Notes under the pieces: generated by a model | Database searches by the model: none | What the model was told of the DNA's origin: nothing | Seen by the model: the letters and a program-made list of their open reading frames with translations, nothing else | Shown: positions 1 through 64,000 of the stretch, in pieces | Position numbering within the stretch: the stretch's first letter is position 1 | Layout of the letters: each line of letters starts with the position of its first letter | NCBI RefSeq assembly: GCF_004359985.1 | Contig: NZ_SMRO01000001.1 | Coordinates: 1,054,001-1,118,000 of the forward strand | Reading direction: 5' to 3' | DNA length: 64,000 nucleotides | Source of the DNA: Paraburkholderia flava | GTDB lineage: Bacteria; Pseudomonadota; Gammaproteobacteria; Burkholderiales; Burkholderiaceae | Position numbers and translations under genes: made by a program

Positions 1-663
1 CGGCGTGTGCCCACCCGTCACGCGTGCCGATACGCCCGCCGCGACTTCAACGGTCTGATCGAACTGCACGATGTTTTCGCTGTAGAGCGTCACGAATTTT
101 TCGGCGGCCTTGCGGAGCGCGGGGGGAACCGCTTCCGGCATCACCGTCTTGCTGAAGTCCGGATTTTTCCAGAATTCCACCTCGGCGGCCGACACGTGAA
201 CGCGCACGTCCGGGCGCAGCCTGGCCTTCACGCCATCGACGTTCAACCCGCCGACGTGGTCCATATGCATGTGCGTAATCACGATGTCGGTGATCGCGGC
301 CAGGTCGATGCCGGCTGTTTCCAGACGCATCACCGATCGACCGGCGCGCGTAAAGTACTCGAAGCCTTCGCCCACGCCCGAGTCGACCAGGATCACACGG
401 TCGCCGCTGCGCATCAGCGCGATATTCAGCGCCCAGTCGAACGTGTCGCGTTGCAGGAAGCGACCGTCGAACCATTCGTTGCGGTCCACTTCGCTCACGT
501 TGGTGGACATGGTGGAGGTCGGCAACGGCAACACGCCATCGCTGATCAGCACGACGTCGACGTCACCGACGCGCACGGCGTAGCGGGATGACACCAGTTC
601 GCCCGAACCTTCCTTTCCAAGGTTAGAGACGACCGGCTTCACATTGCGGGTTGTTGCGCTCAT
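1..663 (-). CDS. MBL-fold metallo-hydrolase, 3' end beyond window
   Basis: Only the first 221 codons are visible; the gene runs off the left edge. The start ATG (663) opens MSATTRNVKPV. The metallo-beta-lactamase signature THMHMDHVGG is at residues 130-139, giving the first metal ligands His131, His133, Asp135 and His136. The later GGHTP motif, with another metal His, is the last thing before the edge. An acidic LVDSG strand precedes the HxHxDH loop, as usual in this fold. There is no signal peptide, so a cytoplasmic zinc hydrolase is expected. Family members act as lactonases, thioesterases or glyoxalases; the substrate cannot be told from this part. About 330 bp upstream (664-994) carry no recognisable gene. 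Confidence 0.85.
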   Translation of the reverse strand, partial: MSATTRNVKPVVSNLGKEGSGELVSSRYAVRVGDVDVVLISDGVLPLPTSTMSTNVSEVDRNEWFDGRFLQRDTFDWALNIALMRSGDRVILVDSGVGEGFEYFTRAGRSVMRLETAGIDLAAITDIVITHMHMDHVGGLNVDGVKARLRPDVRVHVSAAEVEFWKNPDFSKTVMPEAVPPALRKAAEKFVTLYSENIVQFDQTVEVAAGVSARVTGGHTP

Positions 664-994
664 CTTCAATATGGTCCTGTCAATTGATTGGGGGAGCGAC
701 GCGGGGTGGCGCGGTTCACTATCGTGACCGCGAATTTCGCGCGCTTCGCTTTGCTTGCGTTTCGATCGACCGTGCGACGGATTCTAGTCGGCGGAAGCGA
801 ACGCCAGTAGCGTCCTGAAGGCGCTCACCGTGTTGTCCGCACGGCAACAATCAGGACGCCTGGTAATCGCAGGGCAACGCGTGTGACAGGCTTATCTAAC
901 GCATGGGCATTGATCGCGATCTGCTCGCTTGCGATTCCCACCGCGAGCGGGCCGGCTGGAGGTTTCACGTGAGGCGGACCTGGCCTTGATTGCC

Positions 995-1117
995 CTAGTG
1001 CTCATCAGGCTCTTGCCCGTTTTCGGCTAGCAGATCGGATAACTCAGAGGGAGACAGCCGCTTCATTTTATTTTCGAACTTCCGATCATATTGTCGATCG
1101 TTCGGCTCTGCAGTCAT
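995..1117 (-). CDS. possible 40-residue small protein
   Basis: A short ORF encodes 40 mostly charged residues starting MTAEPNDRQYDRKF and ending QEPDEH. Its ATG overlaps by ATGA the stop of a 19-codon ORF (1173-1114). That ORF in turn overlaps by ATGA the stop of the membrane-protein gene at 1170-1550. The chain of two stop-start overlaps would permit translational coupling. No strong Shine-Dalgarno site of its own is visible and I recognise no family. It could equally be chance ORFs in a 3' trailer. Confidence 0.3.
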   Translation of the reverse strand: MTAEPNDRQYDRKFENKMKRLSPSELSDLLAENGQEPDEH

Positions 1118-1169
1118 GTCTCGATCTCGCGCTGCGCCCGACACTGCATCGCAAACCCAATAGCCTCAC

Positions 1170-1550
1170 TCATGTTTTACGTGCCGAGCCAGCGAAAAAC
1201 TGCGCGGCGGCAGGCGCATACAAAAAATAAAACATGATTCCGTCAATAACCAATACTGGAAGAATCAGAGATGGCAAACCAAGAGTTGAGAGCTTGATAC
1301 CGGAGATCATGAGCGTCACCGCCCTGTTAGCAACGAAGAGAATGCGTGCCAGGCGAGAGCCTTTAAGCATCCACAGTCCGCATAAAATATCTGCACCGAT
1401 AGAAAGGATGTTGATCACAGCCGCCAGTACCCCACTGTCATCTGCCGCAAGCAATTGCGGTTTTTCCGCGGCCATCAGTAGCGTCACTATGCCGAAGCCA
1501 ACAGCGATCCAGGAGATTATGGTGACGGAAAGCGGCCGTTTAAGATTCAT
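1170..1550 (-). CDS. small integral membrane protein of unknown function
   Basis: The protein has 126 residues. Hydrophobic stretches fall at about 9-28 (TIISWIAVGFGIVTLLMAA), 42-62, 68-85 and 92-112, so three or four membrane helices are likely. The N-terminus MNLKRP is positively charged, placing it in the cytoplasm. I recognise no catalytic motif or family. Two tiny ORFs follow with ATGA overlaps. The 388 bp on the upstream side (1551-1938) hold short ORFs of poor composition that I do not call genes. Confidence 0.6.
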   Translation of the reverse strand: MNLKRPLSVTIISWIAVGFGIVTLLMAAEKPQLLAADDSGVLAAVINILSIGADILCGLWMLKGSRLARILFVANRAVTLMISGIKLSTLGLPSLILPVLVIDGIMFYFLYAPAAAQFFAGSARKT

Positions 1551-1938
1551 GATCTAGTCGAGGGTAAGGTCTGTCAGAGATATGCGACCTATTGACCTAA
1601 CACATGCAACACCGGCAAGCGCGCATTCGAAAAACGGTGAGCTCATATCCCCCGCTCGCCACCATCTTGTCGCTGCCGCATGAGCTTCATGGGGTGAACG
1701 ATCCAGGCACCCATGTCGAACGTCTCAATCAGTCGGCAGACTACCAGTCATCCGATCGAAAAGCAGCCATTCTCATGCATTACCAGCGCGTCACAGCAGG
1801 CAGTCACCCACCTCCCGATTTACCCGAATCAACCAGCACAATCGCTGCACCGCAAAATCACGCGCTCTCGCAGGCAGCACAATGCGTCACCCACGATGTC
1901 GCCACGTTCCGTTACTGCGCCGCACTACCCGGCCTTCC

Positions 1939-1989
1939 TTGACACCCTTCCTCCACCCTGCTGTACTAAATAAACCAAAGTGATTTAGT
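1939..1989 (+). promoter_or_regulatory. promoter and candidate ROK operator of the sugar importer operon
   Basis: TTGACA (1939-1944) is followed by 17 bases and TGTACT (1962-1967), a fair sigma-70 promoter. Overlapping its downstream side is the inverted repeat ACTAAAT (1965-1971), an 11-base spacer, then ATTTAGT (1983-1989). AT-rich inverted repeats of this sort are typical of ROK-family repressors such as NagC and Mlc, and a ROK regulator closes the operon at 5064. Repression by blocking polymerase is inferred. Confidence 0.5.
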
Positions 1990-2113
1990 CCAAACTGCCA
2001 GGCCGCGGACAAACCAGCGACCAGCCCCAGGCAGCACGGACACCACAAAGAGAGGCGTACCCATCGCCCATCACCCGTCCCGAGACGTCGTCAACAACCC
2101 GGAGGAGCAACCC

Positions 2114-3124
2114 ATGGCCCTGACCCAGCATTCCCGTAGCTACCCTGTCGCGCGGCGCGTTGCCGCACTCTGCATCGCTGCTTCCGCGCTCTGGTGCGCG
2201 AGCGCGTCGCAGGCCGCCGATCAACCGATCGTCGGCCTCATCACGAAGACCGACACGAACCCGTTCTTCGTGAAGATGAAAGAGGGTGCCGAAGGCGCGG
2301 CGCAGAAAAGCGGCGCGAAGCTTCTCACGGCCGCGGGCAAGTTCGACGGCGACAACGCGAGTCAGGTCACGGCCATCGAAAACATGCTGACCGCTGGCGC
2401 GAAAGCAATCCTGATCACGCCGAGCGACACGAAGGCAATCGTGCCGAGCATCAAGAAAGCGCGCGCAGCGGGCACGATGGTCATCGCGCTCGACACGCCG
2501 ACAGAGCCGCAGGACGCCACCGATGCGCTCTTCGCCACCGACAACTTCAAGGCCGGCGTATTGATCGGCGAATACGCGAAAGCTGCACTCGGCAACAAGC
2601 CGGCCAAGATCGCGACGCTCGATCTCGCGCCCGGCATCTCGGTCGGCGTGCTGCGTCATAACGGCTTTCTGCAGGGCTTCGGCGTGAAGGAAGGCGATCC
2701 GTCGATCGTCTGCAGCCAGGACACGCGCGGCGATCAGGCGAAGGGACAAACGGCGATGGAAAACTGTCTGCAGAAGTCGCCGGACATCAACGTCGTCTAC
2801 ACGATCAACGAACCGGCCGCAGCGGGCGCGTATCGCGCGCTGAAAGCGGCGGGCAAGGACAAGAGCGTGATGATCGTGTCGATCGACGGCGGCTGCGAAG
2901 GCGTGCGCAACGTGAAGGCCGGCGCGATCGCCGCGACGTCGCAGCAGTACCCGCTGAAAATGGCCGCACTGGGCGTCGAAGCAGGCGTCGAGTACGCGAA
3001 GACCGGCAAGAAGGTCAGCGGCTATCACGACACCGGCGTCACGCTGATTACCGACAAGCCGATGTCCGGCGTCGACAGCAAGGACACGAAGTTCGGCCTC
3101 GACAACTGCTGGGGCAACAAGTAA
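2114..3124 (+). CDS. frcB: sugar ABC transporter periplasmic binding protein (FrcB-like)
   Basis: The protein has 336 residues. A signal peptide ends near residue 34 (ASASQAADQ), so it is periplasmic. The mature start [24 protein letters not shown] is the standard opening of ribose/fructose-type binding proteins (periplasmic-binding-protein-like I fold, Peripla_BP_4). The conserved hinge region [26 protein letters not shown] and an internal Cys pair fit FrcB of the fructose importer. It is the first gene of an operon with permease and ATPase genes in the usual B-C-A order. GGAGGAGCAACCC gives a strong ribosome site before the ATG. The substrate (fructose, or another monosaccharide such as ribose or mannose) is inferred from resemblance. 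Confidence 0.9.
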
Positions 3125-3214
3125 CGCCGCTGTGCGGATCGCACGGCATGCATGCCGCGCGATCCGCAACGTGAGTCACGGGGCCCACCGCGCCCCTGCA
3201 TCGAGGAATCCATC

Positions 3215-4201
3215 ATGTCGACTCCCTCCGCGCCGGCGTCTTCGTCGCGCCGTTTCGCCGATCGTCTGCCGTCGCTGGCGGAAATCGGTCCGCTGATTGC
3301 ACTGCTGCTCGCCTGCGCGTTTTTCATCTCGCAGAGCAACCGTTTCCTGTCGGTCCAGAACCTGTCGCTGATCCTGCAGCAGACGATGGTCGTCGCCGTG
3401 ATCGCGATCGGTCAGACATTGATCGTGCTGACCGCCGGCATCGATCTGTCGTGCGGGATGGTGATGGCGTTCGGCTCGATCGTGATGACCAAGTTCGCGG
3501 TCGTGCTCGGCATGCCGCCGATCGTCGCGATTTTCTGCGGCATCGCGGCGAGTGCGCTGTTCGGTGCACTGAACGGCGTGCTGATCACGCGCATCAAGCT
3601 GCCGCCGTTCATCGTCACGCTCGGCACGCTGAACATCGCGTTCGCGTTGACGCAGATCTATTCGAACGCGGAAAGCGTATCGAATCTGCCCGACGCGATC
3701 ATGTTTCTCGGCAACACGTTCCACCTCGGCGCTGCCGAGATCACGTACGGCACGGTGCTCACGCTGCTGATGTACCTCGTCGCGTGGTTCGTGCTGCGCG
3801 ACACGGTGCCGGGACGTCATCTGTACGCGCTCGGCAATAACCCCGAGGCCGCACGTTTGATGGGGCTGTCGTCGCAACGCATTCTGCTCACCGTCTATAC
3901 GCTGGCCGGCGCGATCTACGGCATCGCTGCGCTGCTGTCGGTGTCGCGCACCGGTGTCGGCGATCCGCAGGCCGGCCAGACCGAAAATCTCGACAGCATC
4001 ACGGCGGTCGTGCTCGGCGGCACGAGTCTGTTCGGCGGACGCGGCTCGGTGGTCGGCACGCTGCTCGGCGCGTTGATCGTCGGTGTGTTTCGCAACGGGT
4101 TGACGCTGATCGGTGTGTCGTCGGTGTACCAGGTGCTGATTACGGGGATCCTGGTGATTCTCGCCGTCGCCGCCGACCGGCTTTCGCATCGCCGCGCGTG
4201 A
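3215..4201 (+). CDS. frcC: sugar ABC transporter permease (FrcC-like)
   Basis: The protein has 328 residues if translation starts at the ATG in MSTPSAPASS, preceded by GAGGAATCC; the frame is open upstream but the extension is not protein-like. About eight to ten hydrophobic helices are visible, with the BPD_transp_2 signature IDLSCGMVMAFGSIV in the first third and GGTSLFGGRGSVVGTLLGA near the C-terminus. This is the inner-membrane channel of a CUT2-family monosaccharide importer. It lies about 90 bp after the binding protein and 41 bp before the ATPase gene. Confidence 0.9.
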   Translation: MSTPSAPASSSRRFADRLPSLAEIGPLIALLLACAFFISQSNRFLSVQNLSLILQQTMVVAVIAIGQTLIVLTAGIDLSCGMVMAFGSIVMTKFAVVLGMPPIVAIFCGIAASALFGALNGVLITRIKLPPFIVTLGTLNIAFALTQIYSNAESVSNLPDAIMFLGNTFHLGAAEITYGTVLTLLMYLVAWFVLRDTVPGRHLYALGNNPEAARLMGLSSQRILLTVYTLAGAIYGIAALLSVSRTGVGDPQAGQTENLDSITAVVLGGTSLFGGRGSVVGTLLGALIVGVFRNGLTLIGVSSVYQVLITGILVILAVAADRLSHRRA

Positions 4202-4242
4202 GTTCGCACGCGCCCCTGCCCCCGGAATTCCAGGAGACTGTC

Positions 4243-5034
4243 ATGTCGACCCCTCAATCCGCCCCGACCCCGGTGCTGCAGGCACGTGGCCTCGTGAAGC
4301 GCTACGGCCAGGTCACCGCGCTCGACGGCTGCGATTTCGAAGTACTGCCCGGCGAAATTCTCGCCGTGATCGGCGACAACGGCGCGGGCAAGTCGTCGTT
4401 GATCAAGGCGCTGTCCGGCGCAACCGTGCCCGACGAAGGCGAGATCCTGCTCGACGGCAAGCCGGTGAAATTTCGTAGCCCACTCGACGCGCGCGAACAG
4501 GGTATCGAAACCGTCTACCAGGAACTCGCGGTCGCGCCCGCGATGAGCATCGCAGAAAACCTGTTTCTCGCCCGTGAACTCGTGAAGCCTGGCTGGCGCG
4601 GCTCGTTGCTGAAGATGATCGACAAACGCCGCATGCTCGATGAAGCGACCGCGCATATGAAGGGTCTGCAGATCGGCATCCGGTCGATGCGTCAGGCTGT
4701 CGAAACGTTATCGGGTGGTCAGCGTCAGGGCGTCGCGGTTGCACGCAGCGCGGCGTTCGCACGGCACGTCGTGATTCTCGACGAGCCGACGGCCGCGCTT
4801 GGCGTCAAGGAAGGCAACATGGTGCTCGAGCTGATCCGTCGCGTGCGCGATCGCGGTCTGCCCGTGATCCTGATCAGCCACAACATGCCGCATGTGTTCG
4901 AGGTCGCAGACCGCATCCATATTCAACGGCTCGGCCGGCGCGCGGCGCTCGTCAACGCGAAGGACATCCACATGTCCGAAGCGGTCGCGATCATGACCGG
5001 TGCGAAAGAAGCGGACGTCAAGGCGATCGCATGA
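4243..5034 (+). CDS. frcA: sugar ABC transporter ATP-binding protein (FrcA-like)
   Basis: The protein has 263 residues and a single ABC domain, as in FrcA; RbsA-type ATPases have two. Walker A is GDNGAGKSS (about residues 45-53), the signature is LSGGQRQGV, Walker B is HVVILDEPTAA, and the switch His is in ISHNM. The start is the ATG after CAGGAGACTGTC; an upstream in-frame GTG (4198) overlaps the permease stop and lacks a ribosome site. It would power import by the FrcB/FrcC-like proteins. Confidence 0.92.
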   Translation: MSTPQSAPTPVLQARGLVKRYGQVTALDGCDFEVLPGEILAVIGDNGAGKSSLIKALSGATVPDEGEILLDGKPVKFRSPLDAREQGIETVYQELAVAPAMSIAENLFLARELVKPGWRGSLLKMIDKRRMLDEATAHMKGLQIGIRSMRQAVETLSGGQRQGVAVARSAAFARHVVILDEPTAALGVKEGNMVLELIRRVRDRGLPVILISHNMPHVFEVADRIHIQRLGRRAALVNAKDIHMSEAVAIMTGAKEADVKAIA

Positions 5035-5063
5035 TCTTCGTTCGCGACTGACCGGCACGCACC

Positions 5064-6290
5064 ATGGACACCGGGACTCGCTCGCCGAAACAGCGCACGG
5101 TCGGCTCGAATCAGGTCGGCATGCGGCAGTTCAACGAACGGATCGTGCTGCAGACGATCCGTCTGCACGGTCCGTTGCCGAAGGCCGACGTCGGGCGTCT
5201 GACGCGGCTGTCGATGCAGACGGTATCGATGATCGTCGAGCGGCTGATCGACGACGGGTTGCTCGTCAAGCAGCCGCGTGTGCGCGGGCGCATCGGTCAG
5301 CCTTCGGTGCCGATCGCGTTGCGGCCCGATGGCGCATTCACGATCGGCATCAAGGTCGGGCGCCGCAGCCTCGACGTGCTCGCGATGGACTTCACCGGCA
5401 ATGTCCACTGTCGCGAGGTGGTCGACTATGCGTACCCCGATCCGCGTCAGCTGTTTCCCGCGCTCGAAACGAAACTCGCGCGCGTGAACGCGGCGCTCGG
5501 CGCACGTGCGCGCAAGGTGGTCGGTGTCGGCGTAGCGGCGCCGCTGTGGCTCGGCGGCTGGCGGGATTTTCTGGGCGCACCGCAGGAAGCGCTCGACGCG
5601 TGGCACGACATCGACATCCGCGCGCGCATCGAGGCAATGACCGGCCTGCCCGTCGAATTCGCGAAGGACACGACCGCTGCATGCGCCGCTGAACTCGTGA
5701 TGGGCCAGGGGCGCGGCATTCACAACTTTCTGTATCTGTTCGTCGGGACGTTTATCGGTGGTGGTCTGGTGATCGATGGGCGGCTGCATAGCGGGCCACA
5801 CGACAACGCTGGCGCAGTCGGTTCGATTCCGCTCGCGGGTTCGTCGCGTTCGAAGACGCCCGCTCGACAGTTATTGCACACCGCGTCGGGCTTCGTGCTC
5901 GAACAGGCGATCGGCGCATCCGGTGCGCCGCCCGCAGCCGCGCACGATCACCGCGCGTTGTCGGCGGAGTTATGGCGTCACACCGAGCAATGGCTCGATG
6001 CTGCATGCCCGGCGATCGCCGGTGCGTTGACTAACGCCGCTGCGTTGCTCGATCTCGAAGCGGTGGTGATCGACGGTGAACTGGACCGGCAACTGGTCCG
6101 CGAAATCATTCGACGCACCGAGCGCGTGCTCGATCGTTTCGAATGGGAAGGGATGGTGCGGCCGCAGTTGCTCGAAGGGACGATCGGTGCGGACGCGCGC
6201 GCGATGGGCGGTGCGATTCTGCCGCTATATGCGCATTTTGCGCCGGTGCATGAGTTGTTTTTGAAGCCAGCGGTGGACGCGCCGTTTTGA
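5064..6290 (+). CDS. ROK-family transcriptional regulator of the sugar operon
   Basis: The protein has 408 residues. An N-terminal winged helix-turn-helix (about 20-75, QFNERIVLQTIRLHGPLPKA then TVSMIVERLIDDGLLV) precedes a ROK sugar-binding domain (about 85-390). The CxCGxxGCxE zinc motif of ROK kinases is absent and the phosphate-loop region is poor, so it is more likely a sugar-sensing regulator than a kinase. It starts 29 bp after the ATPase gene and is probably co-transcribed, giving feedback control through the inverted repeat at 1965-1989. It ends 9 bp from the convergent penicillin-binding protein gene. Confidence 0.85.
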   Translation: MDTGTRSPKQRTVGSNQVGMRQFNERIVLQTIRLHGPLPKADVGRLTRLSMQTVSMIVERLIDDGLLVKQPRVRGRIGQPSVPIALRPDGAFTIGIKVGRRSLDVLAMDFTGNVHCREVVDYAYPDPRQLFPALETKLARVNAALGARARKVVGVGVAAPLWLGGWRDFLGAPQEALDAWHDIDIRARIEAMTGLPVEFAKDTTAACAAELVMGQGRGIHNFLYLFVGTFIGGGLVIDGRLHSGPHDNAGAVGSIPLAGSSRSKTPARQLLHTASGFVLEQAIGASGAPPAAAHDHRALSAELWRHTEQWLDAACPAIAGALTNAAALLDLEAVVIDGELDRQLVREIIRRTERVLDRFEWEGMVRPQLLEGTIGADARAMGGAILPLYAHFAPVHELFLKPAVDAPF

Positions 6291-6299
6291 GCCCACGCT

Positions 6300-9200
6300 T
6301 CAGCTTGATGCAGCGACGCGTGGTGTAGTGCCCTCGTTGCGGCGATCGTCATCGAGCAACGGCTGCAACACCGGCGTCAATGACTTCAGCAACTGCACCG
6401 ACAGCGCGCTCGTGAAGTCATATCGCGCCGCATACGGCTCGTGGACATAAGCGGTCAACGTGCCGAAGAAACGATCGCCGATCACGAACACGAACGTCGC
6501 GCTGCGATTCACCTTGCGCGACTCGATCAAGCGCGCGCCAGGCGCGAACACGTTGAACCGCTGATCGCCAGTGCCGGTTTTGCCGTACACATCGAGCGTG
6601 CGGCCATCGGGCAACGAAATACCTTGCGCGAGCCGCTTCGCGGTGCCGCCGTTCACGACGTCACGCAGCAGCACGCGCGTGACCGCCGCGATTTCCGGCG
6701 AGATCAACGGTTGTGCCGGCGCGGCGACGTGTGCGAAGCGCGTTTCGTACGGCGTGCCCGACGCGAAATCGAGCGACGTCACGCTTTGCGTCGGGACGCG
6801 GTTGCCGTCGTCGGCGACGATGCCGATCAGCTGCGCGAGCGCGACCGGCCGGTCGCCGGATGCACCGATCGCTGCCGCATATGAAGGCGTCAGATTCGCG
6901 AACGGATAGCCGAGCGCCTGCCAGGATTTGCCGATTGCATCGTATGCGCGCAGCTCGACCATGTGCCGGATACGGCGATCCTGAGTCGCGTGATAGCGCG
7001 TTTTGAAGAGCCACGTGTACGACGAGAAGCGCGCGTCGCGGCTCGCATTCTGCACGTCGTTCACGCTTGCATCCGGATGCGCACGCAGATACGCTGCCGT
7101 CCACAATTCGAGCGGATGCACCTTCGCGATGTAGCCGCGATCGTTCAGATTGAAGCGGTCCATGCTGTACTTCGCGTACAGCGTGGCGAGGTCGTCGTCG
7201 GACAGCGACGCGGCCGGCGTGCCCTTCAGCGCCGCGCGCATCTGCGTGTCGAACCATGCAGTCGGTTCGTTCGGCGCAACGCTGCGCAGCACGGTCGCGA
7301 CACGCTGCGGCGATTTGCGTACCGAATGCAGCATCGTCGCGAGTGCATCGTCGGCACTCTTGCCGTGATACTTCGTGTAGAAGCGGTTCACGTACACGCG
7401 GCTTTCCTGATCGACGAAGCCTTGCAGATACTTCTGCCGCGTCGCCGGATCGTCAAGCCATTGCGACGATGGCCCCGACGTCTGGATCATTTCATAGCGC
7501 ACGATGTCGCGCATCAACCGCACGAACACGAGATTCACCGAGTGCTGGAACGCGCGATGCACCGTGAGAATGCGATCGTTGTCGCTCGATTCGAAATTGG
7601 TGAATGTCTGCGCGCCGCCACCCGTGTAGAACGTTTCGCCCGCGCTCGCCGAGTATTTACGCTCGACGGCCGCATCGAGCATCGGGCGCAGCGAACGGTC
7701 CGGCGTTTTCGCGAGGTAGTCGAGTGCCCAGCGGGTCAGCACGTCCTGACGGTCCGGCTGCACCGCCTGCAATTGCGCGACGCTCATGCCGCCGTAACGC
7801 GTGTGCAGGTCCGACACGATCTGCAGATACGTGACGATGGTACGCAGTTTCGCAGTCGATCCGAGATTCAGTCGCGCGCCCTGGTTGATGTCGAACGGCT
7901 GGTCGACGCTGTCGGTCTGCACGCGTACCAGGTTAGCACCGCCGCGTCGCTCGAACAGCGTGAAGCTGTACGCGATCTTCGACGGATCGTCCTGCGCGCG
8001 CAGCATCTCGAAGCCGATCAATCCGGCTGCACGCGCACCGTCTTTCGTCGCCGCGCTCGCGAGCCGTTCGCTGACCGCCTGCTGCACGGTGTTATCGAGC
8101 GTCGCGGTCGCACGCAGATCGAGCCGGTCGAGATCGTAGAGATTCGCGACACCCAGCGCGCCGAGCAACTGCGAACGCAGCGACGTCACGGCCTTGCGCG
8201 TGACGAACGACGTCACGGGCGGCGCCTTCGATTGTCGATGCAACACCAACTGCGCATTCAGCGCGGCATCGCGCAGCGGCATCGGTACGACACCGTTCGC
8301 CGCGAGCAGTCGCAGATAGCTGTCGGTTAGCTTCTCGAGTTCCGGATAGCCGCGTTGCAGAAAGAACGACGGCGCGCGTTGCGCGATCATCAGCGACAGC
8401 ACCTGCCGGAACGCGAGACCTTGCGCGGCGAGTTGATCCGGATCGGTGGAAAGCGGTGCTTTGAGAATGCGATTCACGTCCGCGAAGTCGCGACCGTACC
8501 ACGCAGCGAGCCCGTCGCCGATCCCGTTGATTTCGCCGATGCCCGCCTGCGCGGCAAGCGGCACCGAGTTCAGATAGCGCACAACAATCTGTCGGCGCGC
8601 GGGCATCGTCTGCGGTCCGTTCAGATACGCGCGCACCGACGCGGACGCGATCTGCCGCAGCTTCTCCGGCGGCGTCGCGGTGCGGCCGCCCGCGGAATGG
8701 CGGAATTTCTCGATCTGCGTCGCGAGCGTGCTGCCGCCCGGCGTCTGCTGATGTGCATTGAAAAACCGTGCGCCCTGATCGACGAGCGCGCGGCTGAAGC
8801 GCCCCCAGTCGATCGCGGGATTGCGGTTCGGTTGCGAAGCGTCGAGCAGATAGCGGTCTTCGATAAACAGCAGCGAATTCGTGACGAGTGGCGGCACGTC
8901 GTCGTAGCTGCCGTACACGCGCGCCGGATAGCGCGCGTCGAAGAGCGGTGTGCCCGCCGCGTCGAACAGTTGCAGCCCGGCCTGGTCTTTTTCTTCGTAG
9001 GGGAGGAAGAGGCCGTCGTCAGCGAGATCGGTCATCCGGACCGAATCGCGCGCCTGTGCGGTCACGACGTAGCCGCGCGACGCGAGACGTGCTTCGAACG
9101 CCGGCAACTGCGCGTAGCCGAGCCGGGTATCGTAAGGGCCTTTGGCGGGAAAACGGATGCTGTCGCTGCGGCCCTCGCCCACCGTGAAGCCGACGTCGCG

Positions 9201-9377
9201 CGTCAGTTCAGACAGATAGTGAGCCTGCAGCCGCGAGGTTTCGATCTCGGTGCGCACCACGCGGTACGTAATCGCGACGGCCAGCAGAAACGCGACGAAA
9301 AGAAGCCACTTGAACCACGTCCAGAAGGACGTAGTGCCGATCGCGCGATGCGGAATGCGAACCAGCGGCCGATTCAT
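6300..9377 (-). CDS. bifunctional class A penicillin-binding protein
   Basis: The protein has 1025 residues from the ATG at 9377, which follows GCAGGAGACGCAGCC; a start ten codons upstream lacks this site. One membrane anchor lies at about 16-38. The glycosyltransferase 51 domain (about 165-360) shows EDRYLL, GGSTLATQIEKF and RRQIVVRYLNSVPLA. The transpeptidase domain shows the nucleophile box STAK near residue 506, SVN near 612 and KTGTGD near 931. It should polymerise and cross-link peptidoglycan in the periplasm. At over 1000 residues it is longer than PBP1a/1b, with long inserts around the transpeptidase domain, so it may be an accessory synthase rather than the housekeeping enzyme. Confidence 0.88.
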   Translation of the reverse strand: MNRPLVRIPHRAIGTTSFWTWFKWLLFVAFLLAVAITYRVVRTEIETSRLQAHYLSELTRDVGFTVGEGRSDSIRFPAKGPYDTRLGYAQLPAFEARLASRGYVVTAQARDSVRMTDLADDGLFLPYEEKDQAGLQLFDAAGTPLFDARYPARVYGSYDDVPPLVTNSLLFIEDRYLLDASQPNRNPAIDWGRFSRALVDQGARFFNAHQQTPGGSTLATQIEKFRHSAGGRTATPPEKLRQIASASVRAYLNGPQTMPARRQIVVRYLNSVPLAAQAGIGEINGIGDGLAAWYGRDFADVNRILKAPLSTDPDQLAAQGLAFRQVLSLMIAQRAPSFFLQRGYPELEKLTDSYLRLLAANGVVPMPLRDAALNAQLVLHRQSKAPPVTSFVTRKAVTSLRSQLLGALGVANLYDLDRLDLRATATLDNTVQQAVSERLASAATKDGARAAGLIGFEMLRAQDDPSKIAYSFTLFERRGGANLVRVQTDSVDQPFDINQGARLNLGSTAKLRTIVTYLQIVSDLHTRYGGMSVAQLQAVQPDRQDVLTRWALDYLAKTPDRSLRPMLDAAVERKYSASAGETFYTGGGAQTFTNFESSDNDRILTVHRAFQHSVNLVFVRLMRDIVRYEMIQTSGPSSQWLDDPATRQKYLQGFVDQESRVYVNRFYTKYHGKSADDALATMLHSVRKSPQRVATVLRSVAPNEPTAWFDTQMRAALKGTPAASLSDDDLATLYAKYSMDRFNLNDRGYIAKVHPLELWTAAYLRAHPDASVNDVQNASRDARFSSYTWLFKTRYHATQDRRIRHMVELRAYDAIGKSWQALGYPFANLTPSYAAAIGASGDRPVALAQLIGIVADDGNRVPTQSVTSLDFASGTPYETRFAHVAAPAQPLISPEIAAVTRVLLRDVVNGGTAKRLAQGISLPDGRTLDVYGKTGTGDQRFNVFAPGARLIESRKVNRSATFVFVIGDRFFGTLTAYVHEPYAARYDFTSALSVQLLKSLTPVLQPLLDDDRRNEGTTPRVAASS

Positions 9378-9556
9378 GGCTGCGTCTCCTGCGCAGTAAC
9401 AAGCCACAAAAACGTCGTGTCAGCAGCTAGTCTAGCGCCGATTCGCAAACCGCGCGGGTGTTGCGTTGCGCCGTCAGTACATTCGTTCGGAGCGTTTGCA
9501 GACGCGCAAAACGCGGCTACACTGTGAAGTTCGCAGTGCCCTTCCCCTCCCCTTCG

Positions 9557-10567
9557 TCAACACTCCACGATCGCCTTCACGACGCCCGCCGATGCATCGA
9601 GCAACGCGGGAAACTGAGCCGGCACGTCGGCGAGTTTCAGCCGATGCGTATTCAGCGCGGCGGTCGGCACCTTCCCCGCGCGCATCGCGTCCAGCACCGT
9701 CGAAAAATCTTCCGCCGTCGCGTTGCGACTCGCGAGCAGCGTCGTTTCGCGCTTGTGGAATTCCGGGTCCGAAAACGCGATCGTGTCGCGCACGATCGAC
9801 ACCAGCACGTAGCGTCCGCCATGCGCGACGAACTCCAGGCCGCGCTCCATCGCGCGAACGTTCCCGGTCGCGTCGAACACCACGTCGAAGAATTCGCCGT
9901 TTGTCAGCTTCACCAGTTCGTCGCGATCGTGCTCGCCGATCTGCACGGTCGCATCCACCTGCAACTCGCGCTGGCAGAACGCGAGGCGGTCCGCGCGCGT
10001 GTCGAGTGTCGTGACGACCGCGCCGCGCAGCTTCGAGAAAATCGCCGCCGCCATGCCGATCGGTCCCGCGCCGACCACCAGCACGCGCTCGCCTTCGCGC
10101 ACTACACCGCGCCTAACCGCATGCGCGCCGATCGCGAGAAACTCGATCATCGCCGCTTCGTCGAGCGAGATGCCGTCGGCCTTGTGGACGAACTGCGCGG
10201 GCAGGCTCAGGTATTCGGTGAACGCACCGTCGCGATGCACGCCGAGCACCTGGATGTTCACGCAGCAATTGGTCTTGCCCTGACGGCACGCGACACAGGT
10301 GCCGCACGACAGATACGGCATCACGTAGACCGGATCGCCGGCGGCGAGTCCGCTTGCGGGGTCAGCTTCCTCGACGATGCCGGACAGCTCGTGACCCATC
10401 ACGCGCGGATAGGCGAGGTACGGTTGATTGCCGGTGAAGATGTGCAGATCGGTGCCGCAGACGCCGACGCGCTTCACGCGCAGCAGCACTTCGTTCGCGC
10501 CGCGCACGGGACGGCTTCGTTCGGTGGCGACGAGCGTGCCGGGGGTTTCGCAGATGACAGTCAGCAT
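9557..10567 (-). CDS. zinc-dependent medium-chain alcohol dehydrogenase (LgoD/RspB-like)
   Basis: The protein has 336 residues. The catalytic zinc motif is CGTDLHIF...GHELSG in the first 70 residues. A structural zinc cluster follows (CGTCVACRQGKTNCC, about 92-106). The Rossmann motif GAGPIGMAAA is at about 170 and LDTRADRL suggests NAD use. It most resembles sugar-acid and polyol oxidoreductases such as L-galactonate 5-dehydrogenase, L-threonine dehydrogenase and sorbitol dehydrogenase. It stands alone, with two GntR-like operator sites upstream (10633-10674), which suits sugar-acid induction. The exact substrate is not determined. Confidence 0.85.
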   Translation of the reverse strand: MLTVICETPGTLVATERSRPVRGANEVLLRVKRVGVCGTDLHIFTGNQPYLAYPRVMGHELSGIVEEADPASGLAAGDPVYVMPYLSCGTCVACRQGKTNCCVNIQVLGVHRDGAFTEYLSLPAQFVHKADGISLDEAAMIEFLAIGAHAVRRGVVREGERVLVVGAGPIGMAAAIFSKLRGAVVTTLDTRADRLAFCQRELQVDATVQIGEHDRDELVKLTNGEFFDVVFDATGNVRAMERGLEFVAHGGRYVLVSIVRDTIAFSDPEFHKRETTLLASRNATAEDFSTVLDAMRAGKVPTAALNTHRLKLADVPAQFPALLDASAGVVKAIVEC

Positions 10568-10632
10568 AGGAATTCCAGGAGGTCCTGCGGGGATGGACAG
10601 GACATCGTGAATTTATCGGCAACCGACACAAC

Positions 10633-10674
10633 TGGTCAAGCCAATTTTCTGATTATTTTGCATTGGCCTTACCA
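10633..10674. promoter_or_regulatory. two GntR/FadR-like operator sites upstream of the dehydrogenase
   Basis: TGGTCAAGCCA (10633-10643) and TGGCCTTACCA (10664-10674, reverse TGGTAAGGCCA) are imperfect palindromes of the TGGTnnnnCCA kind bound by FadR-subfamily GntR regulators. Their centres are 31 bp apart, about three helical turns, so two dimers could sit on one DNA face. They lie 66-107 bp upstream of the dehydrogenase start. No GntR gene is in the window. Confidence 0.4.
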
Positions 10675-10711
10675 CACTAAAACGTCGATGCCGGGGCATC
10701 CCATAGACAAA

Positions 10712-10741
10712 CGGCCCGTGCGTCGTCAAACGCACGGGCCG
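10712..10741 (-). terminator. hairpin terminator after the S53 peptidase gene
   Basis: CGGCCCGTGCG (10712-10722) and CGCACGGGCCG (10731-10741) form a perfect 11-bp stem with an 8-base loop, 26 bp beyond the peptidase stop. On the minus strand it is followed by TTTGT, a weak U-tract. Confidence 0.6.
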
Positions 10742-10767
10742 CCTGGTACTAACGCGTTGCTACGCGA

Positions 10768-12696
10768 TCACTGCGTATAAAGCGCGCTCAGCTTGCCGAA
10801 GTCGAGGCTGCCGAAACCAGTGTCGTTGTCGTAGCCGGCCTTCGCGGAATAGCCGTGGCCGCTATAGCCGTTGTTGCCCGACGTCACGTCGTGGAGGTAC
10901 GACGTGTTGGTCGGGAACGTCTGGTAGAAGCCGGATGTCGGCAGGCCAACGCTGTTGTTGTGCGCGGATTCAATCCGTGCAAAACCGCCGACGAAGATCG
11001 GCGACGCGAGGCTCGTGCCGCCGAACTGTTCCGACTGTCCGTTGACGATGACCTTCGCGCCCGTCGTCCCGGCCGCATCGAACCCGACGTCAGGCACCTG
11101 CCGCTTCGTGACGGAGCTGCCGAGCGCCGCGGTCTGCCAGCTCGGCGCGGCTTCGTACGAGCTGACGCCGCCGCCGGTCGCCCAGATCCGGACCGAGTTG
11201 TCGAGCTGGTCGCCGAACTGGTCGAGATCGGCAAACGCGGTCCCTTCGTTCCAGACCGTTTCGCCCGCCCACGTGGTGGTGCCCGTCGTCGACAACGTCG
11301 TGCCGCCCACCGCGACGACGTTCGGCGAACTGGCCGGCGACGATACGCTGTAGTGCGACAGGTTGATCGTCGTCTTGACGCCGCTGCCGTTGTTCGTGCC
11401 GATATAGCCCGGCGCACCCTGCGGCGACGGCGACCACTGATACACGCCCGCGTCACCCGACGACACCGAGAAAATCTGCCCCTGCGCGGCGGCCTGCTGG
11501 AAGATCGCGTCGTCGTCGGACAGCGAGCCGTCCGAGTTCGCGGATGCTTCGTCGAGACCGAGCGACACGTTGATGATCTTCGCCGCGTTGTCGGTCACGG
11601 CCTTGTTGTACGCCGAGGTCAGCGTGCCGTCGGTCAGGCCGCTATCCTGGCTGTCGCCGTTGACTGCCGAGTAGAAGATCAGTTGCTTCACGCCGCCGGA
11701 CGTGCCGACGATGTCCTGGCTGTCGAGATCCCATTCGCTCGGATCGCCGTCGTCGGCGAGCGTGCCGGAGCTGCCCGCGACCACCTTCGTGTTGACCGTC
11801 GGCAGACCCGCGTTTTTCGTGAAGGTCTTCAGATCCGCAATGGTCTGCGTCAGATCGCCCCACGTGATGATGCCGACGGTCGTGTTCGTCGCGGCCGGCA
11901 GGCTGCTCGCGCCGTAGATCTTCGCGAAGTCGGTCGGTTGATGGCCGACCTGCGACGCCGCTGCGTTCTTGCCTGCATCGGCCGTGACATTGGTCTCGAC
12001 GACACGGTGCGACAGACGATGCGGAACAATCGCGTTCTGCAGACCGAGCACGGAATCGACGGTTGCGCTAAGCGACGACGGCACGAGCGCCGCCGAATCA
12101 TTCGCGAACACCTGCTTGCCGCGATAGTTGAAGCGCTTCAGGCTCGCGTGAAAACCGGTCTGCGCGTTGTTCGCATTGCCTTGCGCCGTGATCAGCTTGT
12201 TGTTCTCCGATACTTCGATGTTGCTGAAGCCGCTTGCCTTCAGATGCGCGACCACCGCCTGCACCTGCGCATCGGTCGGTGCGAAGCGCGCCTTGAACTG
12301 CTCGGGCGTCAGATACTGGTGATAACTCCGGCTGCCCGGCTGCGCGACTTCGCGCAGGAACGTCGCGAGCTCGTCCTGGTTGCGTCCTTTGAGTACGACC
12401 GTCACGTGAAGAGGCTGGCTGACTTCGAGAGGCGTTACGAGTGCATTGTCTAGTTCGGAAACCGCGTGCGTGCCGAGCGTATAGCTGGCGGTTCCGGTCA
12501 CCGCGCCGCGTGCTTCCGATTGCGCTGCGGCAGTAGCCGCCTGCGCGGGCTGCAGGAATGCAGCGGTCTTCGTCGCGACCCAGCTGTCCGCCGCATGTGC
12601 GGACAGCGGCAGCAGCGTCGCTGCCACGGCCATCGGCAATAGCGCTTTCGCAAACCTGGCCGGGGATACGCGTTTGACTTGTACGACCTTCTTCAT
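10768..12696 (-). CDS. secreted sedolisin-type (S53) acid peptidase
   Basis: The protein has 642 residues from the ATG at 12696, which follows TCAGGAGCGTGGAAA. A signal peptide ends at AHA/ADS near residue 34. A kumamolisin-type propeptide (about 80-230) is followed by the catalytic domain. Visible catalytic residues are Glu321 and Asp325 (SEWDLDSQD, the four-residue spacing of sedolisins), the oxyanion Asp415 (SSGDAG) and the nucleophile Ser562 (GGTSLASP). The C-terminus carries the Asp/Gly-rich calcium site (DVTSGNNG...DNDTGFGS). Family members are autoprocessed endopeptidases active at acid pH, so a secreted role in protein scavenging is likely. The gene has its own terminator and a long AT-rich leader. 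Confidence 0.93.
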   Translation of the reverse strand: MKKVVQVKRVSPARFAKALLPMAVAATLLPLSAHAADSWVATKTAAFLQPAQAATAAAQSEARGAVTGTASYTLGTHAVSELDNALVTPLEVSQPLHVTVVLKGRNQDELATFLREVAQPGSRSYHQYLTPEQFKARFAPTDAQVQAVVAHLKASGFSNIEVSENNKLITAQGNANNAQTGFHASLKRFNYRGKQVFANDSAALVPSSLSATVDSVLGLQNAIVPHRLSHRVVETNVTADAGKNAAASQVGHQPTDFAKIYGASSLPAATNTTVGIITWGDLTQTIADLKTFTKNAGLPTVNTKVVAGSSGTLADDGDPSEWDLDSQDIVGTSGGVKQLIFYSAVNGDSQDSGLTDGTLTSAYNKAVTDNAAKIINVSLGLDEASANSDGSLSDDDAIFQQAAAQGQIFSVSSGDAGVYQWSPSPQGAPGYIGTNNGSGVKTTINLSHYSVSSPASSPNVVAVGGTTLSTTGTTTWAGETVWNEGTAFADLDQFGDQLDNSVRIWATGGGVSSYEAAPSWQTAALGSSVTKRQVPDVGFDAAGTTGAKVIVNGQSEQFGGTSLASPIFVGGFARIESAHNNSVGLPTSGFYQTFPTNTSYLHDVTSGNNGYSGHGYSAKAGYDNDTGFGSLDFGKLSALYTQ

Positions 12697-13225
12697 TTTC
12701 CACGCTCCTGAAAAAGAAATAAGAAAATTGAATAACGGCACGACGGCAATAAATATGATTATTTATTCGACAACCCCGATATCCTGATAATCAATATCAA
12801 AATTAATCAGATATCACTTTATTAATCCTGCGGACGATAAAATCCCTCCGGACGCAACTGGTCCGGTAATGGTATCCAATGGATCGGTCGTCTGTATGCC
12901 TTGCAGAACAAGCATCGGACCGGCAGGAATGTGATCGCAGATGGAATTCGGGTGGTCAAAAGGTATAAGTCTCAAAACCCTCTGTCAAACTTTTTTTGAT
13001 GAGAGTTTGGATTTGTTGAATATTGACCAAGATTCAATGTAATGACAAGAAAGTATTTCGTAAATTAAATGGAATTCGTCGCGCATATAAGAAAAAGTAA
13101 AATCGAAATAGTTAAATCGGCGGGTTGTGCGGCGAACCCCGCCTGCCTTGCTTCGGCTCATGAGTTCTGGTTACGCAGCGGACATTTCCTGATAGCCTGC
13201 CGGCTCATCGATCACGGTTTTTCCC
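12697..13225. other. AT-rich intergenic region
   Basis: About 530 bp between divergent genes (S53 peptidase leftward, FAD oxidoreductase rightward), clearly richer in A/T than the rest, notably 12740-12840 and 12970-13120. It should hold both promoters. A 94-codon ORF at 13069-13353 runs into the oxidoreductase in another frame and is not convincing. No gene, repeat or RNA is recognised. Confidence 0.6.
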
Positions 13226-14506
13226 ATGCACAGCTTCTACGAAGCAACGGTCGTACGACCCGAGCGCCCCACCGCGAATGGCGTGCACAGCGCCGAGGTA
13301 TGTATCGTCGGCGGCGGGCTCGCGGGGTTGTCGACTGCACTCGGACTCGCTGAACGCGGCGTGCGCGATGTCGTCGTGCTCGAAGCGGAACGCGTCGGCT
13401 TCGGTGCATCGGGACGCAACGGCGGCTTCGTGTTCGGCGGCTACAGTCTCGATTGCGCGGACCTGCTGCGCACGCTCGGCCCCGTCCACGCGAAAGCGCT
13501 CTACACGCTGACCACCGACGCCGTCGATCTGATGCGCGCGCGCATCGCCCGCTACGGCATCGACTGCGATGCGACGAATGCCGGCGTGATTCTCGCGAAC
13601 TGGTTCGACGAGCCCGCGCGTCTCGACACGCAACGCCGCTTGATGAAGGACGCGTTCGACGTCGACTGGGAACCGGTGAGCCGCGACGCACTCGCCACTC
13701 AACTCAAAACGACGCGCTATTACGGCGGTCTTCTCGAGCGCAATGCTTTCCACTTTCATCCGCTGAAATACGTGCTCGGTGTTGCTGCTGCGGCTGCCGC
13801 GAGGAGCGTGAAAATCTACGAACATTCGCCGGTTATGAGCGTACGTCCGCAACGCAATGGCGGTTTTGTCGTGCAGACCGCAGGCGGCAGCGTCGAAGCA
13901 CGGCACGTCGTGATGGCCGGCGGCGGTTATATGCGCGACGTCTACCGGCGCGTCGAACGCGCGGTGCTGCCGATCGCCACCTACGTTATGGCAACCGAAC
14001 CGCTCGGCGCACGCCTGAAAGATGCGATCGACTGCGCGTCGGCCGTGTACGACACGCGCTTCGCATTCGACTACTACCGGCCGCTGCCCGACACGCGCAT
14101 TCTGTGGGGCGGTCGCGTGTCGATACTCGAACGGTCGCCGGACAGCATCGCGCGGCTATTGCGGAACGATCTGCTGAAAGTCTATCCGCAACTTCGCGAT
14201 GTGCGAATCGACCATGCGTGGGGCGGCCTGATGAGCTACGCGCGACACAAGATGCCGCAGATCGGCCGCGACAGCGACGGTGTGTGGTATGGCGTGGGCT
14301 TCGGCGGTCACGGGATGGCGCCGACCACCGTGTGCGGCGAACTGCTGGCTGCTGCGATTTCCGGTGAGCGGCCGGTGCCCGACGCGTTCGCGACGTTCGG
14401 TCTGACGCGCACGTTCGGCGCGGTGGGACTCGCGGCCGCGCAGCTCACGTACACCACGATGCAGACGCGCGATGCGCTCGCGGCCCGTCGCAAGCGTGGA
14501 CCATGA
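13226..14506 (+). CDS. FAD-dependent amine/amino-acid oxidoreductase (DAO family, PuuB-like)
   Basis: The protein has 426 residues. The FAD dinucleotide motif VCIVGGGLAGLSTALGLAERG is at about 27-48 and the second acidic strand VVVLEAERVGFGASGRNGG at about 53-71. The GASGRNGG motif is typical of the gamma-glutamylputrescine oxidase/glycine oxidase branch of the DAO family. The C-terminal FAD-closing segment GVGFGGHGMAPTTVCGELLA fits. It probably oxidises a secondary or primary amine with release of H2O2 or transfer to quinone. No polyamine pathway gene is adjacent, so the substrate is open. Confidence 0.85.
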   Translation: MHSFYEATVVRPERPTANGVHSAEVCIVGGGLAGLSTALGLAERGVRDVVVLEAERVGFGASGRNGGFVFGGYSLDCADLLRTLGPVHAKALYTLTTDAVDLMRARIARYGIDCDATNAGVILANWFDEPARLDTQRRLMKDAFDVDWEPVSRDALATQLKTTRYYGGLLERNAFHFHPLKYVLGVAAAAAARSVKIYEHSPVMSVRPQRNGGFVVQTAGGSVEARHVVMAGGGYMRDVYRRVERAVLPIATYVMATEPLGARLKDAIDCASAVYDTRFAFDYYRPLPDTRILWGGRVSILERSPDSIARLLRNDLLKVYPQLRDVRIDHAWGGLMSYARHKMPQIGRDSDGVWYGVGFGGHGMAPTTVCGELLAAAISGERPVPDAFATFGLTRTFGAVGLAAAQLTYTTMQTRDALAARRKRGP

Positions 14507-14639
14507 GCGTGGGCCATAAGCGCAGGTCGTAAGCATTCCTCAAGCGTGTCTTTAGCAGCCGTCAAAGCACGCGTCATGGCACAAAAACCCGCGCGAACGC
14601 CATGCTAGAATGCGCGGTCATCGCCGCTGAAAATGCTCA

Positions 14640-15314
14640 ATGAAACAGGGAAACAAGGCCGCCTCACCCGATCAGGACAGCCGTCCATCCGAAGGTCGGC
14701 GCAAGTACGATCCCGAGCAGACGAAGCGCAATATCCTCGACGTCGCCACGCAGGAATTCTCCGCGATGGGTCTCGCCGGCGCCCGCGTCGATGCGATCGC
14801 CGAACGCACCAACACCACGAAACGCATGCTGTACTACTACTTCGGCAGCAAGGAAGGGTTGTACGAGGCCGTGCTCGACAAGGTGTACGGCGATATCCGC
14901 GCGCTGGAGCAGGATCTGCACGTCAGCGAACTCGATCCCACCGAAGGGCTCCGTACGCTAGTCGAATTCACGTTCGACTATCACGACCGGCATCGCGACT
15001 TCGTGCGCCTCGTGACGATCGAAAACATCCACGGCGCGAAATACATCGAGCAGCTGAAGTCGTTCAAGTCGCGCAACGCGAGCGTGATCGACACGATCGA
15101 AGACCTGCTCGCGCGCGGCGTTGCAGCCGGCCAGTTCCGCGCCGACATCGACGCGATCGATCTGCATCTGCTGATCAGCTCGCTGTGTTTTCATCGTGTG
15201 GGCAGCCGCCATACGTTCGGCGCCGCGTTCGGGCGCGACCCGTCGCATCCGCGGCTGCGCGCGCGGCATCGCGAGATGATCGTCGATGCGACGCTGCGCT
15301 TCGTGAAGCGCTGA
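14640..15314 (+). CDS. TetR/AcrR-family regulator of the quinate/shikimate cluster
   Basis: The protein has 224 residues. The TetR helix-turn-helix is at about 28-75 (TKRNILDVATQEFSAMGLAGARVDAIAERTNTTKRMLYYYFGSKEGL in part). The rest is a ligand-binding helical domain. It is convergent with the MFS transporter gene, with only 4 bp between stop codons, at the head of the quinate/shikimate genes. Control of those genes by a shikimate-pathway ligand is inferred from position. The best candidate target is the divergent region at 18034-18215. Confidence 0.85.
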   Translation: MKQGNKAASPDQDSRPSEGRRKYDPEQTKRNILDVATQEFSAMGLAGARVDAIAERTNTTKRMLYYYFGSKEGLYEAVLDKVYGDIRALEQDLHVSELDPTEGLRTLVEFTFDYHDRHRDFVRLVTIENIHGAKYIEQLKSFKSRNASVIDTIEDLLARGVAAGQFRADIDAIDLHLLISSLCFHRVGSRHTFGAAFGRDPSHPRLRARHREMIVDATLRFVKR

Positions 15315-15318
15315 ACGC

Positions 15319-16671
15319 CTACAACACGATCCGGCGAATATCGCCGACCACGAACACATACGACGCCGCCCCCACTAGCGCAATCGCGCCGATAAACACG
15401 AGCGCGCCGACGAACGACCCCGTCGCGGCAACGATGAACCCCACGACGAGCGGCGTCACGATCCCGGCCAGATTGGCCGCAAAATTGAAGATGCCTCCGG
15501 TCACACCAAGCAGCCCCTCCGGCGCGATGTCCGACACCAGCGTCCAGCCGAGCGCCGCCATCCCCTGCGCGAAAAACGCTACCGACAGAATCGCAATCAC
15601 CGCGACGTTGCTCTGCACATAGTTCGCGAGCACGATCGTCGATGCGAGCAGCAGTCCGGCGATGATCGGCAGCTTGCGCGCAACGTTGACCGACGTGCCG
15701 CGTCGTAGCAGCCAGTCCGAGAACGTGCCGCCGAACATCACGCCGATCGATGCCGCGATGAACGGCATGATCGCGAAGAAGCCGATTTTCAGCCAGCCCA
15801 TGTGGCGCTCGGTCGCGAGGTAGGTCGGGAACCACGTGAGGAAGAAGACGAGCGTCGAGTTGCCCGCGAACTGGCCAAGACAGATGCCGGTCAACTGACG
15901 GTGCCGCAGCAGCTGCCCGATGGTGCGCCATTCGAAGCCGCGTTTTTTCGCGGCATCTTCGACGGGCGCGGACAACTGCGTGAGACCGCCGCCCGCCTCG
16001 ATGTAATCGAGTTCAGCCGCATTCGCGGCCGGATGATCATGCGGCTCGCGATAGCACAACCACCACACCACACCGAACACAACACCTACACCGCCGACCA
16101 CATAGAACAACGCACGCCAGCCGAACGCGCCCATCAACGCGAACAGAAACGGACTGAAGAACGCGAGGCCGATGTACTCGCCGACCGTGTAGGTGCCCGT
16201 CGCCATCGCGCGCTCGCTTTGCGGAAACCATGTCGCGACGACGCGGCTATTCGTCGGAAAACACGGCGCCTCGGTGACGCCGAGCCCGAGGCGGCAAGCG
16301 AACAACGCGCCGACACTCGACACGCATCCCTGCGCGAGCGTGAACAGCGACCACAGCGTCATCGACAGAAAGTACGTGACGCGGCTGCCGAAACGGTCGA
16401 GAAACAACCCGCCCGGAATCTGCGCGACGACATAGCTCCACGAGAACGCGGAGAAGATCACGCCCATCAACGCAGCGTCGATGCCGAGTTCTTTCGTCAA
16501 CTTTGGTGCGGCGATGCCAAGCACCGTGCGGTCGAGATAGTTGATCATCGTGCCGACGGCCAGCAACGCGAGAATCCGGTAGCGGGCATTCGAGCGCTTT
16601 GCGGTGGACTGCGTCAATGCAGCGGGTGTGTCTGACGCTGGCGTTCGTGCGGCGGAAGTCGAATTCGGCAT
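15319..16671 (-). CDS. MFS transporter, probable shikimate/quinate or aromatic-acid symporter
   Basis: The protein has 450 residues and about twelve membrane helices, with a short hydrophilic N-terminus. NYLDRTVLGIAAPKLTKELG in helix 1 and LFLDRFGSRVTY after helix 2 match the anion:cation symporter (ACS) branch that carries glucarate, phthalate and 4-hydroxybenzoate-type acids. It lies in line behind the shikimate dehydrogenase and dehydroquinase genes, 43 bp after the dehydrogenase start-side neighbour ends, so uptake of quinate, shikimate or dehydroshikimate is the natural reading. Confidence 0.85.
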   Translation of the reverse strand: MPNSTSAARTPASDTPAALTQSTAKRSNARYRILALLAVGTMINYLDRTVLGIAAPKLTKELGIDAALMGVIFSAFSWSYVVAQIPGGLFLDRFGSRVTYFLSMTLWSLFTLAQGCVSSVGALFACRLGLGVTEAPCFPTNSRVVATWFPQSERAMATGTYTVGEYIGLAFFSPFLFALMGAFGWRALFYVVGGVGVVFGVVWWLCYREPHDHPAANAAELDYIEAGGGLTQLSAPVEDAAKKRGFEWRTIGQLLRHRQLTGICLGQFAGNSTLVFFLTWFPTYLATERHMGWLKIGFFAIMPFIAASIGVMFGGTFSDWLLRRGTSVNVARKLPIIAGLLLASTIVLANYVQSNVAVIAILSVAFFAQGMAALGWTLVSDIAPEGLLGVTGGIFNFAANLAGIVTPLVVGFIVAATGSFVGALVFIGAIALVGAASYVFVVGDIRRIVL

Positions 16672-16714
16672 GATGGGTTGTCTCCAGTTTGTCTTTGCTT
16701 TTTTGACCAGCTAT

Positions 16715-17575
16715 TCAGCCGGTGTGCTGAGCCAGCAGTGTCTGCAGATGCGCGAACATCCGCTCTGCGTCGGGTTCGTGGTCCGTGAAGAGGCGCAGCG
16801 CATCGACCGCCTGATAGACAGCCATTCCGCTGCCTGGTAGCGTGCGGCAGCCCGCGGCTTCGGCGGCCTGTAGTAGCGCGGTGCGCAGCGGAAAGTAGAC
16901 GATGTCGGCGACCCATAGCTCGCGATGCAGCAGTTCGGCCGGCAACGGCAACCCCGGCAGCTTGGCCATGCCGGTCGGTGTTGCGTGGACGAGGCCGTGT
17001 GCACGCGACATTGCGTGCTCGAGCGAATCGCCTGCCTCGACGATCGCTTTGGGGAAACGCGCTTGCAGTTCGTCCGCGAGCGAGCGAGCACGCGCGGCAT
17101 CGACGTCGAACAGCGTCAGCGCGCGAGCGCCGAGCGTCAGCACTGCATGCGCGACTGCCGCGCCCGCGCCGCCCGCGCCCAGTTGCACGACGTTGTCGAG
17201 CGACGCATCGGGCAGGCCGCGACGGAACGCATGCGCGAAACCCGACCAGTCGGTGTTGTGGCCGATGCGTTTGCCGTCTTTCAGCAATACGGTGTTGACC
17301 GCGCCGAGTGCGCGCGCGTCGTCTGATAAAGCATCCAGTAGCGGCAGGATCTGCTGCTTGCAGGGATACGTGATGTTCAGGCCGTCGAAACCCATGCGCT
17401 CTGCGGCCGCGAGCAGATCGGGCAATGCGTCGGCATCGAGCTTCAGCGTGTCGAGATCGATGCGCCGGTACACGTACTGCAGGCCGAGTTGCCGCGCTTC
17501 CTGCTCGTGCATCGCCGGGCTCAGCGAACCACCGATGCCTTTACCGATCAATCCTACGAGAAACGATTGCGTCAC
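16715..17575 (-). CDS. aroE: shikimate/quinate dehydrogenase (AroE/YdiB family)
   Basis: The protein has 286 residues from the GTG at 17575, two bases after the dehydroquinase stop; a longer frame to 17644 would overlap that gene. Substrate motifs are SLSPAMHEQEA near 17, the catalytic Lys73 in NITYPCKQ and Asp109 in HNTDWSGF. The nucleotide loop is GAGGAG (133-138). Where biosynthetic AroE has an NRT motif for NADP, this protein reads LFDVDAARA with an Asp near 157. That Asp is as in NAD-preferring quinate/shikimate dehydrogenases. This and the gene context suggest catabolic oxidation of shikimate or quinate rather than aromatic biosynthesis. Confidence 0.9.
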   Translation of the reverse strand: MTQSFLVGLIGKGIGGSLSPAMHEQEARQLGLQYVYRRIDLDTLKLDADALPDLLAAAERMGFDGLNITYPCKQQILPLLDALSDDARALGAVNTVLLKDGKRIGHNTDWSGFAHAFRRGLPDASLDNVVQLGAGGAGAAVAHAVLTLGARALTLFDVDAARARSLADELQARFPKAIVEAGDSLEHAMSRAHGLVHATPTGMAKLPGLPLPAELLHRELWVADIVYFPLRTALLQAAEAAGCRTLPGSGMAVYQAVDALRLFTDHEPDAERMFAHLQTLLAQHTG

Positions 17576-17577
17576 GA

Positions 17578-18033
17578 TCAGAGACTCCGTTGCAGGATCG
17601 TGGCCATCCGTTCGAGCGCGAACACATAGCCTTGCGTGCCGCATCCGCAGATCACCGCTTCGGCCACCGCAGACACGTACGAGTGATGGCGAAACGCTTC
17701 GCGCCGATGCACGTTCGACAGATGTACCTCGATGACCGGCAGCGCCACCGCCGACAGCGCATCCGCAATCGCAACCGACGTATGCGTGTACGCAGCCGGA
17801 TTGATCACGATGCCCTGCACTGTCGTGCGCGTTTCATGCAGCCAGTCGATCAGTTGATGTTCCGCGTTCGACTGGCGAAAGTCCACCTGCAGATCGAGCC
17901 GCTGTGCCGCATTGCGACACAGCCGCGCGACGTCGTCGAGCGTCTCCGACCCGTAGATTGCCGGCTCGCGTCTGCCAAGCAGATTGAGATTCGGTCCATT
18001 CAGGACCAGTACCGATGCAACGCCCATCTTCAC
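17578..18033 (-). CDS. aroQ: type II 3-dehydroquinate dehydratase
   Basis: The protein has 151 residues, normal for the dodecameric type II enzyme. [20 protein letters not shown] carries the catalytic Arg and the Tyr near residue 27. Further active-site motifs are [17 protein letters not shown] and [16 protein letters not shown], with the catalytic His. It converts 3-dehydroquinate to 3-dehydroshikimate. It overlaps or abuts the dehydrogenase gene and is divergent from quiC, so its role here is probably catabolic. Either of two close ATGs (18033 or 18027) could be the start. Confidence 0.92.
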
Positions 18034-18097
18034 GCCTCCAGCAACTCGATGCGATGCAGTGTGCCCGACGGACCCGGGTTCGTCTTTCGGGGTTTTC

Positions 18098-18127
18098 TAT
18101 AATTTGTACGATCTAGTTAGTTTGTAT
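18098..18127. promoter_or_regulatory. divergent aroQ/quiC control region with repeated TTTGTA element
   Basis: The 182-bp gap between aroQ and quiC contains TATAAT (18098-18103). It also has two direct copies of TTTGTA, as TTTGTACG (18103-18110) and TTTGTATA (18121-18128), 18 bp apart, flanking a GATCTAG core. This AT-rich island in GC-rich DNA is the likely promoter and a candidate binding site for the TetR regulator at 14640. Confidence 0.4.
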
Positions 18128-18215
18128 AGAATCGCATCGTATTCGGGTATGCGTGGGATTTCGTCCCTATGCACTACCTCCATGAAGTCACCAACTGGTT
18201 CATTCCCACCTTGCC

Positions 18216-20108
18216 ATGCAGCGTTCGATCGCCACGGTTTCCCTGAGCGGCACGCTCGTCGAAAAGCTCACGGCGATCAAGGCCGCGGGCTTCGACGGTG
18301 TCGAGATCTTCGAGAACGATCTGTTGTATTTCGACGGTTCGCCGGACGACGTGCGGAAAATCGCCGCCGATCTCGGGCTGGAAATCATGCTGTTCCAGCC
18401 GTTTCGCGACTTCGAGGGAGTCAGCACGGAACGTCTCGCGCGCAATCTCGATCGCGCGAAACGCAAGTTCGATGTGATGCATGCGTTGGGCACCGATCGC
18501 ATGCTCGCGTGCAGCAGCGTCGCGCCCGATGCGTCCGGCGACGATGCGCTGATCGTCGATCAGCTGGGTGCGCTCGCTCGCGCGGCTGGACAGGCTGGGG
18601 TGACGGTCGGCTATGAAGCGCTCGCGTGGGGACGTCATGTGCGTTCGTATCGCCATGCATGGCAGCTCGTCGATGCAGTCGGCGATCCGCATCTCGGACT
18701 CGTGCTCGACAGTTTTCATACGCTGTCGATCGGCGACAGGCTCGACGGCCTCGCGTCGATCCCCGGCGACCGCATCGCGTTCGTGCAGATCGCCGATGCA
18801 CCGAAACTCGCAATGGACGTGCTCGAATGGAGTCGCCATTACCGCTGCTTTCCTGGTCAGGGCGATTTCGATCTGGCGGACTTCACTGCGCGCGTCGTCG
18901 AGACCGGCTATCGCGGACCGCTGTCGCTCGAGATCTTCAACGACGGCTTTCGCGCAGCACCGCCGCAGGCGACCGCAGCGGACGGGTATCGCTCGCTGCT
19001 GTATCTCGAGACGTGTACGCGCGATTCGCTACCCGCTGCGCAGGAAACCACCAACGTGCCGCTGTACGCGCCGCCCGATGCGCCCCAACACATCGGCTTC
19101 CAGTTCCTCGAATTCGCCGTCGATGCTGCCGCGCAAACGCAGCTCGCGGACTGGCTCGGCAAACTGCGTTTTCGTGCGGCCGGGCGTCATCGCTCGAAGG
19201 ACGTGACGCTGTACCGGCATGGCGCAGCATCGATCGTGCTGAACGCCGAAGCCGATTCGTTCGCGAATGCATTTTTTCAGCAGCATGGGTTGTCGTTGTG
19301 CGCGTCGGCGTTTCGCGTCGACGATGCGGCGCTCGCGTTCGAGCGTGCGGCGGGCTTCGGCTATGCGCCGTTCTCCGGGCACGTCGGTCCGAACGAGCGC
19401 GTGATTCCGGCCGTGCGTGCGCCGGACGGCAGCCTCAACTACTTCGTCGATGAAACGCCCGATCAGCCGACGCTATTCGAAGCCGACTTCGCACTCACCG
19501 ACATCGACGGTCCGAATGAAGTCGGTCCGCTGACGGGCATCGATCATGTGTGCCTGTCGCTGCCCGCGCATTCGCTGGACGCATGGGTACTGTTCCTGAA
19601 GACCGCGTTCGGCTTCGATGCCGAGCCGGCTGTCGTCGTGCCCGATCCGTACGGGCTCGTGCGCAGTCGCGCGCTGCGCAGCCGCGACGGGTCGGTGCGG
19701 ATTGCGTTGAACGCGTCGGTCGATCCGCATACCGCCGTCACCGAAGCGCTGCACGCATACCGTGGCTCGGGCCTGAATCACGTCGCGTTCCGCACCGACG
19801 ACATCTTCCAGGCCGTCGCCGCATTCGCCGCCGACGGCCTCCCGCTGCTGCCCGTCCCGCGCAACTACTACGACGACCTCGCCGCGCGTCACGGTCTCTC
19901 CGACGACATCATCGACGCACTGCGCGCGCACCACATCCTGTACGACCGCGACGAACGCGGCGGCGAGTTTTTTCACGTGTACACCGAGCAGATCGATCAG
20001 CGGTTTTTCATCGAGATCGTCGAGCGGCGTGGCGGGTATGACGGTTATGGCGCAGCGAATGCTGCTGTGCGACTGGCTGCGCAGGCGCGGCTTCGGAAGC
20101 ATGGATAG
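18216..20108 (+). CDS. quiC: 3-dehydroshikimate dehydratase, QuiC type (TIM-barrel plus HPPD-like fusion)
   Basis: The protein has 630 residues, the length of the QuiC1-type fusion enzyme. The N-terminal half (1-270) is a xylose-isomerase/AP-endonuclease-2 TIM barrel: SIATVSLSGTLVEKLTAIKAAGFDGVE at the start, then metal ligands in GYEALAW, LVLDSFHTL and LSLEIFND. The C-terminal half (about 290-625) is a pair of glyoxalase/VOC modules like 4-hydroxyphenylpyruvate dioxygenase. It carries metal-site candidates GIDHVCLS, GLNHVAF and FIEIVERR. The enzyme dehydrates 3-dehydroshikimate to protocatechuate, the end point of this cluster. The protocatechuate ring-cleavage genes are not in the window. 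Confidence 0.92.
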   Translation: MQRSIATVSLSGTLVEKLTAIKAAGFDGVEIFENDLLYFDGSPDDVRKIAADLGLEIMLFQPFRDFEGVSTERLARNLDRAKRKFDVMHALGTDRMLACSSVAPDASGDDALIVDQLGALARAAGQAGVTVGYEALAWGRHVRSYRHAWQLVDAVGDPHLGLVLDSFHTLSIGDRLDGLASIPGDRIAFVQIADAPKLAMDVLEWSRHYRCFPGQGDFDLADFTARVVETGYRGPLSLEIFNDGFRAAPPQATAADGYRSLLYLETCTRDSLPAAQETTNVPLYAPPDAPQHIGFQFLEFAVDAAAQTQLADWLGKLRFRAAGRHRSKDVTLYRHGAASIVLNAEADSFANAFFQQHGLSLCASAFRVDDAALAFERAAGFGYAPFSGHVGPNERVIPAVRAPDGSLNYFVDETPDQPTLFEADFALTDIDGPNEVGPLTGIDHVCLSLPAHSLDAWVLFLKTAFGFDAEPAVVVPDPYGLVRSRALRSRDGSVRIALNASVDPHTAVTEALHAYRGSGLNHVAFRTDDIFQAVAAFAADGLPLLPVPRNYYDDLAARHGLSDDIIDALRAHHILYDRDERGGEFFHVYTEQIDQRFFIEIVERRGGYDGYGAANAAVRLAAQARLRKHG

Positions 20109-20144
20109 CGTGTCGAAGTTCGCAGTGCCGGCAGGACAGCAACG

Positions 20145-20642
20145 TCACTCCGGCGCGTGTCGTTCGCGAAACGTTCTGAACGCTCGCCAGATTTCCGTCG
20201 CGAGAATGGCAGGCTGCTCGAACGCGGCAAAGTGCCCGCCCTTGTCGACCTCGTTCCAGTAGAACAGGTTCGGCCACGCCGCCTCGGCCCACGCACGCGG
20301 CGCGCGAAAAGTTTCCCGAGGAAACAGGCTCGCGCCCATCGGAACCTCGATGCGTTCGGATGACGCACGCGCATTCGAGAAAAAGCCGGCATCGCGAATC
20401 GTGCTCCCGACACCTTCCCAATACAGCCGCGCGCTCGACGTCCCGGTCCCCGTGAACCAGTACAGCGAAATATCGTCGAGCATCTGGTCGCGCGTGAGCG
20501 CATCTTCCGGCTGGCCGCGATTGTCGGTCCACTCCCAGAATTTTTCGTACATCCACATCGCCAGCGCCACCGGCGGCGGCAACGCAAGCACCAGGCGAGC
20601 GTTGGGGTCGCCTCCGTCGAGCGGGGAAGAAGAAACGGACAT
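20145..20642 (-). pseudogene. truncated epoxide hydrolase, C-terminal part only
   Basis: The ORF of 165 codons (MSVSSSPLDGGD from 20642; the frame is open to 20765) matches only the C-terminal half of EHN-type epoxide hydrolases: WMYEKFWEWTDNRGQPED, LYWFTGTGTSSARLYWE, VPMGASLFPRE and WNEVDKGGHFAAFEQP, with the catalytic His in GGHFAAFEQP. The N-terminal alpha/beta core with the nucleophile Asp is missing and nothing before 20642 replaces it. The start lies only a few bases after GGAGATATCC, so the remnant may be translated, but it should not be an active hydrolase. It is divergent from a TetR gene, the usual layout of intact versions. Confidence 0.75.
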
Positions 20643-20808
20643 GGATATCTCCAGGAGGCACATGCCGGAGGCGGAAACGCCCCGGCAACAAGGGGTTCGG
20701 CGGTGGCGACAGCACAGTTGTAGCGATTGATACAGAATTTGCCTTACCTCTCCCCACACCGTCAATAATTTTCTTTAACGACTGCTACAAATAAGATAAA
20801 GTGCCGCC

Positions 20809-21408
20809 ATGGGACGAAAAATTGCATTCGACTACGAGCAGGCGCTGGACAAGGCGACGTCGCTGTTCTGGAAGAACGGCTACGGCGAAACAGCGCTGCG
20901 CGATCTGCTGAAGGTCATGGAGATCGGTGAAGGCTCGTTCTACAACACGCTCAAGAGCAAGAAGGATCTCTATCTGACCTGCGTGCAGCGCTACGAGGAC
21001 AAAGAGGTCCACGCGCGCATGCAGGCGCTGGCGTCAGCGCCGACGGCAGCCGAAGGAATTCGCGCGTTCTTCGGCATCGTGCTCGATTGTCTCGATCACC
21101 CGGCCACGCCGTCGCGCCTGTGCATGATTGCGGCGATGGCCAGTGAGGACGTGCTCTCCGAACCCGATCTACGGCAACGTGCCGAACTGGGCCTGGAGAA
21201 GGTGCGGGCACTGATGCAGCAGCGGCTGACCGAGGATCGGGACAAAGGCTTGCTGCCGGCGTCGCTGGAGCCGCGCGTGATTGCGTCGGTGGTGGTGACG
21301 TACCTGCAAGGGCTCTGGCGTGTCGCGCTGGTTGATTACGACCGGCCCGGTTTCGAGCAGCAGATCGCCGCGTTTCTGACCGGACTCGGGCTCGAAGCGT
21401 CAGCCTGA
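20809..21408 (+). CDS. TetR/AcrR-family regulator
   Basis: The protein has 199 residues. The DNA-binding domain is at about 8-55 ([20 protein letters not shown], then [20 protein letters not shown]). The C-terminal domain [20 protein letters not shown] is of the TetR_C_16/LmrA-YxaF kind linked to electrophile and xenobiotic responses. It is divergent from the truncated epoxide hydrolase across a 166-bp gap. That gap contains TTGTAGC (20718-20724) and its inverted copy GCTACAA (20784-20790), which may be half sites. With the hydrolase broken, the regulator may have lost its main local target. Confidence 0.82.
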
Positions 21409-21483
21409 CGCATCGCCACCGGCAGGCCACGTTTCCCGACCCCGATATAATCGTTGTTTCGACCGACACGACCGAGGAGACAC

Positions 21484-21834
21484 ATGACGAAGTCGCTGAA
21501 GACCTTCACCGCAATCGCGACGATTGCAGCCTTTCCGCTGTGGCTCGGTGCATGCGCGCAGTTCCAGAACCCCGACGCAGGCGATCCCGTCACCGATACC
21601 CTCACCCAGCGCCCCGTCGACGAAGTCATTCAGTGCGTAACGGCGCAGGCGCAAAAACACGACGCGAGTTTCAAGGCCAGCGATATTCCGCAGGGCAAGA
21701 TGCTCGACTTCGGCGATTCGAACGTGATCAAGATCCGCACCGACAACGGCGGCACGACGTACCGCTTCTATGCGGGCAAACGTCACATGTCGAACCTGTG
21801 GCTGGAAAGCGCGGGCAAGACCTGCGCGCCGTGA
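21484..21834 (+). CDS. small lipoprotein of unknown function
   Basis: The protein has 116 residues from the ATG behind CGAGGAGACAC. The N-terminus MTKSLKTFTAIATIAAFPLWLGACAQ ends in a clear lipobox (LGAC, Cys at about 24), so it should be a lipidated envelope protein. The mature part is small and polar, with two more Cys (IQCVTAQ and KTCAP) that could pair. I recognise no family with certainty. Confidence 0.75.
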   Translation: MTKSLKTFTAIATIAAFPLWLGACAQFQNPDAGDPVTDTLTQRPVDEVIQCVTAQAQKHDASFKASDIPQGKMLDFGDSNVIKIRTDNGGTTYRFYAGKRHMSNLWLESAGKTCAP

Positions 21835-21992
21835 TATCGAGTGCCGCGTGACACGGGAAAGACACGGCCGTAACGTCCGGTTACGTCTTCGTCACTACCG
21901 TAAGCGCGGCGGGCCGGCGGCCGGCGCGGTTTTAAGAATGGCTTAAGTCTGGATCAGCATCATCGGCCGACAGACTTGCACGAGGTGTACCG

Positions 21993-22253
21993 ATGAACAG
22001 CCCTGACCGCCCCGCCGACGACACACGCGCCGCCCCGAAGCGGCCCACGATGCTCCGCCGCCTGCTGAGCCACCACGAGCTGGCCACGCTGCTGCTGTTG
22101 CTGCACGCACCGGTCGACGCGTTCGCGAAGCCGGAAATCCCGATGCTGCAGGAAGCCGGCCTCGTCGAAGCCGTCGCTTCGGAAGCGGGCACGCCGCACA
22201 TGCGTCTCACCCCTGAAGGCAACGCGATCCTCCGTGGTCTCGGCATCAAGTAG
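21993..22253 (+). CDS. small protein of unknown function
   Basis: The protein has 86 residues from an ATG after CGAGGTGTACCG. The segment LRRLLSHHELATLLLLLHAP followed by MLQEAGLVEAV and MRLTPEGNAILRGLGIK looks like a small winged-helix fold, in which the last strand-helix part resembles the wing end of MarR/PadR-type domains. Function is unknown. Confidence 0.6.
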   Translation: MNSPDRPADDTRAAPKRPTMLRRLLSHHELATLLLLLHAPVDAFAKPEIPMLQEAGLVEAVASEAGTPHMRLTPEGNAILRGLGIK

Positions 22254-22274
22254 CATCAAGCAAGCCGGCCAGGC

Positions 22275-22613
22275 TCACGCCTGCCACACCGCGTAGCCCG
22301 TTTCACGCAGTCCGATGCCCAGTTCGACTTCCATGTCGCGCGCGCCGTCATACGGCAGCGGATTGAACACTTCATACAGTTCGGGCAGCAGCCGCAGCCC
22401 ATACTCCTGCACATAGCGGTTCGACTGGATGCCGGCCTTGTGCCGATCGAATCGCAGATCCGGATCGAGTCCGGTCATCCCCACGTAGACACACGGTTTA
22501 TCGAACCGGTACGACGGATTCGCGCGACGAAAGCGCCCCTCGTTCCAGACCGTATCGTCGAGCAGCACCACATAGACGTAATAACGCAGACGCGGCGCGC
22601 GGCGAGTGGCCAT
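22275..22613 (-). CDS. GIY-YIG-nuclease-like small protein
   Basis: The protein has 112 residues from the ATG at 22613, 11 bp after the AraC gene stop; the long frame running further back (to 23057) is an artefact across the AraC gene. YYVYVVLL near the start and CVYVGMTGLDPDLRFDRHKAG form the GIY-YIG-type core with the conserved Arg. A Glu follows in ARDMEVELGIGLRETGYAVWQ. Small stand-alone proteins of this type are common and poorly characterised. Co-transcription with the regulator is likely. Confidence 0.7.
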   Translation of the reverse strand: MATRRAPRLRYYVYVVLLDDTVWNEGRFRRANPSYRFDKPCVYVGMTGLDPDLRFDRHKAGIQSNRYVQEYGLRLLPELYEVFNPLPYDGARDMEVELGIGLRETGYAVWQA

Positions 22614-22624
22614 GAACGTCGCGC

Positions 22625-23440
22625 TCAGCCGCGCGCGTGACCCTGCAGCAGCGCACGATATTCGCTCGGCGTCACGCCGACCGTCGCCTTGAACTGCCGC
22701 GTGAATGCGCTGTGATCGGTGTAGCCGCACAGCGCGGCGACGTCGGTGACCTTGTCGTGCGAGACGAGCAGCGCGGTGGCGGCGTCGAGCCGTGTTTTCA
22801 GCAGCACCTGTCGCGGCGTCAGGTGGAACACCTTGTGAAAATAACGTTCGAGCTGCGCCACCGACATGTCCGCCATCGCCGCCAGCTGCTTCAGGTTCAG
22901 CGGCTGCACGTAGTTGTCCTGGATGTACTGCACGACCGTTGCAAGCCGGCTGTACGCGGGGTGACCGCCCTCGTCCGCTTTCAGATCGCGCGAAATGCCG
23001 ACCAGTCCGACGACCTGCCCCGCCGCATCGCGCAGCGGCTCCTTGCATGTGAGGCACCAGCCCGGCTGACGTCCCGCATACAGATGCAGTTCCAGCTGAT
23101 CGACCAGTTGATTACCGGCTTCGATCACCGCCTTGTCCTGCGCGGTGTAGATGCGGCCGAAGCGGCGCGGGAACACGTCCTCGGCGGTCTTGCCGAGCAG
23201 CGCGCTCTTGTCCTTGTGACCGCAGCGCGACGCGAGCGTCCGGTTCACCAGCGCGTAGCGCGCGTGCGCGTCCTTCACGAAGAACACGACGTCGGGCATC
23301 GCGTCGAAGATCGGCGCGAGCAGCGTGAAGTGCGCGAGCATGCCGGCGAGCGTCGTGTCGGTCGGAGGCGACGACAGCAACGGTTCAAACGACGACGGCG
23401 CTTCGGGCGGGCGATCCAGCATGTTCATCGCGTGGCGCAT
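22625..23440 (-). CDS. AraC-family regulator with PAS domain, probable hydroxyproline regulator
   Basis: The protein has 271 residues from MRHAMNML; MNML at 23428 is an alternative start. A PAS fold (about 40-150: PIFDAMPDVVFFVKDAHARYALVN, GKTAEDVFP, VVGLVGISRDLK) precedes two AraC helix-turn-helix motifs (about 165-265: NLKQLAAMADMSVAQLERYFHKVFHLTP, then VAALCGYTDHSAFTRQFKATVGVTPSEYR). The same architecture is found in LhpR-type regulators of hydroxyproline catabolism. It lies 68 bp behind the oxidase genes. It is the best candidate to bind the paired 16-bp sites at 27273-27369. Confidence 0.85.
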   Translation of the reverse strand: MRHAMNMLDRPPEAPSSFEPLLSSPPTDTTLAGMLAHFTLLAPIFDAMPDVVFFVKDAHARYALVNRTLASRCGHKDKSALLGKTAEDVFPRRFGRIYTAQDKAVIEAGNQLVDQLELHLYAGRQPGWCLTCKEPLRDAAGQVVGLVGISRDLKADEGGHPAYSRLATVVQYIQDNYVQPLNLKQLAAMADMSVAQLERYFHKVFHLTPRQVLLKTRLDAATALLVSHDKVTDVAALCGYTDHSAFTRQFKATVGVTPSEYRALLQGHARG

Positions 23441-23508
23441 GGGTTGCGCATGAGGGCATGTGAAATGAATATGCGGTCGATTATAGGGCCGCGCCGCACG
23501 CGAAAAAA

Positions 23509-24846
23509 TCAGGGCTGTGCCGGGGCGGTGGCGATGCGGTCGGAAGTCGATGGATCGTCGGTGGCGGCGGCCATCAGTGTGCCGATCCGCGCGGTGCCGA
23601 ATGGAGGGCGTTGCTGCGCGGTCTGCATGCCCTGCACGCCCCGCGTGATCGCCCAGCCGAACAGCGTTTGAGCGGCCGTGCCGCACACGCGCCCCTGGCA
23701 TGCGCCCATTCCGCAGCGCGTATGCAAGCGTGCCGCACGCCAGTCGGGTTGCGCGCGCACGTCGCCGCACGCAACGTCTTCGCAGCGGCACAGCAGCGTG
23801 TCGTCGGGCGGCAATGCACGGGCGGCGTCGCTCAATGCGAACGCGGTGTCGAGCCGTTCGGCGAAACGCTGCCAGTGTGCGCGTTCTGCACGCAACGACA
23901 ACGACGGCACCCCTGCGCTCGCCATGCTTCCGGCGATCTCCCCTTCGACGCAAGCCAGTTCCATCCCGCCGATGCCCGTGCATTCGCCGGCCGCATACAC
24001 GTGATCGATCGACGTGCGCTGCGCATCGTCGACGACAATCGTGCCATCCGGTGAAAGCGCGCAGCCGAGCGCCTGCGCCAGTTCGACGTTCGGCACGAGC
24101 CCATAACCGCACGCGATGCGGTCGCATTCGAGCGTTGTCTCTGCACCGTTCGCACGCCGGATCGTGACCTGTTCGACGCGTTCGGTTCCGCGTGCTTCGC
24201 GCACCGTGCTGCCGGACCAGTAGCGCACACCCACGAAGCCGCGCGTCAATTGCACCGCCTGCCATAGTTTCGACGGCGTCGCCGCGAGCGATACGCCGAA
24301 GCGCGCGAGCGCGGTCCACGGCGCCTGCTCGACAACGGCGAGCACGTGCGCGCCGGCCGCACGCGCGGTAGCAAGCGATGCGAGCAGCAACGGTCCGCTG
24401 CCCGCGATCACGATGCGCTCGCCGCGCACCGGCGTGCCGCCCTTGATCAACGCCTGCAGACCGCCCGCTCCGGTCACCCCGGGCAGCGTCCAGCCGGCAA
24501 ACGGCAGCAGCCGCTCGCGTGCGCCGGTCGCGAGAATCAGCTGGCCGTAGCGCAGTTGCACGCCGTCTTGCGTGGCGGTTTCCATCAGCAGCGTATGCGG
24601 GTCGAGCGGTGCGACGATCCGCGCGGACGGCCACACGTCGACGTTCGCCATACCGTCGAGCGCTGTGAGCCGTTCGCGTAACGGTGCCTGCGGCGGATGA
24701 GCCGGCCCCTGGCGCCACACCTGACCGCCGGCACTCGGATTGTCGTCGACGAGCGCCACGCGTGCGCCGTCACACGCAGCCGCACGTGCCGCGCTGAGTC
24801 CAGCGGGCCCTGCGCCGATTATCACCACGTCGTAGTCGTGAATCAT
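23509..24846 (-). CDS. FAD/NAD oxidoreductase subunit with BFD-type iron-sulfur tail (D-hydroxyproline dehydrogenase)
   Basis: The protein has 445 residues from MIHDYDVVIIGAGPAGLSAA, whose ATG overlaps the preceding ferredoxin-like gene by ATGA. There are two nucleotide motifs: GAGPAG near residue 10 for FAD, and GSGPLLLASLATARAAGAHV near 155. The C-terminal third carries a Cys-rich BFD-like [2Fe-2S] site (CRCEDVACGDV...CGMGACQGRVC). This is the HcnB/OoxA-like subunit of heteromeric D-amino-acid and opine dehydrogenases. With its two neighbours it should oxidise cis-4-hydroxy-D-proline to 1-pyrroline-4-hydroxy-2-carboxylate at the membrane or cytosolic face. Confidence 0.87.
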   Translation of the reverse strand: MIHDYDVVIIGAGPAGLSAARAAACDGARVALVDDNPSAGGQVWRQGPAHPPQAPLRERLTALDGMANVDVWPSARIVAPLDPHTLLMETATQDGVQLRYGQLILATGARERLLPFAGWTLPGVTGAGGLQALIKGGTPVRGERIVIAGSGPLLLASLATARAAGAHVLAVVEQAPWTALARFGVSLAATPSKLWQAVQLTRGFVGVRYWSGSTVREARGTERVEQVTIRRANGAETTLECDRIACGYGLVPNVELAQALGCALSPDGTIVVDDAQRTSIDHVYAAGECTGIGGMELACVEGEIAGSMASAGVPSLSLRAERAHWQRFAERLDTAFALSDAARALPPDDTLLCRCEDVACGDVRAQPDWRAARLHTRCGMGACQGRVCGTAAQTLFGWAITRGVQGMQTAQQRPPFGTARIGTLMAAATDDPSTSDRIATAPAQP

Positions 24847-25127
24847 CGCAGCCCCGAAGTAACCGAGGTTTCGATCGCGAGCCCATCGCGGCAAACGGTC
24901 TGACACGCGAGCACATGCGCGCGGCCATCGACCGTCACGCGGCACTCCTGGCAGATCCCCATCCCGCACACGGCCGTGCGCGGCTGCCCGCTCACCGACG
25001 TACGCGTTCCGCGCAAGCGCGGCATCGCGAGCACAGCGGCGACGCTCGTGCCGGCCGGTACGCGAACCGCGTAGCCGTCGATCGTCACCTGCACGAGCGG
25101 CACGTTGCTTTCCTTCGATACGTTCAT
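24843..25127 (-). CDS. [2Fe-2S]-binding subunit of D-hydroxyproline dehydrogenase
   Basis: The protein has 94 residues. CGMGICQECRVTVDG followed by VLACQT gives the Cys ligands of a ferredoxin-like fold of the HcnA/OoxG kind. The DGYAVRVPAGTSVAAVL strand-helix start is typical. Its start overlaps the upstream oxidase gene by ATGA and its stop overlaps the next gene by ATGA, so the three subunits should be made in fixed ratio. It passes electrons between the flavoprotein subunits. Confidence 0.87.
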   Translation of the reverse strand: MNVSKESNVPLVQVTIDGYAVRVPAGTSVAAVLAMPRLRGTRTSVSGQPRTAVCGMGICQECRVTVDGRAHVLACQTVCRDGLAIETSVTSGLR

Positions 25128-26263
25128 AGCACGCGTTCCGCTGCATCGCCCAACGCGGCGAACCGCTGCGGCAGATAAGGTTCGTACGGAATCGGCGCGG
25201 CGGAGTGCAGCATCTGCGCGGCGAGCAGTTGCGCGGTCGCGAGCGACGTCGTCACGCCGAGCCCTTCGTGTCCGACCGCGAGCCACACGCCCGGTGCGAC
25301 GTCGCCGGCCGGCCCGATCAGCGGCAGACCATCGGGCGATGCCGCACGAAAACCGGTCCACGCGCGAATGCCGTTCAACGACGGCAGCGACGGCAGATAG
25401 CGCGCCGCGCGCTTCAGCATCTGTGCGAGCACGGGCAGTTCGACGGCAGGATCGGTCGTATCGAATTGCCGCGACGAACCGAGCAGCAACTGACCTGTGG
25501 GCCGTGGCTGCGCATTGAACGCAACCGATGTCCCCGCCGCGTGATGCGCGCTCTTGATATAGCCGAGTTCGAGTAACTGATGGCGAATGAAGCCGGGATA
25601 ACGATCGGTGATCAGCAGATGACCTTTCTTCGGCTGCAACGGCAACGCAGGAATCAATCGCTGCGCGCCCATCCCGTTTGCGACGACGACCTGCTTCGCG
25701 GGCACGCGCTCGCCGTTTGCGAGCATGACGCCATGTGCATCGACGGCAACTGCTTCGCTATTGCAGCGCATGCGAATCTTCGCCACACCCGGCGATGCTT
25801 CGAGCAGCCACTGTGCGACGGTCGGCGCGTAGACGATGCTGTCGTCCGCGATGCGCAGGCCACCTGCCATGCCGTGCGCGAGCGCGGGCTCGCATGCACG
25901 TAGCGCATGTTCGTCGAGCAGTTCGCCGGTCACTTGCTGTGCGGCGAACGCCGCGTGCATCGCCTGCGCGGCGGTCCACTCTTCTTCGTCGGCGGCGATC
26001 CACAACGTGCCGCAGCGCGCGAACGCATCGCGTGGACGCAACTGAGGCGCAAGCTCGAGCCACAGCGCACGCGCATAGCGCGTCAACGCAAGTTCGGCCG
26101 GCGAATCGTTCATCACGACCAGATGACCCATCCCCGCGGCCGTCGCGCCGCCACCGATATGCCGCGCGTCGATCACGTCGACCGTCAGCCCCTGCGCGGC
26201 AAGCTGTGCCGCGCACGCCGCGCCGACGATCCCGGCGCCCACGACCACCGCATCCGCGATCAT
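25124..26263 (-). CDS. FAD-dependent D-hydroxyproline dehydrogenase catalytic subunit (DAO family)
   Basis: The protein has 379 residues starting [25 protein letters not shown], an FAD motif at the very N-terminus. [19 protein letters not shown] is the DAO-family FAD loop and [19 protein letters not shown] closes the fold. It resembles HcnC/OoxB/LhpB subunits. With the ferredoxin-like and BFD-containing subunits it forms the heteromeric dehydrogenase of the trans-4-hydroxyproline pathway. It overlaps the epimerase gene by ATGA upstream. Confidence 0.87.
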
Positions 26264-27216
26264 GCGCTACGCACGCCCCACGCAAACGGGTCGCGCTCGT
26301 CGAAACATTGACGCCCTTCGGCCATGATGTACGCGTGACCGGTGATCGTGGGAATCACCGTGCGGCCGTCACTCTGGTCACTCGAATAACGATAGCTCGC
26401 ATCGAACACGCTACCGATGATGCTTTCCTGCCGCCACACCGCACCCTCGACGAGCTTGCCGTCGGCCGCGAGACACGCAACTTTTGCACTCGTGCCCGTG
26501 CCGCACGGCGAGCGATCGTATGCGCTGCCCGGGCACAGCACGAAGCTGCGACTATCGATACCCGCCGCCGAGCCCGGACCGAACAGTTCGATGTGATCGA
26601 TCATCGCGCCGTCGTCGCCGGTGATGTGCTGCGCGTCGAGTGCATCGCGGATCGCGTCGCAAAACGTCGTCAGCTCAGGAATGTTCGACGGAACAAGCGT
26701 GCGTCCGTGATCGGCGACGAGGAAGAACCAGTTGCCACCCCAGCCGATATCGCCAGTCAACGGCCCGTAGCCGGGCACGTCGACGGTCACGTCTTTGCGC
26801 AGCCGATACGCGGGCACGTTGCGCACCGCGACGCTGCCGTCGTCGTTGAGCGTCGCCTCGACGACACCGACCGGCGTATCGATCTTGTGGCGCCCCGGTC
26901 CGATGCGGCCGAGATGCGCAAGCGACGCGACGAGTCCGATCGTGCCGTGTCCGCACATGCCCAGATAGCCGACGTTATTGAAGAAGATCACGCCGGCCGC
27001 GCATTCGGGGTCGTCGGGTTCGCACAGCAGCGCGCCGACCATCACGTCCGAGCCGCGCGGCTCCATCGCGATGCCCGCGCGCCATGCGTCGAACTGCGTG
27101 CGAAAACGTTCGAGCCGTTCGGCGAGTGTGCCGTTGCCAAGATCCGGGCCGCCCGACACGACAACGCGTGTCGGTTCGCCGCCCGTATGGGAGTCGATGA
27201 AGTCTAGGGTTTTCAT
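26260..27216 (-). CDS. 4-hydroxyproline 2-epimerase
   Basis: The protein has 318 residues from [19 protein letters not shown] (ATG 27216), the standard start of the proline racemase/hydroxyproline epimerase family. Both catalytic cysteines are present: Cys88 in GMCGHGTIG and Cys238 in SPCGTGTSA. Residue spacing and the CGHGTIG motif fit the two-Cys 4-hydroxyproline epimerases; 3-hydroxyproline dehydratases have Thr in place of one Cys. It converts trans-4-hydroxy-L-proline to cis-4-hydroxy-D-proline, the substrate for the following dehydrogenase genes. It is the first gene of the leftward operon; names used elsewhere are lhpA or hypF-like. Confidence 0.92.
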
Positions 27217-27272
27217 GCCGCCATGGTAGGAAGCGCGGGCTGGCGAGTCTTGTCGCCGTTGCGCGTCGATCG

Positions 27273-27369
27273 TGACGATTTCGGCACAACGCGCGATACC
27301 GCATCGAAGCACTTCCCATGCGCCGCGCCGCGCGGCGGTCCACGCGCGGCGGCTGTGCCGAAATCGTCA
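27273..27369. promoter_or_regulatory. paired 16-bp inverted sites in the divergent hydroxyproline promoter
   Basis: TGACGATTTCGGCACA (27273-27288) recurs as its exact reverse complement TGTGCCGAAATCGTCA (27354-27369) with 65 bp between. The two copies lie 57 bp from the epimerase start and 83 bp from the deaminase start. Each has the same polarity with respect to its own divergent gene. Length and arrangement suit two binding sites for the AraC regulator, one per promoter. No other exact copy was noticed in the window by eye. Confidence 0.6.
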
Positions 27370-27451
27370 TCCGGCACGCGCGAATCACGCAAGACGCGCA
27401 CTTTTTCGATACTTACACTGCATCACACTCAACACCATCGGGAGAGCAGTC

Positions 27452-28366
27452 GTGGCGCATATCTGGGAAGGCGTATTGCCTGCGGTCACCACCAAGTTCA
27501 ACGCGGATTTCAGCATAGACCGCCAATGGACCGCGAAGAACATCGATGCGCAGATCGACGCGGGCGTCGACGGGATCATCGTGTGCGGGTCGCTGGGCGA
27601 AGCGTCGACGCTGTCGCTCGACGACAAGCTCGAAGTACTCGACATCGCCGTCGAAGCAGCACGCGGACGCGTGCCGGTTCTTCTGACGATCGCGGAAAAC
27701 AGCACACTCGACGCGTGCCGCCAGGCTGAATCCGGCGCAAAACGCGGCGCAAGCGGCTACATGGTGCTGCCGGGTCTGCGCTATCTGTCGGACCGTCGCG
27801 AGACGTTGCAGCACTTTCGCAGCGTCGCCGGTGCGACCACACTGCCGCTGATGATCTACAACAACCCGCTCGCGTACGGCGTCGACATGACGCCCGACAT
27901 GTTCGCGGAAATCGCCGACCAGAAGAACGTCGTCGCGATCAAGGAATCGTGCGGCGACGTGCGGCGTGTGACCGATCTGATCAACGTGGTCGGCGACCGC
28001 TTCGCGATCCTGTGCGGCGTCGATAACCTCGCGATGGAAGCGATCCTGATGGGCGCGCACGGCTGGGTCGCGGGTCTCGTCTGCGCGTTCCCGCGCGAGA
28101 CAGTTGCTATCTACAAGCTGCTCAAGGCAGGACGCCTCGAAGAAGCACGCGCGATCTATCGCTGGTTCGCGCCGCTGCTCGCGCTCGACGTGTCGTCGAA
28201 GCTCGTGCAGAACATCAAGCTCGCGGAAACGATTGTCGGTCTCGGTACCGAGCCGGTCCGTCCGCCGCGTCTGCCGCTCGTCGGCGATGAACGCAAGGCG
28301 GTTGAAGCGCTGATCCGCCATTCGATCGAAACGCGTCCGGCCCTCCCGACGTTATCGACGCTCTGA
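27452..28366 (+). CDS. DapA-family deaminase of hydroxyproline catabolism
   Basis: The protein has 304 residues from the GTG at 27452, behind GGGAGAGCAGTC; an ATG far upstream lies in the promoter. Class I aldolase features are Lys164 (AIKES, Schiff base), Tyr136 (IYNNP) and CGSLGEASTLS in place of the GTTGE phosphate loop. In hydroxyproline clusters this family member is 1-pyrroline-4-hydroxy-2-carboxylate deaminase, which yields 2-oxoglutarate semialdehyde and ammonia. It is divergent from the epimerase operon. The semialdehyde dehydrogenase that would finish the pathway is not in the window. Confidence 0.88.
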   Translation: MAHIWEGVLPAVTTKFNADFSIDRQWTAKNIDAQIDAGVDGIIVCGSLGEASTLSLDDKLEVLDIAVEAARGRVPVLLTIAENSTLDACRQAESGAKRGASGYMVLPGLRYLSDRRETLQHFRSVAGATTLPLMIYNNPLAYGVDMTPDMFAEIADQKNVVAIKESCGDVRRVTDLINVVGDRFAILCGVDNLAMEAILMGAHGWVAGLVCAFPRETVAIYKLLKAGRLEEARAIYRWFAPLLALDVSSKLVQNIKLAETIVGLGTEPVRPPRLPLVGDERKAVEALIRHSIETRPALPTLSTL

Positions 28367-28375
28367 ATCTGAACC

Positions 28376-28409
28376 CGGCGGCGTGTGCTCCCACACGCGC
28401 ACGCCGCCG
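28376..28409 (+). terminator. hairpin after the deaminase gene
   Basis: CGGCGGCGTG (28376-28385) and CACGCCGCCG (28400-28409) form a 10-bp stem ten bases beyond the stop codon, with no clear T-run. It may attenuate rather than end transcription into the binding-protein gene. Confidence 0.4.
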
Positions 28410-28540
28410 CAGTTCACGCCGCGCGCAAAAGGCGAAACGCGGCAAGCAGTCCAGGCCACCCAGGTCGACATCAAGCGAACGACATGGCGCACACAGCGTC
28501 GGCACACGCTCGCGCATCCACAAAGACGGGAGACATCGCA

Positions 28541-29710
28541 ATGAAGCCAGTGAAGCTCAGTGCAGGGCAATTCGCGTTTGCATCGATCTGTGCGGCCGCC
28601 GTAGCGGCCACGCTAGCGGGCGGCGCGCAAGCGGCAACGGAGGACGTCGTGAAGATCGGCTTTGCCGCGCCGCTCACCGGGCCGCAATCGAACTACGGCG
28701 TCGACATGCAGAAAGGCGTGCAGCTCGCGATCGACGATTTCAACGCAACGCATCCGTCGATCGGCGGCAAGCCGGTGCACTTCGTGCTCGAACCCGAAGA
28801 CGACCAGGCCGATCCGCGCACCGGCACGACGGTCGCGCAACGGCTGATCGACGACAACGTGCGCGGCATCATCGGCCACTTCAATTCGGGCACCAGCATT
28901 CCGGCGTCTGACTTGTACGACCGCGCGGGCCTGCCGCAGATTTCGATGGCGACGTCCGCGCAATACACCGCGCGCGGCTACAAGACCACGTTCCGGTTGC
29001 TCACCAGCGATTCGCAGGCAGGCAGCATCATGGGTACGTACGTCGTGAAGACGCTGAAGTACAAACGCATTGCGATCATCGACGACCGCACCGCATACGG
29101 CCAGGGCATCGCCGATGAATTCGCGACGGCGGTGAAGACCGCGGGCGGCACCGTGATCAAGCGCGACTTCACGAACGACAAGGCACTTGATTTCGCGGCG
29201 ATCCTCACGAACCTGAAGGGCATGAATCCCGATGCGGTGTTCTACGGCGGCGGCGATGCACAGTCGTCGCCGATGATCCGCAAGATGCGGCAGCTCGGCA
29301 TGCAGTCGGCGTTCATCACCGGCGAGATGTCGAAGTCGCCGACCTTCCTCAAAGTGGGCGGCACGGCAGCGGAAGGCGCGATCGTTTACATGGGCGGCCT
29401 GCCTAACCAGAAGATGCCGGGCTTCAAGGGCTTCGAAGCGCGCTATCAGGCGCGTTTCCATGAACAGCCGGTCACGTATTCGCCGTACTCATACGACGGC
29501 ACGATCGCGCTGCTCACCGCGATGAAGAACGCGAACTCCACCGATCCGAAGGTCTATACGCCGTTCCTGCACAAGACAGAGCTTCAGGGTGTGACGTCGA
29601 GCGATATCGCTTACGACGCGAAGGGCGATCTTAAGGATGCGCCGGTCACGATCTACAAGGTGCAGCAAGGGGCGTTTTCGCCGATCGATACGATCGGCGG
29701 CAAGAGCTAA
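28541..29710 (+). CDS. branched-chain-amino-acid-type ABC binding protein, likely hydroxyproline uptake
   Basis: The protein has 389 residues from MKPVKLSAGQFAF. A signal peptide ends at GGAQA/ATED near 30, so it is periplasmic. KIGFAAPLTGPQSNYGVDMQKGVQLAIDDFNA is the LivJ/Peripla_BP_6 opening, followed by GHFNSGTSIPASDLYDRAGLPQIS. It follows the deaminase gene on the same strand, so hydroxyproline or a related amino acid is the probable ligand. No permease or ATPase gene accompanies it; it must share a transporter encoded elsewhere. A good terminator follows. Confidence 0.87.
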   Translation: MKPVKLSAGQFAFASICAAAVAATLAGGAQAATEDVVKIGFAAPLTGPQSNYGVDMQKGVQLAIDDFNATHPSIGGKPVHFVLEPEDDQADPRTGTTVAQRLIDDNVRGIIGHFNSGTSIPASDLYDRAGLPQISMATSAQYTARGYKTTFRLLTSDSQAGSIMGTYVVKTLKYKRIAIIDDRTAYGQGIADEFATAVKTAGGTVIKRDFTNDKALDFAAILTNLKGMNPDAVFYGGGDAQSSPMIRKMRQLGMQSAFITGEMSKSPTFLKVGGTAAEGAIVYMGGLPNQKMPGFKGFEARYQARFHEQPVTYSPYSYDGTIALLTAMKNANSTDPKVYTPFLHKTELQGVTSSDIAYDAKGDLKDAPVTIYKVQQGAFSPIDTIGGKS

Positions 29711-29738
29711 AGGCTAAGGGTTTTTGAACTGGCCTGCG

Positions 29739-29770
29739 AGCCGGCGGTGCGATGCGCTGCCGGCTTTTTT
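29739..29770 (+). terminator. rho-independent terminator of the binding-protein gene
   Basis: AGCCGGC (29739-29745) and GCCGGCT (29759-29765) pair around a G/C-rich loop that can extend the stem, directly followed by a T-run to 29770. It lies 28 bp past the stop codon. Confidence 0.8.
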
Positions 29771-29861
29771 ACGTTACGCGCGCCCCGTGAATCGATAACC
29801 GCGCCTCTCGATTGGACGTGCCATCCACGACCACATCCATTGCTTTCTCCCCGACTCCGTT

Positions 29862-30557
29862 TCAGGCCGCAGTGACCTGCAGCCCGCGCTCCACGGCTGG
29901 ACGCGCGAGGCCACGGCTTAGCCACGTCCCCACATGAACGAAGCGGTCGAAGCCCACAAGCTCGCGCGCTTCATAAAAACCGATCAGATTGCGCACCCAG
30001 CCGAGCAACGAAATATCGGCGATGCTGTAGTCCGATCCCATCACCCAGTCGCGGCCCTCGAGACGTTTGTCGAGAACACCGAGCAGCCGCGCCGATTCGG
30101 TCGCATAGCGTTCCAGCGGACGCTTGTCCTCATACGCTTTGCCAGCGAACTTATTGAAGAAGCCGACCTGCCCGAACATCGGCCCTACCGCTCCCATCTG
30201 CCACATCAACCATTGGATCGTTTCGTACCGCGTGTTGGGATCGACGGAGAGAAACTGCCCCGTCTTGTCGGCGAGATAGATCAGAATCGCTCCCGATTCG
30301 AATAGCGCCAGTGGCACGCCGCCCGGCCCATCCGGATCGTAGATCGCTGGGATCTTGCCGTTCGGGTTGAGCGCGAGAAAAGCCGGATCCTGGTTCTCGT
30401 TCGCCATGATGTCGATCCGATGCGGCTCATAGGCGAGGCCCGTCTCCTCGAGCATGATCCCTACCTTCACGCCGTTAGGCGTCGGCAGAGAAAATAGCTG
30501 GAGCCGATCCGGGTGCTTCGCCGGCCAGCGTGTAAAAATCGAGTGATTGAGTATCAA
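29862..30557 (-). CDS. glutathione S-transferase (YfcG/YghU-like)
   Basis: The protein has 231 residues. The thioredoxin-fold N-domain (about 17-100) shows LFSLPTPNGVKVGIMLEETGLAYE, the cis-Pro NPNGKIPAI and the glutathione gamma-Glu site LFESGAILIYLADK. The helical C-domain has WVMGSDYSIADISLLGWV. TPNGVKV places it in the Nu-like disulfide-bond oxidoreductase group of E. coli YfcG/YghU, which have Thr/Asn rather than a catalytic Tyr or Cys. It is cytoplasmic and single-gene. Confidence 0.88.
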   Translation of the reverse strand: MILNHSIFTRWPAKHPDRLQLFSLPTPNGVKVGIMLEETGLAYEPHRIDIMANENQDPAFLALNPNGKIPAIYDPDGPGGVPLALFESGAILIYLADKTGQFLSVDPNTRYETIQWLMWQMGAVGPMFGQVGFFNKFAGKAYEDKRPLERYATESARLLGVLDKRLEGRDWVMGSDYSIADISLLGWVRNLIGFYEARELVGFDRFVHVGTWLSRGLARPAVERGLQVTAA

Positions 30558-30693
30558 TGTTCTTCTCCCGGATGGGTCGACGCATGGAAATCCAGACGCG
30601 TTCCCGATAATCCGGAGCGCGTCCGGGCCTCCATGTTAAGCCCTCGTCAGATGAAACCGCTCACCGTCAGAGAAGATCGACGCGACCGGATGA

Positions 30694-30807
30694 CCAGTCA
30701 TCGAGACACGCGGTCAGGTCAGCGACGCCGATGTGAAAGCCGTACGCGATGCCGGCTACACGGAGGCGAACGCTTCCTGCGGAATCTTAAGAAAGGACCA
30801 GGATTGA
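30694..30807 (+). pseudogene. remnant of an AhpD/carboxymuconolactone-decarboxylase-like gene
   Basis: A short frame ending at 30807 reads GQVSDADVKAVRDAGYTEAN, closely resembling the helix pair late in CMD-family peroxidase-like proteins (typically VSDADLxAVRxAGYSDAQ). An in-frame stop (30691) cuts it at the front. After TEAN the family resemblance stops, and no start or catalytic CxxC part is found nearby. I read it as a decayed relic in the 384-bp gap between the transferase and the esterase; the rest of the gap (30558-30941) shows nothing recognisable. Confidence 0.4.
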
Positions 30808-30941
30808 GGAATTTTTATGTACCAGGACTGTTCGCCCATCGAGTACATGGCGACCATCGGACGACGGTTTGTCGCGTGCGCGATCCACATCGCCATGCGG
30901 GTCCGCGCTGCGCAAGCCGTGCTTCGCAGACCCGCTTCCCG

Positions 30942-32645
30942 TTACTGCGCAGTGATCTGCAACTGCGTCGGTGACGCGTCCATCACCACCTTCGCCGGGA
31001 AGTTCGCCCAGTTGACGCCCAGCGACGGCGTGTTCGGATTGCCGGTCTTCGCGAAGGCCGCGAGGCTCGCGATCATCGCATCCGATAACGCCTCGCGCCC
31101 CGGCCTGTTCGCGTTGCTATACGCGAACGAGAACACGTTGCTGCCGAAGTTATCGAACATGAAGGGCAAGTCCATCGCATGCGTCGCACCGTAGACGGTG
31201 TTGAACGGTGCGGGCTCCTCGTCCCAGTCGAAGCGGTAGTACCAGACCTTGCCCGGCTGCTGCGCGGCCAGCGACGTGAGTTGCGGTAGCACCGGCCCAA
31301 GGAAAACCAGGTTCGTCGTAGCCGCCGTCATTGCATTCCAGCCGAAGGGCAACGCCGTCACCGGCAGGTAGGCCGCATTGATCAGATCGCCTTGCGTAAG
31401 CGTGGTGGGCGCATTCGGATCGAAGTTGAACTGCAGGCTGAAGCGGTCATAGTCGCTTGGCTTGAAGCCTGAAATACCAGTACCGGTAATCGTGCCGAAC
31501 AGGCTGGCGAAGAGCGTGCCTTCGTCTCTCGTGTTGCCGGCGAGCACCGGCACCTTCTGATATTGCCCTGCCGCAAGCGCCGCGATCGAATTGACCGGCA
31601 GCACGTTGCCGTCCTCGATCGGAGCAGGTGCGTTGCCGAGCTGCGGATTCGCAAGCATCACGGTCAGCAGTTGTGAGGCCGGCAGACTGCGCAGATAGGT
31701 TGCCACCTGCGCAGTTGATTGCGTGGCGAGCCAGGTCTCGGCTGAGGTGGTGTCGGTCGCCTTGCCGTCGGCGACGACGATCGCGTCGAGCAACGCCTTC
31801 GAGTAGCTTTGCGCCGTCGTCCTCGACGCATTCGCGATCCCGCCGCTCAGTGGCACGGCCTTCTGAAACAGTCCCGCCGACAGCGGCGAAACCAGCAGCC
31901 CCCACACATTGACCGCGCCCGCAGACTGGCCCATCACGGTGACGTTCGCCGGATCGCCGCCGAACGCGGCGATGTTGGCCTTGACGAACTTCAGTGCCTG
32001 CAACTGATCAAGCAGCGCGAAATCGCCGGAATCGGCTAGCGCATTACCGGTTTTGAGCTGCGGCAAGTCGAGCCAGCCGAGAATGCCCAGGCGGTAGTTG
32101 ATCGTGACGACGACTGCATTCGCTTTCTTCGCAAGCGCCTGCCCGTCGTAAACCGGATCGGCGGAGTAACCGGAGATGTTGCTGCCACCATAAATGAAGA
32201 AGATGACCGGTAGCGGTCCCTGCTTCGTCGAGGGGCTCCAGATATTCAGCGTCAGACAATCTTCATCGCCCACCGGCTTGCCGAAGCCATCGCGTACTGC
32301 TAGGCCATACGGTGCATCGTTCGGAGCCGGGCTAAAGTATCGGCCGCCTTGCGCGCATGCGTGCCCGAACTGCTGCGCGGTGCGCACGCCTGTCCACGGT
32401 GCGGGATCGACAGGCGGCATCCATCGTAGAGAGCCTACCGGCGGCTGCGCATAAGGAACACCGAGCCATGCATATACCCCTGTGGTTGCACTACGGTCCA
32501 GCCCGTTGACGGCACCGAAGCTCGTGACGCGTTGCGTAACAGGAGGAGGATCAGGATGATCGTCGACACCGCCGCCACACGCAGCCAGAGGCAGCGCGAG
32601 CAAAACAGCAATAAGCGCCGTAGCGGCGCGCAAAATCTGGACCAC
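30942..32645 (-). CDS. carboxylesterase type B lipoprotein
   Basis: The protein has 567 residues from the GTG at 32645, chosen because AGGAGACAACCC precedes it and it gives a clean signal, VVQILRAATALIAVLLALPLAAC, with lipobox Cys near 23. An upstream ATG adds an arginine-rich unlikely leader. Family features are GVPYAQPPVGSLRW, an oxyanion-hole GG in FFIYGGSN, the nucleophile Ser241 in GQSAGAVN, the acid Glu in TRDEGTLF and His in YGATHAMDLPF. It should be an envelope-anchored ester hydrolase; the substrate is unknown. Divergent from an MFS pump gene. Confidence 0.88.
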   Translation of the reverse strand: MVQILRAATALIAVLLALPLAACGGGVDDHPDPPPVTQRVTSFGAVNGLDRSATTGVYAWLGVPYAQPPVGSLRWMPPVDPAPWTGVRTAQQFGHACAQGGRYFSPAPNDAPYGLAVRDGFGKPVGDEDCLTLNIWSPSTKQGPLPVIFFIYGGSNISGYSADPVYDGQALAKKANAVVVTINYRLGILGWLDLPQLKTGNALADSGDFALLDQLQALKFVKANIAAFGGDPANVTVMGQSAGAVNVWGLLVSPLSAGLFQKAVPLSGGIANASRTTAQSYSKALLDAIVVADGKATDTTSAETWLATQSTAQVATYLRSLPASQLLTVMLANPQLGNAPAPIEDGNVLPVNSIAALAAGQYQKVPVLAGNTRDEGTLFASLFGTITGTGISGFKPSDYDRFSLQFNFDPNAPTTLTQGDLINAAYLPVTALPFGWNAMTAATTNLVFLGPVLPQLTSLAAQQPGKVWYYRFDWDEEPAPFNTVYGATHAMDLPFMFDNFGSNVFSFAYSNANRPGREALSDAMIASLAAFAKTGNPNTPSLGVNWANFPAKVVMDASPTQLQITAQ

Positions 32646-32998
32646 GGGTTGTCTCCTGATATTGGAATGGTTGCGGTCCATCGTCGACGCACGATGTCCG
32701 GGTCGGCAGAATCTTCTTGTGTCCATGCAGGGATGCATCGCGGGATCGCGATGCTTACCGATCGCAATGAAGAGGATTCCTTTTTTTGTTTTCGTCAGAA
32801 CGCGAGTTCAGTCAGAAAATTATCATGGCGACTTTTGTAGTGTCATTTGCGAATGCCGCCAATCTCTTATCAAAGTTAGCCACACTGCGGCAGCGGTCGA
32901 TCTGGTGGAGAATGGTGCGAAGCAATCCACTAAGACACGCCGCCATAGTTCAACCGACACCGAAACATCGGCTGCCCGTTCGGGTCTACTCTGTATCC
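32646..32998. other. divergent intergenic region, 353 bp
   Basis: The region separates the esterase (leftward) and MFS pump (rightward) genes and is relatively AT-rich at 32775-32890. The pump frame is open back to 32786, but that extension lacks a ribosome site and protein-like composition. No gene, repeat or clear operator is recognised. Confidence 0.5.
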
Positions 32999-34468
32999 AT
33001 GAACCCGACCTCCTCTCCCCCGTCCTCCCACGCTTCGCTTACGCCGGCGCTTGCACGCATCGTCGCGACGGTCAGCGTGGGCTTCGTCGTCACACAGCTC
33101 GACGTGACCATCGTCAACATCGCGCTCGCGCGTATCGGTACGGACCTGCACGCGAACGTCGCGGGCCTGCAATGGATCGTCGATGCGTACACGTTGTCGT
33201 TCGCGGTGCTGATGCTGTCGGCCGGCGTGCTCGGCGACCGGCTCGGCGCGCGCAGGATGTTCGCGGCCGGCATTGTGCTGTTCGCGTTCGCGTCGCTGGC
33301 ATGCGGACTCGCGACCAATGCGACGACGCTCGTTGCCGCGCGCGCCCTGCAAGGCGTCGGTGCCGCCGCGATGCTGCCGAACTCGCTCGCGCTCCTCAAT
33401 CGCGCGTGCGGACACGACCCGAAGCTGCGTGCCCGCGCCGTGGGACTGTGGACCGCGGCCGGCGCGATTGCGATCGCCGCAGGGCCGGTAATCGGCGGAC
33501 TGCTGATCGCCGCGTTCGGCTGGCGCAGTATCTTTCTCGTCAACCTGCCGCTGTGTGCGATCGGCCTCGGCGCGACCCTCCTGTGGCTGCCTGCATCCGA
33601 CCCATCCACCGACGCAACACGCGGCCCTGCACTCACGAGCCGGGGCCTCGATCTGCCGGGCCAGGGCCTCGCGATCGTCACACTGACCGCGTTCACGGCC
33701 GCCGTGATCGAATGGCGTCCGCTCGGTCTCGGCCATCCGCTCGTCGCGGGCGGACTGCTGCTTGCGCTCGTTGCCGGTTGCGCGTTCATCGCAGTGGAAC
33801 GCCGCGTACGCGCACCGATGATCCCGCTGCCGCTGTTCGGCAACCGCACGTTCAGCGCGGCCGTGCTGTTCGGTATCTGCGTGAATCTCACGTATTACGG
33901 CGTCGTGTTCGTACTGAGTCTTTATCTGCAGCAGGTGCGCGGCGACACGCCGTTGCAGGCCGGCCTCGCGTTCCTGCCGCTGACGGGCGGCTTTCTCGTG
34001 TCGAACGTCGCGAGTGGCTGGGTCGTCGCGCGCTACGGTTCGCGCGTACCGATGATCATCGGTGCGCTGACCGGCATGCTCGGCTACGGACTGCTGCATT
34101 TCGCCGACGCGCAGACCCCGCTGATTGGACTGCTAGTACCGTTCCTGCTGATCCCGTCGGGCATGGGCCTCGCCGTGCCCGCGATGACGACAGCCATCCT
34201 CGCTAGCGTCGAACCGCAGCGCGCGGGCACCGCATCGGCGATCCTGAACACCGCGCGTCAGGCGGGCGGTGCGGTCGGCGTCGCGGCATTCGGCGCGCTC
34301 GCGAGCGGCGGGGGTGCTGCGCACATCGTGTCCGGTGTGCAATCGGCGACGGCGATTTCGGTTGGATTGCTGCTCGTCGGCGTGGTGCTCGGCAGTCTCG
34401 TGCATCCGCACCCGCATACGCGCAACGGCGTGCAAGAGGGAGCGCGTGCGGCGGCCGCCCAGGAGTGA
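32999..34468 (+). CDS. MFS drug:proton antiporter, DHA2 (EmrB/QacA) family
   Basis: The protein has 489 residues from MNPTSSPPSS and about fourteen membrane helices. Motif D1 (TQLDVTIVNIALARIGTDL) is in helix 1 and motif A (GVLGDRLGARRMF) in loop 2-3. Motif C-like GPVIGGLLIAAFGWRSIFLVNLP follows in helix 5-6, all characteristic of 14-helix multidrug exporters. It lies in the inner membrane and exports small hydrophobic or amphipathic compounds. No dedicated regulator is adjacent. A strong hairpin follows. Confidence 0.88.
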   Translation: MNPTSSPPSSHASLTPALARIVATVSVGFVVTQLDVTIVNIALARIGTDLHANVAGLQWIVDAYTLSFAVLMLSAGVLGDRLGARRMFAAGIVLFAFASLACGLATNATTLVAARALQGVGAAAMLPNSLALLNRACGHDPKLRARAVGLWTAAGAIAIAAGPVIGGLLIAAFGWRSIFLVNLPLCAIGLGATLLWLPASDPSTDATRGPALTSRGLDLPGQGLAIVTLTAFTAAVIEWRPLGLGHPLVAGGLLLALVAGCAFIAVERRVRAPMIPLPLFGNRTFSAAVLFGICVNLTYYGVVFVLSLYLQQVRGDTPLQAGLAFLPLTGGFLVSNVASGWVVARYGSRVPMIIGALTGMLGYGLLHFADAQTPLIGLLVPFLLIPSGMGLAVPAMTTAILASVEPQRAGTASAILNTARQAGGAVGVAAFGALASGGGAAHIVSGVQSATAISVGLLLVGVVLGSLVHPHPHTRNGVQEGARAAAAQE

Positions 34469-34493
34469 GCCACCGCCGTAAGCCGTAAACGCG

Positions 34494-34525
34494 AACAGCC
34501 ACGATGCATTCGCATCGTGGCTGTT
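34494..34525. terminator. bidirectional hairpin terminator
   Basis: AACAGCCACGATGC (34494-34507) and GCATCGTGGCTGTT (34512-34525) form a perfect 14-bp stem with a four-base loop, with ATTT on the + side and GTTCGCG on the other. It sits between the convergent MFS pump and the small gene at 34562. Confidence 0.8.
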
Positions 34526-34561
34526 ATTTACTGCCCTGCATGTACCGCGCGCGTTAACGCG

Positions 34562-34834
34562 TTACAACGCCGCCTGCTGAATCGTGCCGGACCTCAACGC
34601 CGCTTCGATCAATCCTTCGCTGCGCACCTTCTCGATCGCACCGGCGATCAGCTTCTCCGGTTCCTCGATCTCCGCCTTCAGCGCACTGAGAAAACCGGAC
34701 GCATCCAGCACGACCAGCGTCTTCGCCGATTCGGCCTCGCTGATGATCACGCGATGCGGCGTCGGCCCCTCGCCGAGGCTCGCACAGAAGGTGACTTCCT
34801 GGCCGTCGATCGTCTGTTCGAAGTTTTGAATCAT
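34562..34834 (-). CDS. small conserved-looking protein of unknown function
   Basis: The protein has 90 residues from MIQNFEQTIDG (ATG 34834) behind AGGGAGGACACG. It begins with beta-strand-like sequence (FEQTIDGQEVTFCAS, HRVIISEAESAKTLVVL) and ends in helices (GFLSALKAEIEEPEKLIAGAIEKV), a compact alpha/beta fold. There is no signal or membrane segment. It lies 40 bp behind the DoxX gene. I do not recognise it. Confidence 0.65.
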   Translation of the reverse strand: MIQNFEQTIDGQEVTFCASLGEGPTPHRVIISEAESAKTLVVLDASGFLSALKAEIEEPEKLIAGAIEKVRSEGLIEAALRSGTIQQAAL

Positions 34835-34874
34835 CGTGTCCTCCCTATGTGCGGATGCCGCAGCGCCGCATTCA

Positions 34875-35306
34875 TCACAGCCCAAGCCCGCTGCGTGGCG
34901 CCCGTGCACCGTCGATGCTGATGCGTCCCGCGCCCGTCACGCACAGCAGCAGAAAGCCGCCGGCAATCCCGACGTTCTTCCAGAAATGGATGAGCATGTC
35001 GTGCTGCAGCGCCGGGTCCGTGATGTTCCAGAAGTCGTGGCCGAGCACCGCCGTCGCGATCGTGTAGACCGCCATCACGAGACCGAGCGGACGGATCTTG
35101 AAGCCGAGGATGAGAAACAGGCCGCCGAGCACTTCGACCGCCGTGGCGATCGGCGCGGCGATCTGCACGAAGGGCACGCCCTTCGATTGCAGGTACCCAA
35201 CGAAGCCCGCGTAACCGAGGACTTTCATCACCCCGCTCCACAGGAACAGTACAGCGAGGGCGATGCGTGCGATAAGAATCACGCCGGAATCGACGGGACG
35301 CGTCAT
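34875..35306 (-). CDS. DoxX-family membrane protein
   Basis: The protein has 143 residues from MTRPVDSGVIL (ATG 35306) behind CAGGAGCCCTTT. Four hydrophobic helices are visible. ARIALAVLFLWSGVMKVLGYAGF at the start and PLGLVMAVYTIATAVLGHDFWN in the middle match the DoxX/YphA group. Members associate with redox or sulfur chemistry in the inner membrane, but the role is often unknown. It forms a small operon with the 90-residue protein. Confidence 0.83.
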   Translation of the reverse strand: MTRPVDSGVILIARIALAVLFLWSGVMKVLGYAGFVGYLQSKGVPFVQIAAPIATAVEVLGGLFLILGFKIRPLGLVMAVYTIATAVLGHDFWNITDPALQHDMLIHFWKNVGIAGGFLLLCVTGAGRISIDGARAPRSGLGL

Positions 35307-35492
35307 AAAGGGCTCCTGTAATGAATTAAGCAGAAGACCGGGCTGCGCGGCCACAGTTCCCGGGCGCTCACGTCAGCATATGTGCGTTGCGTGCCTTTTC
35401 CAAGCGAAACCGCGTGCTGTGAAGCACTGCGGCACGGATCGTGCCGCACGAAAACCCGTGAAAACCGTATGTTCCGCGTGTGAATCGCTTGT

Positions 35493-35521
35493 TATAATCT
35501 TTTCACGAACCCGAACGAAAA
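35493..35521 (+). promoter_or_regulatory. deoR promoter with overlapping inverted repeat
   Basis: TATAAT (35493-35498) is a consensus -10 box. Directly behind it lies an imperfect 22-bp palindrome, TTTTC at 35500-35504 and GAAAA at 35517-35521 around ACGAACCCGAAC. AACGAAAA/TTTTCGTT half sites are common for DeoR/GlpR-type repressors, so autoregulation is plausible. Confidence 0.45.
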
Positions 35522-35556
35522 CTAACGCGTAACGGCGCATTCTCCACGGAACCTCC

Positions 35557-36282
35557 ATGCTGAAATCCGAACGCCTGCGTGCGCTCGCCGATGCTCTCGC
35601 CCGACAGAACGTGATGCGTCTGCGCGATGCCGCGACGCTGCTCGGCGTGTCGGAAATGACGGTGCGCCGCGACATTGCCGCGAGTCCGGGGCATTTCACC
35701 TATCTCGGCGGCTACATCGTCAGCGCGACGGATGTGCCGAACACCGCCGGTTATTCACTCGAGCAGGAAAAGGACCACTTCGCGCAGGCGAAGGCCGACG
35801 CGTCCGCGTTCGCCGCGCAACTGATCGGCGACAATGAGACGCTGTTCATCGATTGCGGCACGACGCTCGCTACGCTCGCGCGGCTGATTCCCGCCGAGCG
35901 GCACGTGACGGTGGTCTGCTATTCGCTGAACGTCGCGGAGATTTTGCGGCGCAAGCCCAATGTGCGGATGATCCTGCTCGGCGGCGTGTACGTGCCGTCG
36001 TCGGACTCGTTCGCGGGCGATGAAAGTCTGGAGACGCTGCGACGGATGGGGATCAACAAGGCGTTCATCTCGGCGGGCGGCGTGGACACGGAACGCGGCG
36101 TGACGTGCTGGAATTTCCACGAAGTTGCGTTGAAGCAGGCGGCGATGGCGAGCGCGGTGGAGCGACACCTCGTCGTCGATACGAGCAAGTTCGGCGTATT
36201 GAAGGCGGTGCGGTTTTCGCAGATCGACGATTTCGATTCGATCATTACCGAGAAGGGGCAGCAGCTTCGGAAGAGGAAGTAG
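35557..36282 (+). CDS. deoR: DeoR-family repressor, DeoR orthologue
   Basis: The protein has 241 residues. The helix-turn-helix is LRDAATLLGVSEMTVRRDIAAS (about 23-44), followed by the LGGYIV linker and a DeoRC sugar-phosphate sensor (about 75-235) with FIDCGTTLATLARLIP, VCYSLNVAEIL, LLGGVY and VVDTSKFG. Linker and sensor motifs follow E. coli DeoR closely (LLGGYIV, FFDCGTT, VCYSLN, VDHSKFG). Its inducer should be deoxyribose-5-phosphate. The deoC operon ends at 60458, about 25 kb away, and is the probable target. Confidence 0.85.
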   Translation: MLKSERLRALADALARQNVMRLRDAATLLGVSEMTVRRDIAASPGHFTYLGGYIVSATDVPNTAGYSLEQEKDHFAQAKADASAFAAQLIGDNETLFIDCGTTLATLARLIPAERHVTVVCYSLNVAEILRRKPNVRMILLGGVYVPSSDSFAGDESLETLRRMGINKAFISAGGVDTERGVTCWNFHEVALKQAAMASAVERHLVVDTSKFGVLKAVRFSQIDDFDSIITEKGQQLRKRK

Positions 36283-36349
36283 CCTGCTGCCGTTGCGAGC
36301 CGTTGCTTGATCGTCGCATTGCGGGCCGCTCGCGCGGCCCGCTTTCACG

Positions 36350-38296
36350 TTAGTTCAGCTTCATCACCTCGATCACCTTTGCCACCGGCACCACCGGCAT
36401 GCTCACCGCTGTCCGGTCAAGATCGAGCGTGACCTGCGCGGTCCCCTGAAAACCCTCGAGCTTCAGTTCGATCTTGCTGCCCGGCAACACTGTAAAGTCG
36501 CGCGGCATCATTTCCAGAGAGAAGCTGTAGGTCGAGCCCGGCGTAATCGTTGCGATCTGATCGAGGCCTTTGTAGAAGCGCGGATTCGCCCAACCGTACG
36601 TGACAGGCGTACCGTCGACCGATAGCGTTGCCTTGATATTGGTCACCGCCGGCGAGAACTTCCCGTTCATCGTAATCATGATCGTGCCGGCATAGCGTGT
36701 TGCATTGGCAAGCGGCGCACTCTCATACGAAATGGGATGCGTGCTGTCAAAGCTGATCGCCTTACCATCGACTCCATCCGTCGTGCCCGGCGTGAACAAC
36801 CCTCCCTTCGTGCCGTCGCCGCGAAGATAGTACGGAACAGCCTGTGTTGCGGGCCATGCCTGCTCCTTCACGATGAGCTCGCCCGTCGGAATGCAGTCCC
36901 TCGGGTTATGACCGTCTTTGCAATGGCCGGTGAGCGTATCGTTGCTGTTGTCCGGATTGTTGCTCGTATCGCTGCCGCCGGTCGGTTTGTCGCCTGCGGG
37001 CGTTTCGCGCGCGTAGCTGGGCTGCGTCTCCACACCGTTATTCACGCCGAACAGATAGCGCGAATACCAGAGCAGCACCTCTTTCGCCCATTCCTTCTGC
37101 CAGACCGGATCGTCGTGGTTACGGCTATGCAGCCATAGCTGCACAGGCTTCTTCAGATTGTACAAAGCGTGATAGAGCTGCACGCCGTTCTTCGTCTTGA
37201 CGTTGTTGTCGTCCTGCCCTTGCGTGACCAGCGTAGCGGCCTTGATCCGATCGGCATGCGATACCGTATTGCGTGCCTTCCAGAAATCGTTGTAGGCGAG
37301 CGTCGTGTCGTCGGATTGTGTGGACAGTTCTTTATAGAATGGTGCACATGCTTTAGCAGTGCGCGTCGAGCTTTCCGCGGAAAGATAGTCGGTCAGACCA
37401 ATCGTTCCGATCACATCGGAGGTCACGCCGTTGTAGCGGAAATAGTCGTAGCCGTTGCTGATCCCCTCGACGGGAACAATCGCTTCCAGACCGGGCACGC
37501 CGGTGGCGGCAACCATCGAAGGCAGCGTGCCGCCGTATGAGATCCCTTCCATTGCGACGTGGTCGGTGGACCAGCTCGCGCTTAACGGATTACCTTTATC
37601 GTCGAACCCCGGTGCCGACTTGTCGCCGGTCAGCCAGCGAACGACCGCAGCCATTGCCTCACTCTCGGTCGAGTCCATTACCGACCAGCAGCCATCCGAC
37701 AGATTCGTACCGAGCGAATCCGCATAGATGACGGTAAAGCCCATCCGCACATATTCCTCCTCGCCGAGAAACGGCTCCCGCTCTTTCGTCGCGTAGTCAG
37801 GGTCCGCGTAATAGACAGAAGGCCTGACGATGACCGGCGTCTTCAACCCCTCGTCGACTTCAGCGGGCTGCACGATGCGCAGCGCGATGCGATCTTTCTT
37901 GCCGTCGTGGTCGGTATCGAACGACGTCTGCACCGTCGCGCTGAATTTCTTCGGCGCGCGCATCGAGAGCCATGGGAGCACCATGCCGTCGTCCACCGTA
38001 GGGCCGTTGTGCCCCGGGTACAGCGTGCTGAGCGCAGGGTAAGCGATGCCCGTCGGTGAGCTCGCAAACTGCGCGCCGACTCCGGGCGTCGGCACAGGCG
38101 GTTTGAACGGTGCGGGGTCGGGTGTCGTCGTCACCGTTTGAGGTGTCGCTGTGACAGCGCTGCTACTCGATGCATTGTTCGCCGCACCGGGCTGATCGTG
38201 TCCACCGCCGCACGCGGTGAGCGTCAACAGTGCGGCGAAGATCGATGCGAGGCTCTTTCGAGTCAGATACGGCGGTAGCCATTCTCGATGCTTCAT
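36350..38296 (-). CDS. S15-type (Xaa-Pro dipeptidyl-peptidase/CocE-like) lipoprotein peptidase
   Basis: The protein has 648 residues from MKHREWLPPYLT behind AGGAGGACAC. The signal ends in a lipobox, LLTLTACGGG. The alpha/beta-hydrolase core shows the nucleophile Ser253 in GISYGG, an Asp in TQGQDDNNV and a His in LHSRNHDDP, in the order of Xaa-Pro dipeptidyl peptidases. A C-terminal jelly-roll domain (about 510-640) resembles X-Pro dipeptidase C-domains. It should remove Xaa-Pro dipeptides or act on ester/amide bonds at the cell envelope. It is divergent from the S10 carboxypeptidase gene across 375 bp, suggesting shared control. Confidence 0.87.
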   Translation of the reverse strand: MKHREWLPPYLTRKSLASIFAALLTLTACGGGHDQPGAANNASSSSAVTATPQTVTTTPDPAPFKPPVPTPGVGAQFASSPTGIAYPALSTLYPGHNGPTVDDGMVLPWLSMRAPKKFSATVQTSFDTDHDGKKDRIALRIVQPAEVDEGLKTPVIVRPSVYYADPDYATKEREPFLGEEEYVRMGFTVIYADSLGTNLSDGCWSVMDSTESEAMAAVVRWLTGDKSAPGFDDKGNPLSASWSTDHVAMEGISYGGTLPSMVAATGVPGLEAIVPVEGISNGYDYFRYNGVTSDVIGTIGLTDYLSAESSTRTAKACAPFYKELSTQSDDTTLAYNDFWKARNTVSHADRIKAATLVTQGQDDNNVKTKNGVQLYHALYNLKKPVQLWLHSRNHDDPVWQKEWAKEVLLWYSRYLFGVNNGVETQPSYARETPAGDKPTGGSDTSNNPDNSNDTLTGHCKDGHNPRDCIPTGELIVKEQAWPATQAVPYYLRGDGTKGGLFTPGTTDGVDGKAISFDSTHPISYESAPLANATRYAGTIMITMNGKFSPAVTNIKATLSVDGTPVTYGWANPRFYKGLDQIATITPGSTYSFSLEMMPRDFTVLPGSKIELKLEGFQGTAQVTLDLDRTAVSMPVVPVAKVIEVMKLN

Positions 38297-38671
38297 GTGT
38301 CCTCCTGCGATAGCTTCTGGTTTTGTTGTCGTAGCGGCTGCAAAGCGACGGCGTATGCGCAATGCACGCTGGATCGTCAGCAGACCTGCAATGGTGTTAG
38401 ACGTATGGCGATCGACAAAGGACCAGGACAGCGGCGAAATATTTCTTTGGCGGCCGCTAAATCAGCGATACACGCACGTGTTCACTCGCACGCATCGCGT
38501 GAAGAAAATATTTTTTCGGAGCGACGGGTCCGTTCTCTCGCGGCACTCGTCTTTAGAGCACGACGCCATGACTGCGCAAACCGAGGCATGAGTCGTAGCC
38601 GGATGTCGGGTTACCTCACGGCTGCTGGAAACGCCGTTCACAAACAATTAACATCAATACGAGGTTCTGCA
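38297..38671. other. divergent peptidase intergenic region, 375 bp
   Basis: Region between the S15 (leftward) and S10 (rightward) peptidase genes. It is A/T-richer at 38440-38530 and 38635-38670, where the S10 promoter probably lies. Open frames crossing it (38288 onwards) are arginine-rich and not credible. No operator or repeat is recognised. Confidence 0.45.
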
Positions 38672-40417
38672 ATGGTCGACAGATTTATCTATGGCGCGCG
38701 GTACGGATGCATATTCAGCGTGGCTGTAGCGTTGCTGAGCGGATGCGGTGGTGACGACAAGATCTCGAGTCCCACCGAAAAAAGCGCATCGCCTGCATCG
38801 CCGGCTTCCAGCCCCGCGGCGCTATCCGATCAGCGCTATGCCGATCCCAATACGTACAGCAGCAATCCGAATGACTCGCTTCCATCGAACAGCGCATTCG
38901 ATCAGGCCGCCGTCACGCATCACACGATCACGCTCAACGGCAAGGCGATGAACTACACGGCAACGGCCGGGCATCTGACTGCCGTCGCGCCCAATGCCGA
39001 TAAGTCCAAGCCAGCCGACAACGAGGTCTCGTTTTTCTACGTGGCCTATACGCGCGACAACCAGCCGCTCGGCACGCGTCCGGTGACGTTCTTCTGGAAT
39101 GGCGGCCCGGGGTCGTCAACCATCTGGCTTCATCTGGGCTCGTGGGGGCCGAAGACGTTCCAGGTGGACGAGGCCAGCTTTACGCCGGATCAGTTGCAGA
39201 CACAGCCCACGAGCTTCCCGCTGGTCGACAACGACGTGAGCATGCTCGACGACACCGATCTGGTTTTTGTCGACGCGCCCGGCACCGGTTTTTCGGAAGC
39301 CATCGCGCCGCACAAGAACAAGGACTTCTGGGGCGTGGACCAGGACACCAAAGCGTTCCGCGATTTCATTGCGCGCTACATCGCGGTCAACAAACGGCAG
39401 ACGTCGCCCAAGTATCTGTACGGCGAATCGTACGGCGGTATCCGTACGCCGATCGTCGCGGATCTGCTCGAGCAGGCGGGAAGTCCAGGGCAAGGCGGGC
39501 CGGCTTTGACCGGCGTCATATTGAATTCGCCGATCCTGAGCTACAAGACGAATTGCGATATGTCCGGGGACGTGTCATGCGAAGGGTATGTGCCGACCTA
39601 CGGCGCGGTTGCGTACTCGAAGAAAGTGGCAACAGATCCTCTTGCGGCCAGTTCGACACTCCCCGACTACGTGAGTCAGATGAGATTCTATGTAGCGCAG
39701 TACTGGGCTCCCTCACTGGTGCCATACCTCTCTCTCCCCTACAAAGTGTGGGATCCGTCTACCGACACAAGCTCCCTTCCCAGCGATGTACAAGCTGTGA
39801 TCAAAACTGAACAGACTGTGTTCAGCGCACTCGCGGCAAAGACGGGTCTCACGACTGCAAACTGGGCCTTGAGCTTCAATATGCAACCCAGCGACTTTCA
39901 GTCTGACATGCTCACCCGGCTCGGGTTGGGAAGTGATTCCTCGCACATGGATCGCTACAACGGCATGGTCACCATTCCTGTGAGCGCGACATACGATGCG
40001 CAAAGCTATAACGATCTCGCGTTCCAGAACGAAATCACTGATTTCCTGCCGAGTTTCCTCGGGTACACGAGCAAGTCGAAATACGCTTTGGAGCCGAACG
40101 CCCCCATAAACATGTGGAACTGGAAGCACGGAACAGACAAGTCCAATCACCCCACCTCACTCCCCGATCTGACCGACGCACTGACGCTCGATCCAAAGCT
40201 GAAGGTGGTGGTGTTCCACGGTTATCACGATCTCGCCTGTCCGCTCCATCAAAGCGAGCTCGATCTGGGCGGCGCCGGTCTGGCTTCGACCGTACCCATC
40301 AAGGCATTTCCGGGCGGCCACATGATCTACCTGACCAAGGACTCACGGCAGCCGATGAAGCAGGCCATCGACAGTTTCTTTGGCACTGCATCGACGGCAA
40401 CTGTCGCCGCGCGCTAA
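38672..40417 (+). CDS. S10 serine carboxypeptidase lipoprotein (left copy)
   Basis: The protein has 581 residues from MVDRFIYGARYGC. Its lipobox LLSGC puts the lipidated Cys at residue 25. A Ser/Pro-rich linker (30-50) precedes the S10 domain. Substrate-binding FWNGGPGSS is at about 133-141, then nucleophile Ser253 in GESYGG, Asp520 in GYHDLACP and His550 in GGHMIYL. The reaction is removal of C-terminal residues, usually at acid pH, at the envelope surface. It has a clear paralogue at 45862-47733 with the same N-terminal plan. It is followed after 43 bp by an EF-hand-like protein gene. Confidence 0.9.
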   Translation: MVDRFIYGARYGCIFSVAVALLSGCGGDDKISSPTEKSASPASPASSPAALSDQRYADPNTYSSNPNDSLPSNSAFDQAAVTHHTITLNGKAMNYTATAGHLTAVAPNADKSKPADNEVSFFYVAYTRDNQPLGTRPVTFFWNGGPGSSTIWLHLGSWGPKTFQVDEASFTPDQLQTQPTSFPLVDNDVSMLDDTDLVFVDAPGTGFSEAIAPHKNKDFWGVDQDTKAFRDFIARYIAVNKRQTSPKYLYGESYGGIRTPIVADLLEQAGSPGQGGPALTGVILNSPILSYKTNCDMSGDVSCEGYVPTYGAVAYSKKVATDPLAASSTLPDYVSQMRFYVAQYWAPSLVPYLSLPYKVWDPSTDTSSLPSDVQAVIKTEQTVFSALAAKTGLTTANWALSFNMQPSDFQSDMLTRLGLGSDSSHMDRYNGMVTIPVSATYDAQSYNDLAFQNEITDFLPSFLGYTSKSKYALEPNAPINMWNWKHGTDKSNHPTSLPDLTDALTLDPKLKVVVFHGYHDLACPLHQSELDLGGAGLASTVPIKAFPGGHMIYLTKDSRQPMKQAIDSFFGTASTATVAAR

Positions 40418-40460
40418 AGAGCGCATCGATCCGGATCACTTCGATTGAAATGAGGCAACG

Positions 40461-40877
40461 ATGAAATTTCTTTGTGCAAAAACGATGCTGATCGTGACGG
40501 GGCTGATGGCGGCCTCTCTGGTCCAGGCAACTCAATACGGTGTTTCGACTGCGACCGACGGACAGGCGCCGGTACGCATGCTCAAGGTTGGAGACAGGCT
40601 TGTCACGCCGCCGCCCGACCCAGCCGGTACAGCCGTTCCAGAACCGCAGGGGCAAACGTTGAGGGATCAGGTAATCGCCAACATGAAGCGCCGCTTCGAC
40701 GCGGCAGCCGATCCGTCGACACATCTTCTGTCGCAGGCGGGAGCGAAGCAGGCGGGTCTCGGTTACGTCGCGGACCACTTCGGCGAAATCGATCGCTCAG
40801 GTGGTGGGTATATCAGCTTCGATGACCTCGAACGCTACCTCAGGCACAAAAACGGACCGGCATTCGCAGGGTCGTAA
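40461..40877 (+). CDS. exported EF-hand-like small protein (left copy)
   Basis: The protein has 138 residues with a signal peptide ending near VQAT (residue 24). A Pro-rich linker is followed by LRDQVIANMKRRFDAA and then two EF-hand-like segments. The first (ADPSTHLLSQAG) is degenerate. The second (DRSGGGYISFDD, then LERYL) keeps most calcium-loop positions: D1, S3, G6, I8, D12. It pairs with the S10 gene just upstream and resembles the protein at 45408-45809 in length, signal, linker and C-terminal plan. A calcium-dependent partner of the peptidase is possible but not shown. Confidence 0.7.
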   Translation: MKFLCAKTMLIVTGLMAASLVQATQYGVSTATDGQAPVRMLKVGDRLVTPPPDPAGTAVPEPQGQTLRDQVIANMKRRFDAAADPSTHLLSQAGAKQAGLGYVADHFGEIDRSGGGYISFDDLERYLRHKNGPAFAGS

Positions 40878-40900
40878 CGTACGCCTGTAGTCTAAGCACT

Positions 40901-40945
40901 GCCGATGCCATCGATAGGACAAAGCGTTCTATCGATGGCATCGGC
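40901..40945 (+). terminator. long hairpin after the left peptidase cassette
   Basis: GCCGATGCCATCGATAG (40901-40917) pairs perfectly with CTATCGATGGCATCGGC (40929-40945), a 17-bp stem with an 11-base loop, 23 bp past the stop codon. There is no T-run, so it may act as a factor-dependent or bidirectional terminator. Confidence 0.6.
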
Positions 40946-41068
40946 ACGTCCATATCGATCAATCGAACGCCGGGTGCCTCGGCAATATTCAACGTTCCTC
41001 AACAACGTCGTCTTTAGACAGTGATCTGGCAATTGCCTCTACTGCTGAATCTGGTCTTACACGAAATC

Positions 41069-41233
41069 GCTAAACATTTCCCGCCTCGACATAAATATGT
41101 TTAGCAACCCTGGTCATCATTGAGACAAAAAAACACACAGATACGCGGAATAAACGAAAAATCACGCCTTACAGGCGACCCGCTCCTGCTTGCGGCAGCG
41201 TTCCTTGACACCAAAATTCTTACCGCGTAAAAA
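41069..41233 (+). promoter_or_regulatory. control region of the sigma factor gene
   Basis: The 461-bp gap 40878-41338 is AT-rich. It holds a perfect 9-bp inverted repeat, GCTAAACAT (41069-41077) and ATGTTTAGC (41097-41105), and further on TTGACA (41205-41210), 17 bases, then TAAAAA (41228-41233), a sigma-70-like promoter. No Fur-box-like sequence was seen, though this type of system is often iron-controlled. Confidence 0.45.
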
Positions 41234-41338
41234 TCGGCCTCATTGATTTGATGTCACCTCCGTGTGCTAGTCACATGAAATTCGCATCTGAATATTCGCA
41301 TCTCAATCTGCGGTTTATTGCACTCGCTCGGAGTTACC

Positions 41339-41833
41339 TTGGCTAAGGGGCTTTTCGATGAACTGGTCAGCGGCTATTACGAGTTGAAGCGCGTGCTGAC
41401 GCGCGAACTCGATACCGATAACGCTGCCGACGTCGCGCAGTCATCGTTCGAACGGGCGCTGCGTTATGCGCAAAGCCATGAGGTACACTCGCCCCGTGGC
41501 CTGCTGTTCGGCATCGCACGTAATCTGCAGATCGACGGAGGCCGCCGCGTGTCCCGTGTGTCCTGGCGGTCAGTCGACGATACCGAAGACGATCTCGACC
41601 GGCTCGCCTACTCCGAACTTACGCCGGAGCGTTCGCTTGCGGGTCGCCAGACGGTCAACGAACTATGCGCGATCATCGATGCGCTGCCGCCCCGTTGCCG
41701 CGAAGCCTTCGTTCTCTGCAAACTGCATCACATGACTTATGAAGAAGCAGCCAACGAAATGGGCATCAGCCCCACGGTCATCCGCAAGTATCTGGTGCAG
41801 GCGATGCGCGAGTGTCGCGTCGTGCTTCGATAG
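41339..41833 (+). CDS. FecI-type ECF RNA polymerase sigma factor
   Basis: The protein has 164 residues if it starts at the TTG at 41339, six bases after GGAG, giving MAKGLFDELVSGYYELKRVL, a normal start for this group; a TTG seven codons earlier is possible. Sigma region 2 is about 5-70 (DNAADVAQSSFERAL, GLLFGIARNLQIDG). Region 4 is about 105-160 (LPPRCREAFVLCKLHHMTYEEAANEMGISPTVIRKYL, in pieces). It directs transcription of receptor genes after a signal from FecR. It is followed 42 bp later by fecR-like and receptor genes. Confidence 0.87.
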   Translation: MAKGLFDELVSGYYELKRVLTRELDTDNAADVAQSSFERALRYAQSHEVHSPRGLLFGIARNLQIDGGRRVSRVSWRSVDDTEDDLDRLAYSELTPERSLAGRQTVNELCAIIDALPPRCREAFVLCKLHHMTYEEAANEMGISPTVIRKYLVQAMRECRVVLR

Positions 41834-41875
41834 GCACTGTGTCGCGCGTGCATTGCTTCCCGGATCGCCGCGCCC

Positions 41876-42886
41876 ATGTCGTTGAACCAGTCCGAGCGCG
41901 ATCACGCCGACGATCTGTTTTCCTCCGCGCAGTTCGGCGATGCACAGCAAAAGAAAGCCGCGCTCGCGGCTATCGATACGTGGACCGCACAGATCCCGGA
42001 ACGGCTCGCTTATATCGCCGAACTTGAAACCGCCAATCGCGCGGTGGACAGCAACCTTGCTGCTTTACGCAGCCGCTATCCGCGGCAGCTCGACAATCGC
42101 ACGCCTGCGCCGAGCCAATCTGCGCGTGCCGTTCGCCTGTCCGGACTCTGGCCGGGCGTCGCACTCGCGTGCTGCGCGATGGCTATCACAGCCGTATGGG
42201 TCATCAATCCTGTGCAATCGCGGCAGGACATGTCTTCTTCGATCGGACAGCAAGCGTCTCTAGATCTCGAAGACGGAAGCCACGTGCTGCTCAACACGAA
42301 TACGGCAATTCGCTTCGTCAACCGGTTGCGCTCGCGGGAACTGACGCTTGAGCGGGGTGAAGCGCTCTTCTCGGTCAAGCACAGCGCGCTGCGCCCTTTT
42401 CACGTGTATGCGGGTACGGCCGAGATTCGCGATGTCGGTACGCAGTTCAGTGTCCGGCTGCTCGATGGTGCCGACGGTGTCAATGGTGCCGCTAACGGCG
42501 TAAGCGTGGCGGTACTCGAAGGACAGGTGTCGGTGACATCGTCCGCCAACACGCCACCCACGCTTTTGACCGCGCACGAAGCATTGCGCATGAACGGAAC
42601 CACTGTCGTGCCGGTCACCGGATCCGGGGCCGTGACCGCGATGCTCGACTGGACAAAGCGACGCCTCGATTTCGACGCGACCTCCATCAGCGACGTGATC
42701 GATGAATTGCAACGCTACCGGAAGCAGCCGATCGTACTCGCCGACAAACGCGCAGGCACGTTTCGCGTGACCGGTGGATTCTCGATTGCCGATCCGGACC
42801 AGTTGCTCAAGACGCTGCCGTCCGTCGCGCCCGTCACGGTCACGATGAAGCCGGACGGCACCGCCGTCGTCGCATCGCGCCGCTAG
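41876..42886 (+). CDS. FecR-type anti-sigma factor / sigma regulator
   Basis: The protein has 336 residues. An N-terminal cytoplasmic sigma-binding part (about 1-80, DUF4880-like, with WTAQIPERLAYIAELE) is followed by one membrane helix (about 88-108). The periplasmic FecR domain runs from about 125 to 225: QQASLDLEDGSHVLLNTNTAIRFV, LERGEALFSVKHSALRPFHVYAG and GTQFSVRLL. A C-terminal STN-like segment (FDATSISDVIDELQRYRKQPIVLAD) may contact the receptor's signalling domain. It relays ligand occupancy of the TonB-dependent receptor to the sigma factor. Confidence 0.9.
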   Translation: MSLNQSERDHADDLFSSAQFGDAQQKKAALAAIDTWTAQIPERLAYIAELETANRAVDSNLAALRSRYPRQLDNRTPAPSQSARAVRLSGLWPGVALACCAMAITAVWVINPVQSRQDMSSSIGQQASLDLEDGSHVLLNTNTAIRFVNRLRSRELTLERGEALFSVKHSALRPFHVYAGTAEIRDVGTQFSVRLLDGADGVNGAANGVSVAVLEGQVSVTSSANTPPTLLTAHEALRMNGTTVVPVTGSGAVTAMLDWTKRRLDFDATSISDVIDELQRYRKQPIVLADKRAGTFRVTGGFSIADPDQLLKTLPSVAPVTVTMKPDGTAVVASRR

Positions 42887-42940
42887 AACCTGACCACGAA
42901 CAAAAGCCTTTGACGCGTGCGATCCGGATGCGGATCGCCG

Positions 42941-45334
42941 ATGAAGCAGCATGCTGCCCGTCAACCCCAAGCCGCACGCGATCACTCGCGCCACGCATCG
43001 ATGAGACCGCGAATGACAGCCAGCAGGACGACGAAGCTGCTTGTGCGCTGCATGCTGGCGATGCTGCCAGGTATCGCGGCACATGCGCAGACGACCGTCG
43101 AGCTGCCGGCTCAATCGCTCGCGCTCTCTCTTTCGCAACTCGCGCGCGACGGCAACGTCAATATCCTCGCGCCGGCCGCGCTCACGGCGAATCATGATGC
43201 GCCCGCGTTGTCGGGCACGCTGACGCTCTCTCAAGCGATCGATCGTCTTTTGCAAGGCACAGGACTCACTGCGCAAAAACGCAACGAGAGCACGTACGTC
43301 ATCGAGCGATCGACCGCGCAGCCAGTCGCACCACCGCCCCTCGCTACCGCAGCTACAGAGGCCACCACGGTTCTACCGATGATCGCGGTGACCGCTCAAT
43401 CGGCAACCGAGGATCTGGGGTTTGCCGCTCAATCGTCATCGCTCGTCACACGAACGGACACACCCGTCGCGGACATTCCTCAATCGATCGAAATCCTCAC
43501 CGCAAAGACACTGGAAAGCCAGCAGGACCAATCCGTCCCGGATGCATTGCGTAACGTCAGCAGCGTCACGATCGAGCGCACGCAAACCTACACGACGCAC
43601 GGCACACCATACATCCGCGGATTTATGGCGCCGGTGCTGATCAACGGTCTGCCGATCGCGGTCACCCAGAGCGATATTCCTCTCTCGTTACCGGCAGTCG
43701 CGTTGTCGCGCGTGGAAGTGCTCAAGGGTGCCGATTCGATACTCGCCGGCAGCATGGATCCGGGCGGCATCGTCAACGTGGTGACGAAAAGCCCGCAGGC
43801 CGATCCGGTTCATCGGTTCACCGTGCAAACCGGATCATATGGCGACTGGCTAGGTTCGCTCGATCTGGCCGGCCCGATTCTGGACAATCGAAATCTGACA
43901 TACCGTTTCGTGATTTCCGCCGAACGTGCCGATCGAGATTTCATGGGCTACGACGGTCAACGCGACTTCTACGTCGCGCCGTCGATCGGCTGGCAGGATG
44001 CGCGCACGCGCCTCGTCGTCGGGTTCGAGCAGCACACGAGCCGCGTCCCTGTCGCGCCGACTTCGTTGCTTCTCCCGGGAGGACCGCTACAGTCTTCGTC
44101 GCCGCTAGGCCGTCCCGACGACGGCTTCATGTCGAACAGCACGTCGCTGTACTACGACTACACGCGCAAACTCGCCGGTTCGCTGACGTTCCACAGCAAG
44201 GCCCGGTACGACGCGACAAGACAGGATTTCAAGGCCTATGAGCTCACGCAACTCTCCGATACTCCGTCAGTCGGGCACTTCATCGCGCAGACCAATCATG
44301 TTCAGCAAAATCAGATCAGCCTCGACAACAATCTGCAGATGAAGGTCAACACGGGCCCGGTCAGACAAACGTTATTGGCAGGCTTCGCGTGGTCGTCGGA
44401 CCGGTACGCACAGACCCGTGGAACCGGGTTCACTGAAAGCGCTGCGCTTCCGTCGCCGCAGCTGCCGCCCATCGCGCTGCAGGGCATCACGGAGATGCCC
44501 GCCGAGACGGACACCCAGACCGTGCTCTACGTGCAGGATCAGATTGCATGGGGTCCCGTACGCGTGTTGCTTAACCTGACGCACAGCCGCATCTGGACGA
44601 CTCACGCGCTAACCGGTTCTTCATCGAACAGCGCGGGAAACTGGTCGCCGGGCATCGGCATCGCGTATCGGCTAACCGATGCGGTTACCGTCTACGCGAA
44701 CGCGACGCACAGCTTCCAGCCGCAGTACGCATTTCTCACGTTCGATGGACACGCATCGCCACCGAGAGTGGGCCACTCCGTCGAAGCCGGCGTGAAACTC
44801 GCGTTGCTGGACGACCGGCTTACCGCAACAGCAGCACTGTTCCGAAGCCGGCAAGCGGATTCCGCGCAGATCGATGTGGCTCATCCGGGCTTTTACGTCA
44901 TCTCGCCGAACTTCGCTTATCGCGGAGTTGAATTCGATATGACCGGACGCCTGTTGCCGGGCTGGAATGTCATTGCGAGCTATACCTACAGCAACCTGCA
45001 ATCTCCGGGCAACGAATGGGGGCAGTTGCCGACCCATGCGGCAAGCTTATGGACGACCTACGATTTCCAGGGCGAACCGCTACACGGATGGGGGACGGGT
45101 GTCGGCATATGGGCGCGCAGCCGTTATAGCGCGAGCGACAGTCAGGCAGCCATGCATCCGGTACCAGGTCAAGCCCGTACCGACGCCAGCGTCTATTACC
45201 GCGCTCGACGCTGGACGGCCACGTTGAGCGTAAAGAACGTCTTCAATCGCCGACTGTACGGCGATTACGCGTTGGGGAACGTAGAGCTGCAAGCGGGACG
45301 CCTCTTCTATCTGAGCAGCAGCTACGATTTTTGA
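42941..45334 (+). CDS. TonB-dependent siderophore-type receptor with STN signalling domain
   Basis: The protein has 797 residues from MKQHAARQ; MRPRMTAS at 43001 or MTASRTT at 43013 are alternative starts with a shorter signal region. A signal peptide ends near AAHAQ. An STN domain follows (VELPAQSLALSLSQLARDG to TYVIERS). A TonB-box-like VLPMIAVTAQS precedes the plug (TPVADIPQSIEIL, DALRNVSSVT, PYIRGF, DSILAGSMDPGGIVNVVTK). The 22-strand barrel ends in an aromatic residue (SSYDF), as outer-membrane barrels do. It is grouped with ferric-siderophore receptors, but the flanking peptidases leave a peptide-like ligand open. With the preceding genes it forms a cell-surface signalling unit. Confidence 0.9.
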   Translation: MKQHAARQPQAARDHSRHASMRPRMTASRTTKLLVRCMLAMLPGIAAHAQTTVELPAQSLALSLSQLARDGNVNILAPAALTANHDAPALSGTLTLSQAIDRLLQGTGLTAQKRNESTYVIERSTAQPVAPPPLATAATEATTVLPMIAVTAQSATEDLGFAAQSSSLVTRTDTPVADIPQSIEILTAKTLESQQDQSVPDALRNVSSVTIERTQTYTTHGTPYIRGFMAPVLINGLPIAVTQSDIPLSLPAVALSRVEVLKGADSILAGSMDPGGIVNVVTKSPQADPVHRFTVQTGSYGDWLGSLDLAGPILDNRNLTYRFVISAERADRDFMGYDGQRDFYVAPSIGWQDARTRLVVGFEQHTSRVPVAPTSLLLPGGPLQSSSPLGRPDDGFMSNSTSLYYDYTRKLAGSLTFHSKARYDATRQDFKAYELTQLSDTPSVGHFIAQTNHVQQNQISLDNNLQMKVNTGPVRQTLLAGFAWSSDRYAQTRGTGFTESAALPSPQLPPIALQGITEMPAETDTQTVLYVQDQIAWGPVRVLLNLTHSRIWTTHALTGSSSNSAGNWSPGIGIAYRLTDAVTVYANATHSFQPQYAFLTFDGHASPPRVGHSVEAGVKLALLDDRLTATAALFRSRQADSAQIDVAHPGFYVISPNFAYRGVEFDMTGRLLPGWNVIASYTYSNLQSPGNEWGQLPTHAASLWTTYDFQGEPLHGWGTGVGIWARSRYSASDSQAAMHPVPGQARTDASVYYRARRWTATLSVKNVFNRRLYGDYALGNVELQAGRLFYLSSSYDF

Positions 45335-45361
45335 ATCGATGGGGCGAAGCCCCGGCGACTG

Positions 45362-45389
45362 TCGTGTCCACGATGAATCGTGGACACGA
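45362..45389. terminator. bidirectional hairpin terminator
   Basis: TCGTGTCCACGA (45362-45373) and TCGTGGACACGA (45378-45389) form a perfect 12-bp stem with a TGAA loop between the convergent receptor and right EF-hand genes. Confidence 0.7.
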
Positions 45390-45407
45390 TCTATTTCGCT
45401 CGACGAA

Positions 45408-45809
45408 CTACCGCTGCAGATAGCGCCTGACATCGTCGAACGTCACCACCCCGCGCTTCCCGGTATCGATCTGCGCAAAATGCTTCGCGACGAAATTCAG
45501 GTTGTGCTGGCTGGCCTGCGCAGCCGTGATGGCTCCCGTGCCCGACGTATCCGCCACTTCGAACTTCTTGCGAAGATTGTCGAGCGCCTGATTGCGCAAC
45601 TCGGCACCGGATGCACGATGCAATGGCGCCTGGAGCTGAAAACCCGGCTGCGGAATCGGCGGATCGATATCCGACAGGTGAAGCTGCGGAGTCGGCGCAG
45701 GATTGGAGACCTGAGCCTGCGCCGTCTTGCCGACTACTGTCAGCCCGCTTGCCAGCATCATCGCCAGCAGAACGAATCGCGTCATACCGTTTGTACCTTG
45801 CATCACCAT
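45408..45809 (-). CDS. exported EF-hand-like small protein (right copy)
   Basis: The protein has 133 residues from the ATG at 45809, nine bases after GAAGGAG; MTRF at 45785 is possible. The signal peptide ends near KTAQAQ. A Pro-rich linker is followed by LRNQALDNLRKKFEVA and two EF-hand-like loops. The first is well kept (DTSGTGAITAAQ). The second (DTGKRGVVTFDD, then VRRYL) is poorer. It mirrors the left copy at 40461-40877, where the first loop is decayed and the second kept. It lies 52 bp behind the right S10 peptidase gene. Confidence 0.7.
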   Translation of the reverse strand: MVMQGTNGMTRFVLLAMMLASGLTVVGKTAQAQVSNPAPTPQLHLSDIDPPIPQPGFQLQAPLHRASGAELRNQALDNLRKKFEVADTSGTGAITAAQASQHNLNFVAKHFAQIDTGKRGVVTFDDVRRYLQR

Positions 45810-45861
45810 GTTGTCTTGCTCCTTCGATAAACAGTCTGTTGTCCGCGCGGCGATCCGCCGG

Positions 45862-47733
45862 TCAACGTTGTGCCGAAAGCAGATAGGCACCCTGAGCCGG
45901 GGATGCTGCCACTGCGCTACCCGGTACGGCAGGCACTGCCGTCAGTACGCCTGGTGTCTGGTAGAAATTCACCAGGTCCGTCTTCATCGGCGCACGCGAG
46001 GCTTCATTGAGGTAAATCATGTGGCCACCGTCATAGAACGTCGTGGTGAGGTTCGGCTGGGACCCGAGTCGGGCCAGCGAGGTCTCCGTTGCAAAAAGAG
46101 GGGTGGCCAGATCGTGATAGCCGTTCATCACCAGCACCTTGAGCGTCGGATTGAGCAGCAGTGCACTTTGCAGATCGGGCACGGTGTCCAGTACGCCGAA
46201 CGTGTTCGCGCCGCCGTCATGCGACCAGTTCCATGCACCGATGACCGAATTGCTAAGCTGGATATAGGTGGTCTGTGCGTTGGTGTACTTGAGGGTGCTC
46301 GCAAGATAGGCGGTTCCCTGCGGGCCAAACGTGCTCGTCATCTCGTCGGATGGATCGCCGTCGGCTTTCGCCCACGCACTGTTTGCGGGAACCTTCACGC
46401 GGCCATCGTAACGACCGATCAACTGGTCGGGGAGAAAGTTCTTTGCATATTTCTGACCCGTGCTAAGGCCGTTAATCGAGGTGAACGAGCCCGACGCGTT
46501 AACAAGAAAGTGCCTCGTTTGATAGGTAACGACATCAGCTGGCGAGACTCCGAAGGCTTTCAGACTGGCAGGATCATTGAATACGCCGGGGACGCGGAGA
46601 GCAGACAGCAGGCTGGACGAAAACCCATAGGGATTTTCCCAGACACCTGCCGCGATGCCGGTGTACTGGGCCAGCTGCGCGACCGTCGTTGCATCGTAGG
46701 CGGTGTATTGCGGATTCTGCACAAGCGGAACAAGCGTGTTGCCGGCATAACTCTGGACGTTGGTCACATAGGCTGCGAGCGATGGAACGGGAGGGACGAG
46801 CCCAAAATACGCGCCCACCGCAGCAAAGCTGGGCAAGAAGTAAGCGTCGGCATTCAGCGAATAGTCGGCGTTGTAGTCGAGACAGGCCGATTGCAGAACG
46901 ATGCCCGTCACAGGCGTTCCGTTTTCCTCCAGCAGGTTGACCAGAATGTCGGTGCGCGGTGTTCCATACGATTCACCGTAGAGATACAGAGGCGATTGTT
47001 GCCGCTTGTTGACCGACAGGTAACGCTGTACGAAACCTTCGAGTATGCGTCCATCCGGATCCGCACCCCAGAAGCTGCTATTGGTAGCCGGCGAGATCGC
47101 CTCCGAAAATCCGGTTCCCGGCGGATCGATGTACACCAGATCCGTCGTGTCGAGCAGGCTGTCCGTGCTACTGATCATCGGCAAGGTGGTCGGCAGCGTA
47201 TTGGGATCGCGCACGGCCGGAGCGTTTGTCACGATCCGTACAGGCGACCACGCCGCCATGTGCAGGAAGATCGAAGAGGCTCCTGGTCCGCCGTTGTAGG
47301 TGAACGTGACGGGACGCGAACCTGGGGGCACACCGTCGCGCGTGTAGGCTGTGTAGAAAATCGTCGCCTTGTTGCCGGTCGTCGGATCGGTCGCGACGAG
47401 ATGACCGGCGGTCGCCGTATAGCCAAGCGGGCCGCTGGGCAACGCGATCTGATGATGCGTGACCGCGGCGGCTTCGACGGCCTGGGCCGCCGGTATCGAG
47501 TCGCCGGCATTACCGGAGTAAGCGACAGGGTCGGCGTAAGCCTGATCGGCGAGCGCCGCAGGGGAACTGGCCGGTGCTGGCGTACCCGCAGCGGGCTGCT
47601 GGGGATTGCCCGGCGACTGATTCGAAACCGCACTGCCTGCGATCTTGTTGTCGCCGCCGCACCCCGCCAGCAACGAAACAAGTAGCCCTCCTACGCACCC
47701 GTAACGGGCACAACGAACCAGCACGCTGATCAT
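45862..47733 (-). CDS. S10 serine carboxypeptidase lipoprotein (right copy)
   Basis: The protein has 623 residues from MISVLVRCARYGC. The lipobox LLAGC again puts the lipidated Cys at residue 25, and the following GGDNKI echoes GGDDKI of the left copy. Catalytic residues are Ser255 (GESYGT), Asp541 (GYHDLATP) and His571 (GGHMIYL); the Asp-His spacing of 30 is identical to the left copy. The oxyanion motif is TYNGGPGASSIFLH. It is 42 residues longer than its paralogue, mainly in the middle insert. It is transcribed toward the receptor operon, the mirror image of the left cassette. Confidence 0.9.
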   Translation of the reverse strand: MISVLVRCARYGCVGGLLVSLLAGCGGDNKIAGSAVSNQSPGNPQQPAAGTPAPASSPAALADQAYADPVAYSGNAGDSIPAAQAVEAAAVTHHQIALPSGPLGYTATAGHLVATDPTTGNKATIFYTAYTRDGVPPGSRPVTFTYNGGPGASSIFLHMAAWSPVRIVTNAPAVRDPNTLPTTLPMISSTDSLLDTTDLVYIDPPGTGFSEAISPATNSSFWGADPDGRILEGFVQRYLSVNKRQQSPLYLYGESYGTPRTDILVNLLEENGTPVTGIVLQSACLDYNADYSLNADAYFLPSFAAVGAYFGLVPPVPSLAAYVTNVQSYAGNTLVPLVQNPQYTAYDATTVAQLAQYTGIAAGVWENPYGFSSSLLSALRVPGVFNDPASLKAFGVSPADVVTYQTRHFLVNASGSFTSINGLSTGQKYAKNFLPDQLIGRYDGRVKVPANSAWAKADGDPSDEMTSTFGPQGTAYLASTLKYTNAQTTYIQLSNSVIGAWNWSHDGGANTFGVLDTVPDLQSALLLNPTLKVLVMNGYHDLATPLFATETSLARLGSQPNLTTTFYDGGHMIYLNEASRAPMKTDLVNFYQTPGVLTAVPAVPGSAVAASPAQGAYLLSAQR

Positions 47734-48206
47734 TCCACATCCCCTTTTCTCTCGAGTACCTGAGCCTCTCGACCGCGCGCGTCACTGCGAGCGGCTCGTG
47801 AGCCATGTGATAACCGGCGTTCGTCGATGCTCCGGCAGCGCCCATTAGCGGGCCGCACCGGATCGCACGGTCTGCTGCTAAAGACGAACGCGATATGAAA
47901 AGAGACCAGTCCCACATGAAAATTTTCGCGACCTTCGACAATTCCCGGGTGGCTCGATCGTCGCTTCTGCGGTCAATCCAGGCGCCGCTCGTCGTTCGCG
48001 TACATCGCGTACTCGCGTGACACCGCAGTGCATGCCCGGCATATCTGCTCGAGCATCCCTTTCTTCATTATTCGAATTCCCCGACAGATGAATTCGCGCT
48101 GCCTTGCTTTATCCATGCAGCCGAAGTCCATAGGATTGACCCTGACAGAAAACCGGGACACGCCCGTTGCGTCGTACCCGGTTGCACGAACTTCAGGGAA
48201 TCTCCA
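47734..48206. other. divergent intergenic region, 473 bp
   Basis: Region between the right S10 gene (leftward) and an MFS pump (rightward). It contains a 9-bp inverted repeat, GCGTTCGTC (47817-47825) and GACGAACGC (47883-47891). A 31-codon minus-strand ORF (48068-47973, MKKGMLEQICRAC) has no clear ribosome site, and I do not call it a gene. Promoters for both flanking genes should lie here. Confidence 0.45.
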
Positions 48207-49778
48207 ATGCACCAGCAATCGACGAATACGTCCCCCACAGCGCTCAGGGCCAGTCGCTCCAAAGCCCTTGTTCTCATCGCGGTTATCCTGGCCTGTATCA
48301 GCCTGCCTTTGAGTCTGTCGGCGGGGCCCGCTGCGCAAACCTTTATCAGTCGCGATCTCGCGGGCGGCACGGTCGCGCTCTCGTGGATCACCAATGCGTT
48401 CATGCTCGCGTGCGGCAGCACGTTAATGGTGGCGGGCGCGCTCGCCGATCACTATGGCCGCAAGAAGGTCTTCTTCGTCGGCATGCTGGTGATGACTATC
48501 GTGTCGCTCGTGATGCCGTTTGCACCCAGCGTGTTGTGGCTGGACTTCCTTCGCGTTCCGCACGGCCTTGCGGCTGCCTGCGCGTATGCGGGCGGCGTGT
48601 CGATGCTGGCTCAGGAATATGAAGGCGCGGCGCGCGTCAGAGTGTTCAGCCTGATCGGTATCGCGTTTGGCGCGGGCCTCGCGTTCGGCCCGACGCTGGC
48701 CGGCATTCTGATTGCTCTTTTCAACTGGCATGCGGTCTTTCTCAGCAGTGCGCTGATCAGCTTTATTGCGCTGGTGCTGTGCATTTTCTGCATGACGGAT
48801 AGCAAGAATCCTTCGGCGCATGGTCTCGACTGGCTCGGTGCCGGCATCTTTACGGTCGCGTTGACGCTCTTCACCTTCGGCGTGATCGAAGCACCGGTGG
48901 CCGGCTGGACTAGCGTGCTGGTACTTGGACTGTTTGTCGCGAGCGCTTTGACGCTGGGCCTGTTTGTCGCGGTCGAGATGAAGGTCAAGAATCCAATGCT
49001 CGATCTCAGCCTGTTCCGCTATCCGCGCTTCGTGGGTGCGCAGTTGCTGCCGCTCGCGACCGCGTATTCATACATTGCGCTGTTGATTGTTCTGCCGCTG
49101 CGTTTCATCGGAATTGAAGGATTGAGTGCTCTGGATGCCGGGATATTGATGCTGTATTTTTCGGCACCGTTGCTGGTTGTCCCGTTTCTTTCGGCGATGC
49201 TCACGCGGTTTATTCCGGTTGGCATTCTGTCGGGGCTGGGGATGCTGATTTCGGTTGTCGGGCTTTCTCTGCTTACACAGGTACCGCTCGGGAATCACGG
49301 GTTTCTCATGCGCGTGGATTTGCTGCTGATCGGGCTCGGTGCTGCGATTCCGTGGGGGTTGATGGATAACCTCGCGGTTAGTGTCGTGCCTAGCGAGAAG
49401 GCCGGGATGGCTGTCGGTATTTTTGGTGCTCTTCGTGTGTCGATCGATAGTACGGCGATGGCTATCGTGGGGTCGTTGCTGGCGTTTTTTGCGCAGCAGA
49501 CGCTGGGGGATATCAGGCCTGAATTAAGCCCGGATGTGCTGGCTTCCGGCGCGGCGCAGCTTGCTGCTGGAACACTCGATAAAGCAGGTTCTATTCTCTC
49601 TGGGTTCGATCATGCGCATTTGTTGTTGGCTTATGATCTTGCGTTCAAGAAGTTGCTATGGGTGGCTATTATTTTGACTTTGGCTGCTGCTGTGCTGGTT
49701 TTTGTTTTGCTTGGGGCGGTTCGGTCTGATCATGGGGAAGTGGCTTCCGCCGGGAAGGTTGAGCCTAGCGTCTCGTAA
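48207..49778 (+). CDS. MFS drug:proton antiporter, DHA2 (EmrB/QacA-like) family
   Basis: The protein has 523 residues and about fourteen membrane helices. It has a hydrophilic N-terminus, motif A (GALADHYGRKKVFFVGML) and motif C-like GAGLAFGPTLAGILIALFNWHAVF. It starts MHQQSTNTSP at an ATG with weak ribosome-site match. Location beside the receptor/peptidase block allows a link to export of the same ligand class, but drug efflux is equally likely. The last 700 bases become strongly G/T-rich at third positions, unlike the first half. Confidence 0.83.
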   Translation: MHQQSTNTSPTALRASRSKALVLIAVILACISLPLSLSAGPAAQTFISRDLAGGTVALSWITNAFMLACGSTLMVAGALADHYGRKKVFFVGMLVMTIVSLVMPFAPSVLWLDFLRVPHGLAAACAYAGGVSMLAQEYEGAARVRVFSLIGIAFGAGLAFGPTLAGILIALFNWHAVFLSSALISFIALVLCIFCMTDSKNPSAHGLDWLGAGIFTVALTLFTFGVIEAPVAGWTSVLVLGLFVASALTLGLFVAVEMKVKNPMLDLSLFRYPRFVGAQLLPLATAYSYIALLIVLPLRFIGIEGLSALDAGILMLYFSAPLLVVPFLSAMLTRFIPVGILSGLGMLISVVGLSLLTQVPLGNHGFLMRVDLLLIGLGAAIPWGLMDNLAVSVVPSEKAGMAVGIFGALRVSIDSTAMAIVGSLLAFFAQQTLGDIRPELSPDVLASGAAQLAAGTLDKAGSILSGFDHAHLLLAYDLAFKKLLWVAIILTLAAAVLVFVLLGAVRSDHGEVASAGKVEPSVS

Positions 49779-49789
49779 TCGCTTTGTGT

Positions 49790-50577
49790 TTTGGTCTTGC
49801 AGGTGGGTGTGATTTTTCTGCTTGCGGCGTGCGATGTTATTTGCTTTTTGTTTGCCTGTGCAGGTGGCTACGATTTAGCGCCTCGCGGCGCGCGCGTTGC
49901 CCCTGTGCGGGGCGGCACCTACTTTCTTTGCCGCGGCAAAGAAAGTAGGCAAAGAAAGCCGCTCGACACGTTACCTGGTCCTTTCCGCGTGATGCGCCAG
50001 TGGCACTCGCCTAAGTGGGCACCACGCTCGCTCTGCCTGGTGGTCCGAGACGAGATCGTCTCCCGGATCGCAAACCGGAGTGACAAGGCGCCCGCCCACC
50101 CCGCAGCGCACTTGTGTGCGCGCGGACCGGTTTGCTTGGGAAGCCATCGGGAAGAACGGGTACGCGGTACAAACCAGCCACGACGTTGAAGTGCGTCGCG
50201 CGATTAAGCAGAGACGCTGCTCGAGATTGACCGAGGGTTATGCCCCTCGGCGGCGAAGCCCGCCGGAACGGATGACTGCCTTGTCACTTCGGTTTGCGGC
50301 GCGAGGGCCAGTCTCGTCTCGGACCACTACGCAATGTGAACGTGGTGCCTACTTAGGCGAGTGCCACCGAGGCAGCACACGGAAAAGATCTGGTAACGTT
50401 TCGGCGGCTTTCTTTTGCCTACTTTCTTTGCCGCGGCAAAGAAAGTAGGTGCCGCCCCGCACAGGGGCAACGCCCGCACCGCGAGGTGCAAAATCGTAGC
50501 CGCCTGCAAGAGCAAAAGATAAAGCACAATGCCTGCGCCGCAAGGCGCTAAAACGCAGCCGCCTGCCAGGGCAAAAC
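49790..50577. repeat. large imperfect inverted repeat between convergent genes
   Basis: Left arm about 49790-50091 and right arm about 50276-50577 are imperfect reverse complements, symmetric about 50184. Each arm holds the same 32-bp perfect palindrome (49918-49949 and 50418-50449), with CCTACTTTCTTTGCCG as its half, next to GTTGCCCCTGTGCGGGGCGG. Other matched blocks are GTGGCACTCGCCTAAGT, GTGGTCCGAGACGAGA and CGCAAACCGnAGTGACAAGGC. Each outer end adds a second diverged copy of a unit with GCAGGnGGnTnCGnTTT. No protein gene is credible inside (an ORF at 50080-50448 is composition noise). Units with this palindrome look like a family of Burkholderiaceae intergenic repeats. Confidence 0.85.
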
Positions 50578-50671
50578 AACAGACAACATCAAACAACAAC
50601 GGAAAACAAAAAAATCGCCAGCAAACGGCGAGGGCACCGTCAACCAGCGAGAGAGAGAAAAAAGTCAGAAA

Positions 50672-51715
50672 TCACTTCCGCTGCAACGCAAACAACGTCC
50701 CAGCCACCAAAATAAACGCCCCAACAATAACCTTCTGCCAGGTACTAGGCACCCCAACAAGAATCAGCACGCTATTAATCAACGTCACAAGCACGACACC
50801 CAGCAAAGTCCCCGCAACAGTCCCCGTCCCACCCGTAATCCGGGCACCGCCCAAAATCACCGCAGCAATCACATCAAGCTCCGACCCAACCAGATCGAAC
50901 GGATTAGCCAGCCGATTATTCGACACGTGCAGAATCCCAGCGATGCCAGCGAGCATCCCCGTATACCCAAATACGAACAGATGAATCGCCCGCAGGTTGT
51001 AACCCAGCCGCTCGGCAATCGCGAGACTGCCGCCCATCGCGTAAACGCCGCGCCCCATCATCGTGCGATTCAACAGCCACCACGTCACCAGCGCCGCCAG
51101 CACCAGCGCCACCACCGACACTGGCAACACAGCACGCAACCCATCGGCCGTGTGATAAAAAAACAGCGGCATGCGACCGAAGTGATCCATGCTGTGCGGA
51201 ATGTTCATGAAGAACGTCGTGCCGACAAAGGTCAGCAATATCCCGCGATACAGATACTGCGTGCCGATCGTCACGATCAGCGAAGGTGCCTTCAGCCGAT
51301 GCACCAGCAAACCATTCAGCACGCCAAGCAACACGCCGCCAAGCGCACCGAGCAACAGGATCAGCGCGAACGGCGCGTCGGGCCACCACGCGAACACGGC
51401 CTTGGTAATCGAGTACATCGTCAGTGCGCCGATCGCCGTGAACGACACGTCGATACCGCCCGATGCCAGCACGACGAGCGTGCCGAGCGCGAACAGCGAC
51501 ATCGTCGTCGCCGAATGCAGCAGGTCGAACAGCGTCGCGAACTGGAAGAAGCGCGGATTGATCGCGCCGACGATCACGCACATCACGACGATCAACGCCG
51601 CCGTGAACCACTCCGGGTTGCGCGCGAGTCGTGCCCCCAGGCTCGGTGGCTTTACCCGTGGCGCAACTTCGATGACGGTGGGGCTGCTCAGGGTCGGGTC
51701 GATACGCGAATTCAT
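50672..51715 (-). CDS. ABC transporter permease 2, deoxyribose/deoxynucleoside operon
   Basis: The protein has 347 residues. A hydrophilic N-terminal 35 residues is followed by about nine or ten membrane helices. GGIDVSFTAIGALTMYSITKA and the EAA-like GGARITGGTGTVAGTLLG mark the BPD_transp_2 (CUT2/RbsC) family. It is the last gene of the operon, 18 bp after the ATPase gene. It should form the channel with the second permease at 54482. Its 3' end shows a G/T-rich coding strand facing the repeat element. Confidence 0.88.
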   Translation of the reverse strand: MNSRIDPTLSSPTVIEVAPRVKPPSLGARLARNPEWFTAALIVVMCVIVGAINPRFFQFATLFDLLHSATTMSLFALGTLVVLASGGIDVSFTAIGALTMYSITKAVFAWWPDAPFALILLLGALGGVLLGVLNGLLVHRLKAPSLIVTIGTQYLYRGILLTFVGTTFFMNIPHSMDHFGRMPLFFYHTADGLRAVLPVSVVALVLAALVTWWLLNRTMMGRGVYAMGGSLAIAERLGYNLRAIHLFVFGYTGMLAGIAGILHVSNNRLANPFDLVGSELDVIAAVILGGARITGGTGTVAGTLLGVVLVTLINSVLILVGVPSTWQKVIVGAFILVAGTLFALQRK

Positions 51716-51733
51716 GCTGGATTACGTCCTCGA

Positions 51734-53269
51734 TTATGCGGCGTCCGACAGCAGCGCCCGATACAGCGCCGCTTCGTCGAGCTGGTCGGCGCGGTACTCG
51801 TCCGCGATACGCCCTTTCTTCATCAGCAGGATGCGGTCGCTGTTCTGCAGCAGCTCCGGCAAATCGTCGCTGATCAGGATGATGCCGATGCCGCGCTGCG
51901 ACAGCTGCTGCATGATCCGGTAGATGATGTCCTTCGATCCGACGTCCACGCCGACCGTCGGTCCATGCAGGATCAGCACGTGCGGGTCGATCGCGAGCCA
52001 GCGGCCGATCAGCACGCGCTGCTGGTTGCCGCCCGACAGCGACTGCACCGGTTTGTCGACGCCCGGCGTCGCAATCTGCAATTCGTTCACGGTGCGCTCG
52101 GCGAGCGCCTGCGCACGCTTGCGGTCGATCTGGCCGAAGCGGTCGCGCAAATCCGAGATCAGCGCGGTGATCACGTTGTCGCGGATCGGCTTGTCGAGAA
52201 AGAGCCCTTCGTTCAGGCGGTCTTCGGGCACGTAGCCGATGCGTTGACGGCGCGCATCGGATGGCGTGCGCAAGCGGATCGGCCGGCCTTCGAGCGTGAC
52301 GGTCCCCGCTTGCGCCGGTGCCACGCCGGCGAGCGCGCGCGCCAGTTCGTTGCGGCCCGAATCGAGCAGGCCGGTCACGCCGAGAATCTCTCCGCGATGC
52401 AGCGCAAACGACACGTCGTCGAACTGCCCCTCGCGCGTGAGGCCGCGCACGTCGAGCACGACGTCCTGGCCAAGGCCACCGTCGCGATAGCGTTCGGTCG
52501 ACAGATGGCGGCCGGTCATCAGCTCGCTGATCTGTGCTTTCGTGAAATCGGCGATCGGGCCTTGCGCCATTTTCTGTCCGTCGCGCAGCACGATCACTTC
52601 GCCGCCGATCGCATAGCACTCGTCGAGCTTGTGACTCACGAACAGCACGGTCACGCCCTGCGCGCGCAGATTCGCGAGCACGGCGATCAGGTTGTCGACT
52701 TCCTTTTGCGTCAGCGACGTGGTCGGTTCGTCCATGATGACGAAGCGCGCCTCGCTCGCGATCGCGCGAGCGATCGCGACCAGTTGCCGCGTCGCGAGCG
52801 GCAGTTGTTCGACCAGCGTGCCGAGGAATGCGGCGTCGCCCGGCAGGCCGACGGCCTGCAGTGCGCGTGCCGCCGTTCGCGCGAGCGCGCGACGGTCGAA
52901 GGTCCGCGTGAGCCGGCCGCCGTGTTCCGCCAGCTCCGCCGTCAGCGCGACGTTTTCAGCGACGCTCATGTTCGGCAGCAGCGACAGGTCTTGATACACC
53001 GTTTCGATACCGGCCGCGAGCGCTTCGAGCGCGGTCAGCTTCGCGTGGCGCACGCCCTCGATCACGAGTTCGCCTTCGTCGGGCGGCTGCGCACCAGAGA
53101 TGATCTTGATCAGCGTGCTCTTGCCGCAGCCGTTCTCGCCGAGCAGGTGATAGATCTGCCCGCGTTCGAACGACAGGCTCACGCCGCGCAACGCATGCAC
53201 GCCCGTGAACCGTTTATGGACGCCGGCCACCTGCAGGAACGGCGTGGATGTTGCCTGTTGATTCGTCAT
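51734..53269 (-). CDS. ABC transporter ATPase with two ABC domains (RbsA-like)
   Basis: The protein has 511 residues from MTNQQATSTPF (ATG 53269). The first ABC domain (about 10-240) has Walker A GENGCGKST, signature LPLATRQLVAIARAI and Walker B FVIMDEPTTS. The second (about 255-505) has a degenerate Walker A (GLLDSGRNEL), signature LSGGNQQRV and VLILHGPTVGVDVGSKD, where the usual Walker B Glu is replaced (ILHGPT instead of IxDEPT). A weak second site is normal in this family. It powers the four-part sugar or nucleoside importer. Confidence 0.9.
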   Translation of the reverse strand: MTNQQATSTPFLQVAGVHKRFTGVHALRGVSLSFERGQIYHLLGENGCGKSTLIKIISGAQPPDEGELVIEGVRHAKLTALEALAAGIETVYQDLSLLPNMSVAENVALTAELAEHGGRLTRTFDRRALARTAARALQAVGLPGDAAFLGTLVEQLPLATRQLVAIARAIASEARFVIMDEPTTSLTQKEVDNLIAVLANLRAQGVTVLFVSHKLDECYAIGGEVIVLRDGQKMAQGPIADFTKAQISELMTGRHLSTERYRDGGLGQDVVLDVRGLTREGQFDDVSFALHRGEILGVTGLLDSGRNELARALAGVAPAQAGTVTLEGRPIRLRTPSDARRQRIGYVPEDRLNEGLFLDKPIRDNVITALISDLRDRFGQIDRKRAQALAERTVNELQIATPGVDKPVQSLSGGNQQRVLIGRWLAIDPHVLILHGPTVGVDVGSKDIIYRIMQQLSQRGIGIILISDDLPELLQNSDRILLMKKGRIADEYRADQLDEAALYRALLSDAA

Positions 53270-53327
53270 GACACATCGCAGCTTGAGGGCGCACCGGCCG
53301 CAATGGCCGGCGCGCCGTGACACGGGA

Positions 53328-54332
53328 TCAGAACGGGTACTGCTTGTAGTTCGACTTGTCGACGTTCACCCAGCCCTGGCCGCGCACGATGATGCCCTTG
53401 CCCGGGCCCTTCGCGACCGTGACCTTGTTGTAGCCGGGAATGCCGAGGTCCGCACCGTTCTCGACGGTCTTACCGTCGAGCAGCATCTTCGCGATCTTGT
53501 TCATCGCGAGGCCGGCGAGCTTCGGATCCCAGAACGCGATGCCGTTCACTGCGCCGCTTTCGAGGAACTTGCCCGCTTCCATCGGCAGGCCGGTGCCGTA
53601 CACGCAGATCTTGCCTTGCAGACCCGCCTCTTCGACCGCGCGGCCGATCCCGATGATGTCGAGCGACGACGAGCCCTGGAAGCCCTTCAGATCCGGATGC
53701 TTGCGCAGCACTTCCTTCGCGACTTCATACGCGCGCTCGCCGTCGTTGTTGGTCTCGAGCTTCGGCTCGACGAGATCCATCTTCGGATACTTCGCCTTCG
53801 CGTTGTTGATACCGCCGTCTGCCCACTGCACCTGCGAGCGGCTGCCGAGCGAGCCGACCAGCACGGCCCACTTGCCTTCGTTGTGCATGCACGACGCGAG
53901 CCGCTCGTTCAGGCCCGCACCGTACGCGGTGTTGTCGAAGGCCTCGATGTCGACCATCGTGTTCTTCTCGTTGTCTGCTTCATGCGTGACGACCTTGATG
54001 CCGCGATCCATCGCCTTCTTCAGCGCGGGTTCGAGCGTCGGCGGATCGTACGGCACGACGGCGATCGCGCTGACCTTCTTCGCGATCAGATCCTCGATGA
54101 TTTTCAGTTGCTGTGCGGCATCGGCGCGGCCCGGTCCGGTCTGGTACGCGGTGACGCCCGGCGTTTCTTTCGCGAATTCCTTCACGCCGTCGTCCATCCG
54201 GTTGAACCAGCTGATGCCGGTCACCTTGACGACGGTCACGATGGTCTCGTTGGTCGCCGCTTGCGCCGCGACGATCACGCCCGCAGCGAGGGCGCCCGCC
54301 GTCACTGCGGCAGCCAGTCGAGTCAGTTTCAT
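53328..54332 (-). CDS. periplasmic sugar-binding protein (RbsB/LsrB-like)
   Basis: The protein has 334 residues. A signal peptide ends at AAQA/ATNE near 26. IVTVVKVTGISWFNRMDDGVKEF is the opening of the LsrB/RhaS-type binding proteins often labelled autoinducer-2 binding. GIKVVTHEADN, NNDGERAYEVAKEVLRKHPDLKGFQGSSS and AFWDPKLAGLAMNKIA fit that branch. In this operon with DeoC and a PfkB kinase, the ligand is more likely deoxyribose, ribose or a deoxynucleoside than AI-2. It lies between the permease and ATPase genes. Confidence 0.87.
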   Translation of the reverse strand: MKLTRLAAAVTAGALAAGVIVAAQAATNETIVTVVKVTGISWFNRMDDGVKEFAKETPGVTAYQTGPGRADAAQQLKIIEDLIAKKVSAIAVVPYDPPTLEPALKKAMDRGIKVVTHEADNEKNTMVDIEAFDNTAYGAGLNERLASCMHNEGKWAVLVGSLGSRSQVQWADGGINNAKAKYPKMDLVEPKLETNNDGERAYEVAKEVLRKHPDLKGFQGSSSLDIIGIGRAVEEAGLQGKICVYGTGLPMEAGKFLESGAVNGIAFWDPKLAGLAMNKIAKMLLDGKTVENGADLGIPGYNKVTVAKGPGKGIIVRGQGWVNVDKSNYKQYPF

Positions 54333-54481
54333 GCGATGTCTCCTTTATTGTTGGATCGAATGTCGAAAAACGGAATTACGGTCTTGCAGGGCGGCGGGGT
54401 TACGCCGCCCTCTTTGGGTCGCGGCGGACATCAGGGTGTGACGTCCGCCGCCGACAAATATGTCTGTCGCCGGCGCGGCTG

Positions 54482-55492
54482 CTAGCGCCGCGCGAAGCCG
54501 AAGATCGCGCGCACCCGCTCGCCGCCCGCGAACGCAAGCGACAGCAGCAGCAGAAAACCCCACGTGCAGTCGCCGAAGAACTGCGACACGCCCAGCAGGT
54601 TGAACAGACTCGACAGAAACTGCAGCACGGTCGCGGCGAAGAACACGCAGACGATGCGTCCATAGCCGCCCGCCGGATTGACGCCGCCCATCACCGCAAT
54701 CAGGATCGCGATCAGCAGATACGAATTGCCGTAGTCCCATTTCGCGCTCGACGTATGCGACGTGCTGATCAGCCCCGCGAGCGATGCGAGCACGCCGCAC
54801 ATCGTGTACGTGAGGATCAGCATCCGCGCGCGCGGAATGCCGGCGTAGAACGCGGCTTTCGGATTCGTGCCCATCAGATAGAGACGCAGGCCGAACGGGC
54901 TGCGTTTGAGCAGCCAGCCGAGAACGAGAATCGCCGCGACGAAAATCACGAACGAGATCGGCACCTGAAACACCGTGCCGTTGCCGATGGCCGACAGCGG
55001 ATCGACATAATCGACGTGTACCGACGCACCGTTGCTCAGTACCACCGCGAAGCCGGTGAACAGCAGCTGCGTGCCGAGCGTGCAGAGAATCGGCGTGAGC
55101 CGCAGCCATGCGATCACGACGCCGTTCAGCAATCCGCCGATCAATCCCATCGCGACGACGAGCACGCAGAACAACGACGTGTACAGCACCGGCGAATCGT
55201 CGCCGCTGACGAAGTGCGGAACGATCAGCGCGGCGACCATCCCGGACAGGTTCGCGAGCCCGACACCGGACAGATCGATGCCGCCGTTGCCGGAGATCAT
55301 CGACAGCATGATGCCGAGCGCGAGCAGACCGAGTTCGGGTAGCTGCCCACCCATCGACTGCAGGTTGTCGATCCCGACGAACTGGCCGCTCGACAGCCAC
55401 GTCGCGACCAGCACGACAAGCGCGTTGACGATTAGCAGAAAATTCAGTTGCCGGTCGGCGAAGACCTTTCCGGCGGCGGGCGAGAACTTCAT
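54482..55492 (-). CDS. ABC transporter permease 1, deoxyribose/deoxynucleoside operon
   Basis: The protein has 336 residues and nine or ten membrane helices. GNGGIDLSGVGLANLSGMVAALI and VNPAGGYGRIVCVFFAATVLQF are the CUT2 permease landmarks. A distinct second permease in one operon suggests a heterodimeric channel, as in the AI-2/rhamnose type of importer. It is followed by a 149-bp gap before the binding-protein gene and preceded by the kinase gene. Confidence 0.87.
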   Translation of the reverse strand: MKFSPAAGKVFADRQLNFLLIVNALVVLVATWLSSGQFVGIDNLQSMGGQLPELGLLALGIMLSMISGNGGIDLSGVGLANLSGMVAALIVPHFVSGDDSPVLYTSLFCVLVVAMGLIGGLLNGVVIAWLRLTPILCTLGTQLLFTGFAVVLSNGASVHVDYVDPLSAIGNGTVFQVPISFVIFVAAILVLGWLLKRSPFGLRLYLMGTNPKAAFYAGIPRARMLILTYTMCGVLASLAGLISTSHTSSAKWDYGNSYLLIAILIAVMGGVNPAGGYGRIVCVFFAATVLQFLSSLFNLLGVSQFFGDCTWGFLLLLSLAFAGGERVRAIFGFARR

Positions 55493-55561
55493 GATGACGG
55501 CCAGCTCCTTCAGACTGCGTGTACAGCGTAACTGCTAGCGGGACGACAGCGCGTGGCCCAA

Positions 55562-56506
55562 CTAGCTCGCTTCTTTCAGCACCCGGTTGATCTCGTCGAG
55601 CGTCGGCATCGACGGCGCGGTGCCCGCGCGCGTCACTGAAATACCGGCAAGCGCACAGCCGAATCGCATCGCGTCGACCGGATCCACGCCGCGTGCAAGC
55701 GCCGCGGCAAAACCGCCGGTGAAGCCGTCGCCGGCTCCTGCGGTTTCAACCACACGACCGCATCGGAACGACGGGATCAACACCGACTGCTGCGCCGAAT
55801 GCAGCAGCGCACCCGCTTCGCCGAGCGTGACGATGACTGCACCGACGCCCTTCTTCAGCAATACGTCGGCAGCGCGGCGCGCATCGTCGGCGGATTCGAC
55901 CGGCAGGCCCGTCAGCGCCGCCGCTTCGGTTTCGTTCGGCGTCAGGTAGTCGCACAACGGATAGATGTCGTCGGGCAGCGGCATCGCGGGCGCCGGATTG
56001 AACACCGTCGTGACACCGTGACGTCGCGCGACTTCGAGTCCGCGACGCGCCGCTTCGAGCGGCTGCTCAAGTTGCGTGACGAACACGCTGGAACTCGCGA
56101 TGTCGGCTTCGATCGCATCGACGTCGCCCGCGTTCATCGTGCCCGCCGCGCCGGACGCGACGATGATCGCGTTCATGCCGGTGGTGTCGTCGACAAAAAT
56201 GTGCGCGGCGCCGGTCGACACGCCTTCCACCGTCGACGCGCGCGCCGTGATGCCTTCCGCGTCCCACGTTTTGCGCGCGATCTCGCCGAACGCGTCGTTG
56301 CCGAGGCGCGTGCAGAACACGACGTCGGCACCGGCTCGCGCCGCCGCGACCGCCTGGTTCGAGCCCTTGCCGCCCGGCCCCATCTTGAACGCCGACCCGG
56401 CGATCGTTTCGCCGATCAGCGGCATGCGCTCCGCGCGAAACGTCAGGTCCGTCACGTAGATGCCGAGAATGACGACGCGGCCCCGGCGTTCCAGCTGCGC
56501 GTTCAT
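55562..56506 (-). CDS. PfkB-family sugar kinase (ribokinase/deoxyribokinase-like)
   Basis: The protein has 314 residues. GPGGKGSNQAVAAARAGADV near residue 44 and ETAGAGDGFTGGFAAAL with the catalytic Asp near 260 are the two PfkB signatures. NPAPA and LTPNETEA lie between. It should phosphorylate ribose or, given deoC in the operon, 2-deoxyribose at O5. Its ATG overlaps the mutarotase stop by ATGA. Confidence 0.9.
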   Translation of the reverse strand: MNAQLERRGRVVILGIYVTDLTFRAERMPLIGETIAGSAFKMGPGGKGSNQAVAAARAGADVVFCTRLGNDAFGEIARKTWDAEGITARASTVEGVSTGAAHIFVDDTTGMNAIIVASGAAGTMNAGDVDAIEADIASSSVFVTQLEQPLEAARRGLEVARRHGVTTVFNPAPAMPLPDDIYPLCDYLTPNETEAAALTGLPVESADDARRAADVLLKKGVGAVIVTLGEAGALLHSAQQSVLIPSFRCGRVVETAGAGDGFTGGFAAALARGVDPVDAMRFGCALAGISVTRAGTAPSMPTLDEINRVLKEAS

Positions 56507-56976
56507 GACGCTTTCCCCGCTGGCGCATCGGGCGCGAGCAGCACGCCCTTCGAGAATACGAAGCAGCCGTAACCGCGCTCCTCGCCGGTCGCGATCACGC
56601 AGTACGCGTGTTTTGCACGCTCATAGAACGCGAAACGTTCGATCGATGCGAACGGTACGCTGCGTCCTTCGGCGGCATCGACTTCGGCTTGCGCTTCGCG
56701 CTGCACGGCCGGAATCGTGTTCGGCTCGCCGACGACTTCCATCCGCAGCGCCGGATGCTCGACGAATGTATCGAGCGGCATCACCGACAGCACCGCGCGA
56801 ATCGCGCGCGCCGCATCGACGCCGTCGAGTCGCAGCGGCTTGCCGAGCACCGTCGCGCGCGCGACGGAATCGGCGGGAAAATTCGCGTCGCAGATGACGA
56901 GTTCATCGCCGTGGCCCATCGCGCGCAGCGCGTGCAGCACATCGGCATTCAACAGCGGGTCCAGATTCTTCAGCAC
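56503..56976 (-). CDS. RbsD/FucU-family sugar mutarotase
   Basis: The protein has 157 residues. MLKNLDPLLNADVLHALRAMGHGDELVICDANFPA is the RbsD/FucU start, with the conserved His21 in MGHGDE and Asp. The C-terminal IATGEERGYGCFVFSKG matches the FucU side of the family. It interconverts sugar anomers to feed the kinase. It is coupled by ATGA overlap to the kinase gene downstream. Confidence 0.9.
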   Translation of the reverse strand: MLKNLDPLLNADVLHALRAMGHGDELVICDANFPADSVARATVLGKPLRLDGVDAARAIRAVLSVMPLDTFVEHPALRMEVVGEPNTIPAVQREAQAEVDAAEGRSVPFASIERFAFYERAKHAYCVIATGEERGYGCFVFSKGVLLAPDAPAGKAS

Positions 56977-57031
56977 GTTATCTCCTCCGTATGGTGTGCG
57001 TGCCTGTGGTCCTGCGGATCTCGCGGGACGC

Positions 57032-59434
57032 TCAGTCTCCGTACGGTATCCAGATATTTTTCACTTGCATAGCCTCGCGCAGCCACAGCGGGCCTTCACT
57101 CGATCGGTCGAACCAGTCGAACTGCTTGCCGTAATCGACGAACGTGCGTTTCAGGTTGCCGATCGATTCGCGTTCGACGAGCGCCGACTGCTCTTCGCTG
57201 CCGAAGCACCACAGCGCGTCGACGTCATCGTGTTTCGCGAGCGTCGCGAGCAGTGCGCCGCGATCGCCTGTGACGATGTTCAATGCGCCGGCTGGCACGT
57301 CGGAGGTTTCGGCGACCTGGTAGAAGTCGGTGGCCGTCAGCGGACACGTCGTGCTGGGCAGTACGACCACACGATTGCCGAGTGCAAGCGCCGGCGCGAC
57401 GAGCGACACGAACGACAGCAGCGGCGCCTCATCCGGACACGCGATGCCGATCACGCCGAGCGGTTCATGCATCGCGAGCGCGACGCCGCGCAGCGGCGGC
57501 GTATGCACCGCGCCGTCGAACTTGTCGGCCCACGCACCGTAAGTGAACAGACGCGCGATCGATGCATCGACTTCCGCGCGCGCCGCCGCTTCATCGACGC
57601 CGGTGCGCACGACCAGTTGCCGCGCGAATTCGGCCGCACGCACCGCGAGATTTTCGGCGAGGTAGTACAGCACCTGCGAGCGGTTGTGACCGGTCGCATC
57701 GGACCACTTCTGCGCGCCGCGCGCCGCGGCGACCGCGTTGCGGATGTCCTTGCGGTTGCCGTCGCCGACTTCGCCCGCGAGCGAGCCGTCGGCTGCGTAC
57801 ACGGGCAGCACGTAGCCGCTGTCCGGACGCACCTGCTTGCCGCCGATAAAGAGCTTCGCGGTGCGATCGACACCAGCGAACGGAGCAGCGTCGTCGGAGC
57901 CGAACGCCTCGACCGCTTCGCGCACGGCGACGCCGCGCACCGGCTTGCGCATCGCGAGATCGAGCCACGCGCGCGGCTGCAGATATTCGTAGAGCCCTTC
58001 GCGTCCGCCTTCGCGGCCGTAACCCGACTCGCGATAACCGCCGAAGCCGGCAGCCGCGTCGAACAGATTCGTCGCGTTGACCCACACCACGCCACATGCG
58101 AGGCGCGGCGCGACATCGAGCGCGCGGCCGATCGTCTCGCTCCACACGCTCGCCGCGAGACCGTAGCGCGTGTTGTTCGCGAGCGCGATTGCTTCGTCGG
58201 GTGTGCGGAAACTCATTGTGACGAGCACCGGGCCGAAGATCTCTTCCTGCGCGAGCGTCGACGCGGGCGCGACGCCGGTGACGAGCGTCGGCGGATAGAA
58301 GCAGCCGTTGTGCGGCAGACCGGTTTCCGATGCCTGCCAGACCGCGCAGCCTTCGCGTCGTCCGGTTTCGACGAGACCGCGAATCCGTTCGAGCTGCACC
58401 GGATCGACGATCGCACCGAGGTCGATGCTTTTATCCAGAGATGAACCGACGCGCAGCGTCTGCATCCGGCGCTTCAGTTTTTCGATGAAGCGCGCTTCGA
58501 CGCCTTCCTGCACCAGCAGCCGCGAACCTGCGCAGCACACTTGTCCCTGGTTGAACCAGATCGCGTCAACGACGCCTTCCACTGCGCCGTCGAGATCCGC
58601 ATCATCAAACACGATGAACGGCGACTTGCCGCCCAGTTCGAGCGTCAGCGATTTACCCGAGCCCGCGGTGCGCGAGCGGATCAAGCGCCCCACTTCGGTC
58701 GAACCGGTGAACGCGATCTTGTCGACATGCGGATGATCGACCAGCAGCGCGCCCGTGCGGCCGTCGCCGGTCACGACGTTCAGCACGCCCGCCGGCAGCC
58801 CCGCGCGCTGCGCGAGTTCGGCGAACAGCAATGCGGTGAGCGGCGTGTATTCGGCGGGCTTCAGCACCACGCAGTTGCCGGTGGCGATCGCGGGCGCGAT
58901 CTTCCACGCGAGCATCAGCAGCGGAAAATTCCACGGCACGATCTGGCCGATCACACCAAGCGGCGCCCAGCCTTCGAACTCGCTGTCCTGCAGTTGCGCC
59001 CAGCCTGCGTGATACAGAAAATGCCGCGCGACCAGCGGCACGTCGATGTCGCGCGTTTCGCGAATCGGCTTGCCGTTGTCGAGCGCTTCGAGTACCGCGA
59101 AGAGACGACTGTGCCGCTGCACCATCCGCGCAAGCGCATACAGATGACGTGCGCGTCCCGCGCCGCCGAGCGCCTGCCATGCAGGCTGCGCGGCGCGCGC
59201 GGCCGCAACCGCAGCATCGACGTCAGCGCTATCGCCCTGCGCGACATGCGCGAGCAGTTCGCCGCTGGCGGGCGCATGCGATTCGAAACGCTCGCCGGCC
59301 GCGGGTGCACGCCACGCGCCGCCGATGAAATGTCCGAACGTCCACTCGTGCTGCGCGAGCCACGCGCGCGCGGGTTGATCGTCCTCGGGCGCGGGACCGT
59401 AGTCCATCGAAGAAAAGTACTCGGCTACGCTCAT
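57032..59434 (-). CDS. ALDH16-type two-domain aldehyde dehydrogenase
   Basis: The protein has 800 residues from MSVAEYFSSMDYGP (ATG 59434); a TTG at 59455 would overlap deoC. The first ALDH domain (about 35-490) is complete: VPWNFPL, GSTEVG, LELGGKSP with Glu266, GQVCCAGSR with catalytic Cys300, and the EEIFGPV and GGYRESGYGREGG landmarks. A second, shorter ALDH-like domain (about 515-800) retains VYAADGSLAGEV, EPLGVIGI, PLTATDFYQV and GALNIVTGD but no Glu/Cys catalytic pair. That is the layout of ALDH16. In this operon it probably oxidises the acetaldehyde (or glyceraldehyde-type aldehyde) released by DeoC. Confidence 0.9.
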   Translation of the reverse strand: MSVAEYFSSMDYGPAPEDDQPARAWLAQHEWTFGHFIGGAWRAPAAGERFESHAPASGELLAHVAQGDSADVDAAVAAARAAQPAWQALGGAGRARHLYALARMVQRHSRLFAVLEALDNGKPIRETRDIDVPLVARHFLYHAGWAQLQDSEFEGWAPLGVIGQIVPWNFPLLMLAWKIAPAIATGNCVVLKPAEYTPLTALLFAELAQRAGLPAGVLNVVTGDGRTGALLVDHPHVDKIAFTGSTEVGRLIRSRTAGSGKSLTLELGGKSPFIVFDDADLDGAVEGVVDAIWFNQGQVCCAGSRLLVQEGVEARFIEKLKRRMQTLRVGSSLDKSIDLGAIVDPVQLERIRGLVETGRREGCAVWQASETGLPHNGCFYPPTLVTGVAPASTLAQEEIFGPVLVTMSFRTPDEAIALANNTRYGLAASVWSETIGRALDVAPRLACGVVWVNATNLFDAAAGFGGYRESGYGREGGREGLYEYLQPRAWLDLAMRKPVRGVAVREAVEAFGSDDAAPFAGVDRTAKLFIGGKQVRPDSGYVLPVYAADGSLAGEVGDGNRKDIRNAVAAARGAQKWSDATGHNRSQVLYYLAENLAVRAAEFARQLVVRTGVDEAAARAEVDASIARLFTYGAWADKFDGAVHTPPLRGVALAMHEPLGVIGIACPDEAPLLSFVSLVAPALALGNRVVVLPSTTCPLTATDFYQVAETSDVPAGALNIVTGDRGALLATLAKHDDVDALWCFGSEEQSALVERESIGNLKRTFVDYGKQFDWFDRSSEGPLWLREAMQVKNIWIPYGD

Positions 59435-59447
59435 GGGATCGGTGTGG

Positions 59448-60458
59448 TCAGGCAACAGGGTGACGGTTGAAGGCGGAATAGCGGCCGCTCGCGTAATGCT
59501 CGAGCTGGCGTTCGATGTCGGCGAGCAGGCTCGACGCGCCGATCCGGAACAGCGCCGGTTCGAGCCATTCGCGGCCGAGTTCTTCCTTCATCAGGATCTG
59601 GTAGTTCAGTACGGTCTTCGCGTTCGACACGCCGCCCGCCGGCTTGAAGCCGATCAGTACGCCGGTGCGTTCGTGATATTCGCGGATCATCCGCACCATC
59701 ACGAGCGATACGTCGAGCGTCGCGTTCACGCCTTCCTTGCCGGTCGACGTCTTGATGAAATCGGCGCCGGCCATCATGCAGACCATCGACGCGCGCGCGA
59801 CATTCGACAGCGTGCGGATATCGCCGGTGGCGAGAATCGCTTTCAGATGCGCGTCGCCGCATGCGGCGCGGAACTCGCGCACTTCGTCGTAGAGCGCCTG
59901 CCAGTTGCCGGTGAGCACGTGTTCGCGCGTGACGACGATGTCGATCTCGGCTGCGCCGTCGGCTACCGACGCCTCGATTTCCTTCAGCTTCAGCGGATGC
60001 GGGATCAGCCCGGCCGGAAAACCGGTCGACACGGCGGCCACGGGAATGCCGCTGCCCGCGAGCGCATCGACGGCCGCGCCGACGAAGCGGTGATAAACGC
60101 ACACCGCGCCTGTCGTGATTGCATGCGGCGCGATGCCGAGCGCGTCGAGCAGATCGGCGCGCACGGGCTGGCGCGCTTTCGCGCACAGGCGACGCACGCG
60201 GCCTTCGGTGTCGTCGCCGCTCAGCGTGGTGAGATCGATGCAGGTGATCGCCTTCAGCAGCCACGCTGCCTGGGCGTCCTTCTTGACGGTGCGCCGCGTG
60301 CCGAGCGTCGCGGTACGGCGCTCGACGGCGGACTGGTTGACGCGCAGACCGTCGAGCCAGCCGGCGTCGAACGGCATGCCGGGATTGCGCAGCGGATGCA
60401 GGGCGGAACCGCGATGCAGCGCGACAACCGACGAGGACAGCGAGGGAGCTTCAAACAT
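59448..60458 (-). CDS. deoC: deoxyribose-phosphate aldolase
   Basis: The protein has 336 residues, the longer eukaryote-like DERA form; E. coli DeoC has about 260. LLKAITCIDLTTLSGDDTEGRVRRLC opens the barrel. DIVVTREHVLTGNW, Schiff-base Lys236 in FIKTSTGKEG and Lys in IGFKPAGGVS complete the active site. It splits 2-deoxyribose-5-phosphate into glyceraldehyde-3-phosphate and acetaldehyde. It is the first gene of the leftward operon; the N-terminal 30 residues (MFEAPSLSSSVVALHRG) are poorly conserved, and MPFDAGW at 60377 is an alternative start. Confidence 0.92.
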   Translation of the reverse strand: MFEAPSLSSSVVALHRGSALHPLRNPGMPFDAGWLDGLRVNQSAVERRTATLGTRRTVKKDAQAAWLLKAITCIDLTTLSGDDTEGRVRRLCAKARQPVRADLLDALGIAPHAITTGAVCVYHRFVGAAVDALAGSGIPVAAVSTGFPAGLIPHPLKLKEIEASVADGAAEIDIVVTREHVLTGNWQALYDEVREFRAACGDAHLKAILATGDIRTLSNVARASMVCMMAGADFIKTSTGKEGVNATLDVSLVMVRMIREYHERTGVLIGFKPAGGVSNAKTVLNYQILMKEELGREWLEPALFRIGASSLLADIERQLEHYASGRYSAFNRHPVA

Positions 60459-60871
60459 GAGACATCCGTGTTTTTCGTGCGGCGCACATCAAACGATGAT
60501 GGGTTATTGCCATGTATGCTACATCGATTGATAGGATCGTCACAAGCTCCGTTACGATCATTTCCATGGGGATGGGCATGGTCGTTTTCCCTGGGGGTGT
60601 TCTTACAGCGCCCTGTGGAATCCGCACAGCGCCACCGCAGCCAGCCGATCGCCGCCAGCAGCACGAGCGCCGCCCCGCCCAGCACCGGCTCGCGCCACGC
60701 CAGCCCGACGACGAAGCCGAATACGCGAGGGCCAGCGAACAACGCGAAACCGGCGATCGCACTGCTTGCGGTGTCCAGTGTTGCGGTGACGCGTTGTGAT
60801 GCCGGCTGTGACGTTATCTGTGATGTCGGTTGTGACGTCACAACGGGCCGGCTGGGGGCGGGCACGGGCAT
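60254..60871 (-). CDS. possible small membrane protein overlapping deoC
   Basis: An ORF of 205 codons starts MPVPAPSRPVVTSQ at 60871, six bases after AAAGGAG, a strong ribosome site, and 31 bp after the SnoaL-like gene. Residues about 28-80 look like real membrane protein (AGFALFAGPRVFGFVVGLAW, VLGGAALVLLAAIGWLRW). The rest is irregular, and the last about 68 codons overlap the 5' end of deoC on the same strand in another frame. The true protein may end earlier or be frameshifted, so the C-terminal boundary is unsafe. Confidence 0.4.
   Translation of the reverse strand: MPVPAPSRPVVTSQPTSQITSQPASQRVTATLDTASSAIAGFALFAGPRVFGFVVGLAWREPVLGGAALVLLAAIGWLRWRCADSTGRCKNTPRENDHAHPHGNDRNGACDDPINRCSIHGNNPSSFDVRRTKNTDVSCLKLPRCPRRLSRCIAVPPCIRCAIPACRSTPAGSTVCASTSPPSSAVPRRSARGAPSRRTPRQRGC
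60488..60532 (-). promoter_or_regulatory. candidate operator upstream of deoC
   Basis: ATCAAACGAT (60488-60497) and ATCGATTGAT (60523-60532, reverse ATCAATCGAT) are inverted copies with one mismatch, starting 30 bp upstream of deoC. Between them lies the small palindrome ATGTA-TGC-TACAT (60512-60524). The site would suit a DeoR-type repressor. It does not match the palindrome in front of deoR (35500-35521), which weakens the link. Confidence 0.4.
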
Positions 60872-60902
60872 GGCGTTCTCCTTTATCGAATGCAGGCGTG
60901 TG

Positions 60903-61283
60903 TCACGACGACGACGGTGCTTCGTCGAGAAAACCGACGACGGTTTGCAGGCGGCCGTGCGCGTCGACGGTGCCGAAGTCCGAGCCCTTGACGAACGGCT
61001 CGCCCGACGGCGTCGCCAGCGTCCACGAGAAACGCAGCCGGTTTGCGTAGCCGTCGACGTCGGTGGTGCGCTCGAACGTGTGGCCGGGAAAGCGCTCGTG
61101 GACCGCGCGGATCATCGCGTCGATGCCGTCGTGGCCATCGCCTGCGAGCATCGGGTCGACATACGACGCGTCGGGCGCCCACGTCTTCGCGATCAACTCA
61201 CGGCGGCGGGTGTTATCGGTTTCGTTCCATGCGTCGAAGTAGCGGTCGATCAGGTCGGTGTGCGTGTTCATGGTCATAGTCAT
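60903..61283 (-). CDS. SnoaL-like / NTF2-fold protein
   Basis: The protein has 126 residues from the ATG behind GGAGCCCGCC; two more in-frame ATGs follow at 61277 and 61271. DLIDRYFDAWNETDNTRRRELIAKTWAPDASYVDPM and GHDGIDAMIRAVHERFPGHTFE are typical of the SnoaL-like cone fold. It has no catalytic assignment. It is divergent from an MmyB-type regulator across 141 bp, a common pairing with XRE regulators. Confidence 0.82.
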   Translation of the reverse strand: MTMTMNTHTDLIDRYFDAWNETDNTRRRELIAKTWAPDASYVDPMLAGDGHDGIDAMIRAVHERFPGHTFERTTDVDGYANRLRFSWTLATPSGEPFVKGSDFGTVDAHGRLQTVVGFLDEAPSSS

Positions 61284-61424
61284 GGCGGGCTCCTTGGTTC
61301 AGGGTGGTAAGTGGGGCGGCGAGGTTTTCGCTGCGCCCGGACTGAAGATTCGGCGACGCGCGGCCGCCAGTCGATTACGTGAGAGGTAATGGAATCGCAG
61401 CGCCCTTTGGCTATCATCGGGACC

Positions 61425-62264
61425 ATGAACACACTCTCCTTTTCGTCTTCCTCCTCCGTCGGCTCCGTGAGTCGCACCGTCGGCGATCTGCTGCGTGAAT
61501 GGCGGCAGCGTCGCCGGATGAGTCAGTTGCTGCTCGCGGCCGAAGCGGACATCTCGACGCGGCATCTGAGCTTCGTCGAATCGGGACGCTCGCTGCCGAG
61601 CCGCGAGATGGTGATGCATCTCGCCGAGCGGCTCGACGTGCCGCTGCGCGCACGCAATACGCTGCTCGTCGCGGCGGGTTACGCGCCGCTGTTTCGCGAA
61701 CGTCCGTTGAACGATCCGCAGCTCGCGATCGCACGTGAAGCGGTCGAGCAGGTGTTGAAGGGACACGAGCCGTATCCCGCGCTTGCGGTGGACCGGCACT
61801 GGAACATCGTGTCGACCAACGGCGCGCTTGGGCTGCTGATCGCGAGCGCGAGTCCCGCGCTGCTCGAAGCGCCGGTGAATGCGCTGCGACTGTCGCTGCA
61901 TCCGCAGGGCATCGCGCCGGCGATCGTTAACTGGCATGCGTGGCGCGCGCATCTGCTCGCGCGGCTGCAGCGGCAGATCGACGTCAGCGGCGACGCGACA
62001 CTCGTCGCGCTACGCGACGAACTGGCCGCGTACCCCGCGCCGCCCGACGCGGAACCGTTCGATCCCGCCGATGCATCGGGCGTCGAACAGATCGTCGTGC
62101 CGCTGCGGATCCGCACCGCGCTCGGCACGCTGTCGTTCTTCAGCACGACGACCGTGTTCGGTACGCCGGTCGACGTGACGCTGTCGGAACTTGCGATCGA
62201 AGCGTTCTTTCCCGCCGATGCGCAAACGGCTCAGGCGTTGCAGGCGGTCGGCGCGAATCGCTGA
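61425..62264 (+). CDS. XRE-family regulator with MmyB-type ligand domain
   Basis: The protein has 279 residues from MNTLSFSSSS; an upstream ATG at 61389 is possible. An XRE helix-turn-helix (about 18-75: VGDLLREWRQRRRMSQLLLAAEADISTRHLSFVESGRSLPS in parts) is followed by a MmyB-like PAS-type domain (about 95-275: YPALAVDRHWNIVSTNGALGLL, then LGTLSFFSTTTVFGTPVDVTLSELAIEAFFPAD). Such proteins are thought to sense fatty-acid-like ligands. The divergent SnoaL-like gene is the probable target. Confidence 0.88.
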   Translation: MNTLSFSSSSSVGSVSRTVGDLLREWRQRRRMSQLLLAAEADISTRHLSFVESGRSLPSREMVMHLAERLDVPLRARNTLLVAAGYAPLFRERPLNDPQLAIAREAVEQVLKGHEPYPALAVDRHWNIVSTNGALGLLIASASPALLEAPVNALRLSLHPQGIAPAIVNWHAWRAHLLARLQRQIDVSGDATLVALRDELAAYPAPPDAEPFDPADASGVEQIVVPLRIRTALGTLSFFSTTTVFGTPVDVTLSELAIEAFFPADAQTAQALQAVGANR

Positions 62265-62360
62265 GCGGTTGCAGTGTTCACGGCGGTTGGCAACGTGTGA
62301 ACGCGTGCGCCCGGATCGCCGCGCTACCATGCAAGCAACCGACCTGCGAGGAGCGCCCCC

Positions 62361-62909
62361 GTGGCAAAAAGCGACATCATCGTCCGGCAACTCGGCATCG
62401 CCGATCTCGACGCTTACTTCCAGTTGCGGCTGCGCGGTCTCGCCGAGCATCCCGAGGCATTCGGCAGGAGCCATGCGGAAACGGTCGCGAGCGGGCCGGA
62501 GCAATATCGTGCGACGCTCGAAGGCACGATGGCGGATGAAGGCCGGTTCATTCTCGGAGCGGCGCTGACCGGGAGCGACGGCACGCCGAGCGAAGGCCCA
62601 CTCGTCGGCACGCTCGCGCTGATCCGCTCGCAGAGCGAACGGGAGCGGCACAAGGCATCGGCGGTCGGGATGTATGTCGCGTCGGAAGCGGCGGGGCGCG
62701 GCGTCGGACGCGCGCTGGTCGAAGCGTTGCTCGAGCGCGCCAGGCGCATCGACGGGCTGCGGCAGGTGCAACTGGTGGTCACGAGCACGAACGTCGCGGC
62801 GCGCGGGCTGTACGAATCGCTGGGTTTTGTCGCGTATGGGCGCGAACGCGAAGGGCTGCGGGTCGGCGATACGTTCTACGACGCGGATCTGATGGCGTAC
62901 TTTCTGTAG
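62361..62909 (+). CDS. GNAT-family N-acetyltransferase
   Basis: The protein has 182 residues from a GTG behind GAGGAGCGCCCCC. IIVRQLGIADLDAYFQLR starts the fold. GMYVASEAAGRGVGRALVEALLERA carries the acetyl-CoA pyrophosphate loop (GRGVGRAL). NVAARGLYESLGFVAYGRE is the typical final strand region. It acetylates an amine of unknown identity and stands alone in the cytoplasm. Confidence 0.88.
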   Translation: MAKSDIIVRQLGIADLDAYFQLRLRGLAEHPEAFGRSHAETVASGPEQYRATLEGTMADEGRFILGAALTGSDGTPSEGPLVGTLALIRSQSERERHKASAVGMYVASEAAGRGVGRALVEALLERARRIDGLRQVQLVVTSTNVAARGLYESLGFVAYGREREGLRVGDTFYDADLMAYFL

Positions 62910-63007
62910 TCCGGCTGCCGCTCGGCGAATTAGATAGCAAGACTTGGGGCGTCGTGGCGTGCAGGGTTCCGTACACTGGGATCGTCAATGTACGGAGCCC
63001 ACCCGCG

Positions 63008-63829
63008 ATGCGTCATCACACTCTGCAGGACACACTGCCCGGCCTTGAGTCCGAGCCCGATGAACTCGACGCAGACGGACGCGGCAAGACATCGGTGGAG
63101 CGGCCGTCGATCGCACCGATGGAATCGATCAGCCGACGCGTCGACGCACTCGACTGGTCGCACATCGACGGCGATCTCGACCAGCACGGCTGCGCACAGC
63201 TCCCCGGATTGCTGACGCCGCGCGAATGCCGCGCACTCGCCGCGCTGTATCCGCAAGACGCGCTGTTTCGCAGCCGTGTCGTGATGGCGCGGCACGGCTT
63301 CGGACGCGGCGAATACCGGTACTTCGACTATCCGCTGCCCGACGCGATCGGCGCGTTGCGCGAGACGTTTTATCCGCATCTCGCGCCGGTCGCGAATCGC
63401 TGGAACGACACGATGGGAATCGATGTGCGCTACCCCGCTACGCACGCCGCGTTTCTGCGACGCTGCCACGCAGCGGGCCAGCGCCGCGCGACGCCGCTGA
63501 TCCTGCAATACGGCACCGACGACTACAACTGCCTGCATCAGGATCTCTACGGCGAGCACGTGTTTCCGCTGCAGGTCGCGATCCTGCTGTCGGCGCCCGG
63601 CGACGATTTCACCGGCGGCGAATTCGCGATTACGGAGCAGCGTCCGCGCATGCAGTCGCGCGTGGAAGTCGTGCCGCTGAATCAGGGCGATGCGGTGATT
63701 TTCGCGGTGCATCATCGGCCGGTGCAGGGTACGCGCGGGTCGTATCGCGTGAATTTGCGGCACGGCGTGAGCCGGCTGCGCTCGGGGCAGCGGCATACGC
63801 TCGGGGTGATTTTTCACGACGCGCAGTAG
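63008..63829 (+). CDS. 2-oxoglutarate/Fe(II)-dependent oxygenase
   Basis: The protein has 273 residues from MRHHTLQDTLPG; an earlier ATG (62954) adds unlikely sequence. The double-stranded beta-helix is seen in the second half. Fe(II) ligands His177 and Asp179 are in CLHQDLYGEH, a distal His near 235 is in VIFAVHHRPV, and an Arg for 2-oxoglutarate is in GTRGSYRVNLRHGVS. The YRYFDYPLPD segment in the first half is typical of a Burkholderia/Pseudomonas group of small oxygenases with unknown substrate. AlkB-like or prolyl-hydroxylase-like activity cannot be decided. Confidence 0.85.
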   Translation: MRHHTLQDTLPGLESEPDELDADGRGKTSVERPSIAPMESISRRVDALDWSHIDGDLDQHGCAQLPGLLTPRECRALAALYPQDALFRSRVVMARHGFGRGEYRYFDYPLPDAIGALRETFYPHLAPVANRWNDTMGIDVRYPATHAAFLRRCHAAGQRRATPLILQYGTDDYNCLHQDLYGEHVFPLQVAILLSAPGDDFTGGEFAITEQRPRMQSRVEVVPLNQGDAVIFAVHHRPVQGTRGSYRVNLRHGVSRLRSGQRHTLGVIFHDAQ

Positions 63830-63869
63830 CGGGTTTTATCCACGGCGTAGCGGGACGTCGCCGCTTCAT

Positions 63870-64000
63870 TTACGTGCGGCGCACGGGCACGACATCGGGC
63901 GCCGTGATCGCCAGTACCTCAGTGGCTTCGTTCAATGCCGCGCGTTCCTCGGCGGTGAGCGTGTCTGTCGTATGCGGCCACGCCGCCATCAGTTGCTCGA
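63870..64000 (-). CDS. 3' end of an unidentified gene
   Basis: An open frame enters from the right edge and ends at TAA (63872-63870). The visible 43 codons include EQLMAAWPHTTDTLTAEERA and end DVVPVRRT. The helix-forming, non-repetitive composition and G/C third positions look like real coding sequence. Too little is visible for a family. It is convergent with the oxygenase gene, with 40 bp between. Confidence 0.5.
   Translation of the reverse strand, partial: EQLMAAWPHTTDTLTAEERAALNEATEVLAITAPDVVPVRRT

Follow-up and report, generated by a model that had tools for sequence, protein, structure and literature searches.

Two S10 peptidase cassettes and an S15 peptidase gene share a predicted FecI-type promoter at a surface-signalling locus of Paraburkholderia flava

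Surface-signalling systems of the FecIRA type are known chiefly from iron and heme uptake. As outlined in PMC6795089, the peptide microcin J25 enters via the siderophore receptor FhuA together with TonB-ExbBD and SbmA, and microcins are handled by SbmA and TldD/E. Lasso-peptide clusters, in the outline given in PMC9266682, contain an isopeptidase, a TonB transporter, and a sigma/anti-sigma pair. In the open-licence literature, no paper was found on a pair of S10 and EF-hand genes, nor one that joins S10 or (serine) carboxypeptidases with EF-hand proteins, ECF sigma factors, FecI, or TonB.

The locus described here is situated in the window, i.e., the whole analysed stretch of 64,000 nucleotides of the P. 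flava genome (G000), and comprises the following genes:

36350..38296, minus strand, S15 (Xaa-Pro dipeptidyl-peptidase type) lipoprotein (PF02129, 180 bits)
38672..40417, plus strand, S10A, serine carboxypeptidase-like lipoprotein (PF00450, 60.6 bits; cut-off 21.9)
40461..40877, plus strand, EF-hand partner A, small exported protein (family profile, alignment, Pfam, model)
41339..41833, plus strand, FecI-type ECF sigma factor (TIGR02937, 59.3; cut-off 42.9; sigma r4 Pfam match)
41876..42886, plus strand, FecR-type anti-sigma factor (PF04773, 64.3 bits; cut-off 24)
43013..45334, plus strand, TonB-dependent receptor with STN signalling domain (PF00593, PF07715, PF07660)
45408..45809, minus strand, EF-hand partner B (EF-hand_6, 26.8 bits; cut-off 25)
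45862..47733, minus strand, S10B, serine carboxypeptidase-like lipoprotein of the other S10 clade (PF00450, 40.1 bits; tree)

Coordinates, strands, and Pfam matches confirm the arrangement proposed in the initial annotation: the FecI-FecR-receptor genes are flanked by two inward-pointing S10+EF-hand pairs with the S10 gene outermost in each, and the S15 gene is divergent from the left pair. S15 exceeds the cut-offs of PF02129 and PF08530, whereas it stays below that of the narrower model NF003782 (653 versus 711 bits); its orthologues exhibit 89% identity in the related genome G022 and 82-83% in G439 and G460. In the receptor, whose start codon was picked by comparison with G022, the STN domain matches PF07660 (39.8 versus a cut-off of 28.4), as do barrel and plug their respective models. 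The same locus was found in a single relative, G022, where the right S10+EF pair is missing. The mirror layout, which had been considered a functional unit, is not conserved: it was not seen in G022, G439, or G460.

Several details previously noted for the two S10 proteins were recovered: both possess a Cys at residue 25, followed by GGDDKI and GGDNKI, respectively in one or the other protein (GGDnKI in the initial annotation), and a distance of 30 residues between the catalytic Asp and His. Judged against G439 and G460, the 5' part of S10B is more S10A-like than the body of S10B; this likeness is not clean, since another S10 is equally alike in one bin. The residues Ser, Asp, and His (S253, D520, and H550 in S10A) are invariant in all 24 aligned S10 proteins. 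The AlphaFold model of S10A (mean pLDDT 84.7) yields Foldseek matches to cathepsin A, KEX1, and carboxypeptidase Y, and KEX1 is the sole match of a sequence search against solved structures at E 0.001. In the tree, S10A and S10B are placed in separate clades (split support 100/98), which argues against a recent local duplication and rules out a mirror-image duplication of the cassettes.

S10+EF pairs form a general cassette found well beyond the receptor locus: six of the seven S10 genes of this genome have an EF partner, and the pair exists at 66 of 97 S10 places (76 loci), the 97 including fragments and contig ends. An EF partner specific to the receptor was ruled out, since S10+EF pairs occur elsewhere without a receptor. 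EF partner A alone matches EF-hand_6 weakly (E 0.0021, below the cut-off), and this model matches (E 0.01) in 36 of 45 aligned EF partners. The AlphaFold model of partner A contains an EF-hand-like pair (residues 64-135), with EF-hand proteins as top Foldseek matches, yet at E 0.1 or more. A strict pattern of the calcium-binding loop fits 19 of 66 EF partners.

Before and between the genes, the following elements are situated:

38396..38424, minus strand, predicted FecI-type promoter of S15 (degenerate -10 CGTCTAAC; 19.6 bits, rank 3 in the window)
38527..38555, plus strand, predicted FecI-type promoter of S10A-EF A (exact GGTC-N17-CGTCTTTA; 29.9 bits)
40898..40949, plus strand, strong RNA hairpin in the stretch from EF A to FecI (-50.8 kcal/mol, z -7.5)
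41205..41234, plus strand, sigma-70-like promoter upstream of FecI (TTGACA match)
45361..45390, both strands, hairpin where the convergent genes for the receptor and EF B meet (z -3.6 and -4.1)
47879..47907, minus strand, predicted FecI-type promoter of S10B-EF B (the other exact copy of the genome; 45.2 bits, best in the window)

The motif GGTC-N17-CGTCTTTA is common to the S10A and S10B promoters, from which the pattern itself was derived, and has 2 exact copies in the 6.97-Mb genome; the position of the S15 promoter in G022 is also an exact match. By a scoring matrix of 16 sites, all from other genomes and with one G460 S10 site left out, the window is ranked S10B, S10A, S15, and the next site scores -1.2. 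Searched through the whole genome with up to one mismatch, the 12-base pattern gave 21 matches versus 27 for the reversed control and was rejected as a genome-wide finder, such that all weight is placed on the longer motif. A single sigma regulon very probably takes in both the left and the right cassette, as indicated by the shared promoter and by the co-occurrence with FecI, and S15 appears to be a member too.

Concerning this co-occurrence, a FecI of at least 90% identity exists in 4 of 144 genomes of the genus (96% in G022, 90% in G439 and G460), and these are the same four that possess sites at S10/S15 genes. Out of 184 S10/S15 places, 178 had the required upstream length of at least 200 bases (6 were dropped; the same gene is repeated across loci), and 29 of them score 19.6 or higher, all in G000, G022, G439, and G460, with the remaining 149 at 1.0 or less. 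As loci overlap, the 29 places represent 13 distinct genes; nine of these gave training sites, whereas the three G000 genes and a G460 S10 gene were held out. The S10A orthologue (78%) of Burkholderia sp. TSV86, a genome without FecI match at 1e-25, is among the places scoring 1.0 or less. Exact sites not used in defining the pattern are found in the P. acidicola locus L136 (three, before S15 and two S10 genes) and in L138 (one, before a third S10). In G439 and G460, FecI and the peptidase genes are unlinked: the FecI-FecR-receptor genes occupy a separate locus, where FecI is preceded at 1.1-1.2 kb by an exact site and a thioredoxin-fusion gene by a site with 1 mismatch. The initially expected co-occurrence of S10, EF partner, and receptor is therefore only partly borne out: S10+EF and S15-S10-EF exist without the receptor, and the receptor without S10, but where a close FecI orthologue is present, the promoter links the parts even at separate loci.

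Genus-wide, 30 of 144 genomes contain a motif match; in 22 of them, the match is, alone or with others, a single sequence that recurs with minor variation. In the two loci viewed (L240 and L258), this sequence is located inside a called coding frame; by eye, the frame start resembles a response regulator. Six further lone sites are found in G112, G463, G465, G253, G021, and G504, and lone one-mismatch matches in L072, L120, and L080 were taken as background.

The promoter could be real and read by another sigma factor, FecI being linked by descent alone. The four genomes are related, such that FecI and the sites may indeed be common by descent, and the matrix scan detected no above-background site upstream of FecI or the receptor in the window and none at the FecI loci L281 and L282. 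This alternative is nevertheless unlikely, given the sites that G439 and G460 carry ahead of FecI and of the thioredoxin-fusion gene, and given a scan of 13 loci (excluding L124 and L126-L135). With a matrix trained without G000 and G349, the best sites at L116, L117, L118, and L119 precede genes for receptors of this family; the FecI of these genomes belongs to the same clade (57-61% identity). The receptor loci L121, L122, L123, and L125, where FecI is missing or of another type, reach -1.9 or less. L120 has no matrix site, although its genome contains a FecI of 54% identity.

The FecI-FecR-receptor genes themselves are probably transcribed from the sigma-70-like promoter. In the sigma-70 and terminator scan, promoter matches were no better than shuffles; the prediction is based on a similar sequence at the same position upstream of FecI in G022 and G439. 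The hairpin between EF A and FecI has a counterpart with different letters at the same place in G022 (z -3.8; 1 of 200 shuffles as good). The best Fur box upstream of the window FecI matches 12 of 19 positions of the consensus, with 103 of 300 shuffles as good, and the other four FecI loci tested are no better and none exceeds shuffles. Fur control of FecI is thus unsupported in the five loci.

The absence of a Fur box above shuffles in these loci speaks against ordinary iron-siderophore surface signalling with the peptidase genes as bystanders. The receptor passes TIGR01783 'siderophore receptor' (273.7; cut-off 223.5) and resembles FhuA/FoxA-type models, and FecIRA-like systems are, in the account of PMC12772443, described foremost for iron uptake; the shared promoter, however, sits before peptidase genes, and the relatives of the receptor have other neighbours, which together render this explanation quite unlikely. 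Relatives of the receptor were viewed at 20 loci, taken from the 30 receptor matches outside G000 and G022 (Pfam run on representatives): 19 of these loci contain an SbmA-like transporter gene, 18 ExbB, and 17 TldD and/or TldE. In most of the operons, TonB-ExbBD, an SbmA/BacA-like transporter, and TldD/TldE are encoded together. Genes for TonB-ExbBD, SbmA-like, and TldDE proteins are absent beside the receptor at the window locus and at L072; one PF05992 and two PF19289 genes exist elsewhere in this genome. As most receptor relatives examined share their operon with genes of the SbmA-like and TldD/TldE types, a peptide-type substrate is the best reading. Sensing of a peptide or peptide-siderophore, as suggested initially, thus gains on the peptide side and loses on the siderophore side, where no Fur box above shuffles was detected.

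A paralogue of the receptor (44-45%) in this genome, with its own FecI and FecR, adjoins GH95 and GH27 glycosidases, so not all kin of the receptor are accompanied by peptide genes. Together with a GH27-like gene upstream of one P. acidicola S10, this might indicate scavenging of glycans or glycopeptides, with import of a sugar-bearing ligand by the receptor. As neither of these two loci (L073 and L164) has the promoter and no glycosidase is among the identified genes with sites, such a role is very unlikely.

Based on gene content, promoter sharing, FecI co-occurrence, and receptor kinship, the preferred reading, to which we assign a probability of about 0.7, is a FecI-FecR-receptor surface-signalling system with envelope peptidases as targets and most likely a peptide as ligand. 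An external ligand, most likely this peptide, would bind the receptor, and the signal would presumably run inward, from the STN domain via FecR, such that FecI would be set free and would guide RNA polymerase to the GGTC-N17-CGTCTTTA promoters of S15, S10A-EF A, and S10B-EF B. Induction would furnish the envelope with lipoproteins of two kinds, one Xaa-Pro dipeptidyl-peptidase and a pair of serine carboxypeptidases that presumably each work with their EF-hand partner. As active enzymes, these would shorten or break down the peptide there, be it for feeding, detoxification, or signal removal.

A special case of this reading is a system for competition, in which the peptide would be antimicrobial or self-made and the peptidases would protect or recycle. 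In P. acidicola, an HlyD gene has an exact site 141 bp in front of it and is followed by genes for a C39-peptidase ABC exporter and for outer-membrane efflux. In G460, the gene of a 202-aa protein, with an exact site around 560 bp ahead of it, precedes a 1424-aa ORF and a C39-peptidase ABC gene. The handling of microcins outlined above (PMC6795089) fits as well. The exporter link, however, exists in two genomes, the G000 window is without such a site, and no precursor peptide is linked to a site, so this special case is tentative. Equally doubtful as a whole is a trans-envelope peptide-sensing regulon of FecIRA type, in which the ancestral control of a peptide importer (receptor, TonB-ExbBD, SbmA-like transporter, thioredoxin fusion, and TldDE) would have been rewired to S10/S15 genes with EF partners in four Paraburkholderia species, and in two also to C39-type exporter operons; the ligand would be an external peptide, perhaps self-made.

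Regulation, not the mirror layout, is the special feature of the locus, and it points to a circuit that would switch on peptide-cutting enzymes upon sensing an outside molecule, probably a peptide. The regulon, as defined from sequence, connects envelope peptidases with a FecIRA-type system, whose receptor family is in turn connected with peptide handling of the SbmA/TldDE type. This regulon offers a case, open to direct testing, in which a bacterium would sense peptides via a TonB receptor, and yields a promoter usable as a search probe as well as a widespread S10+EF-hand gene pair.

Equally to FecIRA, HasISR, and PupIRB, the locus clusters an ECF sigma factor, a FecR anti-sigma factor, and a TonB receptor with STN domain, whereas its predicted targets are S15 and S10 peptidases, no Fur box was found, and FecI lies behind a predicted sigma-70-like promoter. 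A sigma promoter before the receptor, a trait of some relatives (L116-L119), is missing in the window and is not needed for membership in the FecIRA type. With lasso-peptide clusters, as far as described in PMC9266682, the locus shares a receptor, a sigma/anti-sigma pair, and a peptide-cutting enzyme, which here would be envelope lipoproteins of the S10 and S15 types instead of an isopeptidase. The SbmA and TldD/TldE genes of microcin uptake and processing, in the outline of PMC6795089, recur with TonB-ExbBD in most operons of receptor relatives, whereas the window locus carries none of them. Finally, the S10 proteins of the locus have the fold and catalytic triad in common with carboxypeptidase Y, KEX1, and cathepsin A, but differ from these members of the family as bacterial lipoproteins with an adjacent EF-hand protein.

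The gene set named in the initial annotation is borne out, with S15, two pairs of an S10 lipoprotein and an EF-hand-like partner, FecI, FecR and a TonB receptor all present in the window, which lies in a genome of 6.97 Mb. From left to right, the genes are:

S15 peptidase lipoprotein, minus strand
S10A, S10 carboxypeptidase-like lipoprotein, plus strand
EF A, small EF-hand-like partner of S10A, plus strand
FecI, plus strand
FecR, plus strand
TonB receptor with an STN domain, plus strand
EF B, small EF-hand-like partner of S10B, minus strand
S10B, S10 carboxypeptidase-like lipoprotein, minus strand

The mirror-image arrangement of the two pairs, to which that annotation had drawn attention, is not conserved: at the corresponding locus of the same-genus relative G022 (L072), S15, S10A, EF A, FecI, FecR and receptor follow in unchanged order (79-96% identity), and S10B and EF B are absent. 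In the tree, S10A and S10B fall into separate clades (split support 100/98). A strong hairpin between EF A and FecI (z -7.5 in the window, -3.8 in G022) and a second one where the receptor and EF B genes converge are consistent with separate transcription units.

Side-by-side reading of the upstream regions revealed a putative shared promoter with the pattern GGTC-N17-CGTCTTTA, preceded by A/T-rich sequence, in front of S10A (in P. flava and G022) and of S10B. When ungapped 60-base windows were compared with 200 random sequences of the same dinucleotide make-up, S10B and G022 S10A were identical at 40 of 60 positions (0/200 random sequences as good) and S10A and S10B at 34 of 60 (2/200); in each of the 25 pairs that include any of the five remaining S10 upstream regions, no fewer than 17 of the 200 random sequences did equally well. 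The exact pattern occurs twice in the whole P. flava genome, namely at these two places; allowing up to one mismatch yields 21 matches, no excess over the 27 of the reversed control. Since the pattern was derived from the S10A and S10B sites, independent evidence has to come from other places. In P. acidicola (G439), exact matches lie upstream of S15 and two S10 genes (L136) and of another S10 (L138). A matrix of 79 bases, built from 16 training sites with none from P. flava, gave its top scores in the 64-kb window at S10B (45.2 bits), S10A (29.9) and S15 (19.6), the next site reaching -1.2. The training set contains orthologous sites for S10A and S15 and none for S10B, such that S10B constitutes the strongest test of the matrix. 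The three peptidase units are very probably under shared control.

The sites co-occur with one type of FecI. Among 144 genomes of the genus, FecI of at least 90% identity is found only in P. flava, G022, P. acidicola and the further relative G460, two more genomes possessing a FecI at E 1e-40 (55-58% identity); S10/S15 sites were found in the same four genomes, which are related to one another; six lone pattern matches in other genomes stand outside this tally. Scores of at least 19.6 were reached at 29 of 178 S10/S15 places, all in these four genomes; they represent 13 different genes, of which nine had contributed to the training set. The remaining 149 scored 1.0 or less. Neither the five other S10 genes of P. 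flava nor the S10 of P. acidicola L164 has a site in the matrix and pattern scan. Low scores were likewise obtained for genes used as negative controls, from genomes lacking a FecI match at 1e-25: the S10A orthologue of TSV86 (78%; -14.1), B. arboris L139 (S15 -4.6, S10 -25.5), the S10 genes of P. mimosarum (L140 -12.2; L153, treated as the same genome, -21.0) and Variovorax L144 (S15 and S10 -11.6 or less). In P. acidicola and G460, FecI-FecR-receptor (90, 68 and 63%) is situated apart from S15 and S10, is followed by a thioredoxin-fusion gene preceded by a one-mismatch site, and has an additional exact site 1.1-1.2 kb 5' of FecI, which in P. acidicola precedes a short gene of GntR type. At their separate loci, S15 and S10 are also each preceded by an exact site, the exception being S15 of G460 (one mismatch).

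Concerning FecI itself, a putative TTGACA-type promoter precedes the gene and recurs in G022 and P. acidicola; at five loci no Fur box was clearly above shuffles (61 to 300 of 300 as good).

Receptor relatives (E 1e-75) occur in 26 of 398 family genomes, P. flava included. At 20 further receptor loci, the neighbouring genes include an SbmA-like ABC gene (in 19), ExbB (18) and TldD and/or TldE (17); Pfam confirmed TonB, ExbB, ExbD, thioredoxin, TldD, TldE and SbmA_BacA on representative loci. A matrix trained without P. flava and G349 was run over 13 loci. In L116 (11.0 bits), L117 (5.9), L118 (36.1) and L119 (15.3), the top-scoring site of the locus falls upstream of the receptor gene; no site was found in L120 (-0.8) or in the FecI loci L281 (-1.6) and L282 (-7.1). 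L121, L122, L123 and L125, which have no FecI or another type, reached -1.9 or less, a glycosidase locus (L073) -2.9 and a metallopeptidase-like locus (L074) 0.6. These findings suggest that FecI of this clade may once have driven a peptide-import operon and later been redirected to peptidases.

Several of these loci show further features. In L073:9151-18397, of the P. flava genome, glycosidase genes of families GH95 and GH27 run divergently from a paralogous FecI-FecR-receptor set, and in L074:5885-12728 a receptor relative is convergent with a lipoprotein (HEWGH motif by eye, metallopeptidase-like) and a small exported protein. L119:2463-17000 contains an apparent, partly broken tandem duplication of a receptor-TonB-ExbBD-thioredoxin-TldD operon, L116:3296-6413 a 445-aa thioredoxin fusion adjoining the SbmA-like gene (Pfam sees the N-terminal thioredoxin domain only), and L125 an S10-like gene at its edge.

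The S10+EF pair is a general cassette, found beyond this locus. Of the seven S10 genes of P. flava, six are immediately followed by a gene for a small exported EF-hand-like protein; the small gene following the seventh (L008) has neither similarity to the partners nor a Pfam match. Across 76 loci taken from named records, a search with a partner profile detected a partner behind 66 of 97 S10 places, a total that takes in fragments and contig ends, with hits in Burkholderiales, Phyllobacterium, Inquilinus and one Holophagaceae MAG. EF-hand_6 matched 36 of 45 aligned partners at E 0.01, and the predicted structure of EF A contains the helices of an EF-hand pair at residues 64-135. S15 also adjoins S10 in L136, L139, L140, L144 and L153, so that S15-S10-EF forms a recurring trio. 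Two further pairs of P. flava face outward from a stretch of around 5.5 kb (L009:4159-14050), the reverse of a mirror image; in L081:6752-10957, and likewise in L083 and L084, an S10+EF pair is immediately preceded by a gene encoding a sedolisin-type (pro-kumamolisin) activation domain; and the Phyllobacterium loci L151 and L202 possess several consecutive S10 genes or pieces, with partners beside some.

Exact sites are also found near exporter genes. In P. acidicola L275:9634-14709, one lies 141 bp 5' of HlyD, after which come genes for a C39-peptidase ABC exporter and for outer-membrane efflux; together they form a predicted type I peptide export operon. In G460 L277:1023-6484, one lies around 560 bp 5' of a 202-aa ORF followed by a 1424-aa ORF (without clear Pfam match) and then a C39-peptidase ABC gene (G460:C3:2257898-2259910). 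These exporters raise the thought that peptide export might belong to the same regulon. Around 10 kb from the S15/S10 cluster of P. acidicola, another C39-peptidase ABC exporter adjoins a 60-aa ORF whose leader looks double-glycine-like by eye and which has no Pfam match (L280:3130-5581).

S15 enzymes cleave Xaa-Pro dipeptides. The predicted fold of S10A resembles cathepsin A, KEX1 and carboxypeptidase Y, and its catalytic triad is invariant in the S10 alignment. Taken alone, the claim that the receptor ligand is a peptide appears reasonably probable; to the regulon-plus-peptide reading as the whole explanation, details being allowed to be wrong, we assign a probability of roughly 0.7 on the sequence evidence. 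Among known systems, microcin J25 is a peptide taken in via a siderophore-type receptor, TonB-ExbBD and SbmA (PMC6795089), which shows that such a route can serve for peptide uptake.
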